A stretch of DNA of 64,000 nucleotides from NCBI RefSeq assembly GCF_003945595.2, contig NW_024104419.1, positions 1-64,000 on the forward strand. The letters run 5' to 3'. Positions 1-64,000 of the stretch are shown piece by piece. A model generated the notes under the pieces. That model was not told where the DNA came from and did no database searches. It saw only the letters and a list, made by a program, of their open reading frames with translations. Position numbers and translations under genes: made by a program. The DNA comes from Pipra filicauda. Taxonomy: Eukaryota > Chordata > Aves > Passeriformes > Pipridae. How positions within the stretch are numbered: position 1 is the first letter of the stretch; every line of letters begins with the position of its first letter.

Positions 1-249
1 AAAAAAAAAAAAAAGAAAAAGAAAAAAAGCAGGCATAGGACACAAGCTACATGCATGGCACCATGGAATTCTGCTTTGGAGTGGGATTTAGTGTATATGT
101 TTGTATGGCTTGGAAGGAAGTAATGATAATCAAGCAAGTAATGATAATCAAGTAGTAGCATCAGAGATGTCGCTCATCAAGCCGCTCTGTTCTTTTATCT
201 TTTACCCAAGTTACTTTCTTTTCTTTTGCTCCCATTGGATTTTTTCTAG
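1..249. other. Intronic/upstream sequence of CCNDBP1 with A-rich start
   Basis: The first 29 bases are nearly pure A with a few G. The rest is non-coding up to the polypyrimidine tract and AG at 248-249 that precede the first visible CCNDBP1 exon. An 18-bp unit is duplicated head-to-tail at 118-153. The missing first exon(s) of CCNDBP1, about 68 codons by comparison with the 360-residue human protein, must lie before this window. Confidence 0.7.
118..153. repeat. 18-bp tandem duplication
   Basis: AAGTAATGATAATCAAGC at 118-135 is followed directly by AAGTAATGATAATCAAGT at 136-153. It lies in CCNDBP1 intronic sequence. Confidence 0.9.
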
Positions 250-3200
250 GTCAGACATTCCAAGTAACGTCACAGGAAGCTACAAAGCTGAGTCTGGCGT
301 TCTCAAGGCCTCCGCTACCTTCTGCAGAGGTGAGTGAAAGCCTCCACAGACTGTGAAATTGCCCCTGTGCATGAAGGTTCAGGTGTCTCTTGGTTCACTT
401 GACTAAAACAATTTGATCCAGTGCAAACAAGGGATGTCACTATGGACTGTGTATTGTAGAGTCCATTAACACAATCCAAGAGCTGCCCAGAGAACTAATT
501 TCTATAGGCTAAGGAGACATACTTACTAGAAGTGTTCTTATATTCTTTAGCAGTTGCAGCTAGTTGCTGATAGAAACAGAATATTGGAGAATACAGACTT
601 TAGATCCAACAAAGAATATGAAATATTTTTGCTATTAATTGAGAGAAATTTATCACACCTGTGTTTGTTGGACAGGAATAAAAAATCTCCAGAATAATGA
701 TCTAAGCTACTTCTTCCTCTCTGGTGTGTGACCACCACACCAGGGCGTGTTTTGTTACCCAGTCATGTTATTATGCATACAGCTTGTTTATTTGTGTTTT
801 CTTCTTGTGTTGGATTTGTTTCTCAAACAGGACGGCCATTATTATGTTTCCCTTTTCTCAAAGCAGTCTGAAAGCCAGTGATTGCTTGTGAGACTTTCTA
901 AATATGCTGCAGCTGTGTGCTACTCATGATGATCTGAAGGCGATCCTTTTGCATCTCCATTTTCAGGATTGCAGGAAGCTGAGTGAAGATGTCCAAAATG
1001 CCATTCTTGCAGTTGCCACAGTATACTACTGGCTCCCCAAGGGCCAAGGTGAGATAGTGACAGCAAGGCAGCCACCCCTGTATAAAGAAACCCCATATTT
1101 CAGAGCCCAGTATGAGATCTGACATCCACAGGAAAGCAAACTTTCATTAGCAGGTTATCCCATTATCAGCTGTTCTGTAGACTTTGAACGTGTTTATGAA
1201 TGAACTACTTGTCTGTCTACTCCTGCAGATTTCCATCTGTGGAAGAATGATAATGTAGGAAGTTGTATAGTTGATTGAGTGTTGGTATTTATGAAGTGTT
1301 GAAATTATTGTCCAGAGTCCTTTTGGAACTGGGAAGCATCTTGCCTCCTTCCAAATACCTGTAACTTCATTTATACAGTGTATCCACACAAACAGAGCAG
1401 TCTCTGTGTTCATCTTTGTGTTCATCTCAGCAGTTGCTTTCTGTCAGTGCTGACTGTGGCAGCTTTCTTGCTCTTTCTCAATCTCACCCAGGTACTACTC
1501 TCCGGAAGATGGTACGAGATGCTACCACTGAAGTAGTGGAAGGGATGATCCAGCTCACAGACACAATTCTCAATGCTCCAGTGGAGAGGTAATTTCTAAT
1601 CACATGATTCTATGATTTTATGATAATTTTTTGGAAAAAAGGGAAGAAAAAGTTACAAGTATACTTGTTAACAAGTATACTTGAGTCTAACTTTGGGGGC
1701 TTTTGTTTTGTTTCAGCTTGTCTCAGGAACAGCTTATATCCACTGGAGGTGTGTGGGAGGCATGTGAACAAGTGTCCAACCTGCCACGAGGTGAGTGTTG
1801 TAAATGCAGAACAACAGGACTACGATGTGTTGTCTTGGAAAATCAGTAGCCTTTGCAAAGGTATTCTAGGTGGTACAATGAAGGCTCACTCATTCTCCAA
1901 AACCCGACTGGTTTTGAAATGTATAAACTTGGAAGCCGGGCCAGATTCTTTGCATGACAACAGTGCAGCTCTGAGCTCTGCAAGAAGTATGATCCTGCAG
2001 TCTCAAGATCTAATGATGGCAAACCCAGATGAAGGTTGTTGCAAACTGATTTGAAACAGTGGGGTGCCACAATTTTTATCCTTTTCCTTTGCAGATAACC
2101 AGGCAGCAGTTGCATCAGCTCTGACTGCGTGTCTGGGTGTGGTCAAGGACGCTGTGGAGGAGATGGAACATGTAAGGAAGCCCCTGAGCCTCAGAGGAAC
2201 CTGCAGTGGTGGATTGTAGACTCACAGAATATCCTGAGTTGGAAGGGACACACAAGGATCATCGAGTCCAACTCCTGTCTCTGCACAGGGCAACCCCAAC
2301 AATCCCACCATGTGCCTGAGAGCATTGTCCAAACAATGCCTGAGCTCTGGCAAATTTGGGGCTGTGACCACTGCCCTGTTCCAGTGCCCCACCACCCTCT
2401 ATGGTGGTTCAGTGATGGAATGCAGGGATTGTTTTATATACAGGCTTTGGTTTAAATTTGTTCTGATATGACCTAGGTTATTGGTTTTTGCATGGATTTT
2501 AATGAGTTTTTAATCTCAAACCGGGTTTACTTGATGTAAGGTATCCATAAAGCCATGTCCTGAAATGGGGGACATGGGAGATTGTGGGAGGAAGTTTAGG
2601 GTGATGTAGGAATGGCAGTATTTACCAGGTTCTTGCTGTTTGCACTGTTGAATTAGAGTGGGGGATTAATTTATCTTAATCCAGTTCTGGGATTAACCAG
2701 CTGAGATTTCCCCCATTAATTATTTGCATGATGTCTAGATGATGTTCTCCCTTTCCTCCCGGGTATTGCTGGCATTGATGTCAGGCTCTGGGTTTTCAGT
2801 GCATCTGTGTTCTCAGGCACTGGTGGAAGGGCAGGATCCCTATGGTGACATCATGGAAGATGAGGAGCTGGGCTTTCGGGGCAACAGAGACACATATTGG
2901 TCAGAAGGTGACCGGCAGCTGCTGAGCTCCTGCATGGGGTTAATGAAGGCTTCCAAAGCTTGCCTGAAGAAGGTCCTGGGTGCAGTGAAGGCCTATGGCA
3001 AAGCTGATTCTCCAGAGCAGATTGCTCAGCTGGATGACCTTGCAGACATTGCTAATGAGATCAGTCCAAGGTAAGCAGGTCTCTCCCTGTGCTGCTTTTT
3101 GCTCTGGAGCAGCCCTGGTCTCGAGGTCTAGAGAATGGATTAGGACCTCCTTTATGATACTGGAGCTGTGAGCAGGTGTTGGGGAGACTATTATGGTATA

Positions 3201-4690
3201 AGCTGTTGAGAGTTGTGCAGGTCAGGAGGGGAACAGACATTGCAATTTGGGGTGGAGCTGTGGCCACATCTCACGCTGTGGTGAGAGGGGCACATCCCAT
3301 GGCTATGAGTGATGTCTGCTTGTCATGCACTGCTGTTCCTGACTTACATTCAGGGCTGGGTGTGGGCTTGGACCAGGATCCATGAGTTGTGCTGGCAGGA
3401 CCTTTCTTCCATTGCTCCCCTCTTTTCTATCCTAGTGTTGATGAGCTGGCACTGAGCATGTACCCACCTGTGAACCCTCTGGCTGTGCGACTTAATGTGA
3501 GTATCTGCAGCCTGTGTGTGGGACTGGGCTGTAGAGAATGGGGAGAAATCAAATTGGAGGGGTTATGTGACTGTCAGGGAGAGGTGGGTGTTAGTGACTG
3601 CCTCAGTAAAGATTTCTTAGGGTTGAAGAGTGGTTCTTAGCTTCCTTAGCTTCCTTCAGGTGGAAATACATTCCTCATCTTTACCTCTTCTGGGAAGGGC
3701 ATGACCACTTGGAGCTTTAGCTCTGAGCTGTAATCCATAGAGATGTCCAGTGACAAGACTGGTTTCATGCCTTTGGCCAGTGGCATGATTTTTTGCAATA
3801 AAAAAGAAAGTATTGCTTAATATCAAACTGCATTAAAGTCAGTCACTTGTGACTTCATATCTTAATATCAGTTACCAATTTCTAATAGGCTTGTCTTTTT
3901 TTTAAATAAAGCATTTTAATGTATGCTTTAAAAACCATACATGTCTTTATTTTCACCTGTCCCAGCCAGCAGTAGGGTGGGAGACATTTCCAGCTTGGCA
4001 GTGATAGATAACTCCATTCTGCATCAGGATTGGTGGCAGTTTTACTCATTTTTGGCTGTTGAGCATTCCTGCATTTCTCTTTCCTTTCCAGTACTGCTGA
4101 GACCCTGTTTTTCATCATGTTTGGCTCACTTCATTTCCCTTTTGTTTCCTTCTAGGCTGCTAAGTTGGCCTCAGTGTTAAAGAAGGTCTTAGAGATTGCA
4201 AAGTGAGTATGAGCTACTGTTTTATTAGTGTGTGTTCCCTGCTATGAAAGTTCAGACCTTTCTGCCTCGTGTCAAACATGACTCATTTCTAGACAGTAAA
4301 TGCTGACATTTTGGAGTAGTTATGATGTTATCTGAGGGGTGAGACTAAGAAAAGGATGGTAGGGATGAAAGCAGTTCCCACTGAAGACACACACATGTGT
4401 GTTAAGGTTTGGGACTACATACATGAATGTGGGTTCTTCCTTGCTCAAAGCCCTCTGGGGCTATAGCAGCCCTGTTTAGTGCTGTGGTTATTCAGCACTT
4501 CACAGTACCCCTGTGTTGCCTGGATGCATAGATGTAGGACACCCAGGAGGCTTTCCTAATGAATTTCCTCCACTTTTGCAGGACAAGCCATGTGTGTCCA
4601 CCATCAGAGGAAGGCTGGGTGCAGTTTCTAGATGGTGCAGTAGATCACAACATGAACAAAATCAAGAACTTCACGCAGGGTCAACTCTAG
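250..4690 (+). CDS. CCNDBP1: CCNDBP1, cyclin D1-binding protein 1 (GCIP/DIP1), 3' nine coding exons, N-terminus missing
   Basis: Helix-loop-helix protein without a basic region. In mammals it binds cyclin D1 and Rb-pathway partners and moderates E2F-driven transcription; it is found in nucleus and cytoplasm. Coding exons by splice site: 250-329, 967-1048, 1492-1588, 1717-1790, 2095-2171, 2817-3070, 3436-3496, 4156-4202, 4582-4690 (stop TAG 4688-4690). The phases join without gap to give 292 residues. Family landmarks, in order: the EATKLSLAF..PLPS block, VYYWLPKGQG, LRKMVRDAT, the acidic DPYGDIMEDEELGF stretch followed by YWSEGD, SKACLKKV, AQLDDLADIANEISP, DELALSMYPP and a C-terminal DHNMNKIK. 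These match mammalian CCNDBP1 along their whole length. Exon 2817-3070 has a tandem acceptor 17 nt upstream that would break the frame. The gene converges on EPB42, which is also its neighbour in mammals, supporting orthology. The start lies outside the window. Confidence 0.95.
2222..2410 (-). repeat. CR1 LINE 3' fragment in CCNDBP1 intron
   Basis: Reads as a reversed CR1 3' end: 'TCACAGAATATCCTGAGTTGGAAGGGACAC', 'AAGGATCATCGAGTCCAACTCCTG', 'GCCTGAGAGCATTGTCCAAAC', 'GGGGCTGTGACCACTGCCCTG', 'CCACCACCCTCTATGGTGG'. The subfamily differs from the 42.5-kb copy. Confidence 0.85.
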
Positions 4691-4954
4691 CTCTCCTGTG
4701 CCTACGTGTGTTGCTGCCACTGGCTCTGGCATGTGCTTTTCCAGTGAATCTTGCTGTTCTTCAGCTGCTTGGAGAATGATGAGAACAATGTTTCTAGGAG
4801 AGAACCTTACTGCCACTTGGAAAAACTTTTCCAGGAAGTTGCTCTTTGCCATTGCAGAAGTTGTCATTTTACTTGGATTCTTGGGATGATGCAGTGCTGC
4901 ATCTTAACCTGCCCCATTCTTCAGACATTACAACTACTGTGGGGTTCAAAGAAC

Positions 4955-4960
4955 AATAAA
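4955..4960 (+). other. CCNDBP1: CCNDBP1 polyadenylation signal AATAAA
   Basis: Canonical hexamer 265 nt after the CCNDBP1 stop codon, giving a short 3' UTR. No earlier AATAAA is seen between the stop and this site. Confidence 0.75.
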
Positions 4961-4990
4961 ATATTGCTAGATTTGCATTAGTTGCTTTAT

Positions 4991-5463
4991 CTGTCTTCAG
5001 GTGGCAGAGGATATATACCGAAGGAAGGGGTCTTGCTTCTTTTGCAAGCAGCCCAATGAACCATTATAAAATATGCTGCACTGTTGCTGTTTCCTGTTTA
5101 ACCTTAGAGAGCAATGAACAGCTTTCTATTATTTATTTCCTCAGAAAGCAGCAGAAAATACTGTTTACTACTTTATTAATATCAAGGATCTGTAGGGGGA
5201 GAGGGGTGTATCTCTAGAGAATTGCTACATGTATCATCACTTTAAAGTTCCAGGATATCCTTTTGTTTTCACAGGGAGGGAAAATGCCTCAGCAGTGGTG
5301 GGTTCAGCACATGTGTGTGGTGAGAAATGTCTGCTTGAGCCTTCAGCCCATCTTTGTCACAGTAAGGTTCAACTTCTGAAACTGGAGAGTGGACATAGTG
5401 CCAGATGGGAGAGAGTTGAATTTATACAAATAATCAAAATCAGACATGGTTTTAAACTTAACT
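4991..5463. other. Short convergent intergenic gap between CCNDBP1 and EPB42
   Basis: About 0.5 kb between two facing polyadenylation signals. I see no gene or recognisable repeat in it. The two transcripts may overlap at their 3' ends if cleavage is imprecise. Confidence 0.6.
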
Positions 5464-5469
5464 TTTATT
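5464..5469 (-). other. EPB42: EPB42 polyadenylation signal AATAAA (read on minus)
   Basis: TTTATT on the plus strand, 86 nt beyond the EPB42 stop codon. It faces the CCNDBP1 signal about 0.5 kb away. Confidence 0.7.
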
Positions 5470-5554
5470 AAACTGTTAACATCTGTGCTTGCCTAAGATC
5501 AGGGCACAGATCATGACCACTCTTTTGTAAGCAGGACCTGTTCCAAGCTGGGCC

Positions 5555-8500
5555 TCAGGCAGCTGCAATGTCAGTAGTTCTGTAGCTCTTCAGGCTCTGG
5601 AGTTGAGGGCAGGTAAGTTGTGCAGTGAGTCTCCTGGGCCCTGCTTGGATGGGGGTGAATGGGATTTGCAGCTCTTGAGTGCTTTTAGCTTGCACAGATC
5701 CCAACCTGAAAGGTGAGAAGGGATTATACAGGAATCACACCTCTCTGTATTTCTGGTTCCCTGGGCCTAGGAGATGCATTTGGTAGACAGGAGTGTGGTG
5801 CCAAAAGTAAAAAGAAAGGAGAAAAAGAAATAGAAGAAAGCTAGCAGTTATCTAAACTACCACAATGGAATTGTCATCTGACAGTAGTTTGGGCAGGAGG
5901 TAGGACAGGAAAGTTGAAACTCCCCATGGAGCCATCTAAGGTGACTTTGTCCTAATGCAGCTTCTTCAGATAAATGTGGGGTGTTTGTCCTGTGCAGGAG
6001 AGCACACCTTTTTGGATGACTCTTGGTTAAGTCACATTTGCCTGGTTCTTCAGTTGGGAAGGGGAAGACACCACTACAATTGTACCCAGGGACTGTCTTT
6101 ATTGCTTACAGTGGGAAATGGGTGGAAAGATATGTCACAAACAGTATAGTTTTATTCCACTTAAGCATGTTCAAGTGGCTCACTAAAAAGTAATTGATTT
6201 CTCAACAGCAAATTTCTGAACTTCATGGCTCATTTCAGTGACCTCTAGCTTGTCTTATTTAATGTGAGTTTCTGACTAAGTCTTGTGGTATTTCTCTTGT
6301 TATCCTTTTGTTGGCAGGAAGCTTTTCCTTTTGTTGTCTAGGCCTTTGTGGTTGAAGCTTTCACAGATGCCATATTGGCTTCAACTTATGCGTTACACAT
6401 TTGTTGGAAGTTCTGTTAGCTTCTCCTTTTGAGTGTGAAAATCTTCTGTATTGTATGTAAATAAAGGACAGAATGCCTGGGGCTTTCATGCTAAAGCAGT
6501 GTCTTCCTGCCATGTTGTTGCCTGGTTATTTTTGGGGATAGCCTTTCCTGTGCAAGGGTTTCTCTAGCTTGTATTGTGTCTCTTTTTCCATTTGCTGTTC
6601 TCAGATCCATCAGTTTGCACTTACCTGTACTTCCTCTGTCTGTAAATGAGCCCTTGCCCTGCAACTGCTACCACACACTGTTCCAGGGGTTTGGGGAAAG
6701 GGTTCAGGAGGCTGATCCTTGCTGTGCTTGGCTGATACTGTACCATGGTTTTTGGAAGCTGTTGAAAGAAGGAAATGAGCTGAAACTGAGAGAAGGAGAA
6801 AGATTCTTCTGTGATTAAAGGGAGATGTATAATTTTTGGTGCCAAAGCTGCCAGTTGGCAGAAGAGGCAAAATCCAGGTTAGTTTCTTCTGCTCTAGTTT
6901 CCTTCTGCAGCCTCTGATTTCCAGAGTAGTCAGTGAGTTAGGAGTCATCAGGATTTCCTCATGCACACACACAGAAAAGGCAGAAGTGGGAGCACTGTGT
7001 ACAACACTGGCCCAACTCACCTTTCCCAAACTGATATCCCAGTGCTTTGAAAGAACAAGGCATGAGGAGAGCCACTGAACCAGCAGAGTTGTTTTGCTGC
7101 CTGTGACTGTGAAAGCTGTTTTCTCCCTACTGCAGTAACAGAATGACAGCCCAGTCTAACCTCAATAGTGTGAAGGGGATCAGAAACGCTGATCTCTTCC
7201 TGTGCCAGGTATATGTAGCAGGAGGCCTCATCTCTCAGCACAGCAGTCAGCCTGAGCAGGTGGGTCTCCCCCAGCTCTCTTCCACACCATGAGTAAGGCA
7301 CAAGGATCTTCAGGTTGTGGACTGGAATAGAGTGGTGAAATAACAGATGATGAGTAGAAGTCTGGTCTTTGCCTGCGTGACACCTCTGAGTGTTTAGTGC
7401 CCAACATTGTACTGAAAGCTGCAGTGTTTAAATGCTTAAGTGATCCCAGCTGGATTCACAGATTGAAAATCTCTAAGGTGGTGTTGCCAAAGTGTTGTAT
7501 TTCACAGAATCACTGAATGGGTAAGGTTGGAAGTGAATCATGTGGTCAAACCTCCCTGCCCAAGCAAGGTCATCCCAGAGCACATGGCACAGGATTGTGT
7601 CCAGATGGTCCTTGAATATCTCCAATGAGGGAGACTCCACAACCTCTCTGGGCAATCATTTACAATCAACTATTCAGACAACCTTTTGTAAACTTATGGC
7701 TAAGAGCATTTTTTCTGAAGTGAGAACTAGATACACTTTTCTAGCCATGCACTCAGCCGAGTCCTTACCTTCATTGCTTTGGAGGTTAAAATTAAACTCT
7801 TCCTTCCAAAGCTGAGTAATAGGCACACCATTATAATGTAGAGACTGGACCCCAACTACCAGCTGAGTAGCCTTTTCTTCACCACTGTGGTTAGACATTT
7901 CAATGGAAAGTGGAATATCTTGTCCTGGTTGCAGAGAACTACTCGACTGGAGGTGGAGGGAAAGGTTAACTGGCTCTTCAAGGGCAATAGGAATGGAGCT
8001 AAACACTGTTGAGCTGCTGCTGGTGGTTGTCTCAAGTTTCCTTATACTTCTGTAGGCTTTGTCAAGTACTCCTTTTTCCTTAAGAGAGCCTGTCACAAAA
8101 AGGAACACGTATTTTAGTATCCTTTCCAGTTTACTAGTGTGAAGCAGCAAGTGCAGGAGAATGGCATTGATTTATCCTGGCACTGCTGTAGATAACTGTT
8201 TCTAAGAGCATAGAGAGATATCCTTTTGAGCTTCTGGTTGGAGCAGTTCAAGAATTTCTGCTGACAGGATATTCATTAGATGTACCTGACAGATTCTACT
8301 TGGGAAGAGTTGTCATAGCTTTTAAAGCACCTTGGTGCTAACATCTGTCAGAGTAAAGGAGGCATTGGCCTCTTTAACTGTTGCTGTAGCTGAGGCACAG
8401 GGCTGTGTTCTCATGTGATGGACTGCAGCCAAGGAGACAACATGCCACAGCCTAAGATGAGATGGCAGGGTTGGGTCAGGGAAACAGCACTCACATTCTG

Positions 8501-11500
8501 AAGCTACTTTTTCAGGGAGAGATTTAGGCAATATCTGAGAGCATAACAGTCCTTTTCAGAAATCTGGGGTCTGAAATAGTTCTATCTATCTGTCTGTCTA
8601 TCTATTACAGAGGTAATGGGAGGTGAATGTACAGAGTGTAGAGGCAACAGGAACCAGAAAAGTTTTTCCAGATGTGGAAGTGTCTGGTAAAGAAACACCC
8701 AGCCATCCACAGACCTGGTTAATGCAATTAAGCAGATGAAATTTAGGCTTTGGTTCTGTAGACAGAGTTGGGTGTTCTCGTGCCATTGAAGAAGGGGAAG
8801 TTGTGAGAAGTGGATGACCCTGGTGTTTTGGTTTGGCTCTGCTCTCTAGCCTTTTCCTCTTCACTTGCAACACTGCCAAGGAAGGTGCTCAGCCACTGGC
8901 CAACCCCATACCTTCAGGATATTTGTAGTTGTGTGTGATGTCCTCACAGCGTTCACTGCCAACACTCTTGGTGCTGATGTTGTTACCAGTGTATTTTGTG
9001 CCACCAAAAGCTGGCTTAAGGGTGTCATCTGCTCTTTGTATCCAGACCTGACACTTGGCATTGATGGCAGCAAAGAAGTAGCAAACATCATAATCGACTT
9101 CTGTGTCCCCTTCCTTGATGGCGTGGACAGGGGCTGGCCCACAGAAGGATCGACCTGAAGAGAAAACGTGGCCTAGTTAAGATTCAGATGCTTTACCAGC
9201 TAAAGCCATCCCTAGTTTAGACCTATACTGGGATTAGTGAAGTATCTAGTTCAGGAAGACATTAGGAAGCAGTGCTGTGATAGAGCTCTTAAAGCTACAT
9301 AAGCTGCGTAAACCAAACAGATAAATAATGATTTGGGGCCTAAAGTCAGCAAGGTGAGTCCCTGTCCTGTTGCATCTTTCCACTGGAAGTTGGGGAAGGG
9401 AGGAATGCTGAACTGCTCCTCTTCCCCCCTTTCTCAAGCCCATCTCTGGTATCTTACCTTCACTTTTTTCCTGGCAGGTGGCATCCAGTGCCTGCCACCC
9501 GCTGTACTGGGGTGGCAAATCAGCCCGAGCCATCCAGCATTCGTTCCAAACGTGGAAGGTCCTGCAGGAGACATCACGAGCTTATACCAAGGGACTGGGC
9601 CCTGAGGTACAGTACATTTTTAGCCAAATCACAGCCGGTCAATGCTCCTTTGAAAGAGTTCAGTGCATGTTGAGGAGAGCAGAGACCACGTTTTTTGATA
9701 CAAGTGGAATTTCTCTGGCTGGACTGGGCTATCATTCTTCCTTTGTGGGCCCTAATAATAAAGCACTCTTCAGTTTGGGTTGCCCACTTTATCAAGGACA
9801 GGTCATGTAGACAGGATCTCAGCTGAGCTGTCTCCTATCCACCTCCCTGCAGCTCTTTCACCTCTTTGTTCTCCCCCCCATCACTTCCTACATCCAGGTG
9901 TTGTCTCAAATTCTTGCTTGGGCCCTGCCATGTTTCCTTACCAGACACGAGCACGCTTGTCCTGAGTGAGCAGTGTCCCATCTTCATCATAATACTCATC
10001 CACACTCAGGCTGCTCTTAGTGTTGTGAGCCCATGTAAAGCCAGTGACCACCCTGGTAGGGATTCCCAGGCACCTCAGAACTGTGCAGAAGAGAGAGCCG
10101 TGAATCAGTTGTGCATCCTGCCCTAAGGGTGCCTCTGCTGATGGGTGTAGAGCCTTTTTTGGTGCTAGGACTTTTAGGAATGGCACAGGCCTGCTGTCTG
10201 GACTTTGCAATAGTCCTTGCCCCTTCAGGAAATAAGATCTCATAAGTGCCTTCAGAGAATGGATGTACTGATACTCTTTTATCTCAAAGCTAGTGATGGT
10301 CAGTGCTGACGAGGAAACTCTGGGGATCTGCCTCTCACCTAAAGATTAAGGGTTGTGTTACTGGGATCTGTGTTAATCCAGGAATTTAGGCATATGCTAG
10401 AGGTCCTGCAGACCAAATAAGGCTTTGCTCAACACGAAGGTCTTTGAAGCACCACTTTGAGGTACCTGAACACATGACTGCAGCAAACACCCAGCAGTGC
10501 CCGTAGCGGACAGGCTGGCGTTTCGATGCCATCCACTGCCAGAGGATGGGGCTGCTTCCCAGCCACTTGGAAGGGGGTGTCCCATTACGGTATTTCCCGG
10601 CCTCACACTCTGCCAGGATTCCTTTAAGCTCATTGCAGTTCAGCTGCAGGGAAGGAGGAGAGAAAGATGTATTAAGGAATTGCCTCTCTTTGCTAGATCA
10701 ACCCAATCCTGTTTGATGAAGCCATTCCCAAGGCAGATGAAACCAAGAGGATTTTTTTGGTGCAAAGCATGAAGGTCATGGCTGAGCAGAACAAGCACAG
10801 CAATGTCCTCTGAGATTTATTCAGTAAGTGAATAAAGTCATTGCTAAGAAACTCCTGCAGCACTACTTGTCTGCTGTGAGAATATCAGGACAGGCTGGAG
10901 GTCGGGTTTGGAACAGCCCTGGGCAGGCTTCCTCTTTGGTCAGTGGGTTGCCCTGAGCTGGGGCTGAGAAGATGCACCCTGGGATTGAGAAGATGCACCC
11001 TGCTAGTGCCAGGGCTGCTGCCTGCTCTCCTTACCATGGCAGCCACTGCTCGGCAGACGTGGACAGGGCTCCTGCGCTGGGTGGGATCCTTCTCTCCTTG
11101 ATGGTGTTCACCCATGCACAGCAGTGTGAAGCAGATGTCAACAATGCCCTGCTCAAACTGAAACAAGAACACATCATTTCAGGAAATCCGGCCTGAGTTT
11201 TTGTTCTCTTGAGTCCCTACGAGGGTTTGGAACTGTGGAGGTTGTTTCTCCCTTTCTGCTGATTGTCTTATAGAATCTGTCCTGTTCTAATCACTGGCTG
11301 TGTCAGGTGGCCTTGGGCAAATTGAAAGATCTACTTGTCCTCACTTTACCTGTAATACAGAGACAGTATTACTAAGTTCTGTTAAATGCTTTTATACCTG
11401 TTTTGGAAAGGAAGGCACACAAAGCTCGGATATAGATCAATGCGTATCTTTATATAGGACAGCCTGAGAAGGTAGCTAAAATGACATATAGGGGGTTATG

Positions 11501-14148
11501 TGATTTCATGCAGAGGTCCCTGTTCTCCTGCACAGGCTTAGACAAAGACAGTGAGTGCAGAGAGCAAGGTCTTTCATCAGAGCCACAGCACAGAGATGGG
11601 TAAGGCTATCAGCATCCTGTACACACAAGGATGTGTACCCTTCTCTGCTGGTGGCTGTGAGAGGGCACAGACATGTTGGAACTCTGGCTTACCTGACTGA
11701 AGTCCCAGGGTTGTGCTACGGCTGCATTTTCAGTCCCCCAGTAGATGACACCCTCCTGGTTTAAAATGTACTCCTGCCGCTGTGCCTCGTTGGGCAAGAA
11801 CACCTCATCATCTAGATCAGAGGGAAAAAAGCATCAGGAAGAAAGCATTCCTGGTCTCAGATGCACTTGCATCTCTCTGACATCAGCAGACTCCACTGCA
11901 CTCCAGGGACTTCAGCAGTCCCTGGCATCCTGCCTTGAAAAATTTCACAGTTTGTGAATCAGACAGGAAAAAAGAATTTCACTGTAATCTCTGTTCCTTG
12001 TTCAAAAAGTTCCTCCAGACCTAGGCAGTTGCACTTGCTGGCTCTGCTACTCTCCTGGCTGGTAACTTCTCTAATACTGAGAAAGATACAGTGGCCTTAA
12101 TCAGACTAGTCACAATCTTGACTCATCTTAAAATCTTTACTATAGGAAACACTTCATCAAGCATTTTTCCTTAGCAGAAGGGCAGGGCTCTGGCAGTGGA
12201 GTACTCCAGCAATGGGACAGAAGTGCTGAGGTAGGCAACTTTGAGCTTTCTTAGCCCCTTCCTCTCTCCTCAGGTGCTGTGAGGAGCAGGGCAGGAGGGG
12301 CAGGGAGCACTGGGTGGGTCAGCCTCAGCCTCCAGGAGGGCAAAGTGCCAGAGCTCAAAAGCTGTTTTTGTGAAGTGACTGATCCCAGCCTGCCTCTCCA
12401 TTTCTGACCACATACCTTGGCACCAGGGGTTAAAGAGAAGGGTGAATTCTCCCAGGTCATGGGAAGTTTGGGAAGCACGTAGAAGCAGAGTGTACTGGCC
12501 AATGGGAGCATTGGCAGGGGTGTTCACAGTGAGGGTCCAGGAGCACAGGTCCTGTTCTTCCAGTGCTGCACTCCACTGCTTCTGGTCTCCCAGGCTGGAG
12601 ATGGGAAATTCAGTCTGGATTTCATCTCCTTTGGAAGGATGTCGTCCTGTAGCCAAAGAGATCTGGTTGTGTTTATTCCAAACATTGTGTTTATTCCTCA
12701 CCTGTGCAGACTGCAGGGACCTTGTCTGTTTGGGAGCCACAGCTCTCCTCATGAAAGAGTCTAAACCCTTTAGCAGCTTGATGCCTTGTGAACCTTCCTA
12801 AGGTTACTGCTGCACTCAGGCCTCCACATTTGAAAGTGAGATGTGCATTTCATAGATTTGTAGAAACCAGTGTATTCACTGCCAGAATGGTGCAGACCTG
12901 CTGCTCCTGGAATTCAGTCTTAGAACAAGAGTCACAGCCAAATGCTCAAGTTTTGGTAAAACAGGCTGGGGCTGAACGTTGCTGTCCTTCTCAGGGGTCT
13001 CACTAGAGAACGTTCCTTAAGGCTACCTAAGTTTGAACATTCCTAAATCAAAAGCCAGGAGAGATCTTGTGAGTACTTTCAAATCACGGAGTAGTGAACC
13101 TGTATTGGTTATTGTGCTGCAGTGTCTCTTCTGGAAAGGGATCTGGTTGTGACCCTGCAGCAGCAGGAGACTATTTTGCCTTACATAAACAGTTCACTGC
13201 CTCATGTCTAAATGTGGGCACCTCTGTCCTGCTCTGGAGATGGCTTTGCCACCAGCTCTGTTCTTCAGGAGTGTGGAGTTCTGATAGGTTTGGTAGTGGT
13301 GTTACCTGTCTGTGCAATGATGAAGGTCCTCTTCATCTGCTGCAGGTAGTTGTGTACTGGAGCTGAGAAGTTCACAGTGATGGTGAATGGCTGCCCCCGC
13401 CTCACAATCAGCCTTTCAGTGCTGATTTCTTCTGTGTGGTGGTTATTGTTGTTCATGGGGACCTTGAAATCGCATTTTTTGAAGCTCAGACCTGTAGTGT
13501 GAGAAGATACAGAATGAGTTTGGGGCTGTGAACTGCCTGCAGTCTGGCCCAGAGCCACATTCTGAGACACACAAACAGCTGGCCAAGTGTTTTCTCCACT
13601 CAGACATTCCCTCCCTGCCTTTGAGACTTTCTGACCAGTAACTGTGGGAGCCTTCACTCTGAGCTTGGTTGTTCTGCTGTCAAGTGGCTACTGAGCTGCC
13701 TTTTTTGCTGTCACTTTCTTCAAGGTTGCTTGGAACCTGGACCCTCTCCCTGCTGCGTGGCTAAAACACTTCATCATCTCTCTGCTTCAGTTTTATAGTC
13801 TGGGTTACCTCCCACCACCCCTGCCCTCCATTCCCTCTGTCGAGGATACCTCACTTGCCTTTGCTTCCAGACTCTCACCTGTCTGCCTTAGCTGCTTCTT
13901 GCTGCTTCTCAAGCTCCTCTTAGACATTGATACCAGCTTTTGTTTGCTGTGCCTTTTTGTGCAGTCTGCCATGCAAACCCAACTCCCTCAGCTTTTAGAG
14001 CACAGTCTTGGCTCCTGCCCTGTAAGCTCAGCTCTTCTAAAGCCTCGTGAACACTGTCTTGGAGCAAGAACAGTTGGTTTTTTTCCCTGACACACAGCTT
14101 GCAAATGCTTGGAACTAACCAAAGTGATTTTTGCTTACCTTGGCCCAT
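5555..14148 (-). CDS. EPB42: EPB42, erythrocyte membrane protein band 4.2, complete, with intact transglutaminase triad
   Basis: Transglutaminase-fold protein of the red-cell membrane skeleton. In mammals it binds the cytoplasmic domain of band 3 and ankyrin and is enzymatically dead. Thirteen coding exons: 14148-14139, 13491-13306, 12646-12416, 11811-11693, 11157-11035, 10643-10466, 10080-9942, 9561-9458, 9154-8912, 8089-7769, 7321-7161, 6758-6625, 5705-5555. Total 2100 nt, 699 residues (human 691). Diagnostic EPB42 matches: [49 protein letters not shown] and FTPIQAG. Starts MGQGLSF, a Gly-2 N-myristoylation pattern as in human protein 4.2. Unlike mammals, the core has Cys273 (YGHCWVF), His332 (FHVWNE) and Asp355 (GWQALD), the TGase triad. 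The calcium site-3 loop is altered: Asn302, Lys304 and Ser306 replace Asp, Asp and Asn. The hinge near exon 10 is Ser/Thr-rich (TTTSSSS). Neighbours: convergent CCNDBP1 and tandem TGM genes upstream. Identity is secure; activity is only inferred. Confidence 0.95.
7503..7662 (-). repeat. CR1 LINE 3' fragment in EPB42 intron 10
   Basis: Reads as a typical avian CR1 3' end in reverse orientation: an ACAGAATCACTGAATGG-type end, 'GGTTGGAAGTGA', then 'CACAGGATTGTGTCCAGATGG' and 'GAGACTCCACAACCTCTCTGGGCA'. It ends abruptly before exon 10 and is 5'-truncated. Confidence 0.85.
8579..8606. repeat. (CTAT/CTGT)n tetranucleotide microsatellite
   Basis: Short imperfect run of CTAT and CTGT units in EPB42 intron 9. 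Confidence 0.8.
10466..10643 (-). CDS. EPB42: EPB42 exon 6, carrying the retained catalytic cysteine
   Basis: The 178-nt exon encodes residues 224-282 and begins in phase 0 after a CTGCAG acceptor. Near its end it reads [13 protein letters not shown]. The Cys (residue 273) aligns with the nucleophile of active transglutaminases and with the alanine known at this place in mammalian protein 4.2. The tryptophan after it, which stabilises the thiol intermediate environment in the family, is also kept. The TGC codon is at about 10495-10497. Confidence 0.9.
10965..11002. repeat. 17-bp direct duplication, 21-bp period
   Basis: The unit TGAGAAGATGCACCCTG occurs at 10965-10981 and again, identical, at 10986-11002, within EPB42 intron 5 about 33 bp from the exon 5 donor. 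Confidence 0.85.
11290..11372 (+). repeat. MIR SINE fragment
   Basis: Contains the MIR core and 3' wording in order: 'TCACTGGCTGTGT', 'GGCCTTGGGCAAATTG', 'CTTTACCTGTAATACAG', 'ACAGTATTACT'. Diverged, as expected for an ancient amniote SINE. It lies in EPB42 intron 4. Confidence 0.65.
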
Positions 14149-14263
14149 GGCTGGTTCCCTGTACCATGAAAGTCTTCAGCTCCTGCTCACTCTGCTGGGC
14201 AACAGATCCTTCCTCCAGCTGTCTGTAAAAACTGTCCTCTTGCAAAGTTGGTTGCTTGATTTC

Positions 14264-14347
14264 TTTATACAGGGTGGGACGTGATGTTGCCACCTTTCCA
14301 GCTTATCTTGCTGGCCTGGTGTGCAGATGTCAAGGGCTCTTTTATCT
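14264..14347 (-). promoter_or_regulatory. EPB42: Putative EPB42 core promoter: TATA box plus two GATA motifs
   Basis: Read on the minus strand, TATAAA lies at 14269-14264, 116-121 nt upstream of the EPB42 ATG. That would place transcription start near 14235-14240 and give a 5' UTR of about 90 nt. Just upstream are two WGATAR motifs, AGATAAG at 14308-14302 and AGATAA at 14347-14342. This arrangement suits GATA1-driven erythroid expression, which is expected for protein 4.2. Motifs are seen; function is inferred. Confidence 0.5.
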
Positions 14348-15080
14348 CTCAGGCCACACTGAAGACACCCAACAGATGAGGTCAAATTGCACAGCGGGAT
14401 GTGAAGCATTTAGAGACAGACAGGGACAATTCCTTCAAGAAGCTGTGCACTGGGAACTCCAGAGTAGGAAATGCAAATCTCAATATGGCTCTAAACAAAG
14501 CACAGAATGCACTTCAAATGTAAGTGTTGGAGAGCTGCTCTACAGCATTGACCCCAAGCTACTTAGATCCTAAACTCTTCAAGGAGTTAAAAAAATATGA
14601 GTCAGTACATCCCTTGCTCTTGTGCCTAATTCAAAAAAGTGAAACCTCTTCAAAATGAGGAAATGTGCCAAAGGCAGCAACTAAAAAAAGTGGAATTTTT
14701 GTAGCATAATGCAGACTATTTAAAAGTTTTGCACTGCAGAGTTGGGCTAAGCACATTTTTTAAGTTGCTGTAATATTAAAGGGACACCACTGGATGGATA
14801 AATGATTGGTCAAAAGATAGGAAATAAGATATCAGAAATGAACATCTTTCACTGTGGAGTGAGTCACCAATAGTTTTGCAGAAACCTATGATCTTCCACA
14901 AATTCAAGAGTAATTTGAGAAGCAAATCACACAATATTACACCAGAGAACTTGGTGTTTTTCTTAGTATGTCTGTATTAGACTTTACAATCTCTTGCTTA
15001 TATGCATCATTTAGGCTAAATAAAAACTCCCTGTGTTTTAGTCCTTTTACAGCACAGTCTTGATTGTATACATTCACTTT

Positions 15081-15129
15081 CACAGAATTGCAGAGTGGTT
15101 GAGGTTGGAAGGGATCTCAGAGGTGTTCT
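15081..15129 (-). repeat. CR1 LINE 3' end fragment
   Basis: 'CACAGAATTGCAGAGTGGTTGAGGTTGGAAGGGATCTCAGAGG' is a reversed CR1 3' terminus, severely truncated. Confidence 0.75.
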
Positions 15130-16480
15130 TAAATGCAGCTCTGCAATGTAGGTATGTGTTTATGAACCTCTAAATCAGAGTGGTTCAGATCCAAGCAGGT
15201 ATTTATCCCATCAGCACTGCCTTGTAATGGCTGTGTATTCCCACAGTACCATCTCTTGGTCAAACTGGCAACTGCAAGGAAGATTTGTTGCATCCCTTTG
15301 AAGGTGTCTGCATTTCCAGCTCTGACAGTGGCATGTGCACAAATTAGACAGGAATTTTCCTTTTGGAGGGAATTTCTTGTTTCTTTAGAGCTACAAGAAA
15401 TGCTTACACTGTGCCCTTGGGTTTGTCTTTTATAGTGAGCAGTGCCCTCCACATTCAGCACATGGACCAAGTGGTAAAGCAGTGCAGCTTTGGTGGCAGA
15501 ACAAAGTGATTTGAAACCACCAACTTTGGCTATTTCTGGTTGATCTCTTTTAATCTGTAAAATAGTAGTAATTTCATCGACTGCCTGAATCAAGGCTCTA
15601 GAAACTTAGATCAGAAGAACAGGATGGTGGGGAGAAACATTCACCACCCTGGAGGCTGATTTCAATGTGTTTCAAGATCAATTTATGGGAAGCATGTGTC
15701 ATATCAGCCAGTGCTCACTGGGTTATTTTTTTGAGTGATCAAACTGGAATGAGGGCTGGCTGGGTCAGCCTCTTGGGCATGCTCACGTTTAAACTGTGCA
15801 TTTATAAAGAAAAATACTGACAATTAGCCATATTTTACTCCACCGACTCCCAGTGACTTCTGACCGAGGGCTGTGTAAAGATTGTAGGTTTGACAAAAGC
15901 TATTTAAATCCTTCCTCGGGCGCTTGCATGTTTTTCTCTATAATAATCATTAGTTTAATTGTACAGTTGTCTTATGTCTCATGCAGGAAGAATGTGTTTC
16001 TCATGCATGGCACTGGCCAGATCTGCATTTTCACACTCAAACTGAGCTGGGTGTGGTTGCTGAGGGCAGATGAAAATGCTGACACTGTGAAAACCCAACC
16101 AGTGTTGCAAAGCTTGGAACTTGGCAGAGGCTTTACAGCTGATTTCCCTTTGAACAGCAGGCTTCTTTTGCAGATAATTAGGATGAGGTCACTCCAAGGT
16201 CCTGTGACAAACACTGTCTGAAATAATTGCCTGGATTGTGTTTAAGAAGGAATACTGGAAGGAATTGGAATGGTTTGGCTGCATTGTGTATTAAATGTAA
16301 TGACAGTCTGCATTCTTGCAAGATTTAATGAGATTTTGTGAAATACCATCACTACCTCAAGGCCTTCTCTGAGGCTGGTGGAGGATCCTATATCCTGACT
16401 TTCCAAGATCCTGCAAGACTTAATTGATAGGTGCAAAGCTGCCTATTCCCCTCTTCTTTGCCTGGAGAAATCTGAATTCC

Positions 16481-16499
16481 TGTGTGTGTGTGTGTGTGT
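16481..16499. repeat. (TG)n dinucleotide repeat
   Basis: Nine TG units in a row. Confidence 0.9.
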
Positions 16500-17282
16500 C
16501 CTTTTCAACCTTCATTCCAGTCTCTCTGGGCTGACTTGTTTTAACCAGCTTCCGCATCCCCTGTAAGTGTGTGGGTGGGTGGCAAAACAGTGTAATTGAT
16601 GTAATAAAACAGGAGTTTACATGTTTTGGAGATTTTGTTGGCTTTAAATCAAAGAAATTTAAATGAGACCTCAGTTTAATCTGTGTCACAGGGTCAGTTT
16701 GTGCTCATGGAACATTCTTTCTGGGTCTGCATTGCTGGACAGTACTTGGTGTCAAGTGGAAAAAGTCAAATTGTCTCTTAGGAACATTTATATCTTTGCT
16801 ATTTTGGCTTGTTAACTTTGCAAGGAATGAATGGACACATTTAGGGATTTAGATACGGGTGGCTCAGTGTGTTCCTCATGAATGATGATCTGCTTTAAGC
16901 AGCTTTGCAGAATGAGGATATGGGATTGTTAAATGTGAATTTTCATACATCCTTCTGATTGTATTGTCCTGCACCTTTTCTTCCCAGCCTGTGCTTTCTG
17001 AGCACTTCTGGTAGTGAAAAGTATCTGCCTCTGCAAACAGAGAAATCTTTTTTTTTTCTTGGCTGCTTTGTCATACCTGCATGAAAGGAATTCCTCTAAC
17101 ATAATTTAGGAGGGTAGATACAATGGTTTTGTAAGAGACAGAAAGGGCTGTACTGAGTGGCAGCAGCCATTGGCAAACAACAACCTTGAAGTTGGTTCCA
17201 GTACAAAACAAAAATAAATGTCATAGGGTGCTTTTTGTCAATTTGGCCAATTTTTCCTGATAGTAAAGTGAGAAGTTTCTGA

Positions 17283-17354
17283 CCATGGCAGGAGGGTTGG
17301 AATGAGATGAGCTTTAAGGTCCCTTCCAACCAAACCATTCTGTGATTCTGTGAT
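17283..17354 (+). repeat. CR1 LINE 3' tail
   Basis: 'CCATGGCAGGAGGGTTGGAATGAG', 'GGTCCCTTCCAACC', 'CCATTCTGTGATTCTGTGATG' is the plus-oriented CR1 terminus including its 8-bp terminal repeats. It sits about 230 bp downstream of the TGM6-like polyadenylation signal. Confidence 0.9.
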
Positions 17355-17583
17355 GATTAAATTACATTCCGAGAAGCTTATGATTTTAAATTATGTTCCT
17401 TGGAAATCCAGCTGCTATTATTGCTACAGGCTCTAATGCTGAAAACCATCACACTTGATCCTCTCCTTCAATTTAAATTATATAATAATTTCCACTAGTA
17501 ATTGTATGTGTGAAGGTCCATAAAACAGGTTAGGGATTGAAAAAGGCGACGCTGTCTTTACAGCACAATGTGTGTGGTACCTT

Positions 17584-17589
17584 TTTATT
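17584..17589 (-). other. TGM6: TGM6-like polyadenylation signal AATAAA
   Basis: TTTATT on the plus strand, 131 nt beyond the stop codon on the minus strand. Confidence 0.65.
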
Positions 17590-17719
17590 AGTTTCCACTC
17601 ATATTACATCGCTTTGCTTTGGCTGAGTAATCTGCATTTCTGTGCTCCCAGTCATAATAATGTATGGACAGTGCACCAGCCTCATAAACAGGTACAACTG
17701 AACTGATGTACAGGTTATA

Positions 17720-20700
17720 TCACTGAGCAGGAGCCACATCAAGTGTCACAAATCCCTTAATGTCTGAAAAATGGATGCAAACCAAGTCCACCTGAAGCTG
17801 CCTGGTGCCACTCCTGTAGGGAATGATTTCAAACTGGACTGTTGAACTCTCCATGGGGGCCATTCTTGCCACACTAAAAGAGAGAATGCGTTTGTAAGGT
17901 CAAGCAGCTGAAAATTCCTTGCTATGTATTCTTCAGATCCCTAAATCTAAGACAGCATGACATCTCTCCACCCCCTGAGCATCCTGTAATTCAAAACTTG
18001 GTGAAAGAGGTGTAAAAAACTCCAGCTGGTACATGGAGGGTACTGACATGACAGTATTTTGTACAAGGTTGGTGCCAACAAAAGTCATGAGCTTGACAGA
18101 ATACTTTTAAAAACCCACTAGTATTCCAGATTTCCCCCCAAAGTGAGCGAGTTTTCAGCCAGCAGCATTTACATACCTGATTCTGAGTTGCTCTTTGAGC
18201 AGGCCACTACCTTCAGCTCTCAGTACACAGTCTGTCACCTCATCAGACAGTGGGTTGGTAAATGTGACCTCCACATTAACAGCCTGGTGTACCACTGTTG
18301 GACCAAGGACCTACAGAGAGAAAACATCTTGCTCAGCCACAGTGTTATTCTCACCTATTTCTTGTGCTTTTCTCTTTTCATTCCCATTTCAAACTATTTA
18401 CCCTCTTAGGATTTCCTGGACAGGAAGAGGCCAGGAATTTATACATTGGCAGCAGAGTTCAGCCTTGAATGAGCCACCCACTGTGGCTGAGAAAGAACAA
18501 ACTACTGTAGAATCTACTATTTAATCTTAACATTTTAACTAGGACAGTGTATGGTGTTATGTACAGCACAGTATATGACACTTGTCAGTGAGAACAAAAT
18601 GAAAACACAACTATTAACTTGGCATATATGGCTGACTGGAGGCAGCTTATGTTAAATTAGCTTTAGTTAGGCTAAATGGAAGTTTAGGATTAGAGAACAT
18701 GGAAGGTGTGAATTGTGGTGTCTCAGCCAAAAAAATCCCAAAAGCAAATTAGCAAGTAAACATATTCATTACCTTATTTTGACTGAGATAAAGTGGAATT
18801 GTCATATCTGGCTGTCTTTGTAGATAATGTAATATTAGTTAACATAATGGAGAAGTCCTTTACCCCAATTGCATTCCTCTATTACTGTCTGTATGTTTAT
18901 AGAGAAGTTTCAATCAGCAGAAACAGAAACGCCTCTTAAATCTTAGTCACTGAACTGAAGTAATTTAATCCTGGTGCCTGCCCTGCAGAAGCTGACCCTG
19001 TTATTTGCATGGGTCAGCACAGAGACTTTGTACAAAGTCTCACTAGAACCTGGTATTCAGAAATTGCCAAAAATTCACACATTTTACTCCTGTGTGTTGC
19101 CTTGCTTTTCTTCTTTGTTACTGGCATAGTGATTTGGGGTGGCTAATCCAGTCTGGAGGCTCTGAAAGACTCTGCAAACGACCATATTCCCCTGTGTTGT
19201 TTACAGTAAGATGGGCAGACAGCATTTGATCCCGTGTGTGATACAGCACATGAGTGTGCTGTCCAAAACCAGTTAAACTCATTTATATGGATATGATGGG
19301 CCATGCAAATCCAGGACTGTCCCTAGGCAAACATAGTGCAGGGTCTTTCCTGTAGACTAAGAACTTTTTATTCATTGTACAACATTTGCCAGAGGTCAGT
19401 CTTGAGTGGAAAGAAAAAAAAAAAAGCCTCCAGTTCTGTTTAATCATTTGGGAAGATGTTGCAGAAGGTGGAAAGTGCCTCTTTTCCTGATTCAGTGAAA
19501 GAACTCCCTTGAATATTAGTAACAAAAAGCCTCACAGCCCCAGGCATTATCAGCTGGCCAGTGAGGATGTCTTTGGTAAAAATCAGTCTTCCTAAATAAA
19601 CTGGAAGAGATTGATCAGACTCCCTTAACAAAAGCAGACTAAATACAGCCCAGATTTCTCTGTCCCTCTCTGTCCTGTCTCTCTGTAGATAAGCTTGCCT
19701 TGTAACTCTTGTAACACTGAGACTTGTGGCAAGAATACCACAGCTATGCCCTGGAAAGGTTTGCTTTTCCTCAGTGTACTTCATTTCACTTGTGTCGTAT
19801 GGCCCATTACCAGAGCAACAAGATCCAGTCACCTTGATTTCACTTCCCACACTCCTTTCTGTGAGGAGTGGGAATTCTAGTTGCTTTTTTACCTTGATGG
19901 TGAGAAAAGGATCCTGAAGGACAATGTCCTTCTCAACCAGAAGCGAGGCTCCCTTTTTGATTTGGCACACAGCAGTCACCAGGATCTTCCTGTCGTCCAT
20001 CAGAGAGTTTTTGTATTGGGAATAGGGGATCCCGAATGAAAACTCCTTCACTGGAATGGAAATGGAAATAAAATTTCCCTCTCTTCCTTTTTCTAAGTCC
20101 CTGCTATGTGTAAGGTACCTGTATTTTAAGGAGCATGTACACCATCACCCTGGGGCTGCACATTTGTGGGTGTTGACACCCACAGACAGGAATGATGCTC
20201 ATAAGTGACTTCTACTTACATTCACATAAAACACTGAATTATCAGGTACAGTTTGGTGGCTGGACAGATCTGAGGGTGGGTATATGTGGGTAGCTCCCTA
20301 GTGTCCAGTGTATGTCTCTTAGTTGTTCTCTCTTAGCAAAAAAGGTCATAATGTAGCACCAACAGTGGCCCTGCTTGGTCAGACAAAAGGTCACCTTGCT
20401 CAGTATCTTTTCTGACAGTGCCCAAAAGCAAATGCTTAAGACAGGGAAATATGAATGTTTCTCTTCCCCTGAATAGCCTTGACCTCCAGCTGATTGCAGG
20501 TCATACACTTCTCGAGCCATTCTTTATTTCCATGTGATTTGACCACAAACCAAAACTATGCTTGTCCTGTAATAAAAAGTGTAATAAAATTAAAATTACC
20601 TTCTTCTGATCCGAGTTTAATAGACCTATACAGCTCTAAAATCTCTGCCTTTGGTCTTCTTGTGTAGAGAATGGCTGAAGCCTTCAATTTAACTTTTATG

Positions 20701-23700
20701 GTCTTGAAATCTGAGATCAGGTTTCTGAGTGACAAGGTAAGGAGGATGTCCTGGCCAATCACAGGAGATGCGTCGAGAATCAGCTTCCCTGAGATACTGG
20801 GGGTTTGTGCCCTTGAAAATCGCCTTTTAGGTTTTCTAATTTTGGTTTTTTTTCCGGTTCTTCTCACACCAAGCAGCTTCAGTGCTTTTTTGTACACCTG
20901 CCTTTCTTTCGAAGATCCTGCTTGGAAAGATAACATGGTCAGAGATCTCGTGTGTACTGGATGCAGTGCAGTGGAACCAGGATTGATCTCAGAAATTTAG
21001 GAAGGCTGAGAAGGGCAAAGATACTCCAGAGGAGAAAGTGAGATCTAACACAGCTACTTTGCTCTAGAAGAAGTAAAGAAATTAAGTCAGTGCTCAGTCC
21101 AACAAAGGCCTAAATTCTTTTCACTTCTGATCATCAGTGGTAAGACAACAGTAATAAAGAATTTACCTTCTGGATATTTGTAATTAGCAGTGACATCCAC
21201 ACGGGAGTTGGTGCCCACTGCTTTGGTGCTGATACATTTCCCAATCTTCCTGGTGTTAGAATAAATCCTCTCCTTTCTTTTCTTGCTGTGGCGAATCCAG
21301 GTAACACAGTCAGCATTCACTGCTGCAAACACAAATGGGCTGTCATAATCCAGGTTCACATCCCCTTCTTTGATGGCTCTGATGGAGGCAGGACCACACT
21401 GATAGATGCCTGTATTGGAGAGGGAGAAGTTAAACAACTGCCTCTTGCAAAAGAACATAAATCCTCACGCTGGCAGTCACTCCAAAGATGCATTTGGGTG
21501 AAGTTCACTGTTTGTGTGTCTGTGTATTATGGTGACAGAATGCCCAGACTCACATGCCTTTTCTATCAAAAGGTGGGAGGTTGTTAGGGAGAGCTAAAGC
21601 TTCTTATGATGTGTGCTGTGTGAAATGTTTCACCCTGCAAAGGCTGCAGGGCTGCCAGCAAAGCTGTCTGGTGAAAGGAGAGGAGAGGGTGTGAGCCAGG
21701 TCAGAAATGCAGTCAGACCTAAGGGATGGGAGTCAACAATGCACTGAGAAGATCCAAGAAACTAAATTTGTTAAACTTTGTATTGGGGAATCAGACTGTG
21801 TGGTGTTAGGAGCTGAGACAAGCAAGGGCAGGATAAGTGAACTTCAAATGTGCTGGCTGTTGTGGAGGCAGAGAATCAAAATGAAAAAAAAGGAAGAATT
21901 GACGTGCTGATAAGTGATCCAGAGGCTGACAGAAAAGCTGCCTACTGGAGACTGATGTGGATATTGCTTTTCTTGTGCACCAAAAGTAATGCTATGTCTA
22001 CAGGCAATGTATAGAAGAGAGTTGTCCTGAAATTTCAGTGGCAATCTTTCAGAATAACACTATTTGTGGGGATTTTTTTATGTTTACAACAGTGCTACCT
22101 TTGCTTTTTTCCTGGGGTGTTGCATCCAGAACCTGCCATCCATCATAAAAAGAACCAAGATCTCTTCTAGTGAACCAGCTTTCATTCCAGACGTGGAAAT
22201 TCCTGTAAGGGAGGCAGAATATGGAATACCTGATTAATAATCCTGAGTGAATGAAAACTGGAGAGAGCAGCTGCTGGCTCATTACATGAGTACCTCTTTC
22301 CCCTTTTGTGCCAGATTTTTGTGTTCAGATCTCTCAGAAATGTTGAGACATTATGAAAAAGAAATCTTAAAAGGAAAATAATTCATCACAGAGTCAAGAG
22401 TTCAATTCTGGACATTCCAGAACAAACAGCCAAAGGTCTCCTGTGCACTTTGCTATCTGTTGGTATTTATCTCACAGTTTCTTTCTACTTCATGTCACCA
22501 TTGTCCCATTCAGTCCAGATGGTGTGTTGTGCTTGGTGACTGAGGCACTGATGCTGCAGTACAACACACATGTGCAGTGTGATAATTTGTGGGCACTTGT
22601 TTGTCAAAAGAACAATTTTTAACAGCTTCTCTGAGGTGAAACAGTATCTCCTTTGTTGACTCTTCAAAATCATGAAGTTGACTACTTATTGAATTTCTGA
22701 ACACTCTGTGGATTCTTTGGTGTGGGGTTTTATAGCACTGGCAGCATGAGGTTGGAGTAGTTTTTCAGGAGCATGATTCTTTTAATTAGTGGGGAATGTA
22801 ATGGAAGAAATAATTTAAAAATATGTCTATTTACCACACGCTGTCTTCAGTCAAGTGCAGGGTCTTTCCAGAAATGTCAATGTACTTATCAATACTCAGA
22901 TTTATATTGGTGTCATGGGCAGAGTTGAAGTTGGTAATAACACGAGTAGGTATTCCCAAGCATCTCAGTACTGCAATATAGAATATCATAAAAGTTCTGT
23001 AAACCTCTTTTACACACATTTAGAAAGTATTTTTCTGTTTTTCTTGGCAAAACAGTCAATGTATATATTGTATGTTTTCAGAGGGGAAACAAACCCCCAG
23101 GAATTTTCCTCCAGATATGATACAAGTCACACCCATTGTGCACAATTGCTTAGAAGACACTTCCACTCACGTGACATTCTCAGCTGCCATGTCCTTTTAA
23201 CAAGAGTGAGATTCACCCATTTATTTTAATCTTTGATTCTTCCTCCTGTTCTCTCTCCCATTTTCCCTCTATTTGTTCCTCTGTTACTTGCTTCTTTTTC
23301 CTCTTACTTTCTGAGATACACCTTTGAATTGCATTATTTTTCCTCTGTACTTTTCCCAAGGAAGCTCTTATGTCTCAGAGCAGCTCTGAATGGAAAGTGC
23401 TAGTAAGAAATTCTTTTCCTGACTTGCAGCTCCTTTTACAGGTCCTTAGAATTGTGACTTGGTTTTGTGTCAGCAGTAGGTAAGACACAGCAGTAGAAAA
23501 TGGGATTGTGAGGAGATGGGCTTAAAAGACCACTGGTATTCTTTGAATCCTAGCTGTGAAACAGGAAACCTTGCTCTTTTCACCAGCCCAGCCTGGCAAA
23601 CCACTTTGAATTTTGTTTGGGGTGCAGTATTGCAACCTGTGGCTGTTTAAAATAGACCCTTCACCCGTGGGGAGCAGAGGTTCTTCGCTCTCTCTGCCAC

Positions 23701-26700
23701 AGTTGGAACAACTTCAACAATATTGTCAGAAAGTTAAAACTACAGCAATTCTAGTGAGCTTCCTTCCTGGTATCATTCTGGTCTCGTTCTTCATCCCTTC
23801 ATACCTGTGCAGGTGACTCCTGCAAAGACCCAGCACTGGCCATACCGGACGGGTCTGTACCTCCCCCTGTGCCACTTCCGAAGGATGGTCACGCTCCCGC
23901 TCCACTGCAGGGGGTTTGTCCCGGAGCGGTACTTCCCGGTCCACTTCCCTTCCACTACTCCCTTCTCGTCGTTGCTGTTGACCTGAAAGAGTCCTTCTCA
24001 TGAGAGAATTAAAATATTTACAGAAGAAGAGAGGGAGGGAAAGAGGCAGAAGTGAGTCTGTGGGTGCCACTGCTCTCATGGGCTGGGTGGTGGGACACAG
24101 CATCTGAGCCTTGGAGTTTTGTCTGTTCGAGTGCAATGATTGGACCAAACCCAGATCAGATTGTAAAGTCTGACGATTCAAAACTGCCTTGTTTTCAGTT
24201 TATATTTTCTGTTTACATTTTCTCTGTTTCACTGATGGATTTCACCTCTTTGTGTGTCGTTATACTGTGCATTCAGTATTGTTTCATGTTCTGGGGTGAT
24301 TTATGTGGAAGGCTTGAGAAGTCAATATTTTCTCTGAATGTGCATTTGTTGCAAGTGTGCATATAGTACTTATAGCCTGCTCAAACTTGTTAGATGTGGT
24401 TGCATATATTTGTGCACATCCACTGTAGAGCCCTAAGTGTCACGTGGTGGTACAGAAAGCAGAAAGTTCTTGTTTATTTGTTTTTTCTTAAGTATTCATA
24501 CTTTTAGTAATTTTGTCCATCCAAGAGGAGTTATTTACTTCATGTTGAAGCTGAAATTGCCTAAAGTGAGTGCTGTCTAAAAGGCTGAAAAGTATCACAG
24601 CTGTAAAGGAGGAATCTCAGCTAAAGAAAGTGGGAAGGCATGTATTATTTATAAAATGGAAAACTTTTCAGTTGCCTGGTTGTGCATTTATGTGCTTGTG
24701 AGCTTGTGTGGGTGCTGTGCAAGTATTGGTTGCAGGAAATGCATAAAGGCCTCACTGAACAAATATCCCTTAAGTGAAGAATACTAAATCCACACATTAA
24801 ATGTGGCCATAACAGCACTGGTTTTCCAAAATATTTCATGCTTCTCTTGGTATTTGAAAAACTTAGCAAGTGATTTCAGGCTTTCCAAATTAGCGAGAAG
24901 ATCTAATGGACTGAAAATCTGTTAGGAAAATACATCTGAGATTCACTGTTCCCCAGAAGTTCTTGGAAACATTCCTTCAGTTATGAGCAAACTCTTGGGA
25001 AGAAGGTAAATTAAACTTTTGGGGTATTTTACCTCTTTTGTAGCTATTGTGTTGCAGAATAGTTATCTACACCTATAAAACATCGAGGCATTCACACTCA
25101 GGTGTTGGGGTTCTGTTAGTAAGTGCATGTAGAGCTGTAAGTGATGGATCATTTTACCATAGCACTGATCACCCTGCTCACATAGACAGGGTTGTTTCGG
25201 TTGGATACATCAACAGCTGGATCTTCTCGGTGGTTCAGGCTCCGATCCAGTATAGCCAGAGAGATATCAAGGATATCTTCTTCAAACTGAAATCAAAACA
25301 AGGCTAATTTCATAAGTAAACCCCAGGATAAACTCCCCATCTGTTTTCCTTCTCCTGGCACAACAGGATAACGTTGGTAACAGAGGTGTTATCTGTATAT
25401 AGGGCCAAGTAGAAAACACGAGCACCAGGCTGCTGGCTCTCCGTGGGATTTTAAAGACAAGATGTCTGTGAGCATGGTGTGGGGCCATGGCCACTGGCAT
25501 CCACATGGCCATTACGTGTCCTGGTGGAACAGACAGGACCACTGCAGGTCGGGCTGAGCAGGATTCACACCCTCCCACATCCTGCCGTGCCCCCACAGGA
25601 ACCCTTCTGTTACGAAAGCTTTGCTCCCATGGGCTGCCTGCACCTCGTGTCAGCAGGTCACCTGAACTGAAAGAAACCCACAAACACAATTATTGTGGAT
25701 TAGGGTCACAGGGATGCTGTGCTGGGCCCAGAGAATGCCCAAGTGCTCTGCTCTATGGAGGTGGCCAGGCAAGGGTGCCCCCCCGACCTGGGATATCCTT
25801 TTAATGCCTGTTACTGAGCACGTAAATATTTATGTAAATATTTACTATGTATTAACTATGTAAATAATGACTAGTTGTAATACATCACTATGTATATTTA
25901 CTATGTAAATATTTAGATGTACCAGCTTTGCAATGCCTGGTGGCTTTCTTTGCCCTTTACAAGGGTCAAAAAATGAAGTGCAATTTTACCAGTTTGAGTA
26001 ACGAGCAAAAGAAAAATGAAATTGTGCTTTGTTTCTTTTATTTCTGTCTTAGCACATGTCAGGCAGTGGAAAATGATCCTGATGCTGCTGTAATGTATTG
26101 ATAAGCGAGACATATATCTGTAAGAAAATCTGAAGTAAGGAATACTCAGCAAGGAATGCTGAGCTCTCATACTCTGAGATAATGATTCTCTCTCCTGAAG
26201 AGGCTGTTTACCCACTGTGCTTATTTTGAAAGTTCTGGAATAGGTGATGTTTTTTACCTGTCCATAGTTCCAAGCTTCTTGCTGGATATCTTTTTCCAGT
26301 CCCTGAAATATGATTCCACTGTCATTCAGGACATACTCCCGCCGCTCCCTCTCGTTAGCCATGTAGACATCATCATCTAAGAGCAGAATGAGACACCATG
26401 GCTGAAAGGAAATTATTTTGAAAATCTCACACAGAGGGGAGATCTAGGGAGCAGGTCAGGCTGCCCCTGCATTCAGGCTTAGGACTCCCTGCTACACCTC
26501 TCTAATCATTCAGAGAGTGAATAAAATCGGCATGAAATTCCTTTGAGGGGAACTTCACTAATCTCACTGTGTGTCTTACTGGTAGATGTTGGTTGGTTTA
26601 CAGCTGAATGCAAGAATCAGAGGGAAAAAAATTCTAGAATAAATGTTTGGAATATTTCCTGCCTCTGGTCTTTTATCCTACAAGCAAAAGTCTGGGGTCT

Positions 26701-29700
26701 TTGATAGCTTGAAGCACTGAAGAAGGGGCAAAACCTTGATCCTTGGTGTTGAGCAAAAAACCCCAACTTTGTGTAGCTGTGACTATCAGGTTCAGACTTT
26801 ACTGTGACCCCCAGAATTCCTGGCTGAGACAATGAGATATCTGAAGGACGTGATGCATCAAAGCATACCTGGACACCAAGGGTTGAAGAGTAGCACAAAC
26901 TGGCCCAGGACTTTTGAAAAGACCTTGTTCCCAGAAAGGACCTGGAGTTTGAGTTTGTATCGCCCGATGACGGCGCTGGCTGGGCTGAGGATGGTGAAGC
27001 TGAGGCAGCCAGGCTCGCTGGGCTCCTGGGCTGCACTCCAGCCACTGGCACCCTCCTCTGAGAGGGTAAATACGGCCTTGGTCTGCTGTGATTCTGCTGG
27101 AGATGGTCCTGCCAGAGAGAACAGGGACAGCAATTCTGAGTGGCAGCTGTGAGTGACAAACTTGGGGTCAGGGAAACCCACATGGAAAGGCTGTGGGTTG
27201 TCAGATTAAGTGTTTATTCAATGTAAACTCACTCCAGAGGTGAGCACACCCGTAATTATTCCAGGCAAGTGAGAGGGCAAGTCTGTTGTCCTGAAAACTT
27301 GACAGTTCAAAAATATGTGAGCGGGATGAGCCACACATTTTAATGCACGTGTCATGAAGACTTAGTAGCTGCCTGGAGGATTTTTTGGAGGAGACTTTTG
27401 GCAAGATGTAGGTGGGAGTTCTTATGAATTGGGTCATGTGGGCTGTTCTAGTAATAGGGAACACATGAAGTTAATCAAGGGGATTTTAAAAGGGGTGAAG
27501 TAAGGGAGGAGATGAATTGGGGATGGTGGTTTGTGAGAGGTAGAGCTGTAACATGCTCAGGAACCAGAATGGAGATAAATTGCAGTCTTCCAGGTAGGTC
27601 CTCAGGAGCAGAGGTACAGGCTTGGTTTTAGAATGAGAATGGCACCTACCTTCCTATTAATTATTACCTTTACTCTCTATATTTCCTTAAACTGCAGATC
27701 AAACTTAAAAATGGGAACTCCTAAGCCTAAAAGGACAATGAATCCTACATGATACAGGACACAGCTTGATGATTCAGGAATGGACCACACAGATCTGTAT
27801 TTTGGAGGTGGAATAACTCAGATATGAGGTGAGTGCCATGGCGAAATTACCTGTGCTTGCAATAAAGGTGAAGTTGTCCCAAGATTGCACTGTTGTTTTG
27901 ATGTTCAGAGAGATGTTGAAGGGCTGCCCTCTCCTGAAGATTGCTTCTGTGCTGCTGTAATCAGAGGTGTGGTGAGCAGCTTTATTTAGTTTGGATTGCC
28001 AATTGACTTTTGTTATCTTCAGGGCTAGAAAGACACAAGACATGTTCATTAAAAAAGGTCTTCCTTCAAGCTTGTACACCTTTTCATCGTGTCTAATGTA
28101 GTAATTTTATTATACTTATATATAGCTGGTGTTATGTGCTCTAGGAGAAAGAAAAATCCACTGTTATTAAAAATGGCAAAAATGCCAGTGTAGAGGAACA
28201 GTTAAAGCATCTTTTCTGCAGGCAACTTTCTGAAAGAGAAAAAACACCCATTCAGAGAATTCATCTTTGATTTAAAAAAAAAACAAACCCAAAAATCAAA
28301 ACCTGCTCTATTTAGATAAGACTTTGTTAAAGTTTGAAGTGTCTGTTCTGTTCCCCATGTTCCTGCTCTTGTGAGGTCCTGTGGGGATCTCTGGTTCACA
28401 GAGAGCTTTACAGATGTACAGAAAGAAGTGCAAGCCTGACTCTGGAAGCACTTTCTGACAGATGTCAGAAGGTTGGTGTCTTCATTGTGGAACTTGTACA
28501 TTATCTTCTCATGTATCTCGTATCTCAGTTAATTTGCAGTCCTGTTGCCTGAAGCTGGGTGTTATTTCACACTCTGTTGGAAAAAGATAACCAGCAGAGG
28601 ACAGATGGTGGCACTAGGAGTGGCATATCTTGAGGCAGTGCTATTGTTGCTCTTTTGTATTGTGATGGGTTGTCACTGTTGAAAATGGGGCACTGAAGCA
28701 CAGATTACAAAAGCTTTCAAACTTTTTTTTGTCCCTTGAGGAATTAAAAAACGGCAGTAACAAATGAAAAAAGCAGAAAAAATACAGATCCCTCTATGAA
28801 AATATGTTTGTGAAGTGGCCTCTCCCTGTGCATTTCAGAGGAGTTTCCCTTGAAGAAAATTTCCTGCTGTGACTCAAGCACATTAACCCTTTGCAGACTA
28901 AAGCAACACTTCCATCATTTCACTGAACCAAGACACAGGACTTGGTTTAGCACTGCCTTGAATCACTTGGAGAGAGGCTCATATCTGAGGGAACCCACAG
29001 GGCTCTGCTGTAGGAATAGAGAGGGTGAGATCTGAGTTTTCTGCTGTGTTTGCAGCAGAGAGTTATATTCTGTGAAGTCTTCACAAAGTCAGAACTGTCC
29101 TCATTCCTCAGCTTTTTGGAGGAAACGTGAATGTGCACGTGCATTTCTGAGGCTGCAGTGAGGATGGCTTTCCTCTAGTCTGTGGGTGTGTTTAAACACT
29201 TTCAGCTGAGGGTCTTGCTTCATGTGTGTCACCTAGAGACAGAAATTCCACTGACAGGAGCGTTGTGTCTGTGCCACGGGATGCAAAATGTCTGGAAAGT
29301 GCCTCACTTGCGTCATCGCTTTGTGTTCCTGACTCAAATATCTGTAATTGAAAGGGGCCCACAGAAAGCATCATCCCCAACATCAAGTCCTCTAATTTAA
29401 GAGTGACTTAGAACGTGTCTCTGCAGGGCCTCAGGGCTTGAAAAGAAGTTGTTTAGTCTTGCTGCACTTCACCCTGTGCGAGTTCAGTGTCCAGGCTCTG
29501 CGGGGCAGGGGGCACGTCAGAGCCTGTCACAGGCAAAGAAGTTGTCCAACAGAGTAAGACAGGATGTGTGGAGAGGTTGGAAAGATAAAGGCAGTGGCTA
29601 GCAGTGGTTAGCTCAAAGAATTTCCTGCATTAATAGTTTGATTTGCCTTGCAAAGTCCCTGCTCGTACAGGCATTTCCAGTGAATGCGTGCAGGAGATCA

Positions 29701-30594
29701 GCAAAAAGTTGGTTTGTATATGGGGTAAGAGCACAATAAAACCTGATACCAGTCTTTTGTCCATGTGGACTCAAATTTACCCTTGTTTTGATCTTCACAG
29801 TTTTAATTTAAATCTTATAGTTTTTTTTTCTTCTTTTGGTGTCTGTTAGAAAAACACATTTTCAGTAATTCTGTCAGTGTACAATTGGACAAACTTCTAA
29901 AAATTTCTTTGGGTGTCTGTCCTGTAGTGGACAGACACTGGGAGCAAGCTCAGAAGCAAAAGCCTGCAGAATTGGTGATCACTGCTGAAAATGCTGATCA
30001 TGTGCACAGGGTTCTCTTTGACTGAAAGCTGAAGCTGTAACAGAAAAACATCTTTAAACTAAACTGTAGGTGGACTCTGTGTGTGTGTGCATTACATGAC
30101 ACACCTGTCTAACTAGAGATCTCTCCAGTCATGAGGACAGTGAGAGTCAGTGCAACACCACACAGACAAGCTGCCATGGCCCCTCTGTAGGGAGGGGAAT
30201 GTGGGAGTCCAGAGGCCACCAAGTGACCTGTCTGAGGCCAGACATCATTTGATATCAGAGCCTGGGACTTCCATGGGGCAGTAGGATGCCCCAGTCAGTA
30301 GCCAACGGTGTTGATTAGGTGGCTGCAGAAGCACTGAATAGAGTAGTTAATTGATATGATAGAAAAAATATCTTCTTAATCTACTTTTCTGTGTTACAGA
30401 AAAAAAAGAATATGTTCAAGACCCATGATAGAAAATCAGTTCCAGTAGAATAACCCATAAATACATTAAACCTAAAGAGGGCTAAGCTGCTGAGAGAACA
30501 GCTAGTTGTAATTTATCTTGTTTCCTCAGCAAATCTCACTCAGCTGGATAGGAGGAGTGATGTCTGGAGCCATCAGGATGAACTTACCTGCCAT
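17720..30594 (-). CDS. TGM6: TGM6-like protein-glutamine gamma-glutamyltransferase, complete
   Basis: Calcium-dependent transglutaminase forming Gln-Lys isopeptide cross-links. Human TGM6 is expressed in the nervous system and mutated in spinocerebellar ataxia 35. Exons: 30594-30588, 28024-27851, 27108-26869, 26376-26258, 25286-25158, 23982-23805, 22970-22835, 22202-22099, 21409-21167, 20917-20600, 20050-19893, 18310-18177, 17873-17720; 2094 nt, 697 residues. Order: N-terminal beta-sandwich, catalytic core, two C-terminal beta-barrels. Triad Cys273 (YGQCWVFAG), His331 (FHVWNESW), Asp354 (GWQVLDAT). Calcium ligands Asp302, Asn304, Asn306 and Glu443/Glu448 are present. TGM6-type wording: [67 protein letters not shown] and [17 protein letters not shown]. 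The hinge between core and barrel 1 is strongly basic (residues 462-479, 11 of 18 Lys/Arg). A TATA motif lies upstream. Orthology to TGM6 is judged from motifs, not a tree. Confidence 0.88.
20811..20864 (-). other. TGM6: Basic hinge segment of the TGM6-like protein
   Basis: Residues 462-479 contain Arg462, Arg463, Lys466, Lys467, Lys469, Arg471, Lys472, Lys474, Arg475, Arg476 and Arg479. The position corresponds to the solvent-exposed loop joining the catalytic core to the first beta-barrel, which is cut to activate TGM3 and factor XIII-like enzymes. It could be a nuclear-localisation, polyanion-binding or protease site; the sequence cannot say which. Confidence 0.6.
25818..25918. repeat. AT-rich short-period repeat (TATGTAAATATTTAC type)
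   Basis: About 100 bp dominated by variants of 'TAAATATTTA' and 'CTATGTAAATA' in TGM6-like intron 4. Units vary in length, so it is a degenerate tandem array or AT-rich low-complexity DNA. Confidence 0.6.
28025..30587. other. First intron of the TGM6-like gene
   Basis: 2.56 kb between the 7-nt start exon and exon 2. No transposon end, coding block or RNA gene is recognisable. Some A-rich runs occur near 28270-28290. First introns of this family often carry regulatory DNA, but I see no specific motif cluster. Confidence 0.5.
30588..30594 (-). CDS. TGM6: TGM6-like start exon (7 nt)
   Basis: ATGGCAG followed directly by gtaagt, a near-perfect donor. Joined to exon 2 it yields [11 protein letters not shown], matching the known N-termini of TGM3 (MAALGVQSINW) and TGM6 (MAGIRVTKVDW) in length and composition. 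The third tandem gene has the same 7-nt exon. A weaker alternative, a 13-nt exon at 31254-31266, was set aside. Confidence 0.75.
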
Positions 30595-30731
30595 GAGGTT
30601 TCTTTCTTCTTTTCCTCACTTGTGTGTGGTTCAGGTTATGGACACGAAAGTGTGCAAGAACATCCTAAATCTTCTTCCACCAGCACCAATAATGAAAGGC
30701 TCAGGACTGGACTTGGCTACACAGGCTGGAG

Positions 30732-30737
30732 TTTATA
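30732..30737 (-). promoter_or_regulatory. TGM6: Putative TATA box of the TGM6-like gene
   Basis: TATAAA read on the minus strand, about 140 nt upstream of the ATG. Its spacing is similar to that of the TATAAA found 116-121 nt upstream of the EPB42 ATG, which suggests a shared ancestral promoter layout. Confidence 0.4.
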
Positions 30738-32749
30738 CAAGCTGGGTGTGACCTGTGGTTGGTAGTTACTGTTTTTGTAGTGATATCCTACGTGAGCATC
30801 CACTGATGACTGCTTTAATTGCACAATCTTGAGTCCAATTATGCTTATTTAAAACTGGTGAATGACTGAAGAAAGATGATAATCAGTATTCTGGTGTCTT
30901 AGAGGGGAAAACATCCCAAATCGGATCTAACGAAGGAAATATGATCTTAAGCAGACACAAGAAACTTAATTTTGGATAGTTTGGTTTGTGTCAGTTTAGG
31001 TTTTTGGAGACTGTATGTACAGAGGGCAAGCGTAGACAAATATACCTGTTGTACAGCTTGGCTGTTGGGACATGGAGTGATCTGAGTAAATTTGTAATAA
31101 TTAGCGTTACTGTCACTCAGTAGTTTGGGGTTTTTTCACTCTGTTTTTTTTAAGGCAGGTCTGCCTGAAGATCTTTCACATAACTGCATGTAATTCATTC
31201 TTTCTTGCAATACAGACATGTGCATTCTCACTATCTGTTCCTGACATGGTTACCTGTAATCTGCATTTCTTCTGTGTGAAGCAGCACATCCCCCAGAGAG
31301 GGCATTGTTGTGCAGTCAGCTGTGATCAGAGACTTCTGTTAAGTAAAGAGAAATGTTTAAATGGCTGTCTCTGCTTTTAATAATAATTTTTTCTTTATAG
31401 TTTGGGGTTCATAATGCATGTACAAAGTTTCTCTGTAGCTCTTTGGCATGGCACTGTGAGTCTGGCCCCGGAGGAAGCTGCAGAGCTGCTCTGCTGGTGC
31501 GAGCCCTGCCCACTCTAATTACAGGCGCTCTCAGCTCCTGCAGCTCCCTCGCGTTGTCTCCTCCCTCGTCCTGTGTCACAGCTTATCTACAAACGTACCC
31601 TGCCAGTCTGTGCCCAGAGTAGCTTGAACGCTGTTCTGAACCTTGAATGGACTGTGATGAGGAGTAAGTGGTGTCAGGGGAGAAGGGATGATCCGTCATC
31701 TTCCTCACCTTCACACTTCTGCACTGCCTTTTTGTTCTGTTTTCTGTTTTGTTTCCACTTCATATTTGTTGTTTCCAATTCATAGCAAGATTGCCAGGAA
31801 CCAAAAAGGCAAGTTAATTGCCTGAAGTTTAAGTGTATTTTTTTAAAAAAAGGAATCTGGAGTTCTGTTATGGTTTCTTGTGTGTTTGTTTTTTGTTTTT
31901 TTTTTTCAGTAGGAGTTTGTGATCATATCTGGATGCCTCAGACTCTGAAATATTATCAGAAAAAGGTTTTCATATCCCTAACTCCTTACAGCTCTGTGGT
32001 TCAGAATTTTGGCCTTATTAATTCAGCTTTAATCTTTCTGCCAGTTGTACAGCAAATGTAAATCTTGAGGCTTGGCAGAGCTGTTTGCACACTGTGATTG
32101 CCCCACACCCTGGAGTGTGACCTGGAGGCTCCCGTGCCTGGTCAGTCCTTACCTGTCACAGCAGAGGCTGGAACAGGGAATCCTTACAGCTGCCTGAAAG
32201 TGTGTTCCAGCTGAGACCTGGCACCTGGAAATGCTGGGGTTGGGAACCCACAGAAGAGGCATCTGTCAGCAAACTGGCAGGGGTGGAGCTGGGGCTGCTC
32301 ATGGAGGGGCCACGTGGGGAAGGTTTGAAGACAAACGTGTTCCTTGTCTCCAGTGACCTTACACTGGTGGGCAAAAAGTGTTGGTGACCTTGTGCTGCTG
32401 GGCTGTCACATTAATGCCAGGCTCTGTCAGGCTACATAAGAATGAAGTTACTGTTTTGAATATGTCCATGTGTTCTCCACTCTGTGCCAGGCCTGTGCCC
32501 ACAGAAATACTGTCACAGACCCCACACATTACTTTCCCACCCTTCACAGGCTTTTTTCCTCCCCATTCACAGAGCTATATGTGTCACAAAATACAGAAAT
32601 TAGGTGAACAGTGGAGGGAAATGTTCTATTCTTTTAGGCTAGAGGCTTGTGAAATGAATTAAAAAGAACTTTCCTCAATCTCGTGACTTCTTGTAATAAT
32701 GTCCATGGAATGTAAAATTCATTACAAAATAATACAGTGATGAATGATT
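30738..32749. other. Intergenic region between the TGM6-like and TGM3/6-like genes
   Basis: About 2 kb. The stretch 31440-31570 is more GC-rich than its surroundings and could be a distal promoter or untranslated exon of the TGM6-like gene, but no motif proves it. No gene, tRNA or clear transposon is seen. Confidence 0.5.
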
Positions 32750-32759
32750 TTTATTTATT
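32750..32759 (-). other. Overlapping polyadenylation signals of the TGM3/6-like gene
   Basis: Two overlapping TTTATT copies on the plus strand (32750-32755 and 32754-32759), that is AATAAATAAA on the minus strand, about 315 nt beyond the stop codon. Confidence 0.6.
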
Positions 32760-33071
32760 GCTGACAATTAGAATGAGGTCAAAAAGAGACTGTATTGTTT
32801 GCCTGATGGCAAAGTCAAAACTGGGAGCTGAACAGAATGAGATTTGATAAAACAGTGAAACTATTTCTACAAAGAATTCAAGAGGGAGGAAAAAAAGGAA
32901 GAAATACAATTAGAGACTAAATTAAGCACTGTGAAAGTAGGAGACTTGATTCTATTGCAATGTAAGAGGTCACCAATTTTTGTGGAAAGTTCCTTTCTGT
33001 CATCACTTTTCCTATCCAGGGGAGGATGTCTTGTCATGTTACTGCTGAAATAGGAGTTTGATTCCATCACA

Positions 33072-36000
33072 TTATGAAGGTGCTACTGCAATGGTTACAA
33101 ATCCCTTAACGTGTGAAAATTTGTCACAAGAGAAGTCTACTTGCAGCTGTAAGGGCCCACTCCTCCGAGGTGTGAATTCAAAATAAATTTTTGATCTCTC
33201 CCTCGGTGCCAGTCGTGCCAAACTGAAGAAAAAAAAGGGAAAAAAATCAATTAATTCAGGTTTACATTGTCTTTTTATGAGATTCCCAAGAAATAGGAGT
33301 GCATGAGAGCAAGGGACTCAACGGTTACTTGTGCCCCAGCCTTGGGTTTTGAGAATTACTTAAGGTTTGAGGCTTTGTGTGGGCTAAGAAATGAGACAGT
33401 GCTATCTTCATTTACTCTTGAATAGACTTATGGAAATGAGAAGTGCCATGTCAGGCCTTAGGGCTGACTGCAAATTTGGACAGTCAACACAAACTCAGAA
33501 CAGGAAAACTCTAAAGTCAAAGATCTGTCCAATACCTGCTCGGTTCATATCCATTTTGGCAATAACATGATTTTTCTAATGGCCATTATGCTTTGTTTTT
33601 TACCTTTTTTTTGGCCTAAATTGGCTTAGTCTTCAACTGGAATAATGTTCTCCATATTTTTATGGATTCTCTTGTCCAAAGAGTTCCAGAGCCACAGCAA
33701 GTCACGTTTTTTTTATACTAATAAAAGGAAGCTCTAGGAAATACGAACTGCTACTCAACAGTGAGTTAATGCATAAAGCAGCAGAGTCCAGAGAAAAAGA
33801 AAAAAAAACAATAGAAAATCATGGGTTTACATTTCAAAAAGGCATATTTTTCTCCTGCTTTAAAGGAGGACAGAGCAACTTCTTGTTTGGGCTGAAGCAA
33901 GGGGAGCTATGGCAGTGTCTGACTTGTTAGCTCAGAGTTATACCTGTGGTATTAGGGCATTGTGCTTAAAAATAGAAACATGAAGCCAAGCTGCAAACTT
34001 CAGAGAGACAAAAGAATTCTACATGCATGTTTGCTTTCCCAGGGAAGGATAATGTTAATAGTTTTTCAGTTGTGGAAGGTGTTCCTAAGTGGAACAAACA
34101 GTGTGTGATTAAGAAACAATAACATCCCAATATACACCTGGTGGCATTTTTGTTTCATAAATAGAAAATATGAAAAAGACGATTAGAGCGTGTTTGGGTG
34201 GTTTTTTTTTTCTTTTTGAGACACGTGACGTGCTGTTGGTCGCGTTGGAAGCACCGAGTACGTGCTGCAGCTTTCACTTACTTTATCTTGACCTGCTGGT
34301 TCATCAGAGTCACCAGGAGGACGCAGCGGCTCACGGGCTCGGGGAGGGGGTTGGCGTAGGAGATCTCCAGAGTCGCAGCTCTGTTCACCACAATCCTCCG
34401 GGGAAGCTGCGGGACAAAGGCACGTTTCTGATCAGTCACTGGTTTACTCTCTTCTGGAGTCAGAACTCAGCTGTGGCATTTAGCTGACAGCTTTCCTGGT
34501 GTTTGAAGCTGGGCTTGGCTTAGCTAAGCTGTGCTGTGGAGCTGTCTGCAATATTTTGTGCGTAATTTCAGTGGAACAGAGCCCTGCCTGCACAGACACA
34601 TCCCTGACACCTGCCTGATCCTTGGGGTGCTCAGTGGCTTTTTTTTTTCTTTTTTGGCTCATCACTGATGAGAACTGAAGTGTCGAAACAATAAGAACTG
34701 GCCCTAGCAATGACTGGAATCAAGGGTTTAAACCTCTATTCTGGTAGCAGGCAAAGTTGTTTAAAGGCAACACAAGCACTTGTGTAACTAGAACACCTGA
34801 AATGAGAACGAGTGCTGTGAACATAAAGCTGTGGCATGTGACTGGGAAAGAAAGAGCTGTTCTGAAGAACAGGGTCAGGTTCAGGCCAAGGTTCAGAACT
34901 GGCCTCTCCCATCCTTGCCTTCTCAATTTAAGCAGCAGGATTTTGGAGCAAGGTCTGAAATGGCAGCCTAAATGAATTAATTTATCCCCAAATTCTCATC
35001 TTAAGATCTGACCTCCAGAAAGACCCCTCAGTGTCCGTTTGGGACATCAGGGAGAGAATTGTTTACCTTAATGATGATGTTTGTGTCCTCTAAAATGATT
35101 GTCTTCTCTACCAGCAGCTTCAGCCCGTGCGAGCGCATGACTTCACACAGAGCAGTGACTTGGATCCTTTTGTCAGTGGTCAGATATTTTCCATAATGAG
35201 CATAAGGGATCTTTACCCGGATATGCTTCCCTGGAATACAGACATATGTTTAGGAACTATTACATTTTCAAAGAAAGCTAAAGAAAAGAGAGTTACAGCA
35301 AGGTTTGTTTGGTTTTTTTTAATTATTGAAGAGAAAAAAAGATAAGACAGATGGAGTCTGTTTATATTTCTTTCTTGTGAGACTGGTTGTGTATTTCCCT
35401 CTTGTGGTGATCATTTTCTACTTTAACTCATTTGACCCTTACAGTTTTGAATAGAGGATTTTGTTCTGAAACTGAGGGAGTCTTCTCCTCTGCATTTCAC
35501 TGGATTCCTGGCCCTTTGTATTTCTTACAATTAGAGGTGTAACTATTTTTATCTATTCCCTCCTTATATCCTCTTTGTTTTACCTCAGTCAAGAAGAAAG
35601 TTTGGGTCAAGTTTCACAGAGATCCTTTTCAAGTGACCTGGTCAGCTGCTCACTGTAGTCCTACAACTTTCCTGCTGTGTATGGGGAAAAATGTATATCT
35701 TTGTAGCCCCTGGAGATGAAAAAGATCTCTATAATAATTTCAGTAGCTGTGGCTCTTCAAAACAGAGTTTCGCTGTAACTTTTAAACTTTGTCCTAGTTG
35801 ATTTCTTTTAAAGTGTTGCTTGTTGGGTGCCAGAAAGCACACATCAGACTTCTTTTATTTGTTTATAGTAAGGTATGTTCCTATGTACATGTAATAATTA
35901 CCACACACACACACATATATATAGATAGATATATAGATCTTGCCACACACACACATATGTATAGTGTTGCTTCTGGAGCTGTAACATAAATGTAGCCTTC

Positions 36001-39000
36001 TATGTAACATTTGATGAGACCTTCAATTCATTCTTGAAGTAGTGAAAGTTTTCAGTGGGGGAAAAAATCATGTAAAATTTAATCACAATGCTATTAAGAG
36101 ATGGTAGGAATTGGATGCACTATGAGGCTGATCTAGGTATGATACTGATGTTTCTTCCTCCCAGTTGCCTTGCTGTGGCTAGGAAGAGGGCTAGATTGGC
36201 TCCTTGGGACCATTAAAAGTTACCTTGTTTAGGACCAAGCTCCGCAGAAGTGGTTGCCTTCAGGATCTCTGCCACTGTTCTCCTGGTGTACAGGATGGTG
36301 GAGGCACTCATGTCCACCCTCACGGCCTTGCGGTCAGAGGAGAGGTTGTTGAGAACTAAGATTAGATTAATGTCTTTGCCAAAAACTGGAGGCTCAGCCA
36401 GCTTGAACTTCCCAGCAATGCCAGGGTTTCTGACTGTCTCTGAGGGTCTCCCATCCGCAGATTCTGTGCGTCCTTCTGTGACACTCGTTCCCAATATCTT
36501 GGCCAAGGCCTTTTTGTAAACACGTCTTTCCTCGGAAGAGCCTGGGGGAAGGAGAGAACCAAGTAAAACTCTGCTTCTGTTGCGAATGCACCTCCTCTGG
36601 GTAAAGGCTTTCAGAGTGGTACAGGGTGTCAGCTCTGCATATGCAACACCTGAAAGTTCCCCAGATCTCCATTAATCCTCTGTTCAGGTTTTTCACAGGG
36701 AAGTAATAAATGCACTGTTATAAGGTGAATAAATCACTGAAATGAAATATAATGTATTTGTTAAAGAAGCAAGATTTCTCTTTCTCTGGTCAGAACTTGC
36801 AGCACTGTGATAAGTCTTTGCTGATCTGGTGACAGACGGCCTCTGTATTAAATACAGTTGCACTAAAACATTGAAGAGTGAAGTATTGAAATATGGCCAC
36901 TGATTCCAAATGGCAAATTTTAAAACAAGTGAAATAGAGATTTTTTTTTTTTTTTTTTTTAAGACTTTGGGCCATAAACATTAAGCAAACTATTAAATGA
37001 AATCTGTAACCCTAAATTAAAAAAAAAAAACAACCAAAACAAACCTCCAAAAAAAAAAAACCAAAATGGAAAGATCTGTGTACCAAGTTTCTGAGGGAAG
37101 ATAAAAAAAAATATTCCTGCAAGCAAATGGCTCTGCAGCTCTTAACCCTTTGCTGCTTTGTTTTCCTAAATACAGTTGAATGACACTTAGTCCCTTTACT
37201 CTTTCCTAGTAGTTTTGATTCCAGAATCCAATGATGTGGAGACAGAGTCCACTGACAGTGCAAACACTGAATGGCTGGGTATGTGATTGCCATGTGGGAG
37301 ATAATGCAGAGGACTGGAGCTTAAGGTTTTGGGTTAGTGGTTTGATTGTTGCCCCACTCCCTCTGCCAGATAGGTTGGAAAACTAGTACTTAGTGACCTC
37401 AGTGTCCTATACTACAGATATGTGCACAGTTCATGATACACAATGGACCCAGTTTCAGGATGTTTTGGTATGACACCCTGAGGGTTTTGGTCTGCCTTGG
37501 GTAGTAAGGTGTATTTTATAGCCCTGTTTTCTGAATGTATTAAATTTTATACCTCTGTGTAAGGGACTAAAGTGTACTTTGTGTTGTGCCCTAATAAGGA
37601 AACTGTTAAATGCACAAAGCCAGAGGTAATACCCGTTGTATTTAGGAAGTAATCTGAGAACACTGGTGGAAATATTTTCTGAAGGAAAGCGGAGAGGTGC
37701 TCAAACAAAGCAGGTTGCTCATCCTGCCTCCCAGCACCAAGAACTCAGCAGGAAACAGTCGTGATAACAAGGAGATAACGTGACAATCCCTTTACCTTCC
37801 GGATATTTGTAGTTAGCGGTGACATCCACCCGGGCGTTGCTGCCCAGGGCTTTGGTGCTGATGAACCTGCCAATGATTTCAGTATCACAATAAACCCTTT
37901 TCTTGGTGCCATCGTTGTACACGATCCACCTGTTGCAGTCAGCGTTCACCTCCGTGTACACAAACAAGGTGTCGTAATCCAAGTCCACCTCGCCTTCTTT
38001 GATGGCTACGACGGAGGCAGGGCCACACTGAAAAATCCCTAGAATGTGAGAAAGAAGGCCAAACTCTATTAGCTGTGCTCAGTTTGGAGAAGCCACTGTT
38101 AAACACTGGTAATTTATACTGTTACCTTTGCTTTGTTCTTGCGGGGTCGCATCTAAAACCTGCCACCCGTTGTACGACCTTCCCAGGTCTGGGCGAACGA
38201 ACCAGCTTTCGTTCCAGACGTGATAATCCCTGGAGACAAAGAGCAATGTCTAGAAAGCACGGTCATATAGAGTCATACAGGCTTCCAGTTTGAAAGGAGT
38301 AGTGAATTTTGGCTCTTAAAGGTTCTCCAAACTGAGATACAGGCTGTCTCATTATACTAACTCACTGCCTCTTTCAAAGGACAGATTTAATGCCTGTTTT
38401 TGAGGTCTAGACCTCAGGGCAGGGAGGGAGACAACCATGAAGTATGTTGTTTGGGTTTTTTTCTTCTCTTCTTTTTTTTTTTTTCCAAATGGATGTCTAC
38501 AGTATTAATTTAGATAGTTGTATTACATTGTGTCCACTCGGTTGCTTTTGTACCACTGGTGTTCGTGTTTTTAAGTCTCCTAAATCCCCTCCCTAGTTAT
38601 TAGTGAGATGCAAGAAATTATATTTACCATGTGGAATCCTTGCTGATATTAAGACTCCTTCCAGAGCTGTCATAGTACTTGTCAATACTCAGGTTTCTAT
38701 CCACGTCATGGGCAGAGTTAAAATTGGAAACCAAACGGGTTGGAATCCCCAAGCACCTCAGAACTGAAATATATTTTAAAAGAAACCAAAACAAATGAGC
38801 AACGAATACAACAAAACCCACGCAGCTCAATGATTACACAAACATCTGAGAAACAAAGTTAGGGGTCTAAATATTTTGTGATTCTTCAGCATTTGGGTTC
38901 TTCACAGCACTGTTCCTCTTGTGGAGTTTATTGCTTTGTGGTTTTTTGATTAATCCAGAGGTCACAAGTGCCTCCATCTCAGCAGAGTCCTGTGTTCCCA

Positions 39001-42000
39001 GGGCTTACCTGTGCACATCACACCTGCAAACACCCAGCACTGGCCGTACTGAACGGGCCTGTAGTTGTCCTGGCGCCACTTCTTGAGGATGACCACGCTG
39101 CCATCCCACCTGGATGGATTCTCATGAGAGTGGAAGCTTCCTTGCCACTTTCCCAGGAGAACTCCGTTGTCGTTATCATTTCCATTGATCTAAAAAGAGG
39201 CCAGTGGACAGAATGCACGAAATGAGCTGTGCATCGTGCACCCCATCTGGTTAATTGTATTGCATAAGATGCAGGTGGCTGAGTCTCCCTGGTGTAACTG
39301 ACTCTTTCTGCTCAGGTTTTGTGGGATTTGGGTGAAGTTGCCCGTTTCTTACCATAGAACTGATAACTCGGCCCACGTATTTGGGATCTCCTCGCCGTGA
39401 CACGTCCATGCCTGGGTCCTGGCGGTAGTACAGGCTCAGATCCAGCATGGTGAGGCAGATGTTTAGAAGGTCTTGAAACTGTGATCAGATAAGATACATT
39501 TTTAAGAAATTAGATGGCTTCCAAACAGAATTAAAGGAGATTTTACTGCGGTTCCTCCTTTCTGAGATATTCCAGGCCAGAGGTGACAGGGACAGTGAGG
39601 GACACTGTTGAGAGACACTGTTAGACACACTGTGAGCAAAGTAAGGCTACCCAGGGTTGTGCAGTTTTCACATAAACAGGCCTATTGGAGAGGCAAATAA
39701 TGATAAGAGAAATGCTGTTTGGGACAGAATGAGAGTCAAAATAAATTCCTTATGGCTTACCTGTCCATAATACCATGCTCTTGCTTCAATGTACCTTGCG
39801 TTGCCCACAAAGATTATTCCGTTTTCATTCAGAACATATTCTTGCCTCTCATTTTCATTGGCTATGAAGACATCATCACCTGAAAACCAAGTTGGGCAGG
39901 CTTAAAGCTGCAACACTAGCAACCTTTCAAAAACATTGTTGTCTTGATTTAGCAAGGGGAAAACTACTAATTGCAAAACACATCGTTACAGCTCCGTGAA
40001 CATGTAGAGTTCAGTGATAATGTCTGTTATTGTAAATGTCCTGGGGGGACAGGGACCCAAAAGATCCTTATTATATTACTTAACTTTTATCCCCTACTTT
40101 TAGTGTAGCCCTTGTGTATGATTTAAATGTCCCCTAAACGTTGTGTTTCTGTGAGAAAAGTCCAGGTTCACAGATTTTTTTCTGTCTTCTCAGGGTAGTT
40201 AAGAAGTAGAACAGACATTTGAAAAGAAACACACAGATAACATTTTTATGTTTTCCAGTTATTAGGAAAGCCTGCTCAACCATTCACTTGGGTTTCATTG
40301 TTCCTCATTGGTTTTCCAAGCACAGTATGTAGCTGCTATGAAAGCATTGGCTTCCCACAGAGGTTTAGATTGTTTTCATCCTTCTTTAAGTAGCAATATC
40401 TGCTTAGCTCTGAGTTTAATTCCATACTGTTTAAAAATATCTTCTGAAAGCTCCAGGATTTCAGGAAATACATACAAAAAAAAAAATCAGCTTTTCTATT
40501 TTATTGAGTCAACTTCTTTACCTTCCTATAGGAACTTCCCATCCTTCCCTTCCTGCAAATAAAAAGATTGCAATTTATTTTAAAAATTATATCACGTGAT
40601 ATAAATCTATTTTTGTGGTTGCTGTCCATGTTTTTTAAAAATAATGTCATTATTGTTGATTGCTAAGCTTTTGGGGTGGCATGAGCCTGGAAACCTGTGT
40701 GCAGTTCCAGCTCTGGACCAGTTGGAAAGAGTGGGAGGAGCACTGGGAATGCTGAGCAATCCTGAAAACCTAAGTTATGAATTAACTCAGAATTATTTAA
40801 GGTAGGAAAAAAATGGGGGTGAGGAATGGGCCAAGCATGGCAGTCAATTCCAGAAATTCTTGTGAACAGGATGGGGCAGGGGGAAGGAAATCTATTCTTG
40901 GTGTCTATCATATGTAGGATGAGAAATTATATGCTGAAATGGAAGCAAGAAAGATTTGTTTGTTAATAGGAGGTACTTCTATTAGAAAGGCTGGTGTTTT
41001 ATTGGAGGGAATTTCCAGGGGAGGTACTGGAGCTTCCCTAATGGCTGATCATTAGGAAGGAATTCAAAACCTGTCAGGAATGACCTAAGTGCTGAACAGG
41101 ACCTGCCTTGAGGATGGTGTGGGACTAGACAACTTTCTAGGATCCTTCTAGCCCTGTGAGCTAGTTCTCTGCCCCTTCTTCCAAAGGGGATAAATTTTTA
41201 TGGCTTGCTAAACCAGATTTTTTTTTTTCTGGTCCGTGAACATGTTCTAATTAATAATTTCTGTTCAAGAAAGATCAGCTGAAAGAAAATTCCAAATGAT
41301 GAGATTTCATCACCTCATACAATGGCATTAATATTTAAATCTGACTGTTTTCTGTTATACAGTTTAAGATTGATTTTCCTTTTTCAGGGCCACTTCACTT
41401 TGGTTCTTGTTCTTTGATTAACAAGCGTTTCCACATTCTTCATGACTTGCAGGTGATAACTCTGCCATTGAAATTATTGTTATTTCTCCCTAAACGTGCG
41501 ATCTCTTATTTTGTGTTATTGTATCTTATTCCTTCTGACCTACCCCAGTCTCTAAGGTCAGCCAGTGTTTCTATGTGTTGTCCCAGCCCACCTGTGCATG
41601 GACAATGTTGCTTAATGTCAGCATGTCAAAGTCAGTGATGAACTACTTGATCAGAGTGTTTTTTCAGATGACACCTAAGGATCCATTAGTAGCTTTTCTG
41701 CAACCCAGTGCTTTTCCTTTTGTCTCTAGTCCTGACTGTTTTCTTCTAAGTGGTTCTTTACTGATATTCCAGTTGATGAATTAATTCCTGTTTAAAGAAT
41801 AATCTCACATCTGGAACCATATCTACAGGCCAGATCTGCCATTTGTCCATAGCTGAGAAAATAAATGTTCTATTTCCTTTCTGCTATGACACTTACCATA
41901 GTGGTTACATACAATCAAACTGAATTTGTTCCTGTTTTTCAGGATCAGGGAGCTTTTCCACTCTATAGAACTTCACCAGCATCCTCCTTCAAGGATACTC

Positions 42001-45000
42001 CCTTTTATCTGTCAGTAGCCATTGCATCATCTGGTAAATCTGGAGGGCTCTTCTGCAGCATTACTAGTTTTAAATTGTAATGGTGCAGCTTAATTTTCCT
42101 GTTTTCATCTCAGAGGAGTTTGTCTGGTCTCAGGAGTACCTCTGGTGTTCCAGTTCAGGAGCTGTCAAATAATGCTGTCCCAGCAGTGTGGTTTCCATTA
42201 ATTACAAGTTACACACAAATGATCTTTCAGGGGGTTCTGGGGAGGTTTTTCTCTCAGGACTGTCTATGCAGAGACAGTCTTGAGTTTCCTGAACATACTT
42301 CTGTAATTATTTCTGACTTCCAAGACTTGCTGAGCTAATTAACATTTTTTTTTCATCTTGGCTCTTAACATATTTCTTAGTGGCCCTTGACTAATATTTG
42401 GTCACAGAAGAAAATAGTGGATGATTGTGGTTGCTGTTCTTTTATAAACTGTTTACTCACTGGGATGGCTAAGAGCTCTCTTAACTCTAGAATATCATGT
42501 TTTAGGGCATATTTGCAAAAAATCTACTATGGAGGCGGGCTGAGACATCTGGGGGTGTTCAGCCTGGAGAAGAGAAGGCTCTGGGGAGACCTCTTTGTGG
42601 CCTTCCAGTACTTCAAGGAGGCTTTTAGAAAGGAGGCAGAGTGACCTTTTACATGGGCAGAGAGTCATAGGACAAGGGGGAATGGTTATAAACTAAAAAA
42701 GGAGAGACTCAGATTAGAGATTAGGAAACAATTCTTTACTGTGAGGGTGGTGAGGCACTGACACAGGCTGTCCAGAGCAGCTGTGGCTGCCCCATCCCTG
42801 GAAGTGTCCAAGGCCAGGTTGGGTGGGGCCCTGCACAGCCTGACCTGGGGGGTGTCATCTGTGCCCATGGCAGGGAGGTTGAAGTGAGATGGTCTTTAAG
42901 GTCCCTTCCAACCCAAACCATTCTGTGAATTGCCAATCTTCACTTTTAGCCCTCCCAGTTTTTATGAAGTTAGTTGAGCTGTTGTCCTTGCAGTTAACAT
43001 CTACAAGGGCAGTCTCGCTCTGATTTAGGTGCAAGTCAAGGATGTTACTGTATCCTTGTTCCGAGTTCTGAGAAGTACATGGACTTACAAAAGCCTGTCA
43101 GCCTTTGTCTGCAGACAAAGTGATCTGCTCAGTTCTAAAGAGTCTGTGATATAACCCCATATAGCACACTTTGCTAGGATAAAAGGGAGGGGGGTGGCAG
43201 CAGCTTTTTAATGTATTAAAAGCAGATCTCTGAGCACTGAGATTGCAGCCACCGATGACCCAGAGAGAGACAGCTTGAGGGAGCAGCTCTCTGGGCAGAT
43301 ATGAAGCAACAGGGTCAGCTACGTTCAAGAACAAAGGTGTTGGCACCTACCTGTGCACCAAGGGTTGAAGAGTAACACAAACTGCCCCAGGTATCTGGAG
43401 GAGATCTTGTTCCCTGAGGTTACCAGGAGGGTGAGGTTGTATCGCCCGATGACAGCGTTGGCTGGGCTGGTTATCACAAAGTTGGTGGCTGTGGCCTCGC
43501 TGGGTCCTTGGGCAGCACTCCAGCCACTGGGCCCGGCCTCAGAGAGGTTAAACACAGCCCTGGTGCGATGGGATTCCGAGGGGTATGGCCCTGCCAGAAA
43601 GAAGGGTGGATTGGTTTCCGTTCCAGAGTGGGATTTCAGTATTAACCTCGCACTTGAAACTGAGCATATTGCAGGGGGAAGAGCATTAGAAACACACGAA
43701 GACAAATTGCATCTCTAAATAGAACAGGGAGAGAAGTACAAGGAGAAGAGATGTGAACATGGGTTGAGCTAAGGGACTGTTACCTATCTCAGTGACAAAT
43801 GCCAGGCTCTCCCCATTCTGCCTCAGCCTGTTGAAGTACAGGGTGATGGTGAAGCCTTGTCCTCTCCTCACGGTCAGCTCGGTGTTGGCATATCTGTCAG
43901 TGTGGTGGTTGGCTGCGTTCACTGATGGCTGCCAGCTGATGTGTGTGGGGGTCAGGTCTGTAAAACAGAAGTCATGAAGAAGCAGCCAGCAGGGAAAGAA
44001 GCTGTTTAGTGGCACGATGAGGCTGCTAAGAGCAATTACCTTCTGCGGGAGGAAGTACAGCTAAAAAGCACATGAGCCATTAAATTAAGTTTAGTGGTCA
44101 ATAACAGAAAGTTTTGCTTGGGTTTTGTTACAGGGCTGTCATACACTGGGACTTACATACTTCCTATACACTGCTGGATGCTGTTTTACTACTGGGCAAA
44201 AAAAAAATTTACAGGGGCAAATTGGTGTAATTTCATTATCAACAGCAAATAAAGTGGCCTGTAACCCCTCTATATTTTAAACATACATATTTTTAGGATC
44301 CTGGGAATGGCACTTAGGACATCTTACTTTTCCTGCTTAAACCCTGATGCCATTTGGCCTAGGTGCAAAGGAAAAATGCATAGTGAGAGATGGATGAACA
44401 AGAGGTGTTTCCAGACATATTGGAGCTTTTGACAAAGAAATCACTCTGTCTGAATCTAGCTCTGTTCAAAGTGACAGCTGAACCACTGGAATTCCTGTTC
44501 TAGTAGGCACTAGCTTCATGTCCTAGAGGAATTCTGATGACTTGCAGTTTGCCTGGAGTTCTCCAATATCACGTCCTCCTGCACATTTGCTGTTATTATG
44601 GTCTGTGGTTTAAAACCCATCAAGTGGTTCTTGCCACCTCAAATGCTAAACTACCTTTTTGGCAAGCAGGTATTTATATGATCTTTCTTGAATGATTGTT
44701 TTCCCTCCTATAGCTCATGTTTTGTTGCCATGCTCAAACCTGAGCAGTTTTACTGTCTTTGGAAGGGCTGAGAAGCACTTTCTGTGTTTCTGTCTGTCCT
44801 GGGAGACTCTCCCAAGTACACCTGGAGCATTGTGTAGAAAGTTTTGGCAAATGCTCAGAGCAAGCACCTCAGTGAAGATTCTTCCAAGTCACTCTTATTA
44901 ATATCAATGTCATAAAAGCAATGAGGTTGGGGGTGGAGGGACAGAATGGGGGGAACACAACCACCACCATTTTAAAGGGAAGTCAAAAGAAAAAAGTAAT

Positions 45001-45883
45001 AACAACAAAAAGAATAGGATGGAAAGGATGGATTAAGGCCTATGCAGTTATTGCAGGAATCTTCAAACAAGCTTCCAGGTCTATCTCATACCATAGAGCT
45101 TAAAAATTAAATACCAAGTCAGATCTGAAACAATATAGCTGCAAATTAAACTACAATTTATATCTAATCTTTGAAGAAGAGGTAAAAGTGAAAACTAACT
45201 TAGGCAAAAAAAGGGCCATAGTTAAATTCAAGGATTTTTTTTTTCTGGTTTAAGACCATAAAGAAGTTAAGTGAGTAAGCACTGACGGGCTGAAAAGGAG
45301 AATCTTTAGCATGAGTATCTGGAACAACAATGAACTGCAGTTAGTGCTGCTTTCCATGCAAAGCAACATTTTACAAACTGATTTGTAAATGTTTGTCCCA
45401 TCATTAAATGAGAGAGAACCTTGCTTTGCAATTTCCCAGTTCAACAGTCATCTTAAACTTTAAAAAGCAGACATACTGTCGTTGTTTTCCTTTGGTAGGG
45501 TTTTAATGCATATTTGAATTCCCATCTATGGGCTCCATGCTCACAGCTCCATTAGGGTGGATTACACAGATTTTGTTAATACAAAGCATAACACATTTCT
45601 GACACAGCATTTAAAAAATGGTGCCTTTTGAAATAATGGGAATTTCTTTTCTCCTCCCTGCCTTTATTATTCTCTGTTTAGCTTAAAAACTATTCTCAAA
45701 CAGGTCTTAACAATAACAACAATAAAACTTCAGAAAATGAAGTGCAAGAACAAATTACAATATAGAATTTCCTTCAGATAAGAAATCTGAGCAGATACCT
45801 ACAGGGCATGTATATTGAGGAAACAGTCCTGAAGAAAGTACCTGCTGAAGGGAAGCAAATGACTCGCAGAACTCACCTGCCAT
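33072..45883 (-). CDS. Transglutaminase intermediate between TGM3 and TGM6, complete
   Basis: Predicted calcium-dependent protein-glutamine gamma-glutamyltransferase; partner proteins unknown. Exons: 45883-45877, 43957-43784, 43590-43351, 39879-39761, 39478-39353, 39189-39009, 38763-38628, 38229-38126, 38038-37796, 36541-36224, 35230-35067, 34406-34282, 33222-33072; 2088 nt, 695 residues. Triad: Cys273 (YGQCWVFAG), His331 and Asp354 (GWQVLDAT); calcium ligands Asp302, Asp304, Asn306, Glu443, Glu448. It shares [20 protein letters not shown] and DPKYVGRV with TGM3, and [22 protein letters not shown] and NESWFVR..LG with both. Odd points: the active-site His sits in Asp-Tyr-His rather than the usual Asn-Phe-His. 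Exon 12 is 9 nt shorter than in its three neighbours, so barrel 2 lacks the EGSGLL-type turn. It is not convincingly TGM5 or TGM7. It may be a sauropsid-specific or ancestral paralogue, so no symbol is given. Confidence 0.88.
35902..35960. repeat. Compound (CA)n/(TA)n/(GATA)n microsatellite
   Basis: CACACACA, then TATATA, AGATAGATATATAGAT and a second CACACACA block, in intron 10 of the TGM3/6-like gene. It is likely length-variable. Confidence 0.85.
41111..41160 (+). repeat. Possible CR1 3' end fragment
   Basis: 'AGGATGGTGTGGGACTAGACAACTTTCTAGGATCCTTCTAGCCCTGTGAG' resembles the last 50 bp of some CR1 subfamilies, but it is short and diverged. Confidence 0.45.
42531..42935 (+). repeat. CR1 LINE 3' end, about 400 bp
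   Basis: Runs through the usual CR1 3' wording: 'GTTCAGCCTGGAGAAGAGAAGGCTCTGGGGAGACC', 'GACAAGGGGGAATGG', 'TTCTTTACTGTGAGGGTGGTGAGGCACTG', 'TGGAAGTGTCCAAGGCCAGGTTGG', 'GGTCCCTTCCAACCC'. It is 5'-truncated and contains no functional frame. Confidence 0.95.
45877..45883 (-). CDS. Start exon (7 nt) of the TGM3/6-like gene
   Basis: ATGGCAG followed by gtgagt. Spliced to exon 2 it gives [11 protein letters not shown], the standard length from Met to the conserved Trp. It has a G at -3 and at +4, a favourable start context. The exon is too short for any ORF-based search. Confidence 0.75.
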
Positions 45884-47572
45884 TCCCTCAGCTTATGAGA
45901 ATTGCATACAGCTTCTGCTTTGGCCTTCAAGGTTGTCCAAGTCACATCAATCATAAAAAGAAGAAAGCCCAGCAATCTTTTTGTGCTGTCAGCTGAAATT
46001 TGAGAGATGGGAGAGGTACTTAGCCGTTGTTATTAATACCTGTAGGCTTGTCAAACGAATTAACTGGTTCCTATAATATGTAGATGTCTAATGCCAAAGG
46101 TCCTACTCAATGTGGGTGTAATTATGGGAGGAGATACCAAAATTATTTACTCAGAGGAAATGCATGCTCCTGAATCCCAAGACAGAAAGAACTTCCTACA
46201 AAGATAATAGGTGTGCCATGAATGAGTTATCTTTAAGGGTGAGGAAATGGGGAGCATGGTGGGACATAAAAGCCATCTGAAGGAAAAAGGAGCATTTCCT
46301 GATGACTTAACTTCCATGTTGGTTAATATCACTTCTGTTTGTGTCCAATAGCTGTGAGTTGGTTTTAGAGGTTTTTTTTTTTTTCAATCTCACATTATCT
46401 CCAATACCCTCTGACTTATATGAAATTATGAACTCCACCAGAAACAAATGTCTGTTTACCTGTTATGTTAGCTCCATACTACTATTGCCCAGAAGTTTTA
46501 TTTCAAACAGAACTCCCAAAATATTAAATACGAGTAGTTTTTATCAGCACAAACTCTAAGGCTGTCTATTTTAACAACAATGAATATATTTCTTTTTGGT
46601 TTCGTACCATCACTTAAAAGAGTACAGGTAGTAAAGTGACATTGTTTTGAGGAGGATTATCTGCTTAAGATTCTGCAGCTCCACTGATCATATTCTAGCA
46701 CTCAGTAGAGACTTAAAAATGAATGAATCTGCATTTCAAGTTACAGAGAAAGAAAAACAAACTGAGGAAGCAGAAGTTAAGCTGTTTCTAAGGCTGATTT
46801 TTACAAGAAAGTTGCATTCTTGCACCTTTCTGAGAAACTTTGTTTTCATACCAAAGACTAAGAGAGTACTTACTAATAGACCAGTCATGCTAGCCTTACC
46901 CCAAAAGAAAAGCACTGAAATTTCCCCACTAGGCAGCAGTGTACCTGGCACAGAGTGCCTCCACTTACATTATAGTTCAGTGGCGCTTCCTCCTCTGGGA
47001 AGTTTCCGGGATGTTTGAGCAGTCAGGACTTGTTCCAAGAATCACCTCAAATGGGTTTGATTGCTCTTCAAAGCTTCTTTAGTTGGTCTTTTTTCTCTTT
47101 TCCTTAATTCATATTCCTTGGAAACCATAAGAGCCACAAGCCTCTGATGTTCCCCGGTGTTCACACGCAGCCCTAGTGACAAACCGCATCGACCAGTTCT
47201 TAAGTCCAGGGCTCGGTACTTACAGGGATTGCCTCAGATGTTACACATTGCTCCCACTGGCACTTGGCTGTTTCCTTTCTTCTTCCTTGCTACTCACATG
47301 CGTAATTAAATCTCAGAACACTTTTTCTGTCTTGGCTGCAACCACCTCCTTTACCTCTGCAAGGCACGCCCACAGCCGCGTTCACCAAGCCACCAGAACC
47401 TCTCTCAGACTGGCCTACATCCCAAACTGGCACCTGCTGGTCTGTGCCTTCACCACAGCAAAGCTGCTGTTGTAATCCCTTTGGAATGCTGCAGTCATGG
47501 TTCCTGAGTGACTAATGACTGAATGTTGCCACAGGTGTTTTCCTACCTCAGTTCCCCCCCCGCCCATCGTCC

Positions 47573-47632
47573 GAAATGGTTCAAAATACTTTGTTCCTCC
47601 TCAAAATGGTTCAAAGTACTTTGTTTCTCCTT
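47573..47632. repeat. Tandem duplication of a 29-30 bp unit
   Basis: Two adjacent near-identical copies that each include 'AAATGGTTCAAA.TACTTTGTT.CTCCT', just after a C8 run. They differ at about two or three positions. Confidence 0.8.
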
Positions 47633-48117
47633 TTCCCCCATATCAGAGTCTTGAAATTGCAGTGCAGTTTGCTAACTTTCAGGGGGAAAATGAATTCTTT
47701 TGATTTCAGTCATCTCCTGAATAATTTTGTCTACTCTTCATACCCCCAGGGTAACCAAATTGCACCTTACCCTTGTGTTATTGCTACCTTATTCTAGAAA
47801 GGGGGGAGCAGCATAACTTCCACAAAGTTGCAGAATGTGTTCTGTCAGTCTGTGTCCAAGTTGTCCCACTTTTAATCTGACACATTAATTTATGTGCACC
47901 TGGAGTGTTGCAGGGAAAGGGTGTTGCCTTCCTTTTAACTCCCCCAGAGGTTTGATTTAAAGGCTTCTGTAGTTTCTGTTGGTGCAATTCATTTGATTTT
48001 AGCACAGCCTGGGTGGTTTCTCACACCTAAGATGTAAAATGAAGTCGTTAAGTGTATATTCACATTCTAAATCCGAGATTGTGCTGCAGCTTGAACTTCT
48101 AAGGTGGTTTACAGTAG

Positions 48118-48571
48118 CCAAGAGGAGGCCACCAAGGTGATTAGAGGGATGGAGAACCTCTCCTGTGAGGAAAGGCTGGGAGAGCTGGGATTGTTCAGCC
48201 TCAAAAAGCAGAGGCTTTGGGGTGGCCTAATTGCATCCTTCCAGTACCTAAAAGGTAACAAGAAAGATGGGGAGAGACTATTTACAAGGGCCTGGAGTGA
48301 CAGGACAAGGGGGAATGACTTCAAACTGAAAGAGAGTAGGTTTAGATTAGATATTAAGAAGAAATTCTTTACTGTGAGGGTGGTGATGCAGTGGCACAGG
48401 TTGCCCAGAGAAAGCTGAGGATGCCCCACCCCTGGAAGTGTTCAAGACCAGGTTGGATGGGGCTCTGAGCAACCTGGGCTGGTGGAAGGTGTCCCTTCCC
48501 ATGGCAGGGGGGTGGAACTGAATTGTCTTTGAGGCCCCTTCCAACCCAAACCATTCTGTGAATCTGTGATT
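48118..48571 (+). repeat. CR1 LINE 3' end, about 450 bp
   Basis: Begins 'CAAGAGGAGGCCACCAAGGTGATTAGAGGGATGGAGAACCTCTCC' and continues through 'GACAAGGGGGAATGAC', 'TTCTTTACTGTGAGGGTGGTGATGCAGTGGCACAGG', 'TTCAAGACCAGGTTGGATGGGGC', to 'CCATTCTGTGAATCTGTGAT'. It is a longer relative of the 42.5-kb copy, in the same orientation. Confidence 0.95.
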
Positions 48572-49685
48572 TACACCATGAGACCTCTTGGCTCTGATGA
48601 GCCTTGAAGAGCACCAGGAGAAGAGAGAGGGCACCACTGTGGGCTCCTTGCACAGCCTGTCTGTAGCTCATCCCATGCCCAGTGTGGGCTCACACTGACC
48701 TCGTGTGATGGGCAGCAGGGAACCTGGGGGGCTGCAGGTGCCCTTCCAGAGCAATTTTGCAGGCTGCAAGGGCAAGAGAACTTTATAGGCAGCCTGAGCT
48801 TGGGCTCCTCAGCAGTGCAGGGTCCCTGTGCTGTGTGGTGGAAGTTGGGGCACAGAGCTGGCTTAGGGCACTTGTGAAGGTTTTGTTGCTTCCTGGCCCA
48901 ACAGTCCAGAGTGCAGCAGAGCAGTGGCTTGACTTCCCATCCCCTTCATCCACACAGATCATTTTCAGTCAGAGATTGATTTAATGCTGTACAATTATTG
49001 GCCACAAACCAGGTCTCTCACTGGGCTACACCTGGTTCACTTGCTCCTGGAACCCATCTTTTGGCCTGTACCAATCCTTCCATAGAGGGCTTAAGTTAGT
49101 TTTATTAAACTTGAACTCTAAAAGATGACTTCCTGGCACATAATCTATAGTGAAGAATTCCTAACTCTTCTCAAGTTAAAATACCCTTAGACTTAAGATT
49201 ACCCTCCTTTTGATTCCCGAAGAAGACTTTCAGCAAGTGCAAAATATCAACATGCTAAAATATGTATGTTGAGCTGGGCAATTATCCCAATGTGTTTGTC
49301 AAATTGGACACCACCCAAATTCTTGTTGAACATTTCCTATGCTTCATTTAGTCACTGTGATTTACAAAAAAAGGGGAAAATGTCAGGACAGACTCTGTAG
49401 CAAAGAAAACAAAGCTAAATGACATAAATTGGGCAGCTCATCCTCACTGTGTTCTGGTATCACAGTTGCAATAAGGAGAAACACTGCCTTGGAACTCCAC
49501 TGTATGAGGCTTTCAATGCGTAAAAATGAGTTTATGAATGTTTGTGCAGAGACATCTGGAGCCAGGAGGAATTATTTACAAAGAAAGCCAGACAAAAGTC
49601 AAACAGTCTCCAAATAGAAGGTAAAATGTTGTTTTTAATAACATGGACACTCACAACAGCAAATGAAGAATCAACCATTCCTCAG

Positions 49686-49691
49686 TTTATT
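49686..49691 (-). other. TGM3: TGM3-like polyadenylation signal AATAAA
   Basis: TTTATT on the plus strand, about 164 nt beyond the stop codon. A weaker ATTAAA lies further on at 49634-49639. Confidence 0.55.
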
Positions 49692-49854
49692 TGAAATTAC
49701 AGTGTAAAATTGCAATGATATGATCTTGGCAACCCCCTTATCACAGGGAATGAGAATCTGTTTTGCTGATTATCTCATTGTTATCTATCCAAGATTTCTT
49801 ATCACGTTTTGTTCAATTTATACACACACAGACCGTTCCTTGAATATCTTCACA

Positions 49855-52800
49855 TTAATTAGTCACATTTACCATCTTAAAGGTCTTGATATCTGTGAAT
49901 TTGTCACAGGAGAAATTAACAAGTAGATGTTTGGGACCCGCCTCAGAAGGGAGGAGTTTAAACTTGGTGCTGGATTTCTCGCTGGCTTTCAGTGGTGGTA
50001 TGCTAAAAAAAAGGGAAAAACATAAGCTGAAAACAAGCTTGTGCATCATGCTTGAGTTTCTTCCTTGTTCTTCCTGGAACAAGGACTAACTTCTGATGAC
50101 TAACCATCTTTCACCTTAAGTAAGAATTCCTGTCAGCTCAATGAAATATGGCCATGGAGAGACCACACAGGACTTGGCTATCTGATGGGTGTTTAAATCC
50201 TCAAATCCAGGCATTAAGGTCTTTCATAAATTCATTATGCAGCGACCCAGATAAGCCCACAAAGGGGGACATAATAATATCCTATGAGATAAGACTCCGT
50301 GCAGAACAGTGGGTGTAACACACATCACTGAATTATTGAAACAGAATAATCTGGACTGAAGAATGTTAATACCAACTCCTGAATTAGAATAGATTAGATC
50401 ACCAAGAAAACCTCAGTGTTTACAGAGCAGGAAATTCTGAATGGAAGTTAAAGTGTTTTACACTGGTGTAATTTGTAATTCTTGGAAGCTCTTGTTTATG
50501 TTTTTCCCTTACCCTCTCATATTGCCTTGTTTTGCCTGAGGATGAAGTTGGATGGGATAGACAACACGAGGTTACTAAATTCCCTTAGGAGAAGATAAAT
50601 TATGGGATGGACCATTCCTAATTGGTCATGTGCCAATGGCAATGTTATGTTGCTGTGTTTGTTTGTTTGTTTGTTTGTCTGTCTGTGTATTCATTTAAAC
50701 AGCACGCTCCCATATCCCAGGTATTTTTTCAGAAATAACTGCATTTGTGAGGATATGTTGAAATTTGTGTGAAATTTTGTGTTTGTACAAAATGAGGAAC
50801 AGTCTGAAAATTTAACCTTTCTGTTTAAGTTGTGAAATACTGAAGAAAAAAGTACAGGGCAAGATGCAAAGTCACCAAAGCATAAAAATAGGAACCTGGG
50901 GTCTACAGTAGAAGGAACCTATTTTATTCCAGTCTTCTCAACACTATCTCAACATCATCAAATAGTTTCCCTTGGATCAGAACAAGAAGGTTCAAGCTGT
51001 CTGGCCTATAGCATCATAGACAGCCTCAGCAAAATTTACAGCTTGGATAAGCCTTTTTGCTTGTTTGTTTGGTTTTTTTTCTGGAACTGTGTTGACCTGC
51101 TAGATAGGCAGGAAAACAAGTTCTGTCCAATTATGGCAGTAATTATTTGACTTCCCAAACTATGGAGCCAAAGCCCGGCTTAGATGAAGAGCTGGTTCAT
51201 CCCTGTGTGCTTCATTATGAGATGTTACACTGTCTGACCTCCCAGGTTGCAGCAAGAAGAAGAGGATGTCTCATCCCACTGTTTGGTTCCAAGTCATCCA
51301 TGCCTAAATTCTTGCTCATGTGTCTTTAATGGCAGGAAGGAGGCATTTCTTGTACTCACCGTAACTCAAGGATTCCTGTGAGCAGGTCACTGCCTTCGAC
51401 CTGCAGCACACAGTCCATCACCTCTGTATCAATAGGATTGGTAAATACCACTTCCACATCCACTTCTTTATTCACTTTTGCTTCACCCAGCACCTGTGCA
51501 AAGAAAACGCTTGTCAGGCCAGGTTCCCTGTGTTCTTTTCCATCCAAAGCCTCCTCAGGCATCAGAAGAGGAGACACTAAGAGATGCTGTGATGAACCAT
51601 GGCAGAACGTGAGCAGAACATCTCTTCCAGGGAAGAAGGTGCTCCTAAGAGCTCATTTTCCCTTTCCTGTGCCACTGCAGTTGGAGCAAAGGGACAGGAA
51701 TTCACCTGTACATCGATGGCAGGGTTGTCCAGGGCGATGTTTCTTTGCACGAGCACTTGAATCCCATCTTCTACGTGACATATGGCTGTGACCTGGATTG
51801 TTTTGTCTGTAGTTAACTGCTGCTGGTATTCATTATATTTTATCCTAATGGGAAATTGTTTTTCTGGAAGGGGAAAAAAAAAAAGGAAGTGATACACACT
51901 TCTATAAGCCCACGGAATCTCATACCTAACATCAGTATTTCCCTTTTGTGCTGTGTCTGGAACTAGGAGGGCCTTCAGCCATCGCTGCCAAACTCAATTC
52001 CTGCAAATCTATCAGTTTGCTCTAGAGAGGTGGTGATTTATTCAGTGTTGTCCCTTCTCCATTCACTGTTCTTGTATTGCTTGGCTTGTTTTCTTCCCAA
52101 TTGCTCTGAAAGATGCAGCAGCTGGAGTTTAAGGAGCTTTACCAGTGCCTCTCCATTCGTTATGGGACATGCTGGGATAGGCCTCATCAGTCCTATTTGC
52201 TCATGATATCCTGAGATGAGCTGAATGACATCTTTACATTGCTTTTATCTTTCCTGGCCTTTTCTGCTTTTTATTATCCTGTGTTTTTACAGCATTTTCA
52301 ATGCTGTAATTCAAACTAAAGAATGGTAAGGGGTCTCCTCTGTTACTGAATCCAGGCAATTCCACATTTTGGCCGCTTGTACAATAAACACCAACTGCAG
52401 AGAGGTCTTTTACTCCACACCAATTCTTCAATAGAAACTTTCTTTTCTGTAGAGCTTAGTGCGCTATTTCAGCTGTTTCTATTCCTCACACTTCAATTCC
52501 AATGTGCTAATGGACTGTGTTCCTTGTTTCTGCTGTTAGCCATCTCCTGTTACCTTTCAGTAAAGTCCCTCATAACTGATCAGAACACATTTAGTTGGAG
52601 TTTATTTTAATTTTGTTGCCCATAACCTTTTTTTCAAAATGCGGATTTTGTTAGATGAAACTTCATGATTACTCACTGTCTTCTTTTCACTCTTAAGATA
52701 CTTTTTCCAAAATATGAAAAGTACTTAGGGACATGACATGCCTTGTTAATGTAAGTGCACTATAATATTTTTGTCAGCCTTTTCTACATACAGATTTAAG

Positions 52801-55800
52801 ATTGTGGTTTCTTAGAGCTCTTTCCCCCAAGTTGACCAGCTTCCAATGCCCATTCACTGATAAAACAATTATGATTGAAAGTTGTTTGAAAAATTACCTT
52901 CCTTAGGAGACAGAGTGACAGAAATGGAGTCCTTCCAGATCTCACGAACTGGTCTTCTGGTGTACAGAGTGCTCCAGGCAGTCATTTTTACATCAACAGT
53001 CTTAGGATAAGGCTGTAAATTTGCAAGAACCAGAAGCAGGTTGAGATCTTTGCCAACTTCCAGAGAGCCAGCCACCTTGAATTTCCCTGAGATGTCAGGC
53101 TTCTGCTCGATCTCCTCTGGTGTCGGTGCTGTAGGATCAAATTTATCCTCCAGTCCCAGCTTCTTACGGGCTTTTTTAAAAATATCTCTTTCTTTTGTAG
53201 AGCCTGTCAGAGAGAACCATGAAAATTATCCTTAACACTCATGGCTGCTAGAGACGAGCTAGAAGAACATGGTGTCTCTACTTAGAAACAGGCCTTCTGT
53301 TTTCCACAGCCCTACCTCATTTCCTGGATCTGCAGTCAGAAGTGTCACCGTCCCTATAATAGTGGTTTTTTGGAACACAAAATCTTGAATCCAAAGTTTC
53401 TCACTCTCCCCTTTTCAATCCCTTTTTATGGCTGTGATGTTTAGAAATGTGAATTCTCATTTGTTGATACAGAAAAGGTCCCTAAAGTAAGGGAAGGCTG
53501 ATGGTACCGTGTGGTGGGTTGTCTCTGGCTGGCAGCCAAACATCCACCCAGCACCTCACTCTCCACTTCCACAGGACGGGAGAAACAGAAGGGAGGGGAG
53601 AAGACTCAGGGATTGAGATAATGACAGTTTAACAGGGAAATAAAAACTGTGCATGAACGAAGGAAAAGAGGGATACATTCAAGACCCCACATCAGCACCC
53701 AAAGGTCTGGCAAGTTGTCAAGCTGTTTGATCTTTTGAAAGAGTTGTTTTTCATGGGCCAAAGCACTGTTTTAGCTTAGGTTTCTGTAACAGGCCTTTCA
53801 TCCTGCAGACAAATAACTGGGTTGTAGCCTAATTCTCACTAATCAGAGGCAGGCAGTGCATGTCAGCAATAGGCAGATGGAGCAGTGAATGTTTTATTTG
53901 GAGATACTTGGACTTGCCTTATTGAAGCCCCATAAAGCAGCTCCACATCAGAATGGGCAAGGCAGTATTTTTTGCTCTTTACCTTCACTTTCCTTTTCTG
54001 TTAGAACTTAAAAAACAGAGTATAAATTTTGCTCCCACATTATAGATACACAAAAATGCCCACTAAGAGGCTCCTAACCCAAAGTTTATAAGCTTTGGGG
54101 GATGAAGCAACTGCGTAAACAGAAGAACCAGTGTTTTTATTTACCTTCTTCATATTTATAATCCCTGGTGACATCTACACGGTCATCCCTACCGACTGCC
54201 TTCGTGCTGATGGATGCACCAATTTCAGTAGACTTAGACAATATTAATGTTTTCTTTCCAGTTGCTGAGTCATAATTCCAGTACATGCAGTCTGCATTCA
54301 CTTCTGCAAACACGAACGGGCAGTCATAGTCCAGGTCTACTTCTCCTTCTTTGACGGCGTTCCTTGAGGCAGGACCACACTGATAAATTCCTACAGCATC
54401 AAGAAAAAATAATTTAGGCATAACCAAGGCTTTGGCAGTAAACAGATTACTAGGCAGATGTTTATCAGTGATTCCTGAATTGCCAGTGCTGCTGTTGCAT
54501 TCAAGCCCTTTTATCCACACAGACCCTCATGCCATCAATGTATTGTGTTTATCCTGAATGTACATTGATCTATGTTATATTACCCCTTTAGTTTTCAATA
54601 GCTCTTGATACCTATATTGGAAATATGGGAATTGATGTGGAAAAACTGCTTTTAGAAGCCTGGTTTCTTTCTTGGCATCCACGGGTGATCTGAAGCTTTT
54701 CTAAAGCAATAGATGAAGGATTCTCTTCTGCAACTATTTCTGAGCAGGATGAGAAACTGCTTTTACAATTCTTTTACTTATTTTTTTTTCTTTTCACTGA
54801 AAGTGACTTTGTAATTTTTTAACATTATTCCTGAAATAAAATTTGTGTACCTCCACTTTCTTCTTGGGGAGTTGCATCCAGAATTTGCCATCCACTGTAT
54901 GAGGGGCCCAAGTCCTTGCGTGTAAACCAGCTTTCATTCCAGACATGGAAATTCCTACGTGCAAAAATGAACAAAGTAAGCTGCTAGTATGTGTTTATGA
55001 ATTCCTCTTCACATCCTTTAATCAGCCATCTTAGTTAAATGGATTAAATGCCTCAATTTGCACAGGTTCTTATCTTAGGCTCAGCACTTCCACTCTGACC
55101 CTGCCTATATTAACTAGGTGACTTCTGCTCTTCGCTGAATGCAAGCCTGTTTGAACTGCATTTGATGCTTAATAGCAGCAGCAGATAAATTATTTTTCAC
55201 ATGAAATTATGTCAGTGGAAGAAAAAAAAAGGCAGCAAAGCTGGTTCTGTTGAGCTTTTACAGAGTAGTTTCAAATTAAGTCAAGTCCCCACTGATATTT
55301 CCAGTGCAATATTGCAGTCATCTGTGCCATCATAACTGTAACTTTGCCTGCTCTGGCTTCAATTAGCTGTTGCAATTCATGTCACAATTCTCTGTTTAAC
55401 TGAGAAAGAGTGAAAACACCAAGTTTTGTAGTACTATTTTGTAGTTTGTGGTTTTTTTTTAGTTGATCCTGTATGTGTGTGTGTAGTTGTTTTTAAGGCA
55501 GTTTTTAAGAAGATAAAGGTTTCATCATTAGAATCTCTTCTCTGAACCTGAAGACACTATAGGCATTGGATAAGCCCTGCTATTAAATATTGAGCCTTAC
55601 CATATGCTGTCAGCTCCCCTCTCCAAATGATTTCCCTCTGCGTCATAAAACTCATCCACACGCAGGTTTCCATCTGCATCGTGGGCAGAGCTGAAGTTTG
55701 TGATTGTCCGAGTGGGAATCCCCAGACATCTGAGCACTGAAGAGTGAATAGGAAACCTCAGTCAGAAGTCAGTATTTCTGGAAATTTCATATAACACAGT

Positions 55801-58800
55801 AATGCTTTGAAATAACTCCCTGCAGGAAGTGTTACTGGTCCTTATTTCAATGGAATCTGTGCCAGGTCAGTTAAGTCCGTGACATAAAACATACCTGTGG
55901 TCAGTACTGCTGCAAAAACCCAACACTGTCCGTATCTAACGGGTTTGAATCCTGATTTCTTCCAGCTTTGCAGGATTTCACCACTTCCAGTCCAGCTGGT
56001 GGGATTTTTCCCACCCTCGTAGGTTCCACTCCAGTTTCCCAGCACCACCCCTTGGTCATCATTGGCGTTGACCTGAAAAGATATTCACTGCATTTATGGT
56101 GAGGTAAAGTAAGAGTTTACAGCCTGTCTGAAAGGGGCCTGGGAGTTACAGCAAAATGCCAGTGCTCCCTCATCATAAAGGGAAAGCCCATGCTGGGCTG
56201 CATTGGGAAAAGTGTCACCAGGAGGGTGAGGGAAGCTGTTAACACCCTTTAATTACCCCTGGTGAGGCTGTGCCAGGAATCCTGTCTCTAGTTTCAGGTC
56301 CCTGAGTTCAATGGGATGTTGAGACACTGAAAAGGGCCCAGGAGGGAGTGTTACCAAGGTGGTCAGGGGACCTGGAACACAAAATCTACAGGGAGAAGTT
56401 GAGAGCACTAGGCTGGTTCAGTCTGGTTAAGAGGATAGGGGGAATGTAAAAACAGCTTGCAGATACTTGAATGGAACACACTGAATGTGTGTTCTTACTA
56501 ATCTTTCTCTGTTATATAACAGAGGCAACAGCAGAAGGTTGTGGCTTGGGAGAATCATGTTTGACATAAGAGAAAAATTCCTCACTAAGAGAGTAGTGCA
56601 GCTCTGGACTGGTCACCCAGAGAGGCCAGGAAACCTCCTTCCTCAGAGATTTTCAAAGCAGCCTCACAAGTCCATGGCTGAGCTGGCCTAGGACAACTGT
56701 AATTCCACTTCAAATGGGCAACTGGACTAAAGCCCTTCAGGGTCCCTCAACACACCACCCCATGTCTTGTATTTTAGGTTTGACCACTGGACATCAAAGT
56801 CATATGTAACAGAAATACCCCAGATGAGATAAATCCAGCAGGCTCACATCAGATGATCACCTCAGTGTTTCTCTGGCCCATATTTCACCACCCACACTGT
56901 CTGGTGCATACAGACAGTGGCCTAAAATTCTCTGAGAAACGTCTTTATATTTACTTTCACTAACTACTTCAAAAGCGCAGTTGGTGGTTTGGACTTTCAG
57001 AACATGTTCCTTACCATTGCACTGAGGACACGGCCCAGATATTTGGGGTCATGTCGGTGAGACACATCAGTGACAGGATCCTGACGGTAGTACAAGCTTC
57101 GATCCATTATGGAAAGGCAAATGTCAAGGATATCCCCTTGAAACTGTGTTACAGAAATAAATTAGTGGTTTGGAAGCACAGATTACTAAAAGTCAGGGTG
57201 CAGAGAGCCACATAAGCATTGAATGTTGGGTTGTTTGTTTTTTTTAATCACCAGATGAAGTGCTGTAGCTCAGCCAGGAATTACTCTATAAAAACGTGGC
57301 CACAACAAACTCTGAAGGTCAGAACTCACAGAGCCTGGAATCTGTGGGCTTTGCCTCTCCTACAGTATTTTACTGCTGTAATGCTACTTAGTGTCTTAAT
57401 GAAGACACAAGGGTTTCTGCTGGCTGCACCTCCAAGGCAGAACACTGATGAATCAATCACAGATCCTCATTAATCACTGTGTTAACAAGTTCTGATTTCA
57501 ACACCAGGCTCCTGCTCTTCAGAGAGGTGTGTGACGAACTGGAAAAGGCAAACGACCCAGTTCATGCAAAAACCAGAGCACAAACCAATGCCTGGTGTTC
57601 CAGCGCTGCATTTACCTGCCCAAAGTTCCATCCAAAGCCGCTGATGTGATTTTTATTGCCTGCAAAAATGATGCCAAATTCTTCTAGCACATATTCCTCA
57701 CACTCAGCCTGGCTAGGCAGGAACACATCGTCACCTGAAAAACCAACACAGAGGGAGGTACAACCACAGCAGGCAGAATAAAACAAAACTTCAGGAGCCT
57801 TGGCCTCCATCTGTAAGAATGCTTGCAGATATCTACCCTTTGATATTCTGGATGTTATAAAGAGATCGTGAAACTCATGATTTTCTACAGCCAGAGAGAA
57901 AGGTGGGTGGTGTCGGAGGGAAGACAGAGGTATGACACTGTCAAATCTGTGACAAGATGGTAAATATGATTATTTCCTTGGTTCTACAGAGGCCAGACAC
58001 ACTATTCTAAACTTGTGCAGAAGTAGGGAAGCTCTGTCAAAAGCAGAACTTAATCTTTTAGGGCAAGGAACTGTCCAGTAAGTACGTGAATGGAAATGAT
58101 TTTATGCACCAGAAGGTTCTAGGAAACTGTTAAACTCTTTTTTTTTTTTTTTTTTTGTCATTAATACTCTATGTGGTCAATGTTCAGCCCCTGTATTAAA
58201 CCATAGATCAAATGCTGCAAATGTTAATGAAGCTACAAGAAACTTAATTCTTTCAGGAGAAATTTGACACGTTCATACCTGAAGACCAGGGGTTGAAAAG
58301 CAGAACAAAAGTGCCAAGTCTTGCTGTTGAGGGGCTGCCACTTGCAGTACTTTGAACACTCAGCCTGTAACGTCCAATGACAGCGTTGTGGGGGCTGGAA
58401 ATGGAGATGCTCACAGAGTTGGAACTGCTGGACTGTAGAACTGCACTCCAGCCCTCTGTGCTTGCTGTGCTGGAGATCCCAAACGTGGCTAGAGTCTTAG
58501 TTGCCTTTGAGGGTTTTGGACCTTTTAAGGAAAAAAAAAAACCAACATTTTTTCCCCCCACTTTACTGAAATAGAGATTTAATCATCACCAAACTCAGCA
58601 GGGATGTAACCCTCCCCTCAGGTGAATTTGTGCCGTATATTGGAAAGTGAAGGAAGCTGTGACTGCTCACTGAGTTAGAGGTAACACAACAAACACCTCA
58701 AACGGTTCCACGACTCTGTGAACCAGCACGTTGTCTCTGAGGGATGATCTTGCTGCTCTGCAGTGTGTATCAGGCCAAAAGAATGTCCTGAGGCAGAATT

Positions 58801-60701
58801 ACTCTCTCTGTGAAGGAAGCTGGGAGCCATACCTGTTTCTGCAATGAATATTAAGTTTTGCTCAGGCTGTTCTGTTCCATTGAAGGTGACAGTGAAGGCC
58901 TGTCCTCTCCTCACAACCAGTTCATCACCAGAAAATTTACTTGTGTGGTGTTCTCTTGCATTTTCTTTCAGGTGCCAGTTGATGCTTGGCTGCGTTGCAG
59001 CTGTGGAGAAGTGAGAAGAGCAAGAAAACTTGAGGGTCCATCCAAAGAGGAAGAAGCACAAACATGCTCTGAAGAATTGCTTATTGCTTTCTACAGGTAA
59101 TTGGTGCCCGTGTGAGGTTTCCACCAAATCCAGAAATAATTTATATGTGAGCTTTTTTTTTGTTTGTTTGGAAGAGAGTCCATTTTGCTTAGGTTGCTAG
59201 AGATTATCTGGTACTAAAGAAAAATCAGAAAGGCGTCTAAGAGTAGAGAAACCAGAGAGAATTGAATATTCGTGAGTTACTTGGATAAAATTCTGGCTGA
59301 AGTCTCTCAAGATGTCATTCATTCTGACATGGTGTTATACTGACAGAGGCACAGCCTTGCTGACTCTGAATGAGAAACAGGGAAACCTGACTGAGCTGAG
59401 AAACACTTCTTGTGTATTTTCAGCCATGACATGATCTCCAGCTCCATTTGAGCCTCACACAGTTGCTACTGTTGGAAGCACCTAATGAGAATGTGTTGGT
59501 GGACACTGGGCTGTCACTGTTTGGCAGAACTGGAGAGAGAACACTGCTAATAGTGTTGTAGAAAGCTCTTGCATGTGAACTATGGCTTCAGAGGCTAAAG
59601 AGATTAAACATCTGAGATTGGTTTGGCTCTGGCATCATCAGAGCCCATGGAGGGTTCTCTAGTAGACTGATGGTTTCATTGAAATGCAGAAAAGAAGAAA
59701 AAGATTGATTTCCCCCCCCCCCAAAGGCATTGTGTGCTTTTTAAAAAATATTTTTTCTTGCTCTTCATTATTTTTATTATTCTTCATTTCCTCTCCCCCT
59801 GCAAAGAGGGAGAGTAAGAGTGTGGTCCTTAGTAGTGAAACATAGTTATCCTGTACCATTATTGAGTAAAAAAATTCATTATCCTGTGTTCAACCAGATT
59901 TATTAGTGTAAGGAATTTTTTACAGCAGGATCATAAGTTTATCAAGCTTAGACAAGCCTTGAAATAATTCCATTAGTTGTCTTAGCAATGTAGTCACAGT
60001 TCAAATGGGGAAGAACATGTTTTTTTACAATATTGACACAAGCAGCACATACTTCTATTTTTCCAGGAACACACCTACTTAAAAAAAATAAATCTTCAGA
60101 AACTTAGCAATGAAGCACATCTATCGTAGAACCAGCTGAGGGCTCAGAGAGATTTGCCTTTAGAAAGGCAGGAGTTGGAAAAGCAACATGGGGCTGTTTA
60201 TAATAAACTGGTCAGTTTGCATATGTAGAAATATTAGCATGTGAGCAAAAAATACCCCACCACTGCAACAATCCAACCACAAAGCAAAAATCCCCTAAAC
60301 TTTTGCATTCTGTCTGTCTTAACTACACTCTTCAACCTTCTCATTGTAGCCTTCCTCAGCCTTTGCAATGATACCTTCTTGAAGTTCTGCTTCATTTGCA
60401 CGTGTCTGACAACTTCAAATAGCTGCAGACTTTCCCCTCCTTCCTATTTGCAGAATGCAACCTTGTTATATCCGTTAATATACCTGTTTTCCCAGCTCTC
60501 ACTGGGAGAATTGCAGGGAAAAAAACGCAGTTCCTGTGAAAATCCTCCTCCTAACTCTGGATGGAACAATTTTCTCCTCCTCTTCTTTCTCGGGTCAAAG
60601 CTCCCTAGAGCAGCAGCGACCTTTCAGTGTCCATGTGTGGGTGTCAGGAAAGAACAAGCAGCACCACAGAAGGGGCTTTGCCCTCGCTCACCTTGGCCCA
60701 T
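49855..60701 (-). CDS. TGM3: TGM3-like (epidermal-type) protein-glutamine gamma-glutamyltransferase, complete
   Basis: Calcium-dependent transglutaminase. Human TGM3 cross-links cornified-envelope and hair-follicle proteins and is activated by cleavage of its hinge. Exons: 60701-60692, 59000-58833, 58521-58279, 57734-57616, 57143-57015, 56072-55895, 55736-55601, 54954-54851, 54390-54145, 53203-52898, 51863-51706, 51493-51360, 50002-49855; 2079 nt, 692 residues (human TGM3 is 693). Triad Cys273, His331, Asp354; calcium ligands Asp302, Asp304, Asn306, Glu444, Glu449. TGM3-type wording: [81 protein letters not shown] and REIWKDS. Exon 10 is 306 nt against 318 in the other three tandem genes, and the hinge is short, acidic and proline-rich ([12 protein letters not shown]), unlike the serine/alanine-rich human activation loop. 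The start exon is the least certain part. Confidence 0.88.
50655..50685. repeat. (TTTG)n microsatellite
   Basis: Six to seven GTTT units followed by two GTCT units, in TGM3-like intron 12. Confidence 0.9.
53510..53700. repeat. Possible avian LTR-type interspersed repeat
   Basis: The segment 'GTGGTGGGTTG.CTCTGGCTGGCAGCCAAACATCCACCCAGC', then a GA-rich block, 'GGGATTGAGATAATGACAGTTTAACAGGGAAATAAAA' and a purine-rich tail resembles solitary LTR sequence common in bird genomes. I cannot fix its borders, orientation or target-site duplication by eye. It lies in TGM3-like intron 9. Confidence 0.4.
56325..56755 (+). repeat. Diverged CR1 LINE 3' end
   Basis: CR1-like wording is recognisable but decayed: 'TACCAAGGTGGTCAGGGGACCTGGAACACAAAATCTACAGGGAGAAGTTGAGAG', 'GGCTGGTTCAGTCTGG', 'TTGACATAAGAGAAAAATTCCTCACTAAGAG', 'CCCTTCAGGGTCCCTCAAC'. 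It is an older copy than those at 42.5 and 48.1 kb, in TGM3-like intron 5. Confidence 0.75.
58137..58157. repeat. Poly-T tract
   Basis: About 20 consecutive T in TGM3-like intron 3. A similar run occurs at 36942-36960. Both are probably A-tail remnants or slippage tracts. Confidence 0.8.
60692..60701 (-). CDS. TGM3: Candidate start exon (10 nt) of the TGM3-like gene
   Basis: ATGGGCCAAG followed by gtgagc. It is identical base for base to the EPB42 start exon. The phase is right for exon 2 and gives [12 protein letters not shown]. G at -3 and +4 is a good start context. The gap to exon 2 (1.7 kb) is like the other genes. I found no 7-nt ATGGCAG exon with a usable donor up to 64000, so this is the best candidate, but it is not proven. 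Confidence 0.6.
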
Positions 60702-61081
60702 ATCTGAGCAGCACGTCCTCTGTGAGCAGCTTCTGAGTGGCCTCCTCTACTTCTGCTGGCTCAAGGAATGGCTGGTGCCTTTCCCTTCTTTAAGGTTTGG
60801 TTGCAATATTTCAATATTTCCTGTGGGGGTGGAGCCTTTGCCCCCAGCCCTGGTCTGACCAGCGGGGCTCGAGGATTCATTTTCCATTCATTTTTCACTC
60901 TCTCAGCCCTCACAGCCTGACATGGTTTCCTTGCAAGTTGATATCTGAAGCTTGGACAGTAATTATTCCTAACAGCCTGGTCACTTGTTAAGAGTTTCTT
61001 AATGTATTTAAAGCTAGAAGAAATTCAACATTTAGTCGCTTTCTGTTACAGTGATAAAATTATAGGAATAGCATAACTCCT

Positions 61082-61105
61082 AACAATAACAATAATAATA
61101 ATAAT
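61082..61105. repeat. (AAT)n microsatellite
   Basis: AACAATAACAATAATAATAATAA run upstream of the TGM3-like gene. Confidence 0.85.
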
Positions 61106-62000
61106 TTAGGATTTCAACCTTTCCTTGGATACTCAGCAAATTGTTTTTCTTTGATAGAAAGGTTAGTTATGTTGAAAGAAAAACCCCAGCAGTCCGTTTA
61201 TGCTGGCAGACAGTACATCAGGAAGAACAAGTTGTGGCTGTTGTGTCAGCTCCTGGTGTTTATTCCCAGCTCTGGCTAAACTGCCTTGCAGGCCTATGTT
61301 GTGCTTTGTTTGTAAAACAGGTGAATGATGCATACCAGACCTTTGGATTAAAGATTATGGGCAAAGGTTGAGAACAAGGGCTAAATTAATGAGAAATATT
61401 AACAGTAGTCAGAACACTCGTCAAGCAGAATGCATCTGACCCAGGCAGCTTCCTGTACACCAAGTAATGCTTGCAGAGCTTGTATAGTGGCTGTGAATGT
61501 AAGGATTGCACAGGCAGGTGCTTGAAACTCTGTGGATAGCAAGGGAAGATTGTTTTGGACCTCAGAAAATGGAAGCTGCAAGCCACCTTTGTATTTTGTT
61601 TCATGTACCCAGAATGAGTTATATCAGAATCATCTTCTGCAAACCAGTTCAGTCATAAAATTCATAACATCTTGTAACAGTAATACCCAGATTTCTTCCC
61701 TCACTCCAGTAAGTGTTAAAGAAATGAATATAGAGGACCAAGAGTCCCTTCAATATTACTTTCTCTCCTTCTTTGGATTGCTGTTGTCTTTCACACCAAC
61801 TCTTTATGAATCTGCAGTGACACTTGAATTCTATTAAATGTCACCTATTATTAACTGTGCCTTTGTTCAGGGTGGGAAATTAGTCCCTAGAATAGTCAAT
61901 CTGCTCCTTTATTTCTTTCTGATCTTCCTTAACATATCCCCAAAGCACCACACTACAACCACACGACTGTGACTCACTGGGACCGCCTCAGTGGACCCAC

Positions 62001-62050
62001 TGATCTTCCAGATCTTTCCCAACCTGAATGATTCCATGATTCTGTGATTC
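62001..62050 (+). repeat. CR1 LINE 3' tail fragment
   Basis: 'TGATCTTCCAGATCTTTCCCAACCTGAATGATTCCATGATTCTGTGATT' carries the CR1 terminal ATTCTGTG-type repeats. It is a very short remnant. Confidence 0.65.
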
Positions 62051-64000
62051 AGTACCCTGAGAAGTCTGGGCTATTCTGTCTCTTGTCACATTCCCTCGTT
62101 GAAAAATTAGGCAAGGAACTTGCTCAGCAAAGCTCGCTCCTGCCATCCGAGATCCAGCAAGGCAAGTGGGTTTCTACAGCTCTGCTGTCTTTGTAACCCA
62201 CTCTAGGGAGAGACCTGGGCCCCTGGAACAGTGCTGTGGACTGACTCACATCAGCACTCCCCAGGCCTAGAGCCCCCTGATGTGGACTTGGTCAAGTCCC
62301 CATGGAAGAGTATTTGGTGGAGATCTCTTCTGGGCCTTACATGTTGTTCAAGACATACTTCTTACTTCCTGTCTTTGTCTTTTGTTCACAAGGCCCTAAA
62401 TAGCAGGGGCATTTTGAAGGGAAGCCTTCAGCCTTCTGCAGCCTGAAGCCTTCCTGAAGTTCCTGATTGTTCTTGAAGTTCTCATTCCAGCTCATTTCAA
62501 GTGGGAGACTGGCAGTGGCATAGTAGTGACATGCACTAATATGTGAACTTCAAAAACTCCCACGGGACCAGGACACAGGAATAAACCAAACTGGCAGTGC
62601 ACAGACTGGGATGAACCTCTGCTGGGCTCCCCAGGCAGCTCCCAGTCACACACCACCTGTTATTTATAGCCCATTATATTTAAATTTATTTCCCTACCTC
62701 TTCCACTTATGTACACATCCCTTCCATGGGAAGAGAGTAAAGATATTATTTGTAAGTTTTAACTTCCAGCTACTGCTGCACACTCATCATCAAAGAACAC
62801 TCTTTTCGGGCTCCCATCACTACCCTGCTCTGGTCATTTCTTCCAAGAATCCAGCAGGTTGTCCCATCCTGTGCACAGCCACTCTTAATGCTAATGCCCA
62901 AACAAGATGCTTGCAGGTGTAACTCACACCTTAATTGTAATGACACTGAAGCTTAAAAGTGACAGACAGAAGCTGAGATAATTATTTTGAGTGTGAGGCT
63001 GTGAAGCAAATCCTTAGTGGCAGTAGTGGTGCTGCAGACTATCAAAACCCTTAAAAAAAAATCATGCTATCAAATTTTTAGGATCTTTTTAGGTACTTTT
63101 CCCTTTTCTTTGTGCACAGCCTTCTGGATTCTGTTAAAGCAAGTCCATTGCAGATTGGCCCACAGATGCAGAGAAATTTTGGGGAAAAAAGAAAGTGTGT
63201 CTGTCTGCAGGATGTGTGTCAGGGGGTGGGAGGAGTAAGGAGAAAGAGAGGAGGAGTGAAAACAGCTCTGTGCACATACACACCTGCACAAAAACCCTCA
63301 CAGTTTTTTTACATGAAAATTGTGCCTGGCAATATGAGGAGCATCCCCGTGCAATTTTGGTATCTCCGACTGAACTTGGGTGTTTCTTGGACCCTGGGCA
63401 TTGCACAAGCAAGTGCTGATCATGATCAGCAAATACCAGTTACATGCTGCTGTTGCTTCTTGCATTTTGTGTGACAGGAAAATTGTCGTTAAGAAGGATA
63501 GGCTGCTGTCTGAAATTCAAAGAGGAAGCTTTTAGAGATCACCTTGCTAAAATGTTCTGGCTAAGCTATTGGCAAATCATTGCTTAAAAGGAAGTGTTAC
63601 AATGCAGAAACAATTGGTTTGTTGGGTTTTTTTCCCCATTGCTGTAGGTAAAGATTTTAACTGTCCACTTTACTGCATAGTTCTTTGGTTAAAAAAGGAA
63701 TTTTTCTCTTCAGTCTAATATTTCAGCTTCACCTATCAAATTTTGTTTCACTATTTATTTAAGCTCTGCTCAATGGAGATTTATGAGGGCATTAATAGCC
63801 TTATGCTCATTGTATGGACCCAGTTCCCTCCCAGCCTAAGTTCTGCTCTTAAAACAGGTACACATGTAGATGGTATCACACCCAGCAGCTGCACTGAGAT
63901 AGTCATTAACTGAGCACCATCATGCTGTGGAGGGATGCTGGCACAAGGTCAGGACAATAACATGAATTATTTAAAATAATAATATATGGACAAACACTCG

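Follow-up and report, generated by a model that had tools for sequence, protein, structure and literature searches.

EPB42 and its neighbours in the manakin window

The window analysed here, which covers contig C770 (1.08-Gb assembly) from its first base to base 64,000, carries EPB42 on the minus strand at 14148-5555, in 13 exons that encode a product of 699 aa. All 12 introns have AG/GT borders and the 699 aa frame is open throughout; this includes exons 10466-10643 and 9458-9561, which are both bordered by AG/GT and read in frame. In the direction of transcription, the features are:

14139..14148, minus strand: EPB42 coding exon 1 (MGQ..), with a GT donor, joining exon 2 in frame
13306..13491, minus strand: EPB42 exon 2, AG/GT borders, alignable to human protein 4.2
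12416..12646, minus strand: EPB42 exon 3, AG/GT gene model
11693..11811, minus strand: EPB42 exon 4, AG/GT gene model
11035..11157, minus strand: EPB42 exon 5, AG/GT gene model
10466..10643, minus strand: EPB42 exon 6, starting at residue 224 and carrying the Trp241-equivalent position and Cys273
10602..10604, minus strand: codon of residue 237 (Glu, GAG), the TG2 Trp241 equivalent, from the alignment and the start of exon 6
10494..10496, minus strand: Cys273 codon (TGC), the TG2 Cys277 equivalent, from the spliced model
9942..10080, minus strand: EPB42 exon 7, with the loop matching TG2 305-310, AG/GT gene model
9458..9561, minus strand: EPB42 exon 8, carrying His332 and Asp355, AG/GT gene model
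9552..9554, minus strand: His332 codon (CAC), from the spliced model
9483..9485, minus strand: Asp355 codon (GAT), from the spliced model
8912..9154, minus strand: EPB42 exon 9, AG/GT gene model
7769..8089, minus strand: EPB42 exon 10, AG/GT gene model
7161..7321, minus strand: EPB42 exon 11, AG/GT gene model
6625..6758, minus strand: EPB42 exon 12, AG/GT gene model
5555..5705, minus strand: EPB42 exon 13, including the TGA stop codon, AG/GT gene model

Over 100% of its length, the window product is 99% identical to the EPB42 annotated in another manakin, Lepidothrix coronata (10 differences in 699), which argues against mis-framing or an assembly error. As the match to this annotated gene spans the full length, we set aside a gene-model or assembly error and conclude that the manakin EPB42 gene is intact. 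The earlier note had claimed a catalytic triad at Cys273, His332 and Asp355, and all three residues are indeed found there in spliced, in-frame exons, within the motifs YGHCWVF, FHVWNE and GWQALD; they align with Cys277, His335 and Asp358 of TG2.

Among solved structures, human protein 4.2 is the best relative of the manakin product (622 bits, full length), ahead of TG2. In a phylogenetic tree whose only outgroups were human TG2 and the three TGM paralogs of the window, with no other TGM included, 33 EPB42 rows including the window sequence cluster together with a support of 100. This tree and the comparison with other TGM loci lead us to reject a mis-assigned paralog, and the manakin gene is an ortholog of erythrocyte protein 4.2 within the EPB42 clade. 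The same tree places frogs outside the remaining tetrapods (support of 98 for the rest without frogs), which we tentatively take to be a long-branch artefact. The arrangement in 13 exons is also the one reported for TG2-7 and band 4.2 in the available text of PMC13073648.

Three further TGM genes lie on the minus strand at 17.7-28.0 kb, 33.1-43.9 kb and 52.8-59.0 kb of the window, and in all three the equivalents of Trp241, Cys, His and Asp are present in the readable exons. The plus strand carries a GCIP_C domain at 2739-3071 (71.2 bits, above the cut-off), with a GCIP_N exon just under its own cut-off. In jawed vertebrates, the TGM cluster is reported to adjoin CCNDBP1 (PMC11152450, available text), and a plus-strand GCIP-family gene beside EPB42 fits CCNDBP1.

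Distribution of the catalytic triad in tetrapods

Three protein searches, each represented by its best 120 rows, gave 262 distinct database proteins, which are representatives of 90% clusters with isoforms included. These proteins and the window sequence make up the 263 rows of our residue table, from which none was removed and which holds several isoforms per species as well as partial records. Changes per site in birds were counted on 88 near-full-length rows (87 database rows and the window), with 30 of the 117 bird database rows left out as short, of low quality or isoforms. Neither marsupials nor monotremes were noticed among the matches listed (best 120 rows per search, some of them nameless), and our statements on mammals therefore cover the listed placentals. 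EPB42 from turtles and snakes is absent from the best 120 rows (lowest 903 bits), in which lizards, crocodilians and amphibians are present, and the missing turtle and snake genes are possible losses.

The manakin cysteine is no isolated reversion, a prospect that the earlier note had raised against its own reading: among the matches listed, the 118 bird rows have the cysteine in 113 cases and the histidine and the aspartate in 117 each. At the C277 equivalent, the other listed bird rows show Arg (2), Gln (1) or a gap (2). The Gln row is apparently a mis-spliced model and the two gapped rows apparently partial records, and both Arg birds, the sunbittern (Eurypyga) and the kagu (Rhynochetos), group together in the bird tree. 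Among the non-avian matches listed, the triad is complete in crocodilians (2/2 rows), salamanders (3/3), four of five lizard rows and three of four caecilian rows; the exceptions are Pogona, where Gly replaces the Cys and Arg the His, and Geotrypetes, where Arg replaces the His. Frogs have His in place of the cysteine in 11/11 rows among the matches listed and retain the His335 and Asp358 equivalents. The frog proteins are 932-962 aa long (n=11 among the matches listed), and EPB42 from Xenopus has four Transglut_C stretches; the other four proteins scanned, three avian and one from a salamander, have two.

The replacement of the mammalian cysteine by alanine, as previously claimed, is borne out in 119 of the 120 mammal rows among the matches listed, the remaining one being gapped, and these mammalian rows are without the histidine and the aspartate too. 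Here, the H335 equivalent is Gln in 114/120 rows (His 1, Arg 1, gap 4) and the D358 equivalent is His in 59 or Tyr in 53 of the 120 rows, again among the matches listed. Human protein 4.2 accordingly has Ala, Gln and His at the positions where birds keep Cys, His and Asp. The proposal that the triad was lost on the mammalian line is thus supported as far as an active ancestor and a mammalian loss are concerned, but it is too narrow, since losses are also seen in frogs, Pogona, Geotrypetes and the sunbittern and kagu. Sachslehner et al. 2024 report in the available text that the critical residues are kept in some, but not all, amphibian and sauropsid EPB42 proteins and in no mammal investigated (PMC11152450). 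Our row counts agree with that statement, so the triad itself is already known, and its pattern has been in print since 2024 (PMC11152450).

The Trp241 equivalent and other active-site residues

Besides the triad, the available text of PMC13073648 describes Trp241 of TG2 as stabilising the oxyanion, as a residue that all active human TGs strictly conserve and as absent in band 4.2. The transamidating activity of TG2 W241A is reported as undetectable (PMC2701606, available text), and W241A TG2 also serves as a transamidase-deficient form in the available part of PMC10380275. The manakin sequence has Glu at this position (residue 237), and Trp is found in 0 of the 115 readable rows among the 118 bird rows of the matches listed, where Gly (59 rows) and Glu (48) predominate, followed by Arg (4), gaps (3), Asp (2), and Ser and Lys (one each); two palaeognath rows, kiwi and rhea, have Arg and Lys. 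Among the matches listed, Trp is present in crocodilians (2/2), lizards (5/5), salamanders (3/3) and caecilians (4/4), the position is gapped in all 11 frog rows, and Trp occurs in 0/120 mammal rows. Mammalian protein 4.2 (PDB 7tvz and others), which likewise starts with MGQ, has no Trp241 equivalent either.

A misalignment of the Trp241 loop was rejected: the window and alligator loops align gap-free, and any Trp at residues 225-248 is found in only 3/88 bird rows, with that of Pachycephala one position off. No paper on Trp241 in bird EPB42 was found by title or start of abstract in the open-licence literature. Sachslehner et al. 2024 treat the same gene in sauropsids and amphibians, and in the available text Trp241 is unnamed and birds are unspecified (PMC11152450). 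Within these bounds, two findings appear to be new here: no readable bird row has Trp241, and the sunbittern and kagu show a Cys to Arg change.

Elsewhere in the manakin genome, five other TGM loci, those on C1138 and C982 as well as the three of the window, have both Trp241 and the Cys. A sixth TGM locus, on C1127 (at approximately 3.4-8.7 kb within the locus), has the triad and Glu at the Trp241 place, together with Gly after the Cys and an altered AHD loop, and may be another transglutaminase with the triad and without the Trp. In a TGM fragment on C317, the Trp241-bearing exon was not found.

Among the matches listed, bird rows keep the Trp332 and Thr360 equivalents almost without exception. 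For calcium binding, we considered D233, D306, N398, E447 and E452, which are ligand positions in TG2 and TG3. In the 118 bird rows among the matches listed, N398 (114), E447 (112) and E452 (116) are mostly kept, and changes are found at D233 (F in 75 or L in 17) and D306 (N in 112). The D233 equivalent is L in one readable crocodilian and H in lizards, the alligator has N at the D306 equivalent, and crocodilians have Ala at the E452 equivalent; only salamanders keep the D233 and D306 equivalents in every row among the matches listed. The calcium loops therefore date no loss, because their changes are not bird-specific, and judging by these residues, EPB42 may also have impaired function in crocodilians and lizards. 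Salamanders and one of the two caecilian species keep the triad, Trp241, Trp332 and Thr360, and with the D233 and D306 equivalents also in place, salamander EPB42 would be the likeliest to be still active. The bird equivalents of H305 (115/118) and E363 (99/118) are also mostly kept among the matches listed, and both residues are said to favour transamidation over deamidation (PMC13073648, available text).

These comparisons bear on the suggestion of the earlier note that bird EPB42 retains cross-linking, that is, would be a working transglutaminase. TG2 and bird EPB42 share the triad and the Trp332, Thr360 and Tyr516 equivalents, so that Cys-His-Asp, Trp332 and Thr360 are complete, and N398, E447 and E452 of the calcium sites are mostly kept; however, the two differ at the Trp241, D233 and D306 equivalents, and the absence of Trp from every readable bird row among the matches listed, at a position where W241A inactivates TG2 (PMC2701606, available text), weighs against such activity. 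We consider a working avian enzyme very improbable, although thiol chemistry, the other option that had been put forward, is possible. A scaffold is likelier than a cross-linking enzyme because a fourth residue needed by such enzymes is absent.

Conservation and possible role of the retained triad

Across the 88 bird rows, the Cys changes once and the equivalents of His, Asp, Trp332 and Thr360 are invariant, compared with a core mean of 5.2 changes, and the Trp241 site changes 13 times, faster than 92% of sites. The triad counts speak against a decaying neutral leftover; although the losses in the sunbittern and kagu, frogs, Pogona and Geotrypetes are what such decay would give, we regard this explanation as hardly credible. 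At the same time, 27% of the core sites are invariant in the 88 bird rows and 41% have at most one change. Of the 15 cysteines between residues 140 and 444, 9 likewise have at most one change, and the conservation of Cys273 is therefore ordinary.

The mean modal frequency of the Cys motif is 0.92 in birds, 0.93 in the Cys-less frogs (n=11 rows) and 0.91 in mammals, and that of the His motif is 0.98, 0.96 (n=11 rows) and 0.94, respectively. Conservation alone is thus no proof of catalysis, because frogs without the Cys keep both motifs about as well as birds do, and together with the bird site counts, this comparison led us to reject triad conservation as such proof. The Asp motif is different: its mean modal frequency is 0.995 in birds and 0.98 in frogs (n=11), but 0.83 in mammals, below the mammalian core mean of 0.87, which implies that this motif does decay where the enzyme is dead. 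Overall, the motif pattern speaks for structural constraint, except around the Asp.

A different view is that bird EPB42 is no transamidase, yet Cys273 would be under selection for thiol chemistry in nucleated red cells, for example slow hydrolysis or thioester formation, S-acylation or redox sensing. The Cys in 113/118 bird rows among the matches listed, with one inferred replacement in 88 rows beside a freely variable Trp241 loop, would fit such a role. So would the sunbittern and kagu, the one bird clade without Cys273, in which the equivalent of Cys371 and a Gly close to the catalytic position are altered as well, as in a decaying thiol site. However, the same Gly change is found in Scopus and Picathartes, which both have the Cys, eight of the 14 remaining cysteines between residues 140 and 444 are equally conserved, frogs have the His and Asp without the Cys, and both birds with the Cys to Arg change, the kagu and the sunbittern, have a full-length protein. 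From these sequence comparisons, we judge selection for thiol chemistry to be rather unlikely. A more elaborate version would see a half-dismantled transglutaminase: stem birds would have lost the oxyanion Trp, the triad would have been maintained throughout the evolution of living birds for thiol chemistry other than transamidation in their nucleated red cells, and of the birds sampled, the sunbittern and kagu clade alone would have given up this function; taken jointly, these steps seem to us quite unlikely.

Our preferred explanation is that manakin EPB42 is a protein 4.2 scaffold of enzyme descent, whose canonical transamidase activity was probably lost in stem birds. The ancestor of EPB42 would have been an active transglutaminase, and its canonical transamidase activity would have disappeared on the bird stem together with Trp241. 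The loss of Trp241 would have added to changes at the calcium-ligand positions, of which the D233 equivalent is already altered in crocodilians and lizards. The triad would have been retained within a conserved structural core, where we assume it to be buried, and the manakin protein, like protein 4.2 of mammals, would serve as an adaptor at the red-cell membrane. In chicken, EPB42 is reported as a marker of an erythrocyte cluster with SLC4A1 and SPTB (PMC13063687), and a second study lists it with erythroid genes, alongside SLC4A1, SPTB and ANK1 (PMC8944783), each in the available text. Several observations count against this scaffold explanation: the invariance of His, Asp, Trp332 and Thr360 and the single change of the Cys in 88 rows exceed what a pure relic would need, the H305 and E363 equivalents are mostly kept, and the Asp motif is weaker in mammals than in birds and frogs. 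Moreover, another residue could stand in for Trp241, and Pachycephala has a Trp one position away.

Finally, a preserved triad is no evidence of activity in the transglutaminase/EPB42 family. The tetrapods sampled hold graded states, from the triad with Trp241 (salamanders, crocodilians and most of the lizards sampled) and the triad without Trp241 (birds) to proteins with no Cys (frogs, kagu and sunbittern) and those in which the whole triad is lost (placental mammals), and these natural states make the step from a cross-linking enzyme to a red-cell scaffold testable in the laboratory.
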